Shown here in pieces: positions 1 through 46,909 of a stretch of DNA of 46,909 nt. The notes beneath the pieces were generated by a model. It had not been told where the DNA came from. It did no database searches and was given only the letters and a program-made list of their open reading frames with translations. Made by a program: the position numbers and the translations under genes. Within the stretch, counting starts at the first letter, position 1, and each line of letters begins with the position of its first letter. The stretch is from Actinomycetota bacterium. Lineage in GTDB: Bacteria; Actinomycetota; Actinomycetes; S36-B12; UBA5976. The stretch covers positions 1 to 46,909 of the forward strand of contig CANGDT010000011.1 in the NCBI GenBank assembly GCA_947452755.1, given 5' to 3'.

Positions 1-3000
1 TATAACGTGACTTTTGATTCGCAGGGCGGTTCGGCTGCGTCGGGTTCAACGTATTCCACTGGTGGCTCGGTGACACTGCCGGTAGATCCCACACGTTCGG
101 GGTATTCGTTTGCTGGTTGGTTTGCGGCATCGAGTGGTGGTTCAGCATTGACCTCACCGTATTCACCGTCGGGTTCTGGTGACATCACGTTGTACGCGCA
201 TTGGACAGCAAACACATATGCAGTCCATTACGACTCGCGTGGGGGTGCAGTGGTTGGTGACGGAAGCTATCTGTTTAGCCAATCCTTTACAGTGGCTGCT
301 GGACCTTTGCGCAGCGGTTACAACTTTGTGAACTGGTACGACGCGATTTCTGGGGGCAACGCCTACGTTGGCACGGTCACGCCTGGAACACCGGGCGATA
401 TTTCTTTGTACGCGCATTGGACGGCCAATGCATATAACGTGACGTTTGATTCGCAGGGCGGTTCGGCTGCGTCGGGTTCAACGTATTCCACTGGTGGCTC
501 GCTGACACTGCCGGTAGATCCCACACGTTCGGGGTATTCGTTTGCTGGTTGGTTTGCGGCAGCTACTGGCGGTTCGTCGTTATCGTCACCGTATTCACCT
601 TCAGGCTCTGGTGACATCACGTTGTACGCGCATTGGACAGCAAACACATATAACGTGACTTTTGATTCGCAGGGCGGTTCGGCTGCGTCGGGTTCAACGT
701 ATTCCACTGGTGGCTCGGTGACGTTGCCGTCAAACCCAACGCGTAGTGGTTATTCCTTTGCTGGTTGGTTTGCGGCAGCTACTGGCGGTTCGTCGTTATC
801 GTCACCGTATTCACCATCGGGTTCTGGTGACATCACGTTGTATGCACATTGGACGGCCAATACATATAACGTGACGTTTGATTCGCAGGGCGGTTCAGCT
901 GCGTCTGGTTCAACGTATTCCACTGGTGGTTCGGTGACGTTGCCGTCAAACCCAACGCGTAGTGGTTATTCCTTTGCCGGTTGGTTTGCGGCATCTACTG
1001 GCGGCTCGTCGTTATCGTCACCGTATTCACCGTCGGGTTCTGGTCACATTACGTTGTATGCACATTGGACGGCCAATACATATAACGTGACGTTCGATTC
1101 GCAGGGCGGTTCGGCTGCGTCTGGTTCAACGTATTTCACGGGTGGCTCGGTGGCGCTTCCTTCAGATCCGACACAGTCTGGCTATTCGTTTGCTGGTTGG
1201 TTTGCGGCATCTACTGGTGGGGCGGCGTTAGCATCTCCATATTCACCTGCTGGCTATGGCGACATCACGCTCTATGCACAGTGGACCGTATTGGTCGGCG
1301 ATTTAGTTCACTTTAATTCACAGGGTGGAACGCCAGTGGCTGATGATTCCTACTCGGCTGGTGGCTCAATAGCTTTGACAGACGTCCCCACTCGAGTGGG
1401 CTATGCCTTTGCAGGTTGGTATGAAACCTCCACAGGCGGCACTGCATTGTCCTCACCGTATTCACCACCAGGTTCAGGCGACATTACTTTGTATGCGCAA
1501 TGGACGGCGAACACATACAACGTGACGTTTGATTCGCAGGGCGGTTCAGCTGTCACCAGCTCAACGTATTCCACGGGTGGTTCGTTTGCGTTGCCAACGG
1601 GGCCAACACGTTCGGGTTATTCATTTGCAGGATGGTTTGCTGCTTCCGCTGGCGGCTTAGCCCTAACGTCTCCACATTCTCCGTCAGGCACAGGAGACCT
1701 TAATCTGTACGCACATTGGACGGCGAATTCATATGTGGTTCAGTACGATTCCCAGGGCGGAGCATCGGTAGGCGATGGAAGCTACATATTCGGCCAAGGG
1801 TTCTCTGTTGCAGGTGCGACAACGCGAAGTGGTTATAACTTTGTCAATTGGTTTGATGCACTGAGCGGTGGAACTTCGTTTTCCGGAACAGTAATACCGG
1901 GTTCTCCTGGCGATATTTCGTTGTATGCGCACTGGACTGCTAAAAGCTACAACGTGACTTTTGATTCGCAGGGCGGTTCAGCTGTTTCTAGCTCGACGTA
2001 TTCCACCGGTGGGTCGGTGGCGTTGCCGTCGAATCCAACGCGTTCGGGATATTCCTTTGCGGGCTGGTTTGCGGCAGCTTCGGGCGGTGCAGCATTGTCG
2101 ACACCGTATTCGCCGACAGGCGTTGGCGATATCACGCTGTATGCACATTGGACCGCGGGTAACTACATCGTTCATTTTGATAGTGCATCCGGTTCGGCTG
2201 TGGCGGATCGGGCTTATCGCACCGGAGGCACGGTTTCATTGCCTTCAGCTCCGACGCGTCTGGGTTACTCATTTGCGGGTTGGTTTGCAGCGTCATCTGG
2301 CGGAGCGGCTCTGGCATCGCCATATTCACCTTCAGGTTCTGGTGACATCACTCTGTATGCACATTGGACTGCCACGACTTACAACGTGACGTTCAATTCA
2401 CAAGGCGGTTCAGCAGTTGCCGGATCAACGTATTCCACCGGTGGGTCGGTGCCTTTGCCGTCGAGTCCAACTCGGTCCGGTTATACCTTTGCTGGCTGGT
2501 TTGCGGGTTCAACTAGCGGTTCATCGTTGACGTCACCTTATGCACCATCTGCCACGGGCGACATCACTATTTATGCACAGTGGACAGCGAATACGTACAC
2601 AGTTCGATACGACTCTCGTGGTGGCTCGTTTGTCGGCGATGGTAGTTACCTGTTTGGCCAATCGTTTACGGTAGCCGGCGGAGCAACTCGTAGTGGCTTC
2701 AATTTTGTTAATTGGTTTGACGCAGTAACGGGTGGCACAGCATTTGTCGGAACGGTTACGCCGGGCTCGGCTGGAGATATTTCGTTGTATGCGCACTGGT
2801 CAGCATTGAGCTACAACGTGACGTTTGATTCTCAGGGTGGATCAACTGTTTCGAATTTGCAGTATTCGACCGGTGGTTCGCTTGCGCTTCCAGCTGCTCC
2901 AACACGGTCCGGTTTTATATTTGCCGGTTGGTTTGCCGCGCCGAGTGGTGGCTCTGCTCTGGCCTCACCATTTTCACCGCAGGGGACGGGCGATATCACG

Positions 3001-3024
3001 CTCTACGCGCAGTGGACGCTCGCG
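1..3024 (+). repeat. Tandem 216-bp coding repeats (about 14 copies)
   Basis: The motif TATAACGTGAC recurs at 1, 433, 649, 865 and 1081, which is an exact 216-bp spacing (432 for the first pair), i.e. 72 codons. The copies from about 433 to 1296 are almost identical; later copies (from about 1297) are more diverged. A second repeat subtype, with VGDGSYLF and NFVNWFDA-like segments and GTVTPG before DISLYAHW, appears as copies 2, 9 and 13. The mixture points to repeated unequal recombination within the gene. Confidence 0.9.
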
Positions 3025-4359
3025 AGATTGCCACAAACAATTTCAATGCCGCGCATTGGTAACCAACTCTTAGCCGTGCGCAGTTTAGAAGTTCATCCAA
3101 CAGCCAGTTCAGGGCTGGATGTAGTTCTCGTGTCAATGACCCCTAATGAATGTGGTGTCGACGAATTTATAGTCAACCTCGACGCTGTCGGCACGTGTCG
3201 GTTGAAAGCGTCCCAAGCTGGAGATTCCACATATTTGCCTGAGGTAGTTATTTCAACATTCCTCATCCTCGCGCCATCGATTTCCGGTTCGCCAATTCCG
3301 ACACCAACCCCTACGGTCGTCAGCAGTCCTACGCCGTCGAGCACGCCGTCGGTATCACAAACGCCAACTCCTTCGCCGAGTCCAACGACGCCGTCCAACG
3401 GTTCGGGAGTGCGACGTGTGACATTTGATGAGTTGCCGCAAGATGTAACCGCAGGCTTTGAGCCATCAGCTATGCTGCACATCGAAGTCACTGGCGCCCG
3501 CACTGCCGGTCAGTTCGTGCTCACACCTGGTGGCGTCGCGGATGCAGTTGGCATTGCGGCTGCACTGCGTGATTCAGCACCAAACAATGCGGCAGATTTT
3601 GCGTCCGTGACAACTGTCCAAGTGGTTTCGCAAGTACCTAGCAGTTACCAAATTTTTCACGCATCAATTTCATCAGACATCGACAAGGTATTTGCAGAGT
3701 CCGGGCTGGAAAATCCGCGGTCCGTTTCCGACATCGCCGTCGGATCGACGTCATGGCTTAATGTGAAAGGCCGAGTTACCGGTTACGTACCAGGTTCAGT
3801 CGTGTACATGATTGTGACAACGCGCCCAACGATCCTTCAAGCCGTTGTGGTGGGTGTGAATGGCATGGCGACGCTGTCAGGATTTGTTCCACTGGATGGT
3901 TTGCCTTCGGGTCCACATAACATTCGCATCGTGGGTACGCGCCAGCTTCAAGGTGCCACTGCCACAGCAAGTGGCACTCAGAAACTTGACGCACATGCGG
4001 TGCATGAAGTTGGTCGATTCGATCCAGGAACACAAGCAACGGTTGTAGTCCGCGGTACAAGCAGTTCTGGTGGGCAATTTACCGCCATCCGAGAAGTGCT
4101 TTTGGATAAGAAAATCGCCTGGTGGACTTTGTTGCTCGCATTACTTTTCTCGCTCGCCGGCCTTATCACGGTAGCTTTACGTCGACCAGCCTCAAGGCGC
4201 TTCACCTATGCGGTAGCGCTCCTGTCGGTTGCGAGTGCGCTACCGGCCGCCGTGATTGGTTGGAACACATCGTCGTACGTTTTGTGGTGGGCTATTCCGA
4301 TTGCGCTTGTCGCTGCTGTTTTGCAGGTCTTAACTGGAGTCCGCAAGAACAAGGGTTAG
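1..4359 (+). CDS. Giant InlB/Flg_new-repeat surface protein, 3' part (5' end outside window)
   Basis: The reading frame is open from base 1, so the gene starts upstream and only the last 1452 residues are seen. They hold about 14 copies of a 72-residue module of the Listeria-Bacteroides (Flg_new, InlB B-repeat) type, each with a core like VTFDSQGG, then SGYSFAGWF, then DITLYAHWTA. After them, at about residues 1010-1095, comes one Ig-like module (GTCRLKASQAGDSTY), then a Pro/Thr/Ser-rich linker (about 1097-1135), a beta-rich domain of about 230 residues, and three hydrophobic helices near residues 1374-1393, 1401-1421 and 1426-1444 with a short basic tail. This suggests a membrane-anchored, cell-surface stalk or adhesin. 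That role is inferred from architecture; ligand and partner are unknown. The repeats are nearly identical at DNA level, so copy number may vary between strains or be miscounted by assembly. Confidence 0.85.
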   Translation, partial: YNVTFDSQGGSAASGSTYSTGGSVTLPVDPTRSGYSFAGWFAASSGGSALTSPYSPSGSGDITLYAHWTANTYAVHYDSRGGAVVGDGSYLFSQSFTVAAGPLRSGYNFVNWYDAISGGNAYVGTVTPGTPGDISLYAHWTANAYNVTFDSQGGSAASGSTYSTGGSLTLPVDPTRSGYSFAGWFAAATGGSSLSSPYSPSGSGDITLYAHWTANTYNVTFDSQGGSAASGSTYSTGGSVTLPSNPTRSGYSFAGWFAAATGGSSLSSPYSPSGSGDITLYAHWTANTYNVTFDSQGGSAASGSTYSTGGSVTLPSNPTRSGYSFAGWFAASTGGSSLSSPYSPSGSGHITLYAHWTANTYNVTFDSQGGSAASGSTYFTGGSVALPSDPTQSGYSFAGWFAASTGGAALASPYSPAGYGDITLYAQWTVLVGDLVHFNSQGGTPVADDSYSAGGSIALTDVPTRVGYAFAGWYETSTGGTALSSPYSPPGSGDITLYAQWTANTYNVTFDSQGGSAVTSSTYSTGGSFALPTGPTRSGYSFAGWFAASAGGLALTSPHSPSGTGDLNLYAHWTANSYVVQYDSQGGASVGDGSYIFGQGFSVAGATTRSGYNFVNWFDALSGGTSFSGTVIPGSPGDISLYAHWTAKSYNVTFDSQGGSAVSSSTYSTGGSVALPSNPTRSGYSFAGWFAAASGGAALSTPYSPTGVGDITLYAHWTAGNYIVHFDSASGSAVADRAYRTGGTVSLPSAPTRLGYSFAGWFAASSGGAALASPYSPSGSGDITLYAHWTATTYNVTFNSQGGSAVAGSTYSTGGSVPLPSSPTRSGYTFAGWFAGSTSGSSLTSPYAPSATGDITIYAQWTANTYTVRYDSRGGSFVGDGSYLFGQSFTVAGGATRSGFNFVNWFDAVTGGTAFVGTVTPGSAGDISLYAHWSALSYNVTFDSQGGSTVSNLQYSTGGSLALPAAPTRSGFIFAGWFAAPSGGSALASPFSPQGTGDITLYAQWTLARLPQTISMPRIGNQLLAVRSLEVHPTASSGLDVVLVSMTPNECGVDEFIVNLDAVGTCRLKASQAGDSTYLPEVVISTFLILAPSISGSPIPTPTPTVVSSPTPSSTPSVSQTPTPSPSPTTPSNGSGVRRVTFDELPQDVTAGFEPSAMLHIEVTGARTAGQFVLTPGGVADAVGIAAALRDSAPNNAADFASVTTVQVVSQVPSSYQIFHASISSDIDKVFAESGLENPRSVSDIAVGSTSWLNVKGRVTGYVPGSVVYMIVTTRPTILQAVVVGVNGMATLSGFVPLDGLPSGPHNIRIVGTRQLQGATATASGTQKLDAHAVHEVGRFDPGTQATVVVRGTSSSGGQFTAIREVLLDKKIAWWTLLLALLFSLAGLITVALRRPASRRFTYAVALLSVASALPAAVIGWNTSSYVLWWAIPIALVAAVLQVLTGVRKNKG

Positions 4360-4380
4360 GTCACGACTCAAATGGTTTGA

Positions 4381-4857
4381 AATCTGACGTGTATTCGTTC
4401 TGGCATTCTCAGTTATGTGAATACAAGCAGTGGACTGGGCAACAACTTTGTTCATGGTGCTTTCGTTAGCGCCGGCACCATCTATGCAGCTACGCGCGGC
4501 GGACTAAGTATTTCAAGCGGTGGAAGTACTGCCACTACGAAACCTACGAAGTCTCTTGAGTTTACTGTTTCTTTTGCCGCTGGATCATCGAAGCTCTCAG
4601 ACGTAGAAAAGAAAAAACTTCTTGGCGCGATTGCCAAAATAAAAAGTAAAGTCATCAAGGGTGAGGTTGTCGGTTACGTTCAGCAGTATGGAGATAGTTC
4701 CAATAGCTACAAGTTGTCATTAGCTCGTGCCCGCGTCGTTGCCGCATTCCTGAGCGATCATGGAATAAAGATTCGACTCGTTGCTTCAGGAAAAGGTGAA
4801 CTCGATTCCAAGGCAAAGTCACGTAAGGCAACTGTTCAATTGTGGTACACAAAGTAG
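4381..4857 (+). pseudogene. OmpA-like domain ORF, probable 3' remnant of a propeller-OmpA surface protein
   Basis: The frame is open from 4381 (a stop lies at 4378) and the first usable start is GTG at 4417, giving 146 residues. There is no signal peptide and no clear ribosome-binding site. The N-terminus reads as one module of a beta-propeller-like repeat (GLGNNFVHGAF, then TIYAATRGGLSIS), a pattern that normally occurs in many copies. A Ser/Thr linker follows, then an OmpA-like domain (about residues 45-146) with LSLARARVVAAFL corresponding to the LSxxRA helix. One propeller module attached to a wall-binding domain, starting just 21 bp after the preceding gene, suggests the 3' tail of a longer secreted protein that lost its 5' part. 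It could still be expressed as a short protein or be joined to other sequence by programmed events, but I favour a remnant. Confidence 0.55.
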
Positions 4858-4890
4858 TTAGCGCTTTTAGAGTGCACTCGTGCTCATTAC

Positions 4891-5178
4891 TTAACTCAAG
4901 AATTCCACTTCGACAAACGACGCCATTCCTTGGCCTACAAAGCGCACATTGTGATGTACCCCAGCCGAACGCTGGTAAGGGTTGCCCGCAATTTGCTTGA
5001 CTTCCGTCTCTTCGCCTGATTCAAGTGTGGCCGTAAATGCACCGCCGGAAATTGGGATCGCAATGTAGTCATATTCGTGAATATGCATCCCGGTGGCTTG
5101 CCCAGATTCAAATGTCCAACGCCACACCTTAGTGCGTTCATCCTCGGACAAGAGTTCACATTTTGCTTGATCGGTCAT
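4891..5178 (-). CDS. Small cupin-domain protein
   Basis: This is a 95-residue single-domain cupin. The first cupin motif is visible as HIHEYDYIAIPISGG and the second as the stretch ending in SAGVHHNV; the histidines in HIHE and HH are candidate metal ligands. Small cupins of this type bind a metal and a small molecule, but the substrate cannot be read from sequence. The ATG at 5178 lies 13 nt after the encoded CCA end of the tRNA-Met gene. It has no Shine-Dalgarno sequence but has TAAAGT exactly 6 nt upstream, so either a leaderless transcript or read-through from the tRNA is possible. Confidence 0.75.
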   Translation of the reverse strand: MTDQAKCELLSEDERTKVWRWTFESGQATGMHIHEYDYIAIPISGGAFTATLESGEETEVKQIAGNPYQRSAGVHHNVRFVGQGMASFVEVEFLS

Positions 5179-5184
5179 ACGTTC

Positions 5185-5190
5185 ACTTTA
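5185..5190 (-). promoter_or_regulatory. Putative leaderless -10 box of the cupin gene
   Basis: On the minus strand TAAAGT is followed by GAACGT and then the ATG at 5178, giving a TANNNT-N6-ATG arrangement. Any -35 element would lie inside the tRNA-Met gene. Confidence 0.45.
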
Positions 5191-5191
5191 T

Positions 5192-5268
5192 TGGTGGGGC
5201 GGGTGGGGCTCGAACCCACGACCCACGGATTATGAGTCCGATGCTCTGACCGACTGAGCTACCGCCCC
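5192..5268 (-). tRNA. tRNA-Met (anticodon CAT)
   Basis: The 77-nt gene folds as a full cloverleaf: acceptor GGGGCGG/CCGCCCC, D arm GCTC/GAGC, anticodon loop CTCATAA with anticodon CAT at 5232-5234, T arm GTGGG-TTCGAGC-CCCAC, discriminator A, and an encoded CCA. The outermost anticodon-stem pair (27-43) is U-U rather than Watson-Crick. The loop matches actinobacterial elongator Met tRNAs; a lysidine-modified Ile2 tRNA also has a CAT anticodon and cannot be excluded by eye. It lies immediately upstream of the cupin gene on the same strand. Confidence 0.93.
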
Positions 5269-5321
5269 TGAAAGTTAAACAATCGCACTGCGAAAATGCT
5301 TAACAAAACATTAGGAATAGA

Positions 5322-6494
5322 TTACCAAGCCTGGATCAGATTCACACTTGCACCCATTGAACGTATGGTCTTTGATGTGCGAGCCAATGCTTTCTGCAGG
5401 CGAGGTTTTGTAGTGCTAACCCACGTGCCTGTGTGCAGAGCCTTGTTCACATCCAAAACCCGCACGGGAACATCGTCTGTGATGAGTGTTGGTGCAAATT
5501 CGACCTTTGTGATTCCAAAGGTGTGGTCAGCATTCTCGGCAAACGTCCAGCGAGTAATAACACCCTCAGACTTAATCGTTTCAGGTTCACGTTGAGCCGC
5601 ATCCAGGTTGCCGTGGCTATAGATAACCCACATTTTTCCAATTTTCTGAATTGGCTGAACGGAATGAGTGTGGTCGCCATCAATCAAATTGATCAGGCCG
5701 CTCGCGGCTAACTTCTTTGCGATTCCAGTCTGATAGCTATTGGGGTAATTGGTGTATTCCGAACCCCAGTGCAGTTTTGCAATGACAACTTCAGCGCCAG
5801 CAGCGCGTACTTGGCGCGCAGCTGCTTCAATCTTTGGAACACTGATCTGATTCGCCAACCATTTTTTGCCACCGGGGTAAGGGATGCCGTTGAAACCGTA
5901 AGTGAAAGCGATAATTCCAACCTTGACATCACCCTGTGCAGTATGAACTGTCATGACGAGTGGCACTTTTGATTCCGCCGGTGTCCGGTAACTACCAGTG
6001 TGTGCGATGCTGGCCGCATCAAGGTAATCCAACGTGCGCTTGATACCAGCAGAACCGGCATCAAATGTGTGATTCGAAGTTTGGTCACACATGTCAAAAC
6101 CAAGTTTCTTTACCGCAGCCACAATTTGTGGTGGCGAGTTAAAGACTGGGTAGCCCGTGTAATGTCCACCTAAAGTTGCAAGCGGTGTTTCCAGGTGACA
6201 CAGCGCTAAATCGGCAGGTTTTGTGATTGGCGCAATGTCAGCGAGCTGCGGATAAAAATCCCACTTACTTTTCTTTCCGTCGCGAATTGCCTGGTTCCAC
6301 AGTCGTTCATGAAGCAGTAAGTCACCAGACGATACGACCGTGAAGGTTCGTGGAGAGGTAACAGCCTGGGCAACAACAGGGGAAGCTGATGTGATGTCCT
6401 GGGCCGGTTTTGCTGCAGGTGTTGATTGTCCACATCCTGTGAGCAGCGCAACTGCTGCAAGACCTACGACAGCACGGCGAACGGAAGGTGCCAT
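5322..6494 (-). CDS. CapA/PgsA-type metallophosphoesterase-fold lipoprotein
   Basis: The 390-residue protein begins with a lipoprotein signal (lipobox LLTGC, lipidated Cys at 21), so it should sit on the outer face of the membrane. It carries the landmarks of the CapA / poly-gamma-glutamate biosynthesis family (PGA_cap, calcineurin-like fold): SGDLLLHE, CHLETPL, DQTSNHTFD, AKLHWGSEY and DGDHTHS. Family members are linked to capsule or poly-gamma-glutamate attachment, and some may be phosphatases or hydrolases. No capB or capC partner is nearby, so capsule synthesis is not supported here and the substrate is unknown. The downstream tRNA-Met is on the same strand; upstream, the CMD-family gene ends only 6 bp before this start, so the two may be co-transcribed. 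Confidence 0.85.
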   Translation of the reverse strand: MAPSVRRAVVGLAAVALLTGCGQSTPAAKPAQDITSASPVVAQAVTSPRTFTVVSSGDLLLHERLWNQAIRDGKKSKWDFYPQLADIAPITKPADLALCHLETPLATLGGHYTGYPVFNSPPQIVAAVKKLGFDMCDQTSNHTFDAGSAGIKRTLDYLDAASIAHTGSYRTPAESKVPLVMTVHTAQGDVKVGIIAFTYGFNGIPYPGGKKWLANQISVPKIEAAARQVRAAGAEVVIAKLHWGSEYTNYPNSYQTGIAKKLAASGLINLIDGDHTHSVQPIQKIGKMWVIYSHGNLDAAQREPETIKSEGVITRWTFAENADHTFGITKVEFAPTLITDDVPVRVLDVNKALHTGTWVSTTKPRLQKALARTSKTIRSMGASVNLIQAW

Positions 6495-6500
6495 GACGAT

Positions 6501-6908
6501 TTAGATGAAAGCTTCGTCGAGTGGTACCTGCAGGCCAATCGCAAGGCGATTTGTGCGGCTTGCTGCAGCAATCACGGCCTGCAATTCCTTTAAATGTTCG
6601 TCAGTTGCACCCTTTGTACGTGCCGACGCAGTGTGAGAGCGAATGCAGTATGTGCAGTTGTTGGCAACTGATACCGCAACGTAAATCAAGTCCTTTGTCA
6701 TCGAATCGATAGCACCTGGAGCCATGACATGCTTTAACTCAGCCCATGTCTGCTCGAGATTGTCAGGGTCGTTGGCAATCACTCGCCAGAAGTTATTAAT
6801 GAAATCTGTTTTGCGGGTTTCGCGAATGTCAGCAAACACTGCGGCAACCCGAGGGCTTGCCTCGTCATCAGAAATAATAGGGAAAAGGGGCGAAAGATCA
6901 GCGGCCAT
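6501..6908 (-). CDS. Carboxymuconolactone decarboxylase/AhpD-family protein
   Basis: The 135-residue protein has the AhpD-fold signature NCTYCIRSHTASARTKG. The CxxC (CTYC) followed by a histidine is the redox-active centre of AhpD-like alkylhydroperoxidases. Most likely it takes part in thiol-based peroxide reduction, but this family also contains gamma-carboxymuconolactone decarboxylase, and the CxxC-H arrangement favours the redox branch. The start at 6908 is preceded by GGAG at suitable spacing on the minus strand. It lies 6 bp upstream of the CapA-type gene, probably in one transcript, and is divergent from the PhnA-type gene. Confidence 0.85.
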   Translation of the reverse strand: MAADLSPLFPIISDDEASPRVAAVFADIRETRKTDFINNFWRVIANDPDNLEQTWAELKHVMAPGAIDSMTKDLIYVAVSVANNCTYCIRSHTASARTKGATDEHLKELQAVIAAASRTNRLAIGLQVPLDEAFI

Positions 6909-6977
6909 CAGGATCTCCAGATTCGATAAGTGGATAAATGCAGTCTATGCAATAGAAGTGCGTGAAGTTAAGGGCGG

Positions 6978-6983
6978 TAACAT
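6978..6983 (+). promoter_or_regulatory. Putative leaderless -10 box of the phnA-type gene
   Basis: TAACAT is followed by six bases and then the ATG at 6990, with no Shine-Dalgarno sequence. Confidence 0.45.
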
Positions 6984-6989
6984 CGACTT

Positions 6990-7334
6990 ATGAGCGAACT
7001 TCCAGCCTGCCCAGAGTGTTCTTCACCATATACATATGAAATGGGCGCCCTGCTGGTGTGCCCAGAATGTGCCCATGAATGGTCTGGGGCTGACGAGTCC
7101 GACTTACCAACAGATCCGATAATCAAGGATTCGGTGGGAAATGTGCTCGTTGATGGGGATAACGTCACCATAGTTAAAGACCTCAAAGTTAAAGGAAGTC
7201 CCACGTCAATCAAGGTGGGAACAAAAGTCAGCAATATTCGGCTGGTTTACGGCAATGGTGATCATGACATTGACGCCAAGGTTGATGGCTTTGGGCCGAT
7301 GATGTTGAAGTCCAGCGTCGTCAAAAAGGCCTAA
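6990..7334 (+). CDS. yjdM: PhnA/YjdM-family zinc-ribbon protein
   Basis: The 114-residue protein has an N-terminal zinc ribbon with two Cys pairs (CPECSS and CPECAHEW, residues about 8-29), followed by the characteristic PhnA core ([22 protein letters not shown]) and the conserved ending [12 protein letters not shown]-like segment. Length and layout match the PhnA/YjdM family, which was named after the phosphonate operon but is not the phosphonoacetate hydrolase; its physiological role is uncertain. It ends 29 bp before the response regulator gene. Nothing nearby relates to phosphonate use. Confidence 0.9.
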
Positions 7335-7351
7335 GGTTCAGACAAGGCTGG

Positions 7352-7357
7352 GATAGT
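7352..7357 (+). promoter_or_regulatory. Putative leaderless -10 box of the response regulator gene
   Basis: GATAGT followed by six bases and the ATG at 7364. It lacks the initial T of the TANNNT consensus, so it is a weaker example of the recurring pattern. Confidence 0.3.
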
Positions 7358-7363
7358 AAGCAC

Positions 7364-8014
7364 ATGAAGCTCTGCGAAGTGATGGTTGTCGACAATGACG
7401 CATTTACCCGAGCAACTGTGTCCCAAGCCTTAGAGCGTTTCAACATCCATGTTGCCATTAATGCAGCCAGTGCAGCAGACGCACTAGAACAACTGAACGA
7501 TATTCCAGTCGAGGTCGCACTCTTAGATTTAGATCTTGGGATTGGTCCTTCCGGCATCGATCTCGCTCATGCTTTGCGAGCTCGACAAGAAGACATCGGA
7601 ATCGTCATGCTCACGAGTTACCGCGACCCACGCCTTGCCGCAGCAGGTTCACGCCAGCTGCCAGTTGGAACGAGTTACCTGTCAAAGCGTGACGTGAATG
7701 ACATGCAAATTGTTGTGGAAGAAATTTTGTCAGTTCGCAGGATGCCTTTGCAGCGCAGAATGTCGACAGTTGACCCTGAAAAAACACTTGAGAAATTCAC
7801 GCCAACACAAATCGAAATTTTGCGCATGGTAGGTGAGGGATTGTCAACGGCAGAAATATCCACGCGCCGCGGAGTGAGTGAAAAAGCTGTCGAGCAAAGC
7901 ATTTCCAGGATTTACGATTTATTAGACCTTTCGAAAGACAAATCAATGAACCAGCGCGTCCAACTCGTGCAGGCGTTCTATTTGCACACGGGCAAACTTG
8001 ACTCAAATGGCTAA
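7364..8014 (+). CDS. Two-component response regulator, receiver plus LuxR/NarL-type HTH
   Basis: The 216-residue protein has a receiver domain at residues about 1-125 with acidic pocket VDND, phospho-acceptor Asp in LLDLDLG, the switch Thr in MLTSY and the conserved Lys in YLSKRDV. A LuxR-type helix-turn-helix follows at about 145-200 (FTPTQIEILRMVGEG, then STAEISTRRGVSEKAVEQ). It should bind DNA when phosphorylated by the kinase encoded immediately downstream, with which it overlaps. Targets are unknown. The giant secreted protein gene that starts 121 bp after the kinase is an obvious candidate, by position only. Confidence 0.92.
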   Translation: MKLCEVMVVDNDAFTRATVSQALERFNIHVAINAASAADALEQLNDIPVEVALLDLDLGIGPSGIDLAHALRARQEDIGIVMLTSYRDPRLAAAGSRQLPVGTSYLSKRDVNDMQIVVEEILSVRRMPLQRRMSTVDPEKTLEKFTPTQIEILRMVGEGLSTAEISTRRGVSEKAVEQSISRIYDLLDLSKDKSMNQRVQLVQAFYLHTGKLDSNG

Positions 8015-9758
8015 GTCGCGGCTGGAAAAGTATTTCTCGGCGGAATCAGCGTCGTGGATGGCTTTCAGTGTTTTCGCTCCCGTCAGTGTCCTCGGTGTTC
8101 CACTCACAATTGCCAACGACTCGAGTAAGCCAGATGCCTTCCTGCAATGGGTCGGCATTGGCTTTATCGCCACGATTGTGGCGAGTCTGCCGCTACTTAT
8201 GTTTCAAATCTTTATTCGCCGGCACGAATCAAAAATCTCATTGCATGTGCCGGCGTTTATCGCAGTAGTTGCTACCGGTGCACTCCGAGGTTTGGTCATT
8301 GCAGGGCTGTCCGAACCTTCGGGATTGCATGACGAAGTTTTGCCGCTCGTGCGCGTGCTCAATTCCATGCTGACCACAACAATTTGGCTCTCAATTGCAG
8401 GACTTACGATTGCATCGCGCAGACGATATGTGTTTGATTACCAAAATCTGTTTGCCAAGGCAGTGTCTGCACGAGCCGTGCAAATTGCTGATGCAGATTC
8501 CATTGAAGCGTTGTCCGTATTGGAAAAGACCTCACGTGAACTCTTGTCAGTGGGCAGTAAATTGCGTTCAACATTTGAAGCGGTTTCACCGATGAACGCT
8601 CCTGAGGGAAAACTTGATCGGGATGCTCTGCGTGCAATAGCGCGTTATGTGCATGAGGCGGTCGAAAAAGAAATTCGGCCGCTCAGTCATAGATTGTGGT
8701 TCAAAGATCCGTACCTGCCGCCGCGCGTTCGTATTGCCACGCTGATAAGTGACGCGGCAATGAAACTCCCATTTCCGATTCGGCAGGTCAGTTGGCTTGT
8801 TCTCCCCGGGCTCTTTATCGGATTTCCTGTTCGATTGGGACTACGCAATGGCCTAATTCTGGCGGTAGTGAGCAGTGCCGCAGTATATGCGATTCTTGCG
8901 ATTGCGAATCGACTGGCCACCCGTGCTCTCGCGCGAGTTGCCGCACTCGCGGCTCTTTTCATGCTGACTTTTTTGCCAGCCTCGATTGCCGTATCCCTTC
9001 AAGAGTTAGTGCCAACCTTGCACGTGAAGGAACTCTATATATTTCTGTCGATGTTTGGACTTGTCGCGCTCATTGTGATGTTGCAGATGGTCATTATGGC
9101 GCGCAGTGACCGTGAACTCGTGTTGCACGAGCTTTCGCAAATGTCGCAACGGGTGTCGGAGGATGCCTCTGCAGATGCAGCGTCTGGTGAGCGTGCACGC
9201 ATCGCTAGTTTTTTGCACAATACAGTGCAGTCCGAATTGACTTCGGTTGCACTCCAACTTGAGAATGCTGCGGACTCTCACGACCTTGATTCTGCAAGAA
9301 GCACGCTTGTGCGTGCCGAGCAGATTCTTAATCGTTCATTCGTCGATGACTTCAACGCGTTTTATGCAAGCCCACTTGAACGTGTTTCCGCGTTGCCTTT
9401 GGCCTGGCAGGGAATTGCCGAGATAAAGATTGGTGTTGAAGATTTTGCACACCTTCCTCGTGAAGTTCAAGTGGCGGCATCGCAACTTATTGAAGAGGGC
9501 ATTGCCAATGCAGTTCGAAGCGGCGGGGCGACAAGTGTTGACGTTGACATATCTATAAGGGATGCACAGATTCGAATTTGCGTCGCTGACAACGGGACTC
9601 TGCAGGTAGGGTCTGAACCCGGAATGGGCACATCCTGGTTGAATTCGGTGGCTGGATCGCACTGGTCGCGGACTTCAGATAACGGCCTTACAACCCTTGA
9701 GGTTTACATTTCCGTCACACAAATCGCCGAAGACAACACTCCAGAGTTGTTTTCTTAA
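8007..9758 (+). CDS. Membrane sensor histidine kinase, HisKA_3-like
   Basis: I choose the ATG at 8007 (583 residues); a TTG at 7998 would add three residues. The start overlaps the regulator's stop, so translation is coupled. Two hydrophobic modules are visible, about residues 15-135 and 265-370, each with several membrane helices and separated by a soluble segment of about 120 residues. Then comes a dimerisation/phosphoacceptor helix (RARIASFLHNTVQSEL, His near residue 405) and a degenerate HATPase_c domain with N box EEGIANAV, G1 box VADNG and G2 box GMGTSWL. HisKA_3 kinases usually have an acidic residue right after the His; here it is Asn, which may affect autophosphorylation or phosphatase activity. 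The signal sensed is unknown. Confidence 0.88.
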   Translation: MAKSRLEKYFSAESASWMAFSVFAPVSVLGVPLTIANDSSKPDAFLQWVGIGFIATIVASLPLLMFQIFIRRHESKISLHVPAFIAVVATGALRGLVIAGLSEPSGLHDEVLPLVRVLNSMLTTTIWLSIAGLTIASRRRYVFDYQNLFAKAVSARAVQIADADSIEALSVLEKTSRELLSVGSKLRSTFEAVSPMNAPEGKLDRDALRAIARYVHEAVEKEIRPLSHRLWFKDPYLPPRVRIATLISDAAMKLPFPIRQVSWLVLPGLFIGFPVRLGLRNGLILAVVSSAAVYAILAIANRLATRALARVAALAALFMLTFLPASIAVSLQELVPTLHVKELYIFLSMFGLVALIVMLQMVIMARSDRELVLHELSQMSQRVSEDASADAASGERARIASFLHNTVQSELTSVALQLENAADSHDLDSARSTLVRAEQILNRSFVDDFNAFYASPLERVSALPLAWQGIAEIKIGVEDFAHLPREVQVAASQLIEEGIANAVRSGGATSVDVDISIRDAQIRICVADNGTLQVGSEPGMGTSWLNSVAGSHWSRTSDNGLTTLEVYISVTQIAEDNTPELFS

Positions 9759-9870
9759 TGGCTATCCATTAACCATCTGCGTTGCTATGACGCATTGAAG
9801 TTACAGTTAAAGGGAATCCAAGGCTTTTTTGCGCGCCTATACACCGTTTGCAAGACCATATTCTCTTTTG

Positions 9871-9875
9871 AGGGG
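9871..9875 (+). promoter_or_regulatory. Ribosome-binding site deciding the start of the giant OmpA/IPT protein
   Basis: An AGGGG stretch lies 4 nt before the ATG at 9880, directly ahead of a clean signal peptide. This supports 9880 over the longer in-frame extension from 9829. Confidence 0.6.
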
Positions 9876-9879
9876 CACC

Positions 9880-12800
9880 ATGAAGATCAAAGTTGCACTA
9901 ATGTCCGCTGCGTCAGTACTACTCACTGCGCTTATCGGAGCCGTTGCACCAGCCACACCAGCACTCGCTGCCGGTGCTGATGCTGTTATCAACGGATTGG
10001 TTGTGACAAACCAGACTCAAGAGCTGTACCCAGTATCGCTCTGGCCAGAGTTTTCATCATCAAACCCCAATTACACAACCATTACCGGCACTAGAGATCT
10101 GCATTTCGAAGCAGACCTCTCCAGCGGCGAAACCCTTGATATTTCAGTTGACGGTGCAACTGCTACTCAAGGTGCTTCACAGGATGTGACAGTTCCACAG
10201 GGCATTTCAGATGTCACCCTAACGGTGCACAATGGTGCTGCATCAAAGGCTTACAACGTACACATTGCTAGCAAGTCAGCGCCAGATCCTGAATTAGTGT
10301 CTATCGCCCCGAACACCGGCACGGTCAACGGCGGCGATGAAATTCAAATGCGCTTCAAGAATTTTCCAACACAAGGTGCAAACTACAACAATGCAAGGGC
10401 CTCTAACTGTTCATTTGACAACTATTTCGTGTCCTCGGATGGAAATACCTATACGTGGGCTGGCCAAACTCGTGTCACATTCGACGAGGCAAAGAACGAA
10501 ACGGTGGCAACAATCGTTGTTCCGGCTGCAGAGCACGGAAAAGTAGCTGTAGTTAATGACGAAGCTAGTTTCCGTTGCGATTTATACATGGATTCCGGTA
10601 ACCGTTACCAATCAACGCGTTACAACATCAAGGTTTTAAAGAAAGCTGCGTATACCTACACAACAATGACCGGTACGGCGACCGTCAAAGCCCCTGCCGA
10701 AGTGACCTTTGGCTCCGGTCTTCAGATTGCAGGAAATGGTATTAACTTCCATGCGTTGATGGACGAAGAAACCAGTCGTAGCTTGGCGGCATACATTGTT
10801 GATCCTGCAAATCCTTATTCACAGACAGTTGATGCTGCAACAGGAGACTGGACAACTCGAGGAAGTTACGTGTCGGTGAGTAGCTGGACATACACCTCGA
10901 ACGATTCTGCAAACATGTACATCCGGACATCTCCGGACTATGGATGTTATGACCAAAACGGTTCATGGATTAATTGCAACGATTTCCTCAATGTGCCTGG
11001 GCCGCGCGACTTTGTTGTCGTTCAATGTATTGCGCAGGGTTACGACGTACATGTTGATGGCAGTTACCCATGTGACTTTGCGCACCCAGTTATCAAGAGC
11101 ACCATTAACTGGGTTTCACCCGCGCCGCGAAACGTATCGTTCACTCCTAATGCATCCGGTCTTGAAGGTCGTGGTTCTTGGGTAAATAATCACATCGTTA
11201 AGGGCATTACCGTCAAGGGTCAAGGTATGTACTATGACGGTGACTATGGCGTAAAGTTCCCGAACAACAACTGGGGTGGCATTGAAGTCAAGTCTCTCGC
11301 CCAGTATGTTCGCAATGGCAATGGCTGGAACGAAGCTGACAACGCCGACTGGGGTAGCGAAGACAACTACATCCAGTCTCGTGTTGGTTCATATGAAAAC
11401 TACACGACTGGCTTTGATACGTTCTCTGTCATCGCACCTAGTGCAGACTCTTCCGTTAGCGGTCCACTGTGGATCTATGGTCAAGGCTCAGACAATGGTT
11501 CGTACACTAAATCTAAGTTCACTTACGCTGGTCGCCCTGTCGTAAGTTCGGTTTCACCAGCTGCTGTATCCGCCGCTGGTGGATCTGTACTGACTCTTAC
11601 CGGCTCAAACTTTGGTAAGAGTGGTTTGCCGAGCGTGACAGTAAATGGTCTGAAGGCATCTTGTGTCACTCGAATTAGCGATACCAAGGTCACCGCTGTT
11701 GTTCCGGCATCGAGTCCGGCAACAGCAGTCACAGGTGCAGAAGTGTCGATCCTTCCTGCATCGGGTGCAGGTGCACCTGAAGCACCAGGAAGCATTGACC
11801 TCACTTCACCAGGTGCGGCGCCAGTCGTTTCCGCACCAAGTGCTGCCAAGCCTGCTGCAGCGTCAACTGTTGGCGGAACACTTGTCACAGTGACTGGCTC
11901 AGGTTTCGGCCCAGCTGGAACCGTTGGCGTCACAGTTGGCGGCGAATGTGCCAAGGTCACAGCGTCAACCGCAACATCGGTAACGTTCGAGGCACCTGCA
12001 GCAAGTGCTGCGGGCCTTAAGCCGATTGTCGTTTCTTCAATCACGGGCTCTAAGACAATTGCAAACGCAATCAAGTACTCGGCGCCTGACGGTGTAACCA
12101 CGGTTGCTCCAGCGATTGTGAGTTCCGCACTCAAGTCACAGCTCCTGACCGTTACTGGTTTAGGTTTTGGCAAGAGCGGAACTATCAAGGTCGGTTCACA
12201 GAAAGCCGTTGCCTACACATCAAAAGGCACATCCATTTCCAAGGTTGCATTCACACCAGGCAATGCCGGCACAATCACGGTTGTTGTTACTCCAAAGGGT
12301 GCTAAGACACCATTGACGTCGACATTCACTGTGGTAGCGCCAGCTATCAGCTATGTCGGTCCTGAATATGGTCTTGGTGCGCGCAATCCAGAATTTGTCA
12401 CGTCAACTACGAATAGTGGCGTCGGAAGCCTTGCTTTCCCAATTCAAACAGGAACGGTAGTTCGTATTGACGGAGCTAACTTCGGTGCGACTGGCGGCAA
12501 GCTCAAGGTGGGAACTGCAATTGTTCCGACAACCCTGTGGAGTAACTCGAAGATTACTTTTACTGCACCGGGCACTCTGCCAAGCGGGTTGAGCAACATC
12601 TCAATCGTCCCAGCTGGCGGTAAAGAGACTGCCGTACGCACTCTGGCAGTAACTTTCACACCTAACGTGAATGCGCCGTTGATTACCAACGTGCACCTAG
12701 CATCAGATGCATCCGTCACAACCTTTGATCAGTTGGACAGCAGCGCAAGCGACCTGTACACAATTGAAGGGCTCAACCTCAAGGTTGGCGCAATCGCACC

Positions 12801-15800
12801 AACAGTTGAGTGGTTAAACGCTGACATTTACACCATGGTGAACGTTCCAGTTGTCACGCACACTGCCACCTCGGTGACTGTGCGCCTTCCACGGGACGTT
12901 ATTGAAAATGCACTTTATGGTCGTTGGGAATACGGAAACTACACGCGCTATCTTTCGCTTACCATCAGTAACTCAAATGGTGCATCGACAATGCAGTACT
13001 CGATTAACTACACGACCTATCCGAATACTCCATCTGTGAGTGTTAACCAAACTGGCAATGTATGTCTCAAGGACAATGCTGCGGTGATGGCTGGCGGAAC
13101 TCAATACTCGCGTGCACAAGTAACGGTCTATGACCAAGGCGCATTTGGCAACCAAGGCGTTCAGGTCGCAATCACTGACACCGATGGAGAAATGGCTCTT
13201 GATGCATCTGCAGTAACCAATACGGATTCAGACAACCTTGTTGTTGACTTTGCGAATCTTACGGGCGCAGATATTTCGCGCCCATGGGGATCAAAGAGCA
13301 TTCGAGTGACAAATGTCCAAGATGGCAGGGTTCATTCGTACAGCTTGAATTGTAAGGTGACGCCGGCGCTTACAACGCGCGTAGACAACGGTGCATCGGC
13401 AACATTTGATGCGGGCACTGCACTGCTTGCAAAGATGTCGACAAAGTCAGAAAGTTCCGCGCCGTATTTGGCAACTTCGGTGCTGACTGACAATTCAGTA
13501 ACTGTGCCTGTTGATGTCAACAGCTACCAATACACATTGGTCAGCGATTACAACGCAAATCATCGCTCCGCCGGTGACTTCCCGAATGCTCGAAATGGCC
13601 TTCCGGTTGCTGCTGGGGACTATTACATCCGCATGAATCTGAGTGCGAATGGCGTCTCCTACGACAGAACGCATTACAGCATTCAGCAAGAGCAGGGAAC
13701 TGCAAACTTTGCTCACGTCACGCTTACGGGTAAGGACCTCACTCTTACTCCCAAGCTAAAGAACAGCAGTGCGTCGACATTGGTGTACAGCGGTGCGTTG
13801 ACTGCTGACAAATTTGATGTGACCAATCTTGGTGGGGAAGCATTGACATCAGTGAACTTCCAATACAAGCATCACTCATGTACCAATGACTGGACCAGCG
13901 GTTTGCCAACCGGCGTTGCTGTCGCTCCAGGATGCACTTCAGGTACGCCTGGGGATGCGGACTCATGGGACATTCGTGTTGCTAACTTCACGATGGGCAC
14001 CGATCCGGCAACTGGCTTGGACAAGAACATTGCATACTTCTGGCCAACATCCAGTACGGGTTCTGCGTCTAATCCAATTTTCAACCTGACTATCACACCA
14101 AAGCCTGTCAGCTTAGGTGCGGTTGAGGCATCAAAGGGTTGGGATGGAACAACAGACGTCAACATCGCAAGTGTTGAGGTTGTTGGAGCTGTCGATGGCG
14201 ATTCACTGTCAATCAGTTCCAGTTCAATGAATGGCGCAGCATTTGCTTCTTCGAATGCCGGTGCGGGTATTGCAATCACCCACAGCACATTCACATTGAA
14301 CTCATCGAATTACTCGTTGACTAATGGTGACAAGGTGATCACGGGAACAATTCGCAAGGCGAATGCCACGATTGGCGTGACTACTCGTTCGGCAAAGTTC
14401 TGTGGTACATCGTTCCCATGTTCAATCGATGCGACTGTTGTTGTGCTGGACAGTGCAACAGGTTCGAATCCTGGTGTGGGTAACGCACTGCCGACGCCGA
14501 CATTCACCACAAGTGGAACTGCACGTTGCGCCGCCACGTATGCAAATGGCACTGTGACAATCACAGCGCAGGCTGCTGGTGATTGTGTGTTAACTGCTCG
14601 TCAGGCCGGTTCGGTGAACTACAACACTGCGGTCTCGGCGAACGATTCATCGCTCAATGATGAAATCCAGACGATTCGCTTCATTGGCGCACCGAAGAAG
14701 ATTTCGGTTGTCGCTGACGACTCCGTGACTGACTACCAGTCGATCATTGATAACGGTGGAGTAGATGCAAGTGTTCAGATTCAAGGCCTTCTTGCAGGAG
14801 ATACCTTCGACGAGAGTGCAACCGTATTCGATCTAGTCAAGGGATCTGTACACAAGTCCCTTAGCGAAATGGTGACACTGTGTGCGACACCTGCAAACTG
14901 CATTGGTACCTGGACAGTTGTTCCGAGCGGAGCAACGTTGAGCAACCTTACAGCAGCTGATTCGGCCGCATACTCAAGTGTTGCTTTTGTGAACGGCAAG
15001 TTGATTATCACTGATCTTCCTCCGGTTATTTCCGCAATCACTGGTGGTTCAGGTCCCGAAGCTGGTGGCAACACTGTCACCATCACAGGAACCGGATTCA
15101 CATCTGTGACGAGCATCTCCGTCGGCGGTGTAACGCTGCGCAAGCCGAAGTTTGCATTGGTTGACGGTGCTCTCGTGTTCACTGCTCCGGCAGGTCACGG
15201 AGTTGTTGATCTCGTGCTTTCTGCTGGTGATGCAAGTGCTAGTGACGTGTACACGTATGTGGCACCAAACGAGCCAAAGGCAGATGTCAAGAAGCTCTCA
15301 CCACAAAATGGTGTTAAAGCTGGTGGCTTTGTTGTCACGGCAACAGGAACGCACCTTGATCAGGTCACCTCAATCAAGATCGGTACAACCACACTGGGAT
15401 CGTCAGATTTCCATGTGGACGAGACAGGCACCCAGATTACATTCGTGATGCCTGCCGGCGAAGGTAGTGCAAAGGTCAGCTTTGTAGCGAACTTCAACAC
15501 CGACAAGATTGATTATCTGTACAAGTCTGACAAGGCTCCTGCACTTGACCTCAATCTCAAGCTTGATGTTGGCGCGAAACTGAAGGGTGCTGCTGCGGTT
15601 CTCGTTGGCGGTGGCTTGAAGGCCAACTCGAAGTACACATTGGTCATGCACTCAAAGGCTGTAGTCATCTACACGGGTACGAGTAATGGTGCAGGTAACT
15701 TCACCCAAAACGTGACGATGCCAGGCAAGTCATGTGTTGATGGTGGCAAGCATGAGTTGACTTTGACGGGTATTGCACCGAATGGTCAGACTGTTGTGTC

Positions 15801-16209
15801 AACTCAGTACATCGCGTTGACCGATACCTGCAAGGTATTAGCCCTCTCGGATAAGCCGCTGAAAACAATCTCAACGACTGACATCGGCGGGTTCCTCTTC
15901 GATTACGCATCTTCGTACCTTGACGATGTAGCGAAGGCATCACTGAAGGATCTGTTGCCATTGATCGTTGGCGCAAAGTCGCTGACCATCACTGGTTACA
16001 CCCAGACAGACCTCACATCTGATGCTGCCAAGCTCGCTAATAAGCAGCTCGCTAAGGAACGCGCTCAGGCTGTGTCGGACTACCTCAAGTCACTTGGCGT
16101 CACCGTTTCGGTGAAGCTTGTGGCAGCAGGTGCAACTGATCCAGTGAGTACTACAAAGCAGAAGTTGAACCGTCGTGTAAACATCGACATTAACTTCCTG
16201 AAGATGTAG
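9880..16209 (+). CDS. Giant secreted IPT/TIG-repeat protein with C-terminal OmpA-like domain
   Basis: The 2109-residue protein starts with a signal peptide (MKIKVALMSAASVLLTALIG, cleavage near APATPALAA). In order I see: a cadherin-like beta-sandwich domain (about 31-135); an IPT/TIG-like domain with GTVNGGDEI (about 136-250); a large region rich in Tyr, Trp and Cys (250-550); several IPT/TIG domains (about 550-1050; motifs VTVTGSGFGPAG, LTVTGLGFGKSG, VRIDGANFGATG); further beta-rich domains; a YDG-like module (about 1407-1500); an Ig-like module with CVLTARQAGS; two more IPT domains (about 1715-1883); and an OmpA-like domain (about 1995-2109; LAKERAQAVSDYLKSLGV). This fits an extended surface protein tethered to peptidoglycan. 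Adhesion is inferred, not shown. It follows a two-component system and ends at a strong terminator. Confidence 0.9.
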   Translation: MKIKVALMSAASVLLTALIGAVAPATPALAAGADAVINGLVVTNQTQELYPVSLWPEFSSSNPNYTTITGTRDLHFEADLSSGETLDISVDGATATQGASQDVTVPQGISDVTLTVHNGAASKAYNVHIASKSAPDPELVSIAPNTGTVNGGDEIQMRFKNFPTQGANYNNARASNCSFDNYFVSSDGNTYTWAGQTRVTFDEAKNETVATIVVPAAEHGKVAVVNDEASFRCDLYMDSGNRYQSTRYNIKVLKKAAYTYTTMTGTATVKAPAEVTFGSGLQIAGNGINFHALMDEETSRSLAAYIVDPANPYSQTVDAATGDWTTRGSYVSVSSWTYTSNDSANMYIRTSPDYGCYDQNGSWINCNDFLNVPGPRDFVVVQCIAQGYDVHVDGSYPCDFAHPVIKSTINWVSPAPRNVSFTPNASGLEGRGSWVNNHIVKGITVKGQGMYYDGDYGVKFPNNNWGGIEVKSLAQYVRNGNGWNEADNADWGSEDNYIQSRVGSYENYTTGFDTFSVIAPSADSSVSGPLWIYGQGSDNGSYTKSKFTYAGRPVVSSVSPAAVSAAGGSVLTLTGSNFGKSGLPSVTVNGLKASCVTRISDTKVTAVVPASSPATAVTGAEVSILPASGAGAPEAPGSIDLTSPGAAPVVSAPSAAKPAAASTVGGTLVTVTGSGFGPAGTVGVTVGGECAKVTASTATSVTFEAPAASAAGLKPIVVSSITGSKTIANAIKYSAPDGVTTVAPAIVSSALKSQLLTVTGLGFGKSGTIKVGSQKAVAYTSKGTSISKVAFTPGNAGTITVVVTPKGAKTPLTSTFTVVAPAISYVGPEYGLGARNPEFVTSTTNSGVGSLAFPIQTGTVVRIDGANFGATGGKLKVGTAIVPTTLWSNSKITFTAPGTLPSGLSNISIVPAGGKETAVRTLAVTFTPNVNAPLITNVHLASDASVTTFDQLDSSASDLYTIEGLNLKVGAIAPTVEWLNADIYTMVNVPVVTHTATSVTVRLPRDVIENALYGRWEYGNYTRYLSLTISNSNGASTMQYSINYTTYPNTPSVSVNQTGNVCLKDNAAVMAGGTQYSRAQVTVYDQGAFGNQGVQVAITDTDGEMALDASAVTNTDSDNLVVDFANLTGADISRPWGSKSIRVTNVQDGRVHSYSLNCKVTPALTTRVDNGASATFDAGTALLAKMSTKSESSAPYLATSVLTDNSVTVPVDVNSYQYTLVSDYNANHRSAGDFPNARNGLPVAAGDYYIRMNLSANGVSYDRTHYSIQQEQGTANFAHVTLTGKDLTLTPKLKNSSASTLVYSGALTADKFDVTNLGGEALTSVNFQYKHHSCTNDWTSGLPTGVAVAPGCTSGTPGDADSWDIRVANFTMGTDPATGLDKNIAYFWPTSSTGSASNPIFNLTITPKPVSLGAVEASKGWDGTTDVNIASVEVVGAVDGDSLSISSSSMNGAAFASSNAGAGIAITHSTFTLNSSNYSLTNGDKVITGTIRKANATIGVTTRSAKFCGTSFPCSIDATVVVLDSATGSNPGVGNALPTPTFTTSGTARCAATYANGTVTITAQAAGDCVLTARQAGSVNYNTAVSANDSSLNDEIQTIRFIGAPKKISVVADDSVTDYQSIIDNGGVDASVQIQGLLAGDTFDESATVFDLVKGSVHKSLSEMVTLCATPANCIGTWTVVPSGATLSNLTAADSAAYSSVAFVNGKLIITDLPPVISAITGGSGPEAGGNTVTITGTGFTSVTSISVGGVTLRKPKFALVDGALVFTAPAGHGVVDLVLSAGDASASDVYTYVAPNEPKADVKKLSPQNGVKAGGFVVTATGTHLDQVTSIKIGTTTLGSSDFHVDETGTQITFVMPAGEGSAKVSFVANFNTDKIDYLYKSDKAPALDLNLKLDVGAKLKGAAAVLVGGGLKANSKYTLVMHSKAVVIYTGTSNGAGNFTQNVTMPGKSCVDGGKHELTLTGIAPNGQTVVSTQYIALTDTCKVLALSDKPLKTISTTDIGGFLFDYASSYLDDVAKASLKDLLPLIVGAKSLTITGYTQTDLTSDAAKLANKQLAKERAQAVSDYLKSLGVTVSVKLVAAGATDPVSTTKQKLNRRVNIDINFLKM

Positions 16210-16221
16210 TTAATTTCCTCA

Positions 16222-16264
16222 AAAGGAGGGGCGCTAGGACCACATGTCCTAGCGCCCCTCCTTT
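16222..16264. terminator. Bidirectional rho-independent terminator
   Basis: A perfect 19-bp stem (16222-16240 with 16246-16264) closes a 5-nt loop. The arms begin AAAGGAGGGGCGC and end GCGCCCCTCCTTT, so each strand ends with a short T run. It sits between the convergent giant OmpA/IPT gene and the TPR gene and should serve both. Confidence 0.9.
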
Positions 16265-16273
16265 GTTTGACCT

Positions 16274-17761
16274 TTATTGCGCTTCGCGGAACTCGTGATC
16301 AGCGGCGACAAGTTTGAGCATGCGATGGGGTTCAACGATAAATTCTGTAGCCATGCGTGCAGCGTCCTCAGGGCGATTTCCTAGCGTGTAGTGGGCAAGT
16401 GCGAGCACGGCGGAGCGGTCGGCGGCTGTGGGGTCTTTATGAAGCAGGACACGCGAACGAACCTCGTGGCACTCGGCCGTAATTTCGTGCCATTGGTTCG
16501 CTGACGTTTGCTCCAGGGTTAGCTCAGCGCGAATCAAGGCATCAGCGGTCTGCCCGTTTGCCAAGAGGGCCTGGGCGTAAAGTGCCATGTGCTTGGCAAC
16601 GGCAATCCCATTGATAGGTTCAGTGGATTTATGCCAGCCGATTGACTCAAGCACCACAATTGCCTCACGATTCTTGCCTTGCTTGATTAAGGTCTTGGCA
16701 AACGATTGGTGCATGGGGGCAAATGTGCGTGATCCAAGGCGGGCCTCTTCGGCGTTATCGATGGCTTCCTTGAAGTATGCGCACGCTTGGCCAAAGCTTT
16801 CGCGCTCTGATGCCACTCGACCAAGCCAGTGTTTGCATACTGAAATGCCACCATTGGCCGCTGTTGATTCCATAACTACGAGGGCGTTCTTGAAACTTTC
16901 TTCAGCAGCATCCAAATCGTCTTCGGTTTGCATTTTTCCAAACTCGACCATGCACTTAGCCTGAAGGGATGCGTTGCCGTTGCCTTTTGCAATCGTGTAT
17001 GCCTCGTTGATGGTCTTATTGGCTTCGTCGAGTTTGCCGCAGATACGCAAAACGTACCCGAGGCGGTAGGTGGCCACCGGCATGCAATGCGGGCATGGGC
17101 ATGTTTTGGCCAACCGTAAAGCTGACTCTGCGTGCTCAAGGGCTTTGCCTAAGTCATGTACGCGCAAGTAGGCATCGACGAGGTCATCATGAACCTCATA
17201 AATGAAGTGGAGTTCAGAGTTACCCAGTGCGTGATTCAGTGACCGCTTGAGTGCTTCGAGCGAATCAATTTCGCGGTTATCTACTCGTGCCAATGAATTG
17301 CCCAAATCTCGGGCAGCCCCAGCAACAGACTCTTCCATGTCCATGCATTGTGAATAGAACATTTCCGACTGAGCAAAGTAACCAGCCGCACCAGCGTGAT
17401 CTTTCTTGTGCCGCGCTGCGTAACCGGCATACGCGTACACGCTGCCAAGTCCTTCGTCGAGACTTATGCCATGGAAAAGGGTGGCAGCCTTCATGAAAGT
17501 TTCAATAGCAGTGTCATGTTCGTGCATCGCGTCTTGTGCTTGCCCAATAAGTTCAAAGGCATAACCTTCTTCGCGCGTGCTATCGATTGAGTGCATGACT
17601 TCGGCGGACTGCTCGGCAAAGATAATGACCTGTGACCATTCATCGTCACTGCGATGGCGAAGTGCCAGGGTGTACAAAATGTGTCCGCGCTCGAAACCTT
17701 CTGCTCCTTCGAGGGCATCCCAGAGTTCGTCTTTGGACATTTCGTGGTGTGCGTTACTCAT
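16274..17761 (-). CDS. Tetratricopeptide-repeat (TPR) protein
   Basis: The 495-residue soluble protein is almost entirely helical hairpins of TPR type, for example the units around EEGYAFELIGQAQDAMHEHD, EHAESALRLAK, VATYRLGYVLRICGKLDEAN and GRVASERESFGQACAYFKEA. There is no signal peptide, no membrane helix and no recognisable DNA-binding or catalytic domain. TPR stacks serve as protein-binding scaffolds. A CPCPHC cluster near residues 225-230 could bind metal or form a disulfide, which is unusual in a TPR protein. The start is supported by an AGGAGG sequence just upstream on the minus strand. The partner is unknown; the next gene upstream on this strand encodes a TlpA-like lipoprotein. Confidence 0.8.
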   Translation of the reverse strand: MSNAHHEMSKDELWDALEGAEGFERGHILYTLALRHRSDDEWSQVIIFAEQSAEVMHSIDSTREEGYAFELIGQAQDAMHEHDTAIETFMKAATLFHGISLDEGLGSVYAYAGYAARHKKDHAGAAGYFAQSEMFYSQCMDMEESVAGAARDLGNSLARVDNREIDSLEALKRSLNHALGNSELHFIYEVHDDLVDAYLRVHDLGKALEHAESALRLAKTCPCPHCMPVATYRLGYVLRICGKLDEANKTINEAYTIAKGNGNASLQAKCMVEFGKMQTEDDLDAAEESFKNALVVMESTAANGGISVCKHWLGRVASERESFGQACAYFKEAIDNAEEARLGSRTFAPMHQSFAKTLIKQGKNREAIVVLESIGWHKSTEPINGIAVAKHMALYAQALLANGQTADALIRAELTLEQTSANQWHEITAECHEVRSRVLLHKDPTAADRSAVLALAHYTLGNRPEDAARMATEFIVEPHRMLKLVAADHEFREAQ

Positions 17762-17835
17762 AAAGAGCCTCCTGGGATGTTCGCCGGGACAAATGGCGGA
17801 ATGCCAATCTATGCCCGCAGTGTGACATTTCAGGG

Positions 17836-18393
17836 TTACTTCTCGGTGGCGAGTCCTGCCAATATTGAATCCAATTTGTCGGCCGTGACTTTGCCTATAA
17901 AGCGGGCTGCAATGTTGTGATTATGGTCCAGCACGAGGGTTACGGGAAGACCGCCACCAGGCACCAGGTGGGTTTTAGCAGTGATGGCCATGTCTTGGTC
18001 CATGACGTGAACGTAGTTATCGCCATGCTTCTTAAGAAAAGCCAATGCAGAGGACTTGTCGTCGTTGACGTTGATGCCAACAAAGTGCACATTCGGGTGC
18101 ATGGCTGCTGAGTCTTGAAGTATTGGCCATTCAGCTGTGCAGGGATCGCACCATGAAGCCCATGCGTTCACGACCGTTGGGCCAGATTCCTGAGAAAGTT
18201 CGAAGTGCTCACCGTGGACTGTTGTGCCCGAGAAGTCGCTAAAAGCAGCACGCTCGCCGATTGGGAACGTGGTGACTCCTACTTGGTTGAGGGGCATCAT
18301 TGACGCCCCAGGGCCGCCTATGGACTTCACATGACTCGCGCAGCCAGACAAGACAAAAGCGCCTGTGATCACTACGGATACCAGGCGCTTCAT
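17836..18393 (-). CDS. TlpA/ResA-like thioredoxin-fold lipoprotein
   Basis: The 185-residue protein has a lipoprotein signal (VLSGC, Cys near 18) and a thioredoxin-fold redoxin domain with the active site WASWCDPC (Cys about 86 and 89) and the cis-Pro region GGGLPVTLV. Proteins of this kind act on the outer side of the membrane as thiol-disulfide oxidoreductases, for example in cytochrome c maturation or in maintaining secreted proteins. No ccdA or cytochrome c assembly gene is present here, so the substrate is open. Its neighbours encode a secreted FN3 protein and a Cys-containing TPR protein. Confidence 0.88.
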   Translation of the reverse strand: MKRLVSVVITGAFVLSGCASHVKSIGGPGASMMPLNQVGVTTFPIGERAAFSDFSGTTVHGEHFELSQESGPTVVNAWASWCDPCTAEWPILQDSAAMHPNVHFVGINVNDDKSSALAFLKKHGDNYVHVMDQDMAITAKTHLVPGGGLPVTLVLDHNHNIAARFIGKVTADKLDSILAGLATEK

Positions 18394-18400
18394 GTCTTAA

Positions 18401-18406
18401 AGATTA
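18401..18406 (-). promoter_or_regulatory. Putative leaderless -10 box of the TlpA-like gene
   Basis: On the minus strand TAATCT is followed by seven bases and then the ATG at 18393, in the short gap after the FN3 gene stop. Confidence 0.4.
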
Positions 18407-20926
18407 CCTCGTTTTATGAGCCTGAGATTTGACGGCAACTAGCTTTTTACCAACTTTGGCCAATACTCGGAAGGTAGTCTTTGCTCCGGTTTTACGGACA
18501 ATGAAACTTCGTGCGGTGGACCGCACTGTGGCTATCGATTTCCAGGTGCCATTTCCAATTTTCTGTTGAATCACAAATGTCTTTGCGTTGGCGGCATTCT
18601 TTGCGACCAACCACACAATTACGGTGCCGTTTGAATCAGGTGTCAGCACCACCGGTGCAGTCAGGCCGAATGTCACTGAGCTCGCTGGCCCGGCTCCAAG
18701 GGCATTGAGCTCTTGGATGGAGACCGTATGGTTTTCGCCGGCAACCAGTCCCGTCAAAATGAATCCTGTGTCCAAAGTTGTGAATGGAATCTGATCATCG
18801 ACCGTGACGGCAAAGCCGTCTGGCTGTAGACCACTATTGTTGCCGGCTGCCCACGTGATGGTAGCTGACTTCGAGTTTTCATCAAGTGAAAAACTCAAAT
18901 TTGATACCTGGTTAGGCGCGGTTGCCAAAAGGAACGGAAGTGAATCCACACCAGCACCTGTTTGTCGAGAGTTACGCGCGGCAACTGTAGCTGTCAACGT
19001 TGTGCCTAGTGTGACATCAGTGAATACCACGTGCGATGTCTGTGCCGACACAACGACGGACTTTCCGTTGGACAGTGACACGACAAGTGAGGTTGCGTTA
19101 CTTGTCGTGGGCAATGTCCAGGTCACGTCAAGGAAATTGTTTGCGGTCAAACTTAGTTGAACGTCACTGACCGGTTCTGGGGGAGCCACCAGGCTCACTG
19201 AGCGTGTGGTGGGTTCACTAGTTCCCCAACAGTTCGTGGCGGATACTGCTACTGAATAAGTGGCGCCGAATGCTAAATCGGAGACCGTAATTTGAGCGCT
19301 CGCAGGGGTCGCTGAATAGGTATGACCGTCCACAATTGCCGACCACGAACTGATGGCACAGCCTCGTGCATCGACCTGACCTAGAGTGACCACAAGTCCT
19401 GGATTGGATCCGCTGGCTTGGCGCACAACGGCATTGGCTGGTGTGCTGGGGACGTCCTCAACAACGGCAATGTTGCTGAGAATGCTTTTTCCAACACCCC
19501 ATTCGGTGCGCGTTGCAACTCGGAGGCGGTAGTGAGCGTTTGTTTCAAGCGCGCTGATATTTACAGACGTGCTTGCGTCCGCAGTTTCAACATGATTCAC
19601 GATGATGCCTGCTTCATTGACTAGGTCAATCGAGTAGCCGACGATGTTCGTTTCTAGGTCTGTGGGTGCGCTCCATTGAGCAAAGATTCCATGCAAGCTG
19701 CCGGTTGCCCAGATTGCGCTGGGGGCCTCAGGAAGCATGTTTGCGCTCGCTCCGGTTGGTTCGGATTGCAAGTAGTCATTTACTGACGAGACGGCAAATT
19801 GGTATGTATTTGCTCGAACGCCTGCACCGACGACGTTGTCGAAAATGACTGACGTTACAGACGAACCGACCGACACGCTTTGCCCGGTAGCGACTGACGT
19901 CACTCGGTAGCCGGAGACATCACCCGAGGATGCCGTCCAGCTGACGCGTGCCCCCAGAGACCCATACGCATGTGCTGCTACGCCCGAGACCGGACGGGGT
20001 GTTGCGCGAGTGGTGACCACGTTGCTATCAGATGGAGCACTGGTTCCGGCTGCATTTGTTGCGGTCACGGAAGCTTGATAACGAACATTGTTTGATATGC
20101 CCGTGGTGATGAGGGAGTTCGTTGCATTCCCAGCCATGCTGAACGTGATATTGCCTGGCTGAAGGGTCACGTTGTAGTGATGAATTACTGCATCATCAGG
20201 GGTGGCTGGCGCAACGAGGAGTTGCATTTGGTTATCGCCAGGGATCAGTGACACGCGAGCTGGCGCTTGCGGTGTGATATTTGCAGATGCGTTAACTGTT
20301 GAGATAAGTCCGTTGCCCCACAGGTCGGTGGGCTGGATGCTGATAACCCAGTCATCCGCATTAACCGGCACATTGATGACAAATGACGTGGCTGGGGACT
20401 TGCTGGCGTAACTCATTTTCTGATTAGGGCTTGAAGCGCGCCACACAAGAAATTGATAGAAGCGCACCCATCCTGCATGTTCGGGTGTTGACCAATTCAA
20501 AGCGATGGCATGGTTTCGTGGCGTTGCTCTGAAATCCGTGACGTTCACTGGACTCATGAGTGTGACTGGTACATCGCCACTTGGAGTCCACCAGGCAAAA
20601 TTGTCTACGTCGCTCAGCGCAAAGGATGGCGACACCGACGAGACACACGATGTGACGCCGAGGCTGGGGTAGTAGTACGTGGATGTATCAAGGTTGACGA
20701 TTACTGTCGCGCCTGTCTTCATGTGCGCTAAAAGCTGTGATGCGCAGGTAGGCGAAATTGCCTGGATTGTTGTGCCGTTGTTGAGCGGCACCAAAATTCC
20801 AGTTGAAGGAATTTCGTAGTCACTCCATGACGCTGAATGCGCTGGGGTTGCTAAACCGATTGCTGTTAGTCCGGCGACTAAGACGCTGGCAAAAGCTAAT
20901 CGTGCTCGTCGAATGGAAGTGGTCAT
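18404..20926 (-). CDS. Secreted fibronectin type III repeat protein
   Basis: The 840-residue protein has an N-terminal signal peptide (LAFASVLVAGLTAIGLATPA, cleavage near AHSA). After about 100 residues of unassigned sequence come roughly six FN3-type beta-sandwich domains (from about 120 to 760), recognisable from segments such as APARVSLIPGDNQ, YQASVTATNAAGTSAPS, YRLRVATRTEWGVGKS and YSVAVSATNCWGTSEP. The last 70 residues are rich in Lys and Arg (VLAKVGKKLVAVKSQAHKTR) and may bind the anionic wall. No LPXTG, membrane anchor or OmpA domain is seen. The start is supported by AAGGAG 7 nt upstream. The role is probably surface structure or substrate binding; no catalytic domain was recognised. 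Confidence 0.85.
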   Translation of the reverse strand: MTTSIRRARLAFASVLVAGLTAIGLATPAHSASWSDYEIPSTGILVPLNNGTTIQAISPTCASQLLAHMKTGATVIVNLDTSTYYYPSLGVTSCVSSVSPSFALSDVDNFAWWTPSGDVPVTLMSPVNVTDFRATPRNHAIALNWSTPEHAGWVRFYQFLVWRASSPNQKMSYASKSPATSFVINVPVNADDWVISIQPTDLWGNGLISTVNASANITPQAPARVSLIPGDNQMQLLVAPATPDDAVIHHYNVTLQPGNITFSMAGNATNSLITTGISNNVRYQASVTATNAAGTSAPSDSNVVTTRATPRPVSGVAAHAYGSLGARVSWTASSGDVSGYRVTSVATGQSVSVGSSVTSVIFDNVVGAGVRANTYQFAVSSVNDYLQSEPTGASANMLPEAPSAIWATGSLHGIFAQWSAPTDLETNIVGYSIDLVNEAGIIVNHVETADASTSVNISALETNAHYRLRVATRTEWGVGKSILSNIAVVEDVPSTPANAVVRQASGSNPGLVVTLGQVDARGCAISSWSAIVDGHTYSATPASAQITVSDLAFGATYSVAVSATNCWGTSEPTTRSVSLVAPPEPVSDVQLSLTANNFLDVTWTLPTTSNATSLVVSLSNGKSVVVSAQTSHVVFTDVTLGTTLTATVAARNSRQTGAGVDSLPFLLATAPNQVSNLSFSLDENSKSATITWAAGNNSGLQPDGFAVTVDDQIPFTTLDTGFILTGLVAGENHTVSIQELNALGAGPASSVTFGLTAPVVLTPDSNGTVIVWLVAKNAANAKTFVIQQKIGNGTWKSIATVRSTARSFIVRKTGAKTTFRVLAKVGKKLVAVKSQAHKTR

Positions 20927-21005
20927 GATGACTCCTTAAGTAGGCCTCATTAAAGAGACTACGAGTCACCACCGACACTCATGTATGCGTGTTGCCTATT
21001 AGGAA

Positions 21006-22115
21006 CTAGTGGCGCACAATTTCTCGGGAAACTGTGAAGCGATCCACAATCTCTGGAATGGGGTCCACGCCGATACCTGGGCCAGTAGGAACGGAAATAT
21101 GCCCGTCTACCAAGACAAAAGGCTCCGTTGTATCGGTTTCGAAGTACCGCGCCGAAGCTGAAGTATCACCAGGCAAGGTGAAATTCGGAAGAGCAGCCAA
21201 AGCTAAGTTTGCGGCTCGACCAATTCCAGTCTCAAGCATTCCGCCACACCAGACAGGAATGCCCGCGGCTTGCGACACATTATGAATCTTTACCGATTCA
21301 ATGTATCCACCAACGCGGGAGGGCTTGATGTTAATAATCTCTGCGGCGCCAAGCTCGATTGCATCGCGTGCAATGTCCGCAGAGATGATGGATTCATCAA
21401 GGCACACAGGAGTGTCGATGTAATCGGCGAGTTTGGCGTGGCCTAAGACATCTTCTTCGTTAATGGGCTGTTCGACGAGCAGCAAATTGAACTCATCGAG
21501 GCGCTTCAGTAAATCAAAATCGTTTCGAGTGTAGGCAGTATTTGCATCCACTTGTAGGAGTAAGTCTGGGCCAAAAGTTTCGCGGACGAGTTTGACTGGT
21601 TCGTAATCCCATCCGGGTTCAATCTTGAGCTTGATGCGCAGATACCCATCAGCCAGATAGCCCTCAACGAATTTCATCAACTCAGGAAGTGAGTCCATGA
21701 TGCCTACAGACACACCAGCGGGAACTTTGTCTTTGGTTGCGCCAAGGTAAGAGGCGAATGACGTGTTACTTGCACGAAGTTGCGCATCTAGCAGGGCAGT
21801 TTCAATTGCTGCCTTGGCCATGCGATGACCCTTAGCCCACTCCAACGTTGGAGCAACCGATTCTGCGGTGAGATCGTGCCTCAGCGCGAACAGATCGGGT
21901 AGCAGAAAGCTTTTCAAAACCGTAGCTGCACCATTATGAAATTCACTTGAGTAGTCAGGGCGCTCATTGGCGCCACATTCGGCCCAACCTTCGCCGACAT
22001 CCGTAATCGCATGCACCCAGACAACTTGATGAAGATTGACGGAACTAAATGATGTACGAAACGCGGACTTAAGTGGCACGTCAAGGCGGATAAGTTCTAC
22101 GGCTTCTAGTTTCAT
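21006..22115 (-). CDS. menC: o-Succinylbenzoate synthase / N-acylamino-acid racemase (enolase superfamily)
   Basis: The 369-residue enzyme has the MLE-subgroup enolase barrel with catalytic residues at positions that closely match Amycolatopsis NSAR: the KxK motif (162-164), metal ligands Asp190, Glu215 (EQPI) and Asp240 (LDES), and Lys264 (IKPSRVGG). Family members dehydrate SHCHC to o-succinylbenzoate in menaquinone synthesis, racemise N-acylamino acids, or do both. No other men gene is nearby. The gene overlaps an upstream GNAT-family gene by 4 bp, an arrangement known from racemase-type members that work with an N-succinyltransferase on D-amino acids. I therefore lean to the racemase role, but sequence alone does not separate the two. 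Confidence 0.85.
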   Translation of the reverse strand: MKLEAVELIRLDVPLKSAFRTSFSSVNLHQVVWVHAITDVGEGWAECGANERPDYSSEFHNGAATVLKSFLLPDLFALRHDLTAESVAPTLEWAKGHRMAKAAIETALLDAQLRASNTSFASYLGATKDKVPAGVSVGIMDSLPELMKFVEGYLADGYLRIKLKIEPGWDYEPVKLVRETFGPDLLLQVDANTAYTRNDFDLLKRLDEFNLLLVEQPINEEDVLGHAKLADYIDTPVCLDESIISADIARDAIELGAAEIINIKPSRVGGYIESVKIHNVSQAAGIPVWCGGMLETGIGRAANLALAALPNFTLPGDTSASARYFETDTTEPFVLVDGHISVPTGPGIGVDPIPEIVDRFTVSREIVRH

Positions 22116-22873
22116 GATTCCTGCTTCGTTGATGGGTGAACGATGAGTGCTTCACGGTTAAGTGTGTGCGAGATGGTTGCGCCTCCCGCAAATGCAGGTT
22201 CGAGTGCCGTTCTAACAGCTACGCGCCACTCTTGCGCTAATCCCAGATCAGTCCGGCGCATTGTCTCGATGTCTTCGGGAAGGTAGACCGTGAAAGGTGA
22301 ATTTATGTCAATGTCGTTAATGACAGGACGTCCATTGTGATTGAACACTGCGCAGGAAATTTCTTCGACTGGTTTGGGTTGCGCTGTATTTGGGTTTATC
22401 GGCCACCATGCAAACAATCGATCCGAATCGTCGCCGGCGTTAATGTCATCGGTCATAGTTCCATAAAAATTGGGCAGGTATTCAATGGCAGTGGCGCCGA
22501 GTTTGTCGAAATTAAACACACAGTTGCGTCGTACTAGCGGATCGAAGGACCAGGTGATTGCGGCAATCTGGTTTTCCTGTGCCCAAGAGAACTGGTCGCG
22601 CTTCAATTCATACCCTGCACCTGGGCGAAATGATCCAGTGACGTGTGAGTGCAAGATTGCTTCATCGCGGTAACGTCCGACCAGTCCAAATGAGGCGCCA
22701 ACGATTTCAGTGCCCTCGTACGCTGCGCTGCAGTAGGCGCCGACGTGCAACATGGCCACACCTAAATCAAAGGGGACAACGTCTGGTCCGCCTTTCCAAA
22801 CCTGTCGAAAGAACTCACTTACGACTTCCATTTCCTGCAGCGTATGAACGCGCTCAATTCGGAAGTTTCCCAT
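22112..22873 (-). CDS. GNAT-family acyltransferase (COG3375-like)
   Basis: The 253-residue protein resembles the predicted acetyl/succinyltransferases that accompany N-succinylamino-acid racemases. Visible features are the N-terminal strand-helix (FRIERVHTLQEMEVVSEFF), GASFGLVGRYRDE with SHVTG, and GYELKRDQFSWAQENQI, followed by TWSFDPLVRRN and FNFDKLGATAIEYLPNFYG. In the characterised systems the partner N-succinylates D-amino acids. The downstream racemase start (22115) overlaps this stop, so the two are translated together. The desuccinylase (M20 peptidase) needed to finish a D- to L-amino acid route is not in the window. The acyl donor and acceptor remain inferred. Confidence 0.75.
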   Translation of the reverse strand: MGNFRIERVHTLQEMEVVSEFFRQVWKGGPDVVPFDLGVAMLHVGAYCSAAYEGTEIVGASFGLVGRYRDEAILHSHVTGSFRPGAGYELKRDQFSWAQENQIAAITWSFDPLVRRNCVFNFDKLGATAIEYLPNFYGTMTDDINAGDDSDRLFAWWPINPNTAQPKPVEEISCAVFNHNGRPVINDIDINSPFTVYLPEDIETMRRTDLGLAQEWRVAVRTALEPAFAGGATISHTLNREALIVHPSTKQES

Positions 22874-22879
22874 GGGGTT

Positions 22880-22885
22880 ATTCTG
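22880..22885 (-). promoter_or_regulatory. Weak leaderless -10 candidate of the GNAT gene
   Basis: CAGAAT followed by six bases and the ATG at 22873; no Shine-Dalgarno sequence is visible. It lacks the consensus first T. Confidence 0.25.
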
Positions 22886-22920
22886 CCGTTTTTCACTCGG
22901 GTGCGTGGCTCAAGGGGCTA

Positions 22921-22926
22921 TTCTGA
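22921..22926 (+). promoter_or_regulatory. Putative -10 box for the PAP2-DUF3445 pair
   Basis: TATTCT about 31 nt before the start codon. The same GGGGCTATTCTGA context recurs at 25559-25571 upstream of the DUF3145 gene. Confidence 0.35.
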
Positions 22927-22957
22927 GTGAAATTACAAAGCCGCACGAACCAGTGCG

Positions 22958-23908
22958 ATGACCATGTCTGAGGGTTGTGTGAAGAGTTGGAGTGACGAAC
23001 GCCGTAGAGCCGTACTGGCTTGGGTGATAATCGTTTCGCTCTACATACTCATTCGTGGCGTCCCCTTTGATCGAGTGAGTCAAGCCCTGATCATCATTTC
23101 GGCGGCTCTTGCTTTTGCCGTTGGCACGGAACATAAATGGCAGCGGACGCTGAGGGACTGGATTCCATTTTTTCTGTTGCTATTTGCCTATGACTTCACG
23201 CGTGGTCTTGCCGACAATCTCGGACGGCACATTTTGGTGGACGAGGTTTACCATCTTGAACTTTCTTGGTTTGGCCGCTTCTTCGATGGAGTCATTCCAA
23301 GCGTGTGGTTGCAACACCACCTTTTCGATCCCAACCACATCGCATGGTGGGAGGGTCTCGTGGCTCTGATGTACTGCTCACACTTTGTGGTGCCGTGGGC
23401 GATTGTTGGTGTCCTGTACGTGCGTAATCGCGACGAATGGGCGAAGTTTGCTCGTCGCGTGATTGCTATTTCAATGACCGCCTTGATCACTTATGTTCTT
23501 GTTCCCGCAGGTCCGCCGTGGTTTGCCTCACGTCAAGGTTTATGCGATCCGTTATTTCGTGTAGTCACCCGAGGATGGCAGCTGCTGGGGATTCCTGCTG
23601 CCGGGCAACTGGTGTCACTTGGCCAAGGAATTGCAAACGATGTGGCAGCGCTACCGTCACTACATGCAGGTATGACTGCAACCGTTTCGTTGTTCTTTTG
23701 GCAGCGCATCCGTCCGAGGTACCGTCCGTTATTAGTTGCCTACATGCTGTTCATGGTGTTCACGTTGGTCTATGGCGCGGAGCACTACATCTTTGATGCA
23801 CTATTAGGATTTTTGTACGCGGGAATTGTCGAGTTCGGTTGCCGCGCATGGGAATCGCGACATTCGGGACACAAGGTTGATGTGCAGGTGAAGGGAAGCA
23901 CCACGTGA
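22958..23908 (+). CDS. PAP2/AUR1-like membrane phosphatase or transferase
   Basis: The 316-residue integral membrane protein has about six hydrophobic helices and the later PAP2 motifs: ALPSLHAGMT (PSxH-type) and GAEHYIFDALLG (His with a following Asp), which form the phosphate-transfer site. The LVPAGPPWFAS segment is typical of the AUR1/PAP2_3 branch. The classical first PAP2 motif (KxxxxxxRP) is not evident, also as in that branch. Possible activities are dephosphorylation of a lipid phosphate or transfer of a phospho-head group. A TATTCT box at 22921-22926 is a likely -10. The stop overlaps the next gene (GTGA), so the two are coupled. ATG codons at 22958 and 22964 are both possible starts. 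Confidence 0.82.
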   Translation: MTMSEGCVKSWSDERRRAVLAWVIIVSLYILIRGVPFDRVSQALIIISAALAFAVGTEHKWQRTLRDWIPFFLLLFAYDFTRGLADNLGRHILVDEVYHLELSWFGRFFDGVIPSVWLQHHLFDPNHIAWWEGLVALMYCSHFVVPWAIVGVLYVRNRDEWAKFARRVIAISMTALITYVLVPAGPPWFASRQGLCDPLFRVVTRGWQLLGIPAAGQLVSLGQGIANDVAALPSLHAGMTATVSLFFWQRIRPRYRPLLVAYMLFMVFTLVYGAEHYIFDALLGFLYAGIVEFGCRAWESRHSGHKVDVQVKGSTT

Positions 23909-24750
23909 CGTACTTGCCAGCTAATGGGTCACCTTTTACTGTTTCAATGGGCATGCGCGCAATGGATCCGAACGAGTGGATTGAAATCGATGAGCATATC
24001 GATGCCGAAATCGCCCAGAAGCGTGAGCTGCTCGCGACAAATCGAAAGCAAGTTTTTGCGGCACTAGAAGAGGGCCTCGCGGGTTCGCAGGAGACGCTAC
24101 GCAAACTTATTGAATTCTTGCCAAAACGATTTCCCGAACGATTTTCCGAACCAATTTCTATCGATCCGAACATGCACCCGCTCGAGCAGGCGAGTCTGCT
24201 CATTCAAGAAGACCTCGTCATTATGAGCCCTGCCCCGGAAGGGCAGTGGATCCTATCCGCGGCATGCGTGTGCTTCCCAAGTCGATGGGATTTATTAGAC
24301 AAAGTCGGTGAGAATCTACATTCAATTCACGGACCTGTACCTCATTACGAAGAACGCATTGGTTATGCAACGGATGCCATGTTCAGTAAGTTCACACCCG
24401 ATCGACCAGGTTGGCGCATTAACTGGACTGTGCTTGACAGTCCAGACCTCTTCCAGCCATCAGGCACCGGACGCAAGGCACGTGCACACGAGTCGGGGGA
24501 CCTGGAAACTTTTGCGGCGAACACGTATTTCCGTAGCGAACGTCAGACACTGTGGGCCTTAACGACTGGAGATGTACTTTTCACTATTCGCACCTACGTT
24601 AATTCCCTTGAGCAACTCGACGAACGTTTCCCACAGTTCCGTGAAAATCTTGGCAAAACCATGATCACATCCAGCGCTCAGACACAGGAGTACAAGGGTT
24701 GGGGTCCGATTTGGGATGACATTCAAGCGTGGACCGGTGTGCATCAGTGA
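23905..24750 (+). CDS. Heme-dependent oxidative N-demethylase-like protein (DUF3445)
   Basis: The 281-residue protein matches the DUF3445/HDOD family in layout: an N-terminal FTVSMGMRAMDPNEWIEID segment, EDLVIMSPAPEGQWILSAACVCFPSRW in the core, then IHGPVPHYEERIG, a WRINWTVLDSPDLFQP segment and a C-terminal FRSERQTLWALTTGDVLFTIRTY region. Characterised relatives are heme enzymes that oxidatively remove methyl groups from dimethylamine-type substrates. The partner subunits usually found with methylamine use are absent here, so the substrate is uncertain. Translation starts at GTG 23905, overlapping the PAP2 stop by 4 nt. Confidence 0.85.
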   Translation: MTYLPANGSPFTVSMGMRAMDPNEWIEIDEHIDAEIAQKRELLATNRKQVFAALEEGLAGSQETLRKLIEFLPKRFPERFSEPISIDPNMHPLEQASLLIQEDLVIMSPAPEGQWILSAACVCFPSRWDLLDKVGENLHSIHGPVPHYEERIGYATDAMFSKFTPDRPGWRINWTVLDSPDLFQPSGTGRKARAHESGDLETFAANTYFRSERQTLWALTTGDVLFTIRTYVNSLEQLDERFPQFRENLGKTMITSSAQTQEYKGWGPIWDDIQAWTGVHQ

Positions 24751-24777
24751 CATCCCATTTGTCCCGTGACTAAGGCG

Positions 24778-24783
24778 TACTGT
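24778..24783 (+). promoter_or_regulatory. Putative leaderless -10 box of the lipoprotein gene
   Basis: TACTGT is followed by GGAGGT and directly by the ATG at 24790. The GGAGGT abuts the start codon and is too close to act as a normal Shine-Dalgarno site. Confidence 0.45.
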
Positions 24784-24789
24784 GGAGGT

Positions 24790-25455
24790 ATGCGCACTAC
24801 AGCCAAGACCGTCACGGTAGTCCTGCTTGCCCTAGGTCTTGGAGCCTGCGGCAATACGGCGACACCAAGCTCTTCGCCGTCGCTCACTCCATCAATGTCT
24901 CCTAGCGTGTCCTTGAGTCCGACTCCGACACCTCCAATAACAACGACCACACTTGCGTTAACTTTCACTGATTGTGAAGGGTGCACAGTTGAAATTGGTC
25001 GCGCCGTTGATCGAATGGGTTCACCAGAATCTCTCGGCGTGGGCAAAGTGGTCAACGGGCAAATCAGTTTTGAAATCCCTGTGGCAAAAACTCGCGGTGC
25101 AGCCATCATGATTAACCGAAACCCTGATGGTTCTGATGGCGGTTACGCTCGTCCAGATGTTGTAATCCAATATGTAGGCGCAAAACCGGGAGATGTATTC
25201 ACTGCCAAGGATGTTGCTGCATTCACATCAGCGTCATACTGCTGGGCAGGTACAGACCAGGCGTCGATCAATATGACGATTGATCGGTTTACTTACACGT
25301 GGGCAACACCAGGAACCGGTGAAACACACTTGGGAAGCTCGTACTGGACAACACCCCAGCAAAGCGCCTTACTTAATCACGCGAACGTACACGGGACTTA
25401 TAAGTCGGGCATGGGTGACCAAGACTGGCCGTATTGCGAGTTACCAACACCGTAG
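24790..25455 (+). CDS. Secreted lipoprotein of unknown function
   Basis: Starting at ATG 24790 gives 221 residues with a clear lipoprotein signal (VVLLALGLGAC, Cys near 20); an in-frame GTG at 24766 would lengthen the basic N-terminus and is less likely. A low-complexity Ser/Pro/Thr linker follows (about 25-60). The mature domain is a compact beta-rich module with a Cys-containing motif FTDCEGCTVEIGR and further Cys in ASYCWAG and WPYCELP. I do not recognise the family. The Cys pairs suggest disulfides or metal binding outside the cell. It follows the DUF3445 gene by 39 bp. Confidence 0.75.
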   Translation: MRTTAKTVTVVLLALGLGACGNTATPSSSPSLTPSMSPSVSLSPTPTPPITTTTLALTFTDCEGCTVEIGRAVDRMGSPESLGVGKVVNGQISFEIPVAKTRGAAIMINRNPDGSDGGYARPDVVIQYVGAKPGDVFTAKDVAAFTSASYCWAGTDQASINMTIDRFTYTWATPGTGETHLGSSYWTTPQQSALLNHANVHGTYKSGMGDQDWPYCELPTP

Positions 25456-25563
25456 GTGCTCATTCGCACCCCAGCCTCAACGTCCAAAGTGACATAGAGC
25501 CCGAATTCATTGAAAAATCAGCCATTTATCTGGGTCTGCTGGTAATTGTGTGACTGGTGGGGC

Positions 25564-25569
25564 TATTCT
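25564..25569 (+). promoter_or_regulatory. Putative -10 box of the DUF3145 gene
   Basis: TATTCT in the context GGGGCTATTCTGA, about 66 nt before the chosen start, leaving a leader with a purine-rich ribosome-binding region (GAAGGGAAAAGGG). Confidence 0.35.
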
Positions 25570-25635
25570 GATGCCAATAACCCGTTCGTTGTTTGGGGTG
25601 CCGGGGAAGGCGACTCAAGACGAAGGGAAAAGGGC

Positions 25636-26142
25636 ATGGCACAGTCATCCCAAGCACGTGGCGTGGTGTTTCTACATAGTTCACCTCGAGCATTGTGCGC
25701 GCACATTGAATGGGCCCTCGGGGGTTTACTTGGCGTACCCGTCAACCTCGACTGGGTAGATCAGCCAGTGGCGCCAGGCGCATTGCGCTCGGAGTTGTCC
25801 TGGCAAGGACAAGCGGGACTCTCTGCCCAGATGGCATCAGCGTTGCGCAGCTTTCCTCACATCCGCTTTGAAATCACCGAAGAACCAAGCACAGGCTTTG
25901 ACGGACAACGATTTGTGTCCACGCCATCACTGGGACTTCTTCGAACCAACATGGGTGTGTTTGGTGAGTCACTTATTCCCGAAGAAAAAATTCGTACAGC
26001 GGTATCGAGTGCAACAACGCAAGGCAAGTCATTGATTGAAGTGATTGATGAAGCAATTGGTGGCCCATGGGATCGCGAACTAGAACCATTTCGATTCGCC
26101 GGCGACGGAACACCAGTTCGCTGGTTGCATCAAGTTGGCTAA
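25636..26142 (+). CDS. DUF3145 actinobacterial conserved protein
   Basis: I place the start at ATG 25636 (168 residues) because the DUF3145 homology begins there (ARGVVFLHSSPRALCAHIEW) and a purine-rich ribosome-binding site precedes it; the upstream extension has no family similarity. Conserved blocks are VPVNLDWVDQPVAPG, LRSELSWQGQAG, HIRFEITEEPS and the C-terminal FRFAGDGTPVRWLHQVG. The function is unknown, but the gene is typically found beside the fatty acid synthesis cluster in actinobacteria, as it is here, convergent with accD across a shared terminator. Confidence 0.9.
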   Translation: MAQSSQARGVVFLHSSPRALCAHIEWALGGLLGVPVNLDWVDQPVAPGALRSELSWQGQAGLSAQMASALRSFPHIRFEITEEPSTGFDGQRFVSTPSLGLLRTNMGVFGESLIPEEKIRTAVSSATTQGKSLIEVIDEAIGGPWDRELEPFRFAGDGTPVRWLHQVG

Positions 26143-26155
26143 CTGATCTGAGTAC

Positions 26156-26188
26156 AAAAAATGGCGACCAGAGCGGTCGCCATTTTTT
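26156..26188. terminator. Bidirectional rho-independent terminator
   Basis: A perfect 14-bp stem (26156-26169 with 26175-26188) and 5-nt loop, with GGCGACC/GGTCGCC cores flanked by A6 and T6. It serves both DUF3145 (plus) and the accD end of the fatty acid operon (minus). Confidence 0.92.
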
Positions 26189-26200
26189 ATGTGTGAATTA

Positions 26201-27613
26201 CTAGAGCGGAATGTTCCCGTGATTTCCGCGCGCAAATGAACCATCAGAGTTCGCTGCGGCCAACAGTGCGGCCGCAAGAGCTGTACGGGTTTGTTCAGGC
26301 TGAACAATCTCGTCAAGCACGCCAATTTCCATTGCGCGGGGCAGGCCACCGGCAGTGATCTTGTGCTCGTCAGCAAGTTCCTTCTCGACCGCTTCGCGCG
26401 ACTCTGGTTCAACTTCAGCAAGCCGGCGACGATGCAGAATGCGGATTGCGGCAAGTGGACCCATGACAGCAACTTCAGCATCAGGCCAGGCCATGACGTG
26501 TGTTGCGCCGAGACTGCGTGAGTTCATTGCGATGTATGCGCCACCATAGGATTTGCGCGTTACACATGTGATGCGGGGGACAACACACTCAGCAAATGCA
26601 TGCAGAAGCTTTGCGCCACGACGCACAACGCCGTCCCATTCCTGACCAACGCCAGGAAGGTAACCGGGCACATCAACCATCACAATGAGTGGGACACCCA
26701 ATGCGTCACACATACGCACGAAGCGCGCACCCTTTTCGGCTGACGTCGCATCGAGGCACCCACCTAGTCGAAGTGGGTTGTTTGCCACCAGACCAACGGT
26801 ACGACCGCCGAAGCGACCGAGAGTTGTGATCAAGTTTGGTGCCCACCGAGGGTGAAGCTCGATTGCTGAACCTTCATCGAGAACAGCAGAAACAATCGGA
26901 TGGGCGTCATAGGCCCGACTAGCTGATTCAGGAAGAAGCGCACCAAGATCGGTATCTGTAATGCTCGCAGCGTTGAGCATGCCTTGGTTACCCAGCAAGT
27001 CAGTGATGTTGCGAGTATCGAGGATTGCTTGCTCTTCAGTCTCACTCACAACGTGGACAACGCCACTTCGACGGCCATGAGGTTCAGGTCCACCAAGGCG
27101 AAGCATGTCGACATCTTCACCTGTAACCGAACGAACAACTTCAGGACCCGTAACGAACACGCGTCCTTCTGGACCAAGGATGACGATGTCAGTGAGTGCC
27201 GGACCGTATGCGCCACCACCGGCGGCTGGGCCAAGCACAACAGAGATCTGGGGAATTTTTCCCGAAGCTGTAGTCATGATGTGGAAAATATCGCCAAACG
27301 CTTTGAGCGAAGACACACCTTCTTGCAAACGTGCACCACCTGAATGCCAGATGCCCACGATTGGGGTGTTGCGTTCAAGAGCAATCTTGTAGGCATCCAC
27401 AATCACATCGCCTTCAGCGATACCGAGGGCACCACCTTGGAATGATGGGTCGTTAGTGAAAGCAATAACATCGCGACCATTGATTGTGCCGCTTGCCGAA
27501 ACTGCGCCGATACCTTCAACTTGTTCATGGATGTACGAAAGCGAACCAGCATCAAAGAGAGCAGTTAGACGTGCTGGAGCCATTAACTTCTTGTCAACGA
27601 CCGGGGCACTCAT
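26201..27613 (-). CDS. accD: Acyl-CoA carboxylase carboxyltransferase (beta) subunit
   Basis: The 470-residue protein is a fused-type carboxyltransferase subunit (PccB/AccD-like) with an N-terminal crotonase-fold half containing IWHSGGARLQEG and a C-terminal half with VDVPGYLPGVGQEWDG and KSYGGAYIAMNSRSLGA, the two oxyanion-hole regions. Such subunits move the carboxyl group from biotin to acetyl-CoA or propionyl-CoA; by position acetyl-CoA to malonyl-CoA is most likely. The biotin carboxylase/BCCP subunit is not in the window. The start overlaps the fabF stop (TAATG), so it is co-translated as the last gene of the fab operon. Confidence 0.93.
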   Translation of the reverse strand: MSAPVVDKKLMAPARLTALFDAGSLSYIHEQVEGIGAVSASGTINGRDVIAFTNDPSFQGGALGIAEGDVIVDAYKIALERNTPIVGIWHSGGARLQEGVSSLKAFGDIFHIMTTASGKIPQISVVLGPAAGGGAYGPALTDIVILGPEGRVFVTGPEVVRSVTGEDVDMLRLGGPEPHGRRSGVVHVVSETEEQAILDTRNITDLLGNQGMLNAASITDTDLGALLPESASRAYDAHPIVSAVLDEGSAIELHPRWAPNLITTLGRFGGRTVGLVANNPLRLGGCLDATSAEKGARFVRMCDALGVPLIVMVDVPGYLPGVGQEWDGVVRRGAKLLHAFAECVVPRITCVTRKSYGGAYIAMNSRSLGATHVMAWPDAEVAVMGPLAAIRILHRRRLAEVEPESREAVEKELADEHKITAGGLPRAMEIGVLDEIVQPEQTRTALAAALLAAANSDGSFARGNHGNIPL

Positions 27614-28845
27614 TAGTTACTCCTGAATGCAAGAACTACGTCATGGCCACCAAAGCCAAACGAGTTGCTCATTGCTGCAATGTCGCCAGCTGGAAGTTCA
27701 CGTGGCTTGCCCATGACAACATCGACATCAACGCCATCGGCGAGATTCTCAAGGTTGCCAACAGGAGGAACGATACGGTTCTGAATTGCCAAAATGGCAG
27801 CAATGGCAGCCAATGAGCCTGCGCCACCCAGGAGGTGACCAGCTACACCCTTCACTGCAGTTACTGGAGCATGATCTGCGTCAGCGCCAAGTACCTTACG
27901 GATTGCTTTCGCTTCAGCTACGTCACCGGCAGGTGTGCTGGTTGCGTGAGCATTGACATGGAAGATGTCCTTGGTCGACAAACCAGAATCTGCAAGTGCA
28001 CGATTCATGGCCAGCATGACACCGCGACCTTCAGGTTCAGGCTGAGCAATGTGGTGAGCGTCAGCAGCCAAACCTTGACCACCGTAAGTTGCGTAAATGT
28101 GAGCGCCGCGGGCCTTGGCATGATCTTCAGATTCAAGGACAAGAATTGCAGCGCCTTCAGCCATGACGAAACCATCACGGTCACGATCGAATGGGCGAGA
28201 AGCGGCAGCTGGGTTGTCCTCACGTGTTGAAAGTGCGCGCATTGCTGCGAAAGCTGCCAATGTCAATGGGTGAATGCAGCCTTCAGTGCCACCAGCGATG
28301 ACCACGTCAGCGCGGCCAGTGCGAATCATCTCGGCGCCGTAGCCGATTGCTTCTGCACCCGATGCGCATGCTGAAACTGGCGTGTGCACGCCAGCCATTG
28401 CGCCAAATTCCAAACCAACAATTGCGGCTGGACCATTTGGCATCAACATTGGAACGGTCATTGGTGAAACGCGTGATGCACCACGTTCACGAAGAATGTC
28501 GTACTGCTCCATCAACGAGATGGCTCCACCCACACCTGTAGCCACAGCGACACCGAGACGTTCCTGATCAAGATCAGGTGCGCCAGCGTCCTTCCAGGCT
28601 TCACGGGCGGCAATCAACGCAAGCTGTTGCGAGCGGTCCATGCGACGCACTTCATGCTTTTCCAGCACGTCTTCTGGATCGACCTTTGCAGTAGCAGCGA
28701 TGCGGACTGGAAGATCTGCGAACTTTGGATCATTAAGCAGGTGAATACCTGAACGGGCAGCAAGTAATGCTTCCCAAGTTGATGCGACGTCTCCACCCAA
28801 TGGGGTAGTAGCGCCAAGTCCTGTAACGACAACCGTACGGCTCAT
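27613..28845 (-). CDS. fabF: 3-Oxoacyl-ACP synthase II (KAS II)
   Basis: The 410-residue thiolase-fold enzyme elongates acyl-ACP with malonyl-ACP. The Cys-His-His triad is visible: Cys160 (VSACASGAEA), His300 (NAHATSTPAGD) and His337 (KGVAGHLLGG). The glycine-rich C-terminal NSFGFGGHD motif is present. Length is normal for FabF. The nucleophile context is SACASG rather than the commoner TACATG, a mild variation. It lies between acpP and accD on the same strand. Confidence 0.96.
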   Translation of the reverse strand: MSRTVVVTGLGATTPLGGDVASTWEALLAARSGIHLLNDPKFADLPVRIAATAKVDPEDVLEKHEVRRMDRSQQLALIAAREAWKDAGAPDLDQERLGVAVATGVGGAISLMEQYDILRERGASRVSPMTVPMLMPNGPAAIVGLEFGAMAGVHTPVSACASGAEAIGYGAEMIRTGRADVVIAGGTEGCIHPLTLAAFAAMRALSTREDNPAAASRPFDRDRDGFVMAEGAAILVLESEDHAKARGAHIYATYGGQGLAADAHHIAQPEPEGRGVMLAMNRALADSGLSTKDIFHVNAHATSTPAGDVAEAKAIRKVLGADADHAPVTAVKGVAGHLLGGAGSLAAIAAILAIQNRIVPPVGNLENLADGVDVDVVMGKPRELPAGDIAAMSNSFGFGGHDVVLAFRSN

Positions 28846-28907
28846 TGTTGTCGACCTTTCTAGTGGTGGTGTGAGTTCTTGCGGGGCCTTGCCTGGATTG
28901 CCGCGGT

Positions 28908-28932
28908 GGTGGCGAACATGTTGTCCGCCACC
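28908..28932 (-). other. Hairpin in the acpP-fabF intergenic region
   Basis: GGTGGCG (28908-28914) pairs with CGCCACC (28926-28932) across an 11-nt loop. No T run follows on the minus strand, so it is more likely an mRNA-processing or stability element, or an attenuator between acpP and fabF, than an intrinsic terminator. Confidence 0.4.
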
Positions 28933-28953
28933 CCACGACGTTTAGTGATCGAC

Positions 28954-29190
28954 TTACTTGTGTGCTGCGATGTAGTTAACAGCGTCAGCGACAGTATTGA
29001 GGTTCTTGACCTCTGTGTCAGGGATGGTGACGCCGAACTTGTCTTCACATGCCATAACAACTTCAACCATTGACAATGAGTCAACGTCAAGGTCATCAAC
29101 GAAAGACTTGTCCATCTGGACGCTTTCTGCTGGGATGCCTGCAACTTCGTTTACGATCTGGGCTAGGCCCGCGAGGATGTCCTGCGACAT
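28954..29190 (-). CDS. acpP: Acyl carrier protein
   Basis: The 78-residue acidic four-helix protein carries the phosphopantetheine attachment site Ser38 in DLDVDSLSMVE. It shuttles acyl intermediates among FabD, FabH and FabF, whose genes flank it. The ribosome-binding site is strong (AAAGGAGAAGAAGC before the ATG). Two hairpins lie in the leader between fabH and this start, which may help raise ACP output above the other operon products. Confidence 0.97.
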   Translation of the reverse strand: MSQDILAGLAQIVNEVAGIPAESVQMDKSFVDDLDVDSLSMVEVVMACEDKFGVTIPDTEVKNLNTVADAVNYIAAHK

Positions 29191-29214
29191 GCTTCTTCTC
29201 CTTTAACTGGACTT

Positions 29215-29259
29215 CCCGCGGTGCGCGGGTCGTTATTCGTTTGCCGGTCGGCAAACGAA
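29215..29259 (-). promoter_or_regulatory. Tandem hairpins in the fabH-acpP intergenic leader
   Basis: A perfect 11-bp inverted repeat (29236-29246 with 29249-29259, TTCGTTTGCCG/CGGCAAACGAA, 2-nt spacer) is followed in the transcript by a second 6-bp hairpin (29215-29220 with 29224-29229, CCCGCG/CGCGGG). Neither is followed by a T run. They lie within 70 nt upstream of the acpP start. The 11-bp palindrome could also be an operator. Confidence 0.6.
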
Positions 29260-29261
29260 AC

Positions 29262-30254
29262 TTATGGGACGAGCGCTACTTGCCCGGCGAATGCAAGGCC
29301 TGCACCAAAGCCGACCATAAGGAATGGTTGACCCTTTGTGACTTGGCCTGATTCGCGCAGTGCGTGCAGTGCTAGCGGGATGGATGCAGACGATGTGTTT
29401 CCTGCGTGCTGAATGTCGCGCGCGATGACAACAGAATCTTCAAGATCTAGTTTCTTCACGAGTGCATCAGTGATCCGGATGTTGGCTTGGTGGGGGACAA
29501 ATGCAGCGAGTTCGCCTGCCTGTAACCCGGACTTATCGAGGATTTCCTTGCATACATCGCCCATTGACCCGACGGCCCAGCGGAACACTCGTTGGCCTTC
29601 CATGGTCAATAGCGAAGGAACACCTTCACGTCCGGCCGTTACGGTGTCAGGCGACATGATGATGACTTCACGACTCGAGCCATCTGCGCCCCACACAGTT
29701 GGGCTGATGCCTTGTTCGGGTGTTGGCCCGACAACTACTGCGCCAGCGCCGTCAGCAAAGATGAATGCTGTACCGCGATCATCGAAATTCACCACGTCGC
29801 TGAGTTTTTCTGAACCCACTACGAGCACGTTGCGAGCATCGCCCGAGCGCACCAATGCGTCGGCGACGCTAATTGCGTAGCAGAAGCCCGCACACGCAGC
29901 GCCAACATCGAATGCGGAAGCGTTAACCGCTCCAATGTTTGCCGCGATTTCAGCGGATGCAGATGGTGTCTGGTACTTGTGTGTGAACGTCGCAACGATA
30001 ACGGTGTCAATGTCAACAGCGTCTATACCTGCGTCAGCTAGCGCATTGCGTGCAGCAATCGTTCCCATGCTGGCAACATCTTCGTCGGCACCTGCAAAAC
30101 GTCGCTCGATAATTCCCGAGCGTTCACGGATCCACTCATCGCTTGAATCAATTCGCTCAACCAATTCGTCGTTGCGCACGATACGCGCAGGACGGTATAC
30201 ACCGAGACCGAGAAGGCCTGAGTGTGTGTTGGTGTCGGGAGTGTTCAGTGTCAT
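29262..30254 (-). CDS. fabH: 3-Oxoacyl-ACP synthase III (KAS III)
   Basis: The 330-residue enzyme starts fatty acid chains by condensing acyl-CoA with malonyl-ACP. The triad is visible as Cys121 (GAACAGFCYA), His255 (FVPHQANIRI) and Asn285 (QHAGNTSSAS). The length is normal. The ATG overlaps the fabD stop (ATGA), so the two are translationally coupled. Primer specificity, straight or branched, cannot be read here. Confidence 0.96.
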   Translation of the reverse strand: MTLNTPDTNTHSGLLGLGVYRPARIVRNDELVERIDSSDEWIRERSGIIERRFAGADEDVASMGTIAARNALADAGIDAVDIDTVIVATFTHKYQTPSASAEIAANIGAVNASAFDVGAACAGFCYAISVADALVRSGDARNVLVVGSEKLSDVVNFDDRGTAFIFADGAGAVVVGPTPEQGISPTVWGADGSSREVIIMSPDTVTAGREGVPSLLTMEGQRVFRWAVGSMGDVCKEILDKSGLQAGELAAFVPHQANIRITDALVKKLDLEDSVVIARDIQHAGNTSSASIPLALHALRESGQVTKGQPFLMVGFGAGLAFAGQVALVP

Positions 30255-31435
30255 GCGTTGGACTTCGGGTGCAGGCGCAGAAGTGGCTGTCCTGGATTTA
30301 CTGGATCACCATCTGTGACAAGCCATTCAACGATGGTGCCACCGTGAGGAGCTTCAACTGGGTATTCATCGCGAAGAGTGCGGATGGTTGCAACGTTTGT
30401 GGCGCCATCTAGAACTGTTCCTGGTTCTTCGCTGACGTTGAATTCGATGATGCCCTTGAAAGGTGCAACCACGAGACGCCATGTAGGGGAGTCAGTAACT
30501 GGGCTAGGGGTTCCGTGACGAGCGATTAAATCAAGGGCAGCCGGAATGTCATCAGGTGTCTTGAGTGCAAGAGTTTCAACTCCAGGCATGGCGCGTTTTG
30601 CAAGACCAACTAGTGTTCCGGCCGGAGGAAGTTCAATCAGGCCGGTGACACCGAGATCCATCATCGTTTGCATGCATAGATCCCAACGCACAGGGTTGCT
30701 GACCTGAGTGACGAGGCGCTTGAGAATTTCACGGCCGTCATGCACGACAGTTCCATCTGCGTTCGATAGCAGGCGACTGCGAGCATCGTGTGTGGAAATT
30801 GATTTGGCATGCTGGGCCAAAATTCCAACGGCAGGTGCCATGTGTTGTGTGTGGAATGCGCCAGCGACAGTCAATGGGCGAACTCGTGAACCTTCGGGGG
30901 CGTCAGCTTCAAGTGCAGCGAGTTGTTCCATGGTGCCAGCTGCAACGATTTGACCTGAGCCATTTTCGTTTGCGGCGGTCAACCCATGCTGAATCAGTTT
31001 GGCAATGACGACGTCGCGGTCACCGCCGAGAACTGCGGACATTCCAGTTGGTGTTGTTGCAGCGGCTTTTGCCATAGCGAGACCACGTTCACGTACAAAG
31101 ACCATTGCTTGTTCGCCCGAAATGACATTCGCAGCTGCCGCGGCGGTGATTTCGCCAACGCTGTGGCCTGCGCCAACGCCAACCTTTGCGTAGGCCTCAC
31201 CCGGATGTGGGAAGAGGCTCAGAAGGGACACCATGCCCGAAGCAACGATGAGCGGCTGGGCAACAGCGGTGTCCTTGATGGTTTCTTCATCGCTTGTGGT
31301 CCCATGTGCAACTAGGTCGATGCCGGAGACAGTACCGAGCCACCGCATTCGATCTTCAAAATGTGGAAGTTCTAACCACGGAGCAAGAAAACCTGGGACC
31401 TGAGAGCCCTGACCTGGGGCGACAATTGCTAGCAC
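30251..31435 (-). CDS. fabD: Malonyl-CoA:ACP transacylase with extra C-terminal biotinyl/lipoyl-like domain
   Basis: Residues 1-305 are a normal FabD: oxyanion GQGSQ near 8-12, nucleophile Ser92 in GHSVGE, Arg117 (VRERG) and His195 (GAFHTQHM). It loads malonate from CoA onto ACP. Residues about 318-390 form an additional domain that reads like a biotinyl/lipoyl hammerhead: VVAPFKG, a hairpin region with RTLRDEYPVEAPHGGTI, then VTDGDPVNPGQPLLRL. The residue aligned with the modified lysine is Arg355, so it should not be biotinylated or lipoylated. At 394 residues it is about 80 longer than usual FabD (300-320). The start is GTG. The first gene of the fab operon, it lies downstream of fasR. Confidence 0.93.
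   Translation of the reverse strand: MLAIVAPGQGSQVPGFLAPWLELPHFEDRMRWLGTVSGIDLVAHGTTSDEETIKDTAVAQPLIVASGMVSLLSLFPHPGEAYAKVGVGAGHSVGEITAAAAANVISGEQAMVFVRERGLAMAKAAATTPTGMSAVLGGDRDVVIAKLIQHGLTAANENGSGQIVAAGTMEQLAALEADAPEGSRVRPLTVAGAFHTQHMAPAVGILAQHAKSISTHDARSRLLSNADGTVVHDGREILKRLVTQVSNPVRWDLCMQTMMDLGVTGLIELPPAGTLVGLAKRAMPGVETLALKTPDDIPAALDLIARHGTPSPVTDSPTWRLVVAPFKGIIEFNVSEEPGTVLDGATNVATIRTLRDEYPVEAPHGGTIVEWLVTDGDPVNPGQPLLRLHPKSNA
30260..30484 (-). other. Degenerate biotinyl/lipoyl-like domain at the FabD C-terminus
   Basis: Aligned by eye with BCCP/lipoyl domains, the beta-turn that normally reads EAMKM or ETDKA reads RTLRD, with Arg in place of Lys. The following APHGGTI and EGDPVxxGQPL-like segments are well kept, so the fold is probably intact while the modification site is lost. 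Confidence 0.7.
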
Positions 31436-31442
31436 GTGAATA

Positions 31443-31515
31443 CTCTCTCGTATAGGAGTCCCCTAAATAGGGAGATAAATACCTAAATTTGTTGCCTATT
31501 TTTAGTAGGAAACAT
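31443..31515 (-). promoter_or_regulatory. fabD operon promoter/operator region with inverted repeats
   Basis: The 91-bp gap between fasR and fabD is AT-rich and contains CCCTA-AA-TAGGG (31461-31472) and CCTATTTTTAGTAGG (31495-31509), both inverted repeats with CCTA/TAGG half-sites, plus a third CCTAAAT at 31482-31488. This is a reasonable place for FasR or another fatty acid regulator to bind. The assignment is by position and symmetry only. Confidence 0.45.
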
Positions 31516-31526
31516 ACAAAAGTGTA

Positions 31527-32723
31527 CTACTTGCGCTCGAACATGAGTGCAATTCGAAGTGTTAATGAGTCAACTGGATCTGCAGGGTCAAGTCCTGTTA
31601 CCTCTAAGACGCGTTTCAGGCGATAACGAACGGTATTCACGTGGACGAAAAGTACCCGCGCACAGCCTTCGATAGTTGGCTCTGTTTCCAAATATGTGGC
31701 CAACGTGTTCCGCACGTCATCTTTCAATTCAGTGCGAATCTGATTGACGACTGAATCAATGGCCCAGGTGTCGCCGCTGAGTACACGTGCTGCAACCAAA
31801 TTGTCCGCATAAACAACTCGTTCATCGCTGTGCACAAGTGGAAGCGCGCGATAACCAGACAACGCAATCGTCATCGCTTCGGTAGCTTGAGAAAGATTTG
31901 GGGCAATGGGACTTGCAACGATTGTCCCCGGACCAAAGTGACCTGCGAAAGATTTGAGCTCTGCATTGGTGTCCGCAGTTCCACCAGCGCCACCGAGGAC
32001 TGTGATCATGCGATCGCTATGCACTCCCACCATGGCATCTAGGCCCTGTGTTGTTGCCGTTCGTCGAATCTGTTCCATGTGTACTTCCATGGCAACCTGG
32101 CTCGACGGCACGGGACCTACAAGAACGATTATGGAACGCGTGCTGTCCCAACCTGATGCACTCGCACGGGAATTAATAGTTTCAAAATCATCACCAGTAA
32201 TGATGGCATCAAGAACCAAATCTTGAAGTCGAGCATCCCAGGCACCACGTGATTCTGCGGCGCGTGCGTATGCTTCAGCGGCAGCAAATGCGACCTCGCT
32301 GGAATAGCGCAGAAGCGCTTCGCGTAATTGTGTTTGGCGTCCGATGTTGTCGCCTGCAATGAATACAACAGATTCTTCGACAACGAGCAACGTAGTGCGA
32401 ACAAGTTCGACGGTTTGTTGAAGTGTCAGTGCGCGGGCAAGTTCGCGTGGTGCACGAGAAAAAATGTCGCTTGCAGAATCACGACGTTCACCATCGCTCG
32501 TAAACCAATCAACGAAAGTAGTAATACCAAGTTGAGCGAGTTCACTCACAGCGGCACGATCTTGTGCGCGAAGTGCGCGGAACCAAGGCAATGATTCATC
32601 CATACGTGCAGTTGCGGCAGTTGTGAGTTCCCCTGTCAGCCGATGGACGCGTCGAGCCAGCACAGTGCGTTCCGCCGCGATTCGCTCGGGCGTAATTCGG
32701 TGGCCGTGCTCGGAATCTGCCAT
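31527..32723 (-). CDS. fasR: PucR/CdaR-family transcriptional regulator (FasR-like)
   Basis: I choose ATG 32723 (398 residues, MADSEHGHRITPERIAAER) because a longer start would run into the aldo/keto reductase gene. The N-terminal two-thirds is a GGDEF-like regulatory region of PucR proteins; the C-terminus has the PucR helix-turn-helix (TLATYLETEPTIEGCARVLF, then HVNTVRYRLKRVLEVTG). In Streptomyces the homologue in this position activates the fabDHPF operon. Location directly upstream of fabD supports that role. It follows the aldo/keto reductase stop by 4 nt and may be transcribed with aceE. Confidence 0.88.
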   Translation of the reverse strand: MADSEHGHRITPERIAAERTVLARRVHRLTGELTTAATARMDESLPWFRALRAQDRAAVSELAQLGITTFVDWFTSDGERRDSASDIFSRAPRELARALTLQQTVELVRTTLLVVEESVVFIAGDNIGRQTQLREALLRYSSEVAFAAAEAYARAAESRGAWDARLQDLVLDAIITGDDFETINSRASASGWDSTRSIIVLVGPVPSSQVAMEVHMEQIRRTATTQGLDAMVGVHSDRMITVLGGAGGTADTNAELKSFAGHFGPGTIVASPIAPNLSQATEAMTIALSGYRALPLVHSDERVVYADNLVAARVLSGDTWAIDSVVNQIRTELKDDVRNTLATYLETEPTIEGCARVLFVHVNTVRYRLKRVLEVTGLDPADPVDSLTLRIALMFERK

Positions 32724-32727
32724 GAAA

Positions 32728-33654
32728 TTAAAGGGTGTTAATCGCCGAAATGTGTTTAGGAGTGAGCTGTACATCGACTAAAAGGGATGCAAGTTGCTGG
32801 GTCGTTCGTGCACTTGCAATGGGTGCAACGACACCAGGTTGTTCGCGGAGCCACTGCAAAGCGACAGCTGGCATCGGCGCGTTGAGCTCGGTAGCTATTT
32901 CACGGACCTTGTCGACGATTGCCCATCCGCGTTCTGTTGCGTAGTCCTCCATACCGTCCGCGCGCACGCTGTCGACGCTAACGCCAGGCGCGTACTTGCC
33001 AGTGAGGAATCCGGCGGCAAGCGAGAAGTAGGGAACGCATGGAATCTCTTCTTGAATACACAGCTTCATCAAAGCGCCTTCGTATTCGTCGCGAACGATT
33101 GCGTTGTAATTCGGTTGTAGAACGAGGTATTCGTGTATGCCAAGGTCCCGTGAAATTGCAATTGCATCGGACAGGCGCTCTGCTGAATAATTTGAGGCCC
33201 CAATGAATCGTACTTTGCCCTCAGAGATCAATTGCTGGAACGCGGTCAGGGTTTCGGCAAGGGGAGTGCTTGCATCGTCTTCATGTGCGTAATACAGATC
33301 GATGTAATCGGTACCTAAACGCGCAAGTGAATCATTTGCTGCCGCGATGATGTTTGCTGCAGACAATCCTGGACGTGAGGAAAGTTTTGCAACCTTCGTG
33401 GCGATAACCACATCGTCGCGACTCCCACGTGCTGTGAGCCAGCTCCCGATAATGGACTCGGATTCGCCACCGATGTTGCCGTCCTGCCATTCGCTGTACA
33501 TGTCGGCAGTATCAATAAAGTTTCCGCCAGCATCAGTGAAAGCACTCAAGACGTCATGTGATTGCGTTTCAGTGGCACTCCAACCAAAAACGTTCCCACC
33601 AAGGCACAGATTGCTTACTTCAAGGTCGGTGCGACCGAGGGCTACGCGCCTCAT
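32728..33654 (-). CDS. Aldo/keto reductase
   Basis: The 308-residue NADPH-dependent TIM-barrel oxidoreductase has [11 protein letters not shown] (Asp and catalytic Tyr), VVIATKVA (Lys) and DLYYAHEDD (His), the four AKR catalytic positions. A C-terminal cofactor segment [15 protein letters not shown] is present. The substrate is unknown. Its ATG overlaps the aceE stop (ATGA), and fasR starts 4 nt after its stop, so it is embedded between central-carbon and fatty-acid genes, which suggests a related carbonyl substrate but does not prove it. Confidence 0.92.
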
Positions 33655-36392
33655 CCGCCACCTTCAGTGTTGCCAGCGCTAGCTGCCTTTGGATCGTTTA
33701 ATTGGTAACGGTCAATGGCTTCCTGTACTCGATGCGAGTCGAACTCGCCGCGCTTTGCCAGCATCGCCAAAGTCTGAACCACAATACTTTGCGCGTCGAC
33801 GAGGAAGTGGCGACGAAGAGCGCCTCGAGTGTCAGACATGCCCCAACCATCGGTTCCAAGAGACACAAAGTCGTTAGGAACCCATTCGCTGATTTGATCT
33901 TGAACTGCGCGCATGTAGTCGGAAACTGCAACAACGGGACCATGAGTACCTTCGAGTTTTTGAGTAACAAATGCCTTGCGCTGCTCGCCGGCAGGATTGA
34001 GCAAGTTATGTCGGTCAACTTCAAGACCGTCACGACGCAATTCATTCCACGAAGTCACTGACCAAATGTCGGCACTGACACCCCATTCATCAGCAAGGAT
34101 GCGCTGTGCATCGAGGGCCCAAGGCAGAGAAATACCTGATGCCAGGATCTGTGCACGCTGACCATCGTGTTTGTCACTTGGCGCGTACAAGTGCAGGCCG
34201 CGCAAAATGCCTTCGACATCCACGTTCTCAGGTTCAACAGGCTGTGCAATTGGCTCGTTGTAAATCGTCAGATAGTAGAAAACGTTTTCGGCGTCAGGAC
34301 CATACATGCGGCGAAGACCGTCTTGCACGATGTGGGCAACTTCGAAGGCAAACGCAGGGTCGTAAGACACAACTGCAGGGTTTGTAGAAGCTAGGAGTGG
34401 TGAATGACCATCTTCATGCTGTAAACCTTCGCCATTCAACGTTGTGCGACCGGCCGTAGCGCCAAGTACAAAGCCACGTGCCATTTGGTCACCGGCCAGC
34501 CAGAACGAATCGCCCGTGCGCTGGAAACCGAACATTGAATAGAAAATGTAAATCGGAATCATCGGTTCGCCGTGTGTCGAATACGACGTTGCCACCGCAG
34601 TCCACGATGCAACCGAACCGGCTTCATTGATTCCTTCGTGCAAAATCTGTCCAGCTTCGGACTCTTTGTACGACAACATCAATTCGCGGTCAACTGACAT
34701 GTATTGCTGACCATGCGGTGAATAGATTTTCAACGTTGGGAAGAAGCTATCCATACCGAAAGTGCGCGCCTCATCCGGAATGATCGGCACAATGCGAGGA
34801 CCAATGTTCTTGTCCTTGAGCAAGTCGCGAAGAAGTCGAACAAAAGCCATCGTGGTCGCTACTGACTGATTACCTGAACCGGTCTTCATGTCCTTGTAAA
34901 TGTCATCACCGGGCAGCTCAAGTGGCTTTGCTTCAACACGACGTGTTGGAAGGTATCCGCCAAGTGCGCGACGGCGTTCATGCAAGTACTGAATGTGCTC
35001 GTGATTTTCACCTGGATGGAAATACGGCGGGAGCTTTGCATCCAACTGATCATCTTCAAGCGGAATCTGCAAAGTGTCGCGGAAGTTCTTCAGGTCCTCA
35101 ATGGTGAGTTTCTTCATCTGGTGTGTTGCATTACGACCTTCGAAGTGCGAACCGAGAGTCCAGCCCTTGACAGTCTTAGCAAGAATGACAGTCGGTTGGC
35201 CCGTGTGTGCGGCTGCGGCGGCGTAGGCAGCGTAAAGCTTGCGGTAGTCGTGTCCACCACGCTTCAAACCCCAAATTCGGTCGTCAGACCAGTCCGCAAC
35301 CATTGCCTTGGTGCGCGGATCGCGACCAAAGAAGTTGTCACGCACGAAGGCACCATTCTCGGCCTTATATGTTTGGTAATCACCATCAGGTGTGCGGTTC
35401 ATCAAACTGACAAGTGCACCTTCGTCATCCTGCGCAAGGAGTTCATCCCACTCACGACCCCAAACAACCTTGATGACATTCCAGCCAGCACCGCGGAAAT
35501 GTGATTCCAGTTCTTGAACAATCTTTCCGTTTCCGCGAACAGGACCATCAAGGCGCTGCAAGTTGCAGTTGATGACGAACGTGAGATTGTCGAGTTCTTC
35601 GCGAGCCGCAATACCAATGGCACCCAATGACTCTGGCTCGTCCATTTCACCGTCGCCCAAGAACGCCCACACGTTTTGCTGTGAGGTGTCCTTGATTCCA
35701 CGGTGATGTAGATAGCGGTTGTAACGCGCTTGGTAAATCGCGTTCATCGGACCAAGACCCATGGACACCGTGGGGAACTGCCAGAAGTCCGGCATCAAAC
35801 GTGGATGCGGATAACTCGGCAAACTATTTGGAGCAGCAGAAAGTTCCTGGCGGAAGCCGTCCATGCGTTCAGGGCTGATGCGACCTTCGAGGAACGCACG
35901 CGCGTAAGCACCAGGCGAAGCGTGACCCTGTGAAAATATCTGATCGCCACCACCGGGATGGTCAGGACCACGGAAGAAGTGGTTGTAGCCAACTTCGTAT
36001 AGCGAAGCACTAGAGGCGTACGTTGAAATGTGTCCGCCAACACCAATACCTGGACGTTGTGCGCGGTGGACCATGATGGCAGCGTTCCAGCGAATGTAGG
36101 AACGAATGCGACGTTCGATTGATTCATCACCAGGGAACTCAGGTTCACGCTCAGGTGGAATCGTGTTGATGTAGTCGGTGCTGCGCAAACTTGGTAGGCC
36201 AACATTGCGTTCCGAGCTGTGACGAAGAAGCGACAACATGATGTGACGTGCACGTTGTTCGCCATGTGCGGCGATAAGGGCATCTAAAGATTCGAGCCAC
36301 TCTGCGGTCTCGGCTGGATTCACGTCTACGTACTGTGTGGGTAGACCGCCGGCGAGGAGTGATTCGCGCTCTGGGCTTGTGGTCACGCGCAT
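33651..36392 (-). CDS. aceE: Pyruvate dehydrogenase E1 component (homodimeric)
   Basis: The 913-residue thiamine-diphosphate enzyme decarboxylates pyruvate and passes the acetyl group to the E2 lipoyl domain, making acetyl-CoA. Homodimeric AceE signatures are clear: YRRR-type start [34 protein letters not shown], the ThDP motif [12 protein letters not shown] with [35 protein letters not shown] and [12 protein letters not shown]. Length is as expected for actinobacterial AceE. E2 and E3 genes are not in the window. The product feeds the fatty acid operon located downstream on the same strand. Confidence 0.97.
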
Positions 36393-36562
36393 TACCTACT
36401 TTGCTTCTAGTCGAGGATCGCTCGATTACAAGGTCTATTGTGTCGGATTCGTAATAAAGAGCGCCATGCGAGTGCCAGAAAATCTCACAGTGTGGTTTGC
36501 CAGTTTGTAACGTTTCGGCGCGCGAGGTTGCCATTTGCCTCATAGTCAGGTGGACTAGTCCT

Positions 36563-36973
36563 GTGACTTCACAAGAAGGTCCTGCGGGACTTGCTGGAAA
36601 GTTTGGTGTGACTGCGGGTTGGGTCATCCAAGAACTTGGTTTTGACGACGATTGCGACGCCTCGGTGTCCCAAGCGCTTGCCGAAGTAGGTGAGCTGGTT
36701 GGCGAGGACTTTGATGATGTTGTTGACGCCGTCTTGTTGTGGTGGCGTGAGGACGACGGCGATCTAGTCGATGCTCTTGTGGATGCTTTGACACCATTGG
36801 CTGACAACGGTGTCGTGTGGTTGATGACACCAAAAGCAGGCCGTGCAGGTCACGTCGAACCAAGTGATATTTCGGATTCGGCACCTACGGCAGGGTTGCA
36901 GTCGACGAGCACTATTAATGCGGCACCAGACTGGCAGGGCACTCGACTAGTTGCCCCGAAGTCGCGCCGGTAA
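36563..36973 (+). CDS. DUF3052 actinobacterial conserved protein
   Basis: The domain begins TSQEGPAGLAGKFGVTAGWV, so I use the GTG at 36563 (136 residues); the upstream in-frame extension to 36497 is not conserved-looking. The core has QELGFDDDCD, an acidic block DFDDVVDAVLLWWREDDGD and NGVVWLMTPKAGRAGHVEP, typical of DUF3052 proteins, which resemble a small acidic winged or ferredoxin-like fold of unknown role. In actinobacteria this gene is commonly between aceE and an AhpE-like peroxiredoxin, exactly the arrangement here. Confidence 0.88.
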   Translation: MTSQEGPAGLAGKFGVTAGWVIQELGFDDDCDASVSQALAEVGELVGEDFDDVVDAVLLWWREDDGDLVDALVDALTPLADNGVVWLMTPKAGRAGHVEPSDISDSAPTAGLQSTSTINAAPDWQGTRLVAPKSRR

Positions 36974-36984
36974 AACAAATACGG

Positions 36985-36990
36985 CACTCT
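36985..36990 (+). promoter_or_regulatory. Weak leaderless -10 candidate of the peroxiredoxin gene
   Basis: CACTCT then AGAGGT then ATG at 36997; the hexamer keeps only A2 and T6 of TANNNT. AGAGGT directly abuts the ATG and is too close for a normal ribosome-binding site. Confidence 0.25.
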
Positions 36991-36996
36991 AGAGGT

Positions 36997-37455
36997 ATGA
37001 CTTTAGAGATTGGCTCGTTAGCCCCAGATTTCACTTTGAAGAATCAGTTCGGCGAGGAAGTTACGCTGTCTGAATTCCGTGGACATAAGAATGTGGTTCT
37101 TGTGTTTTACCCGATGGCTTTCACTGGCATTTGCACCGGTGAGTTGTGCGAGATTCGCGACCGTAGCAATGACTTCGTTAATGACGATGTTCAGATTCTC
37201 GGTATTTCTTGCGACGCATCGCCTTCGTTGAAGACGTTCGCGGAACAAGAAGGTATTGAGTATCCGTTGCTGTCAGATTTCTGGCCGCATGGCGCAGTAT
37301 CCCAGCTTTACGGTTCGTTCTTTGAGGAGCGTGGCTTTTCACTTCGCGGAACGTTTATCGTCGATAAGGAAGGCGTGCTTCGCTGGTCAGTTGTGAACTC
37401 ACCGGGCGATGCTCGTAATTCCGATGAATATAAGGTTGCGCTTGCCGCTCTTTAG
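36997..37455 (+). CDS. ahpE: AhpE-like peroxiredoxin
   Basis: The 152-residue thioredoxin-fold peroxidase has the peroxidatic Cys46 in FYPMAFTGICTGELCEIRD, close to the mycobacterial AhpE signature. A second Cys51 lies five residues later and a third near residue 72 (GISCDASP); mycobacterial AhpE uses a 1-Cys mechanism, so Cys51 could be a resolving residue. It reduces hydroperoxides in the cytoplasm, with an unknown thiol donor. It follows DUF3052 by 23 bp and ends before a strong terminator. Confidence 0.93.
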   Translation: MTLEIGSLAPDFTLKNQFGEEVTLSEFRGHKNVVLVFYPMAFTGICTGELCEIRDRSNDFVNDDVQILGISCDASPSLKTFAEQEGIEYPLLSDFWPHGAVSQLYGSFFEERGFSLRGTFIVDKEGVLRWSVVNSPGDARNSDEYKVALAAL

Positions 37456-37512
37456 TGAGGTGCCATTCTGCTAAAAGATGCGGAGTTGGCGAACCTAGTG
37501 TGCAATTAGTTA

Positions 37513-37551
37513 GCCGCGACTGGTGTAGACCCGAGACTCACCAGTCGCGGC
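37513..37551 (+). terminator. Rho-independent terminator after the peroxiredoxin gene
   Basis: A perfect 13-bp stem (37513-37525 with 37539-37551, GCCGCGACTGGTG/CACCAGTCGCGGC) with a 13-nt loop, followed by ACTTTTGTG. Confidence 0.82.
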
Positions 37552-37602
37552 ACTTTTGTGCCCATAGGGATGTGGTTTGTTGACTTGGGGTCTTTGTTGA
37601 AA

Positions 37603-37632
37603 TTGCGTTTTTTGATCTTTCCCTAATAAAGT
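37603..37632 (+). promoter_or_regulatory. Putative promoter of tRNA-Val
   Basis: TTGCGT (37603-37608) and TAAAGT (37627-37632) are 18 bp apart and lie 13 bp before the tRNA 5' end, after the peroxiredoxin terminator. Confidence 0.5.
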
Positions 37633-37645
37633 AGGGGAGCACGTC

Positions 37646-37719
37646 GGGCGCTTAGCTCAGTTGGCTAGAGCATCTCGTTTACACCGAGAGGGTCAGGGGT
37701 TCGAGTCCCTTAGCGCCCA
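37646..37719 (+). tRNA. tRNA-Val (anticodon TAC)
   Basis: The 74-nt gene folds with acceptor GGGCGCT/AGCGCCC, D arm GCTC/GAGC, anticodon stem TCTCG/CGAGA around loop TTTACAC (anticodon TAC), and T arm AGGGG-TTCGAGT-CCCTT with one G-U pair. CCA is not encoded (ACGA follows), unlike the tRNA-Met in this window, so it must be added by the CCA enzyme. Confidence 0.95.
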
Positions 37720-37726
37720 CGACGAA

Positions 37727-37762
37727 ATACAAAAAGGCCCGCGAAAGCGGGTCTTTTTGTAT
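37727..37762 (+). terminator. tRNA-Val terminator (first copy of a tandem array)
   Basis: A 16-bp stem (37727-37742 with 37747-37762, one G-U) closed by a GAAA tetraloop; the descending arm ends TCTTTTTGTAT. The A tract of the ascending arm is unique to this first copy. Confidence 0.9.
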
Positions 37763-38010
37763 GAGGAGTGGGCGTAGTAAATGCAGTGCCCGCGTGGTGT
37801 GTGTTGGCCCGCGAAAGCGGGTCTTTTTGTATGAGGAGTGGGCGTAGTAAATGCAGTGCCCGCGTGGTGTGTGTTGACCCGCGCAAGCGGGTCTTTTTGT
37901 ATGAGGAGTGGGCGTAGTAAATGCAGTGCCCGCGTGGTGTGTGTTGGCCCGCGCAAGCGGGTCTTTTTGTATGAGGAGTGGGCGTGGTAAATGCAGTGCC
38001 CGCGTGGTGT
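37736..38010 (+). repeat. Exact 70-bp tandem repeat (four copies) containing a terminator hairpin
   Basis: The block GCG(A/C)AAGCGGGTCTTTTTG recurs at 37741, 37811, 37881 and 37951, i.e. every 70 bp. Each unit holds a CCCGC-GNRA-GCGGG hairpin followed by T5; the loop is GAAA in copies 1-2 and GCAA in copies 3-4. Each unit also holds a second weaker pairing (GGGC with GCCC). Copy 4 is cut short at about 38010. Since 70 is not a multiple of 3, and all stops and frames shift between units, it is not coding. Confidence 0.95.
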
Positions 38011-38011
38011 G

Positions 38012-38017
38012 CTAGAT
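38012..38017 (+). promoter_or_regulatory. Possible -10 box of the DODA-type dioxygenase gene
   Basis: TAGATT about 33 nt upstream of the ATG at 38051, just after the repeat array ends. No convincing -35 is seen. Confidence 0.3.
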
Positions 38018-38050
38018 TTAGTTTAACTTTCAACTAGTTAGCGAGCCGTA

Positions 38051-38842
38051 ATGTCAATTGAAACAGCAACCAAAATGCCTGCTTTGTACATCGGGCATGG
38101 CGCACCACCGTTGCTGGATGACCCTGTGTGGAGTGGCCAGCTCGCTGAACTGTCTGCGGACTTACCAACTCCCAAGGCTATTTTGATTGTGTCGGCTCAT
38201 TGGGAGAGTGCGCCGTTAACTGTTGGTGCGACTGATTCGTCAACTCCACTGATTTACGACTTTGGTGGCTTCGATCCGAAGTACTACCGGATGCAATACA
38301 AAGTTCCAGACTCTGCGTGGTTGTCTAAGAAAGTGCAAAGCCTGATGGCGGACAATCAATCCGTTGTTGAACAACCCAAGCGGGGTCTTGACCATGGCGC
38401 TTACGTCCCGATGATGGTGATGTATCCAGGCGCCAACATTCCAGTTCTTCAAATGTCGATTCCTACGCATAACCCAATTGAGTTATTCAAACTCGGTCAA
38501 CGGCTGGCACCACTTCGCGAAGAAGGCGTCATGATTGTGGGCAGCGGCTTTTTGACTCATGGCCTTCCGTACCTTCGTGAGTTCCGAATTGAAGCAACAC
38601 CGCCGGCTTGGAGTGTGGATTTTGACTTGTGGGCACAAGATGCAATTAGGCGCGCTGATCTCGACACTCTGATGAACTATCGCAACCTCGCTCCCGGTAT
38701 GCCTTACGCGCATCCGACAGTCGAGCACTTGTCGCCGATCTTCGTGACGCTCGGCGCATCCAGTGACGTGAACACCCCTGCGGATGTCGTTATTGACGGG
38801 TACTGGATGGGGTTGGCGAAAACCTCTTTGCAGGTTGCTTAG
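38051..38842 (+). CDS. DODA-type extradiol aromatic ring-opening dioxygenase
   Basis: The 263-residue protein belongs to the LigB/DODA (YgiD-like) superfamily of non-heme metal enzymes. Candidate ligands and acid-base residues are His in YIGHGAPPLLDD, His in IVSAHWES, the His in LDHGAYVPM, and His in HPTVEHLSPIFVTLG. Such enzymes cleave catechol-type rings, including DOPA. The natural substrate is not evident from neighbours, which are a tRNA and a zinc-ribbon gene. Length and motif order are normal. Confidence 0.9.
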   Translation: MSIETATKMPALYIGHGAPPLLDDPVWSGQLAELSADLPTPKAILIVSAHWESAPLTVGATDSSTPLIYDFGGFDPKYYRMQYKVPDSAWLSKKVQSLMADNQSVVEQPKRGLDHGAYVPMMVMYPGANIPVLQMSIPTHNPIELFKLGQRLAPLREEGVMIVGSGFLTHGLPYLREFRIEATPPAWSVDFDLWAQDAIRRADLDTLMNYRNLAPGMPYAHPTVEHLSPIFVTLGASSDVNTPADVVIDGYWMGLAKTSLQVA

Positions 38843-38933
38843 TTTCCCGGTTGAATTTGGGCGGTAGTCTGGTCCTACAGAACTCCACAATCACGCTTGA
38901 TCCGTGGGATCTGTCATGCGATGGGAGTCTCTA

Positions 38934-39683
38934 ATGGCGATTACAGCAAGCACTGAAGAACAACAGTTGCTTCTTGATGTGCAGGCAGTGGACACCAAGA
39001 TTCTTCAAGCTGGTCATAAGCGCAACAATGTTCCGGAAATTGCCACAGTTCAAGAGTTGGAAGTTGCTTTGGGTTCGCTTGACATGAAAATTGTCGCCGT
39101 GAGCACTGAGGTCTCTGATCTTTCAGTTGTGCAGGAAAAAGCCGAAGCTGACGTGGAAGTTGTGCGCTCTCGTGCTGCCCGCGACAAAGAGCGCCTTGAC
39201 GGTGGATCAATAACGAATTCAAAAGAACTTGAATCTTTACAGAGCGAAATTGAATCTCTTTCTCGTCGCCAGGCCACTCTCGAAGATGAAGAACTTGAAG
39301 TGATGCAGCAACTTGAGAGTGCACAAAATGCTTTGGATGCGTTCAATACTGAGCGTGAGCCTCTTGCCGCTGCGCTTGAGGCCGCCATTGCCTCGCGCGA
39401 TTCACAAATCGCTGAATGCAATGCGGAAATTGACAAGCTGACTGCTCAGCGCAACGACATGGTTTCTGACCTACCCTCGGACCTTGTGAAGTTGTATGAC
39501 AAAGTACGCGACGACCTTGGCGGGGTAGGTGCAGCGTTGTTAACACGTGGCGCGTGCCAAGGATGCCGAATTGCGTTGGACTCAAGTGAAATTCAGCGAA
39601 TCCGAAATCTGGGAGCCGACGTTGTCGTGCGATGTGAAGAATGCCAACGCATTCTCGTTCGAACTGCGGAGTCTGGTCTGTGA
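38934..39683 (+). CDS. Coiled-coil zinc-ribbon protein (zf-RING_7, DUF164-type)
   Basis: ATG 38934 (249 residues) has a GGGAG ribosome-binding site 7 nt upstream and begins the conserved region. Residues about 30-175 are a long antiparallel coiled coil; the C-terminus has a zinc ribbon with CQGCRI and CEECQRIL. This family is common in actinobacteria next to RNase HI and a Nif3 gene, with a suspected nucleic-acid-related role that is not established. Its stop overlaps the RNase HI start (GTGA). Confidence 0.9.
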   Translation: MAITASTEEQQLLLDVQAVDTKILQAGHKRNNVPEIATVQELEVALGSLDMKIVAVSTEVSDLSVVQEKAEADVEVVRSRAARDKERLDGGSITNSKELESLQSEIESLSRRQATLEDEELEVMQQLESAQNALDAFNTEREPLAAALEAAIASRDSQIAECNAEIDKLTAQRNDMVSDLPSDLVKLYDKVRDDLGGVGAALLTRGACQGCRIALDSSEIQRIRNLGADVVVRCEECQRILVRTAESGL

Positions 39684-40117
39684 CCCACTTCATCATGGAA
39701 GCCGACGGAGCTTCTCGAGGTAACCCCGGTCACGCGTCTTTTGGCACAGTAATTCGCAACGCAAACACTGGCGAAATCGTTGGCGAACGCGCTCGCGTCC
39801 TTGGTCATGCAACAAACAATGTCGCCGAATACAACGGGCTAGTGGCTGGTTTGGAATTCATTGCATCGGTTGATGCATCCGCAATCGTCGAAGTGCGCAT
39901 GGATAGCAAACTTGTCGTTGAGCAGATGTCAGGACGTTGGAAGATAAAGCACCCAGACATGCAGGCTCTTGCGATTCGGGCTCGCCAAATCTTGCCAGTA
40001 GGGAATGTCACCTACACGTGGATTCCCCGTGAGATTAATAAGCACGCCGATGCACTTGCGAACGAGGCACTCGATGAACATCTGGCTGGCGGTTCAGGAA
40101 TCATCGAGCGCCCATAA
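39680..40117 (+). CDS. RNase HI-family protein
   Basis: The likely start is GTG 39680, overlapping the previous stop by 4 nt and giving 145 residues; an ATG at 39695 is the other option. The RNase H catalytic carboxylates are visible: Asp in EADGASRGNPG, Glu in NNVAEYNGL, Asp in RMDSKLVV and Asp in NKHADALANEA. It should cut the RNA strand of RNA-DNA hybrids. In many actinobacteria this domain is fused to a CobC-like phosphatase; here it stands alone. The stop overlaps the yaaA start (TAATG). Confidence 0.92.
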   Translation: MTHFIMEADGASRGNPGHASFGTVIRNANTGEIVGERARVLGHATNNVAEYNGLVAGLEFIASVDASAIVEVRMDSKLVVEQMSGRWKIKHPDMQALAIRARQILPVGNVTYTWIPREINKHADALANEALDEHLAGGSGIIERP

Positions 40118-40896
40118 TGCCGATGATTTTGTTGCCACCTTCGGAAGGTAAAACAGATGCCTTTGGGGACTCTGTTCTGGACTTGGCCACACTTCAATTT
40201 TCGGATCTCACGCTGCGTCGCCAAAAAGCAGTCTCAGCATTAATTGCAATGTCGCAGGGGTCGAGAGGCAAAGCGCGAACGGCACTTGGTTTATCGCTGA
40301 AACAAGATTTTGAAATTGATCGCAACATTGGGTTGCGAAATTTGCCAACGGGTATGGCTTATTCGATTTACACAGGTGTGTTGTTTGATGCCATTGGGAT
40401 TTCGTCACTGACTTCCGCGCAGCTGAAGAAGTTTGAATCGCTTGCTTTCGTGCAGTCAGCACTCTTTGGGTTGATCAGTGTTGCTGACAAAATACCTGCT
40501 TATCGACTGTCAGGCGACACGGTGATGCCGAAACTTCCTAGCCTGACCAAGCATTGGGGAAGCGCGTGCGCTGAAATACTTTCTGGCGTCGAGGAACTCA
40601 TCGTTGATCTTCGCTCAGGAACTTACGTGAAACTCGGGCCGCTTCCCGTTGGAAGCAATTCAGTTGTGCCCAAGATTTTGCAAAAGATGCCGGTCGGTCC
40701 GCCGAAGGTTATTTCGCACCACAATAAGTCAACAAAGGGTTATGTTGTGCGGGCGATTTTGGAAAGTAAGAGCAAACTCATTACTGCTGAGCAACTTGCG
40801 CAAATTGTTGCGAACATGGGCGCGGATGTTGTGCTTCATGAACCTGTAAAGCCAGGTTTTGCACGGATTCTTGACGTCGTTGTGGATGTACTTTAG
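40117..40896 (+). CDS. yaaA: YaaA-family peroxide stress protein
   Basis: The 259-residue protein carries the UPF0246/YaaA signature MILLPPSEGKTDAFGD at its N-terminus and GLRNLPTGMAYSIYTGVLFDAI, SALFGLISVADKIPAYRLS and a C-terminal KSTKGYVVRAIL region. The E. coli homologue lowers free intracellular iron and limits peroxide damage, and the fold binds DNA. It is coupled to the RNase HI gene by a TAATG overlap and ends 19 bp before the RNase P RNA gene. Confidence 0.92.
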   Translation: MPMILLPPSEGKTDAFGDSVLDLATLQFSDLTLRRQKAVSALIAMSQGSRGKARTALGLSLKQDFEIDRNIGLRNLPTGMAYSIYTGVLFDAIGISSLTSAQLKKFESLAFVQSALFGLISVADKIPAYRLSGDTVMPKLPSLTKHWGSACAEILSGVEELIVDLRSGTYVKLGPLPVGSNSVVPKILQKMPVGPPKVISHHNKSTKGYVVRAILESKSKLITAEQLAQIVANMGADVVLHEPVKPGFARILDVVVDVL

Positions 40897-40915
40897 GCGC
40901 GTATCCTTGTTCCTA

Positions 40916-41287
40916 GACGAGTCGGTCGGATGATCGCGGGCAACTGGCTTTATTGCAAGATGTTCGAGGAAAGTCCGGACTCCACAGGGCAAGAGTGGTG
41001 GATAACGTCCACTTGGGGTGACCCACAGGAAAGTGCAACAGAAAGTAAACCGCCTTGCGCCATTTATTTGGAGCGAGGTAAGGGTGAAACGGTGGTGTAA
41101 GAGACCACCAGTATTTATGGCGACATAGATAGCTAGGTAAACCCCACTCGGAGCAAGACCAAAAAGCAGGCGACGGCCCGTCACATACCTGCAGGTAGGT
41201 TGCAACAGGTTGCTGGTAACAGCAATCGCAGATGGATGATCATCGCTGCGCAAGCAGTACAGAATCCGGCTTACAGACCGACTCGTC
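40916..41287 (+). ncRNA. rnpB: RNase P RNA, class A
   Basis: Conserved blocks occur in order: the 5' helix GACGAGTCGG pairing with the 3' CCGACTCGTC, GAGGAAAGTCCGGACTCCAC, GGGTGAAACGGTGGTGTAAG with AGACCACCAGT, GGTAAACCCCACTCGGAGCA and GCTTACAGACCGACTCG. It is the catalytic RNA that matures tRNA 5' ends. The ends are set from the terminal P1 helix. The next gene starts 15 bp later, and no intrinsic terminator lies between them. Confidence 0.96.
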
Positions 41288-41290
41288 TTC

Positions 41291-41296
41291 TACTAT
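41291..41296 (+). promoter_or_regulatory. Putative leaderless -10 box of the first YciI-like gene
   Basis: TACTAT is followed by six bases and the ATG at 41303; it begins 3 bp after the end of rnpB. Confidence 0.45.
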
Positions 41297-41302
41297 TGCT
41301 TC

Positions 41303-41632
41303 ATGGCGAACTACATAATCTATTTCAACCAGCAGTGGGTAGGCGATCACCCAGCCGAGTGGTACGAACCACGTGGCCCACTTTCACGCGCAGTCATTGC
41401 GGAGATGAAAGAGGCGGGAGTGCTTGTCTTCGCCGGTGGACTAGAAGAAGAAATTGAATTAGCTTTCGGTTCGGATGACGCCGGCGCAATTAGTGGACCG
41501 ATAACAACCACAGGAGAGTTTCTTGGTGGGCTAACAATCATCAATGTAGACACAGAAGACGAGGCAAAGATGTGGGGCGCCAAGGTGGGTGTGGCTTGCG
41601 GTTGGCCACAAGAAATTCGCAAGTTCAAGTGA
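41303..41632 (+). CDS. YciI/DGPF-family small protein
   Basis: The 109-residue alpha/beta (ferredoxin-like) protein resembles the YCII-related/DGPF family: an N-terminal strand, an amphipathic helix ending KEAGVLVFAGGLEEE, a SGPITTTGEFLGG segment in place of the usual DGPFAETKE, and the closing GWPQEIRKF. Family roles are poorly known, though several act in small-molecule turnover. It lies between rnpB and a short repeat of the rnpB 3' end, which is notable (see findings). Confidence 0.85.
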   Translation: MANYIIYFNQQWVGDHPAEWYEPRGPLSRAVIAEMKEAGVLVFAGGLEEEIELAFGSDDAGAISGPITTTGEFLGGLTIINVDTEDEAKMWGAKVGVACGWPQEIRKFK

Positions 41633-41675
41633 CATTGAATAAACAGTCCTGAATAAAAAATTTCAGGAGAAACTT

Positions 41676-41693
41676 CGGCTTACAGACCGACTC
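41676..41693 (+). repeat. rnpB': Partial copy of the rnpB 3' end
   Basis: The 18-nt CGGCTTACAGACCGACTC at 41676-41693 is identical to 41267-41284 within rnpB; after one mismatch TC also matches. The spacing is 409 bp and the repeat flanks the YciI-like gene. Confidence 0.9.
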
Positions 41694-41830
41694 ATCTCTT
41701 GCACAACACAATTCAACAAAGTCGTAATAGAAGCGTTGTGGCATCTTCATGCGAGTGCCCCTGAACCGTGCGCTGGGTCAAGAAATCAGAAGGCTCGCCA
41801 GTACAGGCACCCAACTAAGTCAAATCTGGT

Positions 41831-41836
41831 CATACT
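41831..41836 (+). promoter_or_regulatory. Weak leaderless -10 candidate of the DoxX gene
   Basis: CATACT, six bases, then ATG at 41843; lacks the initial T of TANNNT. Confidence 0.25.
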
Positions 41837-41842
41837 TGAGGC

Positions 41843-42265
41843 ATGACAATGTACACAGCGGGTCGCGGCATGGGAATAATGCTGTTGTTCACCGGGGCCG
41901 GACATTTTCTCGCGCCAGCGTCGCTGGACAAAATAGTTCCACCCGTGCTGCCATTTGACCCACGCTTCTGGACATACCTCAGCGGTGTTGCTGAGATCGT
42001 CGTGGCTCTAATGCTGCTTGCGCCGATGACAACGGTGCTCTTCGGAAAGCCGATTCGACAACTTGGAATCTGGTGTGCGTTCGCATTGTTCGTCCTTGTG
42101 TTCCCTGCCAACATTTACATGGCCGTGGATTGGATGGATCGACCGATGCCAGAACCGCTTTATGCATACGTACGACTGCCATTTCAGTTTGGTTTGTTCT
42201 ATTGGTGTTGGGCCTTGAATAGCGATATGAAACGTTATCTTTCCTTAATGCATGATTCTGCGTAA
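41843..42265 (+). CDS. DoxX-family membrane protein
   Basis: The 140-residue protein has four hydrophobic helices and a DoxX-like layout, with MLLFTGAGHFLAP near the N-terminus, SGVAEIVVALMLLAP in the second helix and VFPANIYMAVDW in the third. DoxX proteins have been connected with oxidative stress complexes in mycobacteria, but most are uncharacterised. The stop at 42265 is 53 bp before the SDR gene on the same strand. Confidence 0.85.
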   Translation: MTMYTAGRGMGIMLLFTGAGHFLAPASLDKIVPPVLPFDPRFWTYLSGVAEIVVALMLLAPMTTVLFGKPIRQLGIWCAFALFVLVFPANIYMAVDWMDRPMPEPLYAYVRLPFQFGLFYWCWALNSDMKRYLSLMHDSA

Positions 42266-42306
42266 GGGCTAGCTGTCCAACTTGGGCAGAAACTTCATGC
42301 GAACCG

Positions 42307-42312
42307 TATGGT
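42307..42312 (+). promoter_or_regulatory. Putative leaderless -10 box of the SDR gene
   Basis: TATGGT, six bases, then ATG at 42319; no Shine-Dalgarno sequence. Confidence 0.45.
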
Positions 42313-42318
42313 TAGGTC

Positions 42319-43803
42319 ATGCCCGAAAAATTAGTCCTCGTCACTGGTGCAACGGGTTACATCGGTGGTCGACTCGTGCGTGAGTTGCTTGCGGATGGTG
42401 TCAATGTTCGAATCCTCGTGCGCGATCCGGACAAGACAATTGGACACAGTTGGGCCGACAAGGTCGAAGTGCAAGTTGGCGATGCAAGTTCGTTGTCAGA
42501 TTTGAAGAGTGCCTTGCATGGTGTTGATACGTCCTACTACTTGCTGCATTCACTGAATGCGGGTGCAAATTTTGAAGAAGTTGAGCATGACATGGCGACA
42601 TCTTTTGCGCAGGCCGCCCGCGAGGAAAATGTTAAGCAAATCGTTTATCTTGGCGGCATAAACAATGACATAGCCCAAAGTAAGCACTTGAGCTCTCGTG
42701 CGAATGTCGGTGAAGTGTTGCGAGGGTCTGGAGTATCGACGATTGAACTTCGAGCAGGTATGGTTCTGGGTTCAGGATCGGCCTCGTTTGAAATGTTGCG
42801 ACATTTGACTCACCGCTTACCGATTATGACAACGCCGAAATGGATTAATAACCGCACGCATCCCATCGCTGTTCGGGATGTCCTCTGGTATCTCAAGGGG
42901 TGCGCAAAGTTGCCGCAACCAGTTTCTGGAATTTACGACATCGGTGGCCCAGACACATTGACCTACGCACAACTCATGCAGGAATTTGCAAAAGCTTCAG
43001 GGTTGCCTAAACGAATCATCATCAGCATTCCTGTTTTAACGCCTACGTTGGCGAGTCATTGGATCGGTTTAGTCACACCACTGCCTCGTCCGTTGGCAAA
43101 GAATCTGGTCCAGTCGCTTATCTCAGAAGTAGTGGCTGACCCGAACAAAAGTATTGCCCAGCTCATACCGCCACCACCTGGCGGAACACTGTCGGTCCCG
43201 GCAGCCATCAAACTCGCCCTTCAGCGCGTTAACAACGCACAGGTTGACACTCGATGGTCGGATGCCAAGGATCCAAACTCACCGTGGAACAAATCAATCA
43301 CCGACCCTGATTGGGCAGGTGTGCCGACCCACCAAGATGAGCGTGAGATTGAAACAGATGTTCCTGCAGCTAATGTATGGTCTCGTATCGAGGCAATTGG
43401 TGGCGAGACTGGTTGGTACGGTGCGGACTGGTTGTGGACCATACGTGGCCTGATTGACACAATCATCGGTGGCGCAGGGCTACGCCGAGGCAGGCGTGAT
43501 CCGCTCAAATTGCGAGCCGGCGAAAGCCTTGATTTTTGGCGCGTTGAAGCAATTGACCACGGTCGGTATCTGAGGCTCATCGCTGAAATGAAACTTCCTG
43601 GCGAAGCATGGCTGGAGTTCGAAATCCAACCAGCGTCACACCCGAACAAATTGCTAATCAAGCAAACTGCAACCTTTGTACCTAAAGGGCTGCTCGGGCA
43701 TCTTTACTGGTACGCCATTACACCATTTCACTTTTTGGTTTTTCCAACAATGATTCGAAATATTGAAAAATCTGCACGTAGCGGGCCTGCACAATCCCTT
43801 TAA
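42319..43803 (+). CDS. SDR-family oxidoreductase fused to DUF2867
   Basis: The 494-residue protein begins with an atypical short-chain dehydrogenase Rossmann domain: NAD(P)-binding VTGATGYIGGRL (about 7-18), IVYLGGINND, and the region TPKWINNRTHPIAVRDV. Residues about 335-490 are a DUF2867-type domain (VWSRIEAIGGETGWYGADWL, then HLYWYAITPFHFLVF). The same two-domain arrangement is widespread. Substrate and product are unknown; it may act on quinones or lipids, given similarity to nucleoside-diphosphate-sugar epimerase and NmrA-like proteins. Confidence 0.9.
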   Translation: MPEKLVLVTGATGYIGGRLVRELLADGVNVRILVRDPDKTIGHSWADKVEVQVGDASSLSDLKSALHGVDTSYYLLHSLNAGANFEEVEHDMATSFAQAAREENVKQIVYLGGINNDIAQSKHLSSRANVGEVLRGSGVSTIELRAGMVLGSGSASFEMLRHLTHRLPIMTTPKWINNRTHPIAVRDVLWYLKGCAKLPQPVSGIYDIGGPDTLTYAQLMQEFAKASGLPKRIIISIPVLTPTLASHWIGLVTPLPRPLAKNLVQSLISEVVADPNKSIAQLIPPPPGGTLSVPAAIKLALQRVNNAQVDTRWSDAKDPNSPWNKSITDPDWAGVPTHQDEREIETDVPAANVWSRIEAIGGETGWYGADWLWTIRGLIDTIIGGAGLRRGRRDPLKLRAGESLDFWRVEAIDHGRYLRLIAEMKLPGEAWLEFEIQPASHPNKLLIKQTATFVPKGLLGHLYWYAITPFHFLVFPTMIRNIEKSARSGPAQSL

Positions 43804-43874
43804 GGATAGGAAGGTTCCAGGTATCAGCAAATTCCTTTTGGATACTGTTAGACGGAATCTAGAAGGGTGTGCCA

Positions 43875-44201
43875 ATGCAATTCATAATTTCTGTCATTGA
43901 TGACGCAACTGCGTCAGCGACTTCTGAAGAGATGGAAGCAATCGATCGCTTCAATGAAAAACTAGTGGCTAATGGTCATTGGATTTTTGCTGGGGGATTG
44001 GCGGCCCCGGATTCAGCCACACTTGTTGATAATCGCAGTGGGTTGAAGTCCATCACACCTGGGCCGCTGTTTGCGGCGACTGAGAACTTCAGTGGATGTT
44101 GGATTATCAACGCAGAGAGCGAACAAGTTGCCCTTGAGCTCGCAGTTGAAGGTTCACTGTGCTGTAATCGCAAAGTTGAACTTCGTCCGTTCCTTGGTTA
44201 G
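43875..44201 (+). CDS. YciI/DGPF-family small protein
   Basis: From ATG 43875 the product has 108 residues; an upstream GTG at 43869 would add two. It is a second YCII-related protein, with EEMEAIDRFNEKLVANGHWI in the helix, FAGGL, a segment SITPGPLFAATENFSG at the DGPF position and a closing CNRKVELRPFLG. A TCTAGAAGGG sequence lies just upstream and may serve as the ribosome-binding site. It follows the SDR-DUF2867 gene by 71 bp on the same strand. Confidence 0.85.
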   Translation: MQFIISVIDDATASATSEEMEAIDRFNEKLVANGHWIFAGGLAAPDSATLVDNRSGLKSITPGPLFAATENFSGCWIINAESEQVALELAVEGSLCCNRKVELRPFLG

Positions 44202-44294
44202 ATAAGCAGCTGAACGCGTTTCTACGTTTTCGACGTAGGCGTGAGATCTCGCCTCGGATGATTTGAGATCCCACACCTTTGGTGCGCTTACGAG

Positions 44295-45365
44295 CTAACT
44301 AAGCGTCGAGTAATTCGTATATCCATCTTCGCCGCCGCCGTAGAACGTAGATTCATCAGCAGCGTTATACGGCCCGTCTGATTCGAGACGCGCAGGAAGA
44401 TCTGGGTTGGAAATAAATAGATTCCCAAAAGACACTAAGTCTGCAAGGTTGTTGTCGATGTAATCCAAGTCGCTCGCGTTTTTTGTTCGTCCACTTACAA
44501 AAGTATTGACAATCAACGTATTCGGCCACACTGGACGTACACGCGAGAGCAGATCGTTTTGCATGGGATTTACCATGAAATGCAAGTACCCCAAGTTCAA
44601 TTTCGCAAGCTCATCAATGAGTGCCAAATAGGTTTCATCAATATTTTCTTCTGAAATGCTGTTGAACGGATTCGCGGGACTTATACGAATACCAACTCTT
44701 GATGCGCCAATCTTTTCAGCCACAGCCTTTGCAACTTCCACTGCAAACCGAATTCGCCCAGCGATTGAGCCACCCCACTGGTCTTCGCGAAGATTGGCGT
44801 TGTTTGAAATGAATTGGTGAATGAGATATCCGTTTGCCCCATGAATTTCTACGCCATCAAAGCCAGCAGCAATCGCATTTTCTGCTGCAGTTGCAAACTC
44901 CTGAACGGCAGCGTGGATGTCATCTTCGGTCATCTCTTTAGGTGCTTCATAAGCCTGCGGACCGCTGGTTGTGTAAACCTGGCCTTCGGCTGCAACGGGT
45001 GAGGGACCAACAGGTGTGAGCTCGCCAGGTAATAGGTCTGCGTGCCCGATGCGGCCTGCATGCATAAGCTGTGCGTAAATGACGCCACCTTTTGCGTGCA
45101 CGCGATCAGTGATTTTCTTCCAAGCATCAACTTGTTCAGCAGAATACAAACCTGGCGTGTGTGGATATCCTTGGCCGCCAATAGACGGCTGGACGCCTTC
45201 GCTGATTATGAGACCCGCGGAAGCGCGCTGCTCGTAGTAGAGCCCCATTAAGTCGGTTGGTAGCGACCCGGGGTCTTGTGCTCGACTACGGGTCATGGGA
45301 GCCATGACGATTCGATTCTTCAGTGTTTTTCCATTGAGATCGTAAGTGGTGAAGGCCTTTTTCAT
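44295..45365 (-). CDS. Old Yellow Enzyme-family alkene reductase
   Basis: The 356-residue FMN-dependent TIM-barrel protein has IVMAPMTRSRA near the N-terminus, AQLMHAGRIGH, and the substrate-binding pair in EIHGANGYLIHQFI (His and Asn), followed by DQWGGSIAGRIRF, all typical of OYE/NemA enzymes that reduce activated C=C bonds with NAD(P)H. Length is normal. A MarR-type regulator gene lies 24 bp upstream on the same strand, suggesting inducible detoxification of electrophiles or quinones. Confidence 0.94.
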   Translation of the reverse strand: MKKAFTTYDLNGKTLKNRIVMAPMTRSRAQDPGSLPTDLMGLYYEQRASAGLIISEGVQPSIGGQGYPHTPGLYSAEQVDAWKKITDRVHAKGGVIYAQLMHAGRIGHADLLPGELTPVGPSPVAAEGQVYTTSGPQAYEAPKEMTEDDIHAAVQEFATAAENAIAAGFDGVEIHGANGYLIHQFISNNANLREDQWGGSIAGRIRFAVEVAKAVAEKIGASRVGIRISPANPFNSISEENIDETYLALIDELAKLNLGYLHFMVNPMQNDLLSRVRPVWPNTLIVNTFVSGRTKNASDLDYIDNNLADLVSFGNLFISNPDLPARLESDGPYNAADESTFYGGGEDGYTNYSTLS

Positions 45366-45389
45366 TTTTCTCCGTTGGTTATGTGTGGG

Positions 45390-45875
45390 CTATTTGGCAT
45401 TGCTGGAATGGTGAGTGGCTAGATGTTCAGAAATGACTTCAGATATTTCAATGAGAGTTTGCATCTGTGTCTTGGTGAGGATTGTGCTAAAGCAGTGATT
45501 GATTTCTACTGACTGCAAGGGGATAGCCCGTGCAATTACACGACGACCTTCTGAAGTCAGACTTACGTCGAAGCATCGACAATCGACTTCATTTTTAACT
45601 TTTTTGAGCAGGCCGTTCTGGTGCATGCGCGTTACTTGGTGGGACATTCGGCTAATTTCCCACCCGAGTGATGTAGCAAGTTCATTTACTGTAAGTGTTG
45701 CTTCACCAGCTTCATGGAGTGAAAGAAGAACGGAATATTCCGCCGAAGTAATTCCCGAGTGATTACTTATTTGTCGGCTCAGATGCGGAAGCAGTTGCTG
45801 ACCAATCTTGTGAAATGCCCGCCACGCTGTGGAATCGAACGGACTCATTCCTTGTTGCGTCATGAGTTCAGTCAA
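45390..45875 (-). CDS. MarR-family transcriptional regulator
   Basis: The 161-residue protein is a winged helix regulator with the MarR core: SAEYSVLLSLHEAGEATLTV, NELATSLGWEISRMSHQVTR (recognition helix), GLLKKVKNEVDCRCFDVSL (wing) and TSEGRRVIARA. The wing contains CRC, so redox or electrophile sensing through cysteines is conceivable. Several in-frame starts exist (45875, 45863, 45848). A perfect 12-bp palindrome lies 10 bp upstream. Its target is probably itself with the OYE gene, and perhaps the divergent small gene. Confidence 0.92.
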   Translation of the reverse strand: MTELMTQQGMSPFDSTAWRAFHKIGQQLLPHLSRQISNHSGITSAEYSVLLSLHEAGEATLTVNELATSLGWEISRMSHQVTRMHQNGLLKKVKNEVDCRCFDVSLTSEGRRVIARAIPLQSVEINHCFSTILTKTQMQTLIEISEVISEHLATHHSSNAK

Positions 45876-45885
45876 TCACAATTAG

Positions 45886-45897
45886 TTGACATGTCAA
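45886..45897. promoter_or_regulatory. 12-bp palindrome, probable MarR operator
   Basis: TTGACATGTCAA is a perfect palindrome in the 36-bp gap between the divergent MarR gene and the small ferredoxin-fold gene. TTGACA on the minus strand could also be the -35 of the MarR-OYE promoter, so a bound repressor would cover it. Confidence 0.6.
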
Positions 45898-45911
45898 GTT
45901 AATGGAGGTTA

Positions 45912-46223
45912 GTGTTGCAGGGTCGTCTAGAAGAGAGCGGACTAATCGTGCAGACATTCATGGTCGTTGCAACATTCAAGTCGGAAGTAACACAAGATGA
46001 GATTCGTGCGTTGATTCCGCAGGAGCAGGCGCAAGCTAAGAAGTTAGAAGAAGAAGGCAAAATTAGCTCAATCAAAATCGCCATGCCGCGTCGTACCGTT
46101 TTCATTGAGGCGCTAGCCGAGGATGAGGCACGACTGGATCAGACAATTCGGTCTTTGCCTATGGCAGAGCTGTGGCAGCTCGAATACTTCCTGACTACGC
46201 CACCGGCAGGGCCAGCGAACTAA
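45912..46223 (+). CDS. Muconolactone isomerase-like small protein
   Basis: The protein has up to 103 residues from GTG 45912; TTG 45915 (better spaced from GGAGG at 45904-45908) and GTG 45948 are alternatives. The FMVVATFKSEVTQDEIRALI start, the charged helix and the PMAELWQLEYFLTTP ending are reminiscent of muconolactone delta-isomerase or related ferredoxin-fold proteins (PF02426-like). No other beta-ketoadipate gene is present, so the enzymatic role is doubtful. It is divergent from the MarR gene with a shared palindrome, and its stop overlaps the DUF1761 gene end by 4 nt, convergently. Confidence 0.7.
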   Translation: MLQGRLEESGLIVQTFMVVATFKSEVTQDEIRALIPQEQAQAKKLEEEGKISSIKIAMPRRTVFIEALAEDEARLDQTIRSLPMAELWQLEYFLTTPPAGPAN

Positions 46224-46648
46224 TTGAAGTACGCGATGATTGCGCCAGCAATCGTTAGATTGATCGCATCATTTGCAGTTTCAATGACCCATACTTTGAG
46301 ATTGTCGCCACCAAACACCCGGTGCGACAGTGAAGCAAACATTGCTATTCCAACGCCAAGGGCAAATCCCACACCGGCACCATCGGTGATACCGAATTGT
46401 GGTTGGTGAACCATCAGCGAATTGATGATGAGCCCCAGTGTCAATGTCATGACCAAAACGCCAACGATAGTTCCACCAAACAAGAGCGCAGGCTTATTTT
46501 GGTTCTCGGTTAGTTGGCCCGATTCAATTCCTTTTTCTTTCATCCACACTGGGTAGAAAGTTTTAGGTCCAAACCAAATTCCGCCACTGATGAACGAGAC
46601 GACAAATGCGACGAGAATGCCAATGAAATTGAGTCCAGAAAAAGTCAT
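46220..46648 (-). CDS. DUF1761 membrane protein
   Basis: The 142-residue protein has four hydrophobic helices and the DUF1761 hallmarks: an N-terminal helix with VSFISGGIWFGPKTFYPVWM, then FGGTIVGVLVMTLTLGLII, GAGVGFALGVGIAMFA and a C-terminal ETANDAINLTIAGAIIAYF. The function is unknown. The ATG at 46648 has TATTCT exactly 6 nt upstream. The stop overlaps the preceding convergent gene by 4 nt. Confidence 0.88.
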   Translation of the reverse strand: MTFSGLNFIGILVAFVVSFISGGIWFGPKTFYPVWMKEKGIESGQLTENQNKPALLFGGTIVGVLVMTLTLGLIINSLMVHQPQFGITDGAGVGFALGVGIAMFASLSHRVFGGDNLKVWVIETANDAINLTIAGAIIAYFN

Positions 46649-46654
46649 GGCAAA

Positions 46655-46660
46655 AGAATA
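46655..46660 (-). promoter_or_regulatory. Putative leaderless -10 box of the DUF1761 gene
   Basis: On the minus strand TATTCT, TTTGCC and ATG (46648) follow each other, giving TANNNT-N6-ATG. Confidence 0.45.
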
Positions 46661-46687
46661 ATGGGAAAGAAATTTGAATTTCGGTAA

Positions 46688-46909
46688 TTAGCCCTCAAGA
46701 ATGACGAAAATTTTGCGGGTATTGGCTTCTTGCGTCCAGGTCACCCGTGTACCTTTCTTTAGCCCAAAAGCATCACCCGTGGTGAAAACTTGCGGGTCCT
46801 TTCCAGTTTCAGTGAGCGTAATTTTGCCGCTGAGTACCACGCACACTTCATCCATCGGGTAGGAGTCAAAATCTTGTGAGTGAGGGTCTGCTGTCCAGAC
46901 TCCAGCAAA
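46688..46909 (-). CDS. Cupin-domain protein, C-terminal part (5' end outside window)
   Basis: The last 73 codons of a minus-strand gene are present: they begin FAGVWTADPHSQDFDSYPMD and continue EVCVVLSGKITLTETG, FTTGDAFGLKKGTRVTW and end KIFVILEG. The layout (GVW..P, E-type ligand, GD.F.., strand end) fits the cupin_3 / DUF861-like (COG3450) family, one-domain beta-barrel proteins of unclear role. The gene runs past the right end of the window, so its start and full length are unknown. Confidence 0.85.
   Translation of the reverse strand, partial: FAGVWTADPHSQDFDSYPMDEVCVVLSGKITLTETGKDPQVFTTGDAFGLKKGTRVTWTQEANTRKIFVILEG

Follow-up and report, generated by a model that had tools for sequence, protein, structure and literature searches.

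Tandem copies of a tRNA-Val terminator hairpin and their probable place in a genus-specific class of gene-end arrays

How the terminator of a tRNA gene came to stand in four tandem copies was the question raised by a locus in a 46,909-nucleotide stretch of DNA (the window) from a bacterium judged, by its close relatives, to be a freshwater Nanopelagicales-type actinobacterium. The tRNA-Val gene (anticodon TAC; 37646..37720, + strand; ARAGORN, Rfam tRNA 68.7 bits) is followed on the same strand, 16 nt 3' of its end, by a tandem array at 37736-38011, for which TRF gave a period of 70, 3.9 copies, 98% matches and no indels. The 70-bp array of four units reported in the preliminary description was therefore real, with the copy number taken from a 66-contig draft assembly. 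Unit 2 (37806..37875, +) was identical to unit 1 (37736..37805, +), unit 3 (37876..37945, +) carried two changes, at position 2 (G>A) and position 9 (A>C), and unit 4 (37946..38011, +), with which the array ends, differed at positions 9 (A>C) and 41 (A>G) and in its final four bases (CTAG versus TGTT). CRISPR arrays consist of repeats separated by diverse spacers; here the whole 70-bp unit repeats with 98% matches, confirming the reported lack of spacer diversity and ruling out a CRISPR array.

Several other readings of the region were discarded. Phage matches to it were tRNA genes, Rfam matches under the gathering score (Thr_leader and others) were weak terminator look-alikes, and two reverse-strand ORFs of 87 and 107 aa crossing the array were without support and were taken as chance, because 70 is not a multiple of 3. 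The exact 70-bp unit had no match in the genome, viral and plasmid collections searched. Downstream lies a gene for a putative dioxygenase of 263 aa (38051..38842, +; named from the first reading of the sequence), with orthologues in 10 of 22 genus relatives; shortly 5' of it, a palindrome at 38019-38036 (TAGTTTAACTTTCAACTA), conserved in three relatives (L007, L013 and L018), looks like a putative operator for a MarR-type regulator. At the other end of the window (1-1640), a single long ORF contains tandem repeats, 216 and 432 bp in length, that translate to repeated, surface-protein-like modules of the YxVTFDSQGG type.

Single-unit folds placed two hairpins in each unit, the terminator hairpin with its T5, as had been described, and a second hairpin that had been missed, with 7 bp (GTGGGCG/TGCCCGC), loop TAGTAAATGCAG and unit positions 33-58 (37768..37793, +, in unit 1, recurring at +70, +140 and +210). 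The loop of the second hairpin contains AGTAAATGCAGT (37776..37787, +), a match to a 12-mer motif obtained by de novo search, which recurs at 37846, 37916 and 37986 (the last as GGTAAATGCAGT). The terminator hairpins of all four units folded with a 7-bp stem, a GNRA loop and then T5, and all four units carry the GC-rich stem, short loop and T-run by which an intrinsic terminator is defined in sequence. The first full-length hairpin (37727..37762, +), which overlaps unit 1 and occupies the place of the single terminator in relatives, reads ATACAAAAAGGCCCGC-GAAA-GCGGGTCTTTTTGTAT, with a 16-position stem, an A-tract on the left, T5 on the right and about -24.5 kcal/mol, versus -14.3 to -14.9 kcal/mol for the later copies without the A-tract side. 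It is longer than these because the left A-tract side (ATACAAAAA) is unique to it, the later copies having a shortened left arm, as in the wider class of arrays described below. Over the 296-nt region, the native sequence folded better than 200 of 200 shuffles (z -5.85).

GAAA versus GCAA had been given as the only difference among the hairpins, which proved wrong, the outer stem pair of unit 3 being altered as well (G.U to A-U). GCAA is common to units 3 and 4 and therefore represents one inherited change, not two. The claim that the GNRA loops point to a maintained structure was weakly supported: both hairpin changes preserve the structure (2/2, p about 0.05), but the loop difference is a single change, and GNRA loops kept inside the array are weak evidence for a maintained RNA structure. 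Better evidence for structure comes from the terminators of relatives, where stem sequences differ and pairing is kept (ACCCCC/GGGGGT, ACCTCC/GGAGGT, GACCGCA/TGCGGTC and others).

The orthologous tRNA-Val lies 3' of ahpE in the relatives, which were compared as one genome per species. Nearly all readable genus relatives carry a single hairpin after tRNA-Val, mostly an intrinsic terminator, and no array was present in any genus relative with a readable downstream stretch, indicating that the expansion is confined to the lineage of the window. With one unit, the spacing to the putative dioxygenase gene would be about 120 bp, near that of the relative L007. The comparison of copy number that had been proposed thus bore out the view of the array as a tRNA-Val terminator amplified in tandem.

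The surroundings of tRNA-Val in these genomes held further elements. In the gap between ahpE and tRNA-Val (37470-37557 of the window), AAAGATGCGG is followed by a hairpin with the invariant loop GTAGACCCGAGACT, whose stem covaries strongly (both partners changed in five of the six pairs tested; covariation 0.67 versus 0.25 shuffled); the element also occurs in an order-level relative, had no Rfam match and is a candidate for an unnamed structured RNA. Upstream of tRNA-Val, G001 has a 59-bp array of 2.9 copies (L012 1217-1385), and similar repeats occur in G015 and G014 (L007, L010), the repeats of all three taking in the loop of the conserved hairpin next to ahpE together with its 3' arm. Several relatives (L006, L008, L009, L010, L014, L017 and L019) have, in the interval from the tRNA-Val terminator to the following gene, a small gene of VapB-like antitoxin type, named from sequence alone, with a following partner gene in some of them, making this a variable spot.

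Further copies of the 70-bp unit after other tRNA genes had been suggested as a search; throughout the 1.73-Mb genome the unit was found only in the tRNA-Val array, and what emerged instead was a set of about 30 intergenic arrays of unrelated sequence with a shared linker. In the 1.70 of 1.73 Mb scanned as stretches, TRF with a simple coding filter detected 27 non-coding arrays (16 per Mb), or about 30 with three borderline ones, with units of 22-97 bp unrelated to each other in sequence. A de novo motif search on 29 array units returned a shared 12-mer, RRTAARTACTGC, with an LL of 91.6, while 12 shuffled sets reached no more than 44 and 12 matched intergenic sets no more than 47; in leave-one-out tests, 18 of the 29 arrays reached a shuffle p of at most 0.05. 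The tRNA-Val unit scored 8.7 bits when left out (shuffle p 0.007 and 0.024 in two runs; intergenic-window p 0.07). Motif sites lay between complementary arms of at least 4 bp in 19 of 39 cases within arrays, versus 103 of 898 elsewhere (p 3e-8), and the tRNA-Val array has the motif in the loop of its 7-bp stem. Outside arrays, solitary copies included, the motif showed no enrichment across the same genome. Hairpins scoring at least 10 were modestly enriched (8/27 arrays, 4.5 expected).

A first by-eye motif pattern, strongly over-represented, was set aside; because it had been chosen after looking, the de novo search and a pattern fixed beforehand were relied upon. A left-boundary motif, GGCACTG, counted by eye in 4 of 28 arrays versus 0.4% of gene ends, was likewise rejected, its de novo search not exceeding the controls. 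A second dispersed hairpin family, GGGATTTGGGAG - variable hairpin - GACGGTTCC, was also observed, often 3' of tRNA genes, in the same species (L080 14508, L157 3174 and 3282, L159 7928, L145 9032) and in G015 (L194, L195).

The position of the arrays relative to genes was distinctive. Read in motif orientation, 23 of 36 arrays began at the stop codon of an ORF lying upstream on the same strand, versus 21% under random placement in the gap (p 3e-8); in the opposite orientation 13 of 36 did so, a weak asymmetry (discordant 15 versus 5, p 0.04). Another three arrays stand behind co-oriented tRNA genes, namely those of Val (window), Arg (L114) and His (L121), and the tRNA-Val array too starts at the gene 3' end in motif orientation. 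Palindromes spanning the stop codon with a score of at least 9 were found at 7 of 30 array-adjacent stops versus 14 of 1460 others (p 6e-8), examples being GGAGTTGTC-TAG-ACAACTCC, GGGTTCAATCAAC-TAG-TTGATTGAACCC and, at the end of groEL, GCATGGACTTC-TAG-TCCATGC. Elsewhere in the genome (C31; L126 14233), a 16-bp palindrome present in one copy, with a stop codon at its centre, has AAATAGATACTG immediately after it and is possibly a unit prior to tandem growth.

The paired-motif pattern, fixed before the search, matched the genome of the window and four of the genus's 22 other species (G005, G010, G015 and G016, the G005 match being probably chance). Of 20 genomes from other genera of the same family none matched, and of 56 further members of the order one did (G043, from another family); scrambled and reversed patterns gave no matches in 99 genomes. 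The G005 match, in a long open frame (412 aa), and that of G043, from another family, were left out of the class. Among the loci read, two from G015 and one from G010 proved to be gene-end hairpin arrays or runs of the motif, the first palindrome containing the stop codon. Among orthologous loci, six (A, B, C, E, F and I) were empty in one species and filled in the other, and two (D and J) were occupied in both species by differing stems. For array density in other genomes, the sequence covered was 400 kb from G015 and 377 kb from G001. At one G015 locus (L238; G015:C11 218471-218526), the linker appeared as a 15-bp run, CAATAARCACTGCAT, in about four copies after a stop-spanning palindrome, ATGCCGAAGAAATAG/CTATTTCTTCGGCAT. 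In G043 (L227; G043:C60), as a single case, a 25-bp tandem repeat, GTTGATCAATGAATACTGTGGCG, runs from a stop codon and contains the motif-like AATGAATACTG.

Tandem copying, gene-end position, a shared linker and lineage-specific turnover were all observed, and the evidence that hairpins at gene ends are copied in tandem is good. The account that we consider probable is a recent, lineage-specific expansion of a terminator with its spacer from one copy to four, within a genus-specific class of gene-end arrays. The intrinsic terminator of tRNA-Val and the spacer behind it would have been copied in tandem, most likely through slippage during replication, or a template switch, at the terminator hairpin. 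In the plan of the class, the 3' end of a gene would carry a palindrome, which often takes in the stop codon, followed by a RRTAARTACTGC linker and then by copies whose left arm is shortened. The first terminator probably terminates, and the extra copies would be mostly redundant back-up, near neutral. The copying mechanism, this near neutrality and full class membership of the tRNA-Val unit are what we infer. There is moderate confidence in its membership, the unit being longer than most, following a tRNA with a T-run and not a stop codon, and matching the motif only moderately. Replication slippage, as originally proposed, fits best, but slippage alone leaves the linker common to unrelated arrays unexplained. 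It may be that selection keeps the linker as a site for binding or processing, or that an enzyme prefers or adds this sequence. Possible, and put forward tentatively, is an unnamed process in which an inverted copy of the gene 3' tail would be made at the stop codon, a fixed RRTAARTACTGC linker placed behind it and the whole multiplied in tandem, the linker being the recognition or added sequence of a putative enzyme and the tRNA-Val array the same event at a tRNA terminator.

Against the favoured expansion within a class, the tRNA-Val array might be an independent VNTR unlinked to the other arrays, its motif match a matter of chance. Taken alone the match is marginal, since 7% of intergenic windows score as high, and unit length and T-run are unlike the class; the motif nevertheless occupies the loop of a stem, a placement common to many sister arrays, and TGAGGAGTGRGCG plus the motif region are common to the tRNA-Val and tRNA-Arg arrays, which makes independence rather doubtful. 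It is unlikely that the copies are serial terminators, selected because stacking them blocks read-through from a strong tRNA promoter into the putative dioxygenase gene. Stem, GNRA loop and T5 are kept in four of four units and the array does lie between the tRNA and a co-oriented gene, but relatives have one terminator at the same place, and most sister arrays are without a T-run and located after protein genes. Because the array copies are nearly identical, their maintenance is indistinguishable from recency.

We also regard as very unlikely that the arrays consist of REP-like hairpins behaving as transposons, with a tyrosine transposase or reverse transcriptase as the agent that moves them. 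Hairpin units that share a short tag on one side and stand at gene ends would suit such elements; however, the genome, 94% complete, had no match to a Y1 transposase (PF01797) or a reverse transcriptase (PF00078), stems were unrelated between loci, and solitary motif copies were not enriched. The chance that the copy number was inflated or misjoined in assembly is slighter still: the short-read draft has 66 contigs and two of the units are identical, but units 3 and 4 have differences private to them, and the array is bordered at either end by intact single-copy sequence within a 46.9-kb contig.

Within the expansion that we favour, the four-copy tRNA-Val terminator is by itself a minor VNTR. 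The wider class is more unusual: the shared linker and stop-codon starts across many unrelated arrays, in this genome and in other species of the genus, point to a common mutational or enzymatic process at gene ends, for which orthologous loci in related species (for example groEL, the uracil phosphoribosyltransferase-like gene and locus D) offer material for ordering the steps. The arrays are, in addition, candidate markers for typing strains of abundant lake bacteria that are uncultured. No description of the gene-end array class was found in the limited set of literature searched.

Among known systems, the array resembles intrinsic (rho-independent) terminators in its GC-rich hairpin, stable tetraloop and T5 directly after a tRNA gene, but unlike them it is repeated four times in tandem, and every unit has an additional hairpin that bears the motif. 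Inverted repeats can be homogenised by template switching, a known process (PMC8604942, PMC7202029) in which palindromes become perfect without any selection; by itself, however, it yields neither tandem copies nor a shared linker, both of which are present. REPs have a shared stem sequence and a GTAG or CGTC tag, those with GTAG being linked to RAYT transposases (PMC3733652). REP/BIME elements are like the array class in their extragenic hairpins, short conserved tag and occasional arrays, whereas the stems of the class are not shared and no Y1 transposase was found; for the tRNA-Val array a REP/BIME identity is ruled out, its unit being unique to the array and PF01797 unmatched at 94% completeness. 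For the wider class, the MIRUs are the nearest analogy. MIRU/VNTR loci of Mycobacterium are likewise 40-100-bp tandem repeats in actinobacterial gene gaps, missing from relatives at the same gap. MIRUs have been described as mobile and tied to translation signals, forming one repeat family with insertion at start codons and an ORF coupled to the gene (PMC12548453, PMC2734929), and these descriptions set apart the present arrays, in which stems differ per locus, only the 12-mer linker is shared, and the starts lie at stop codons or tRNA ends.
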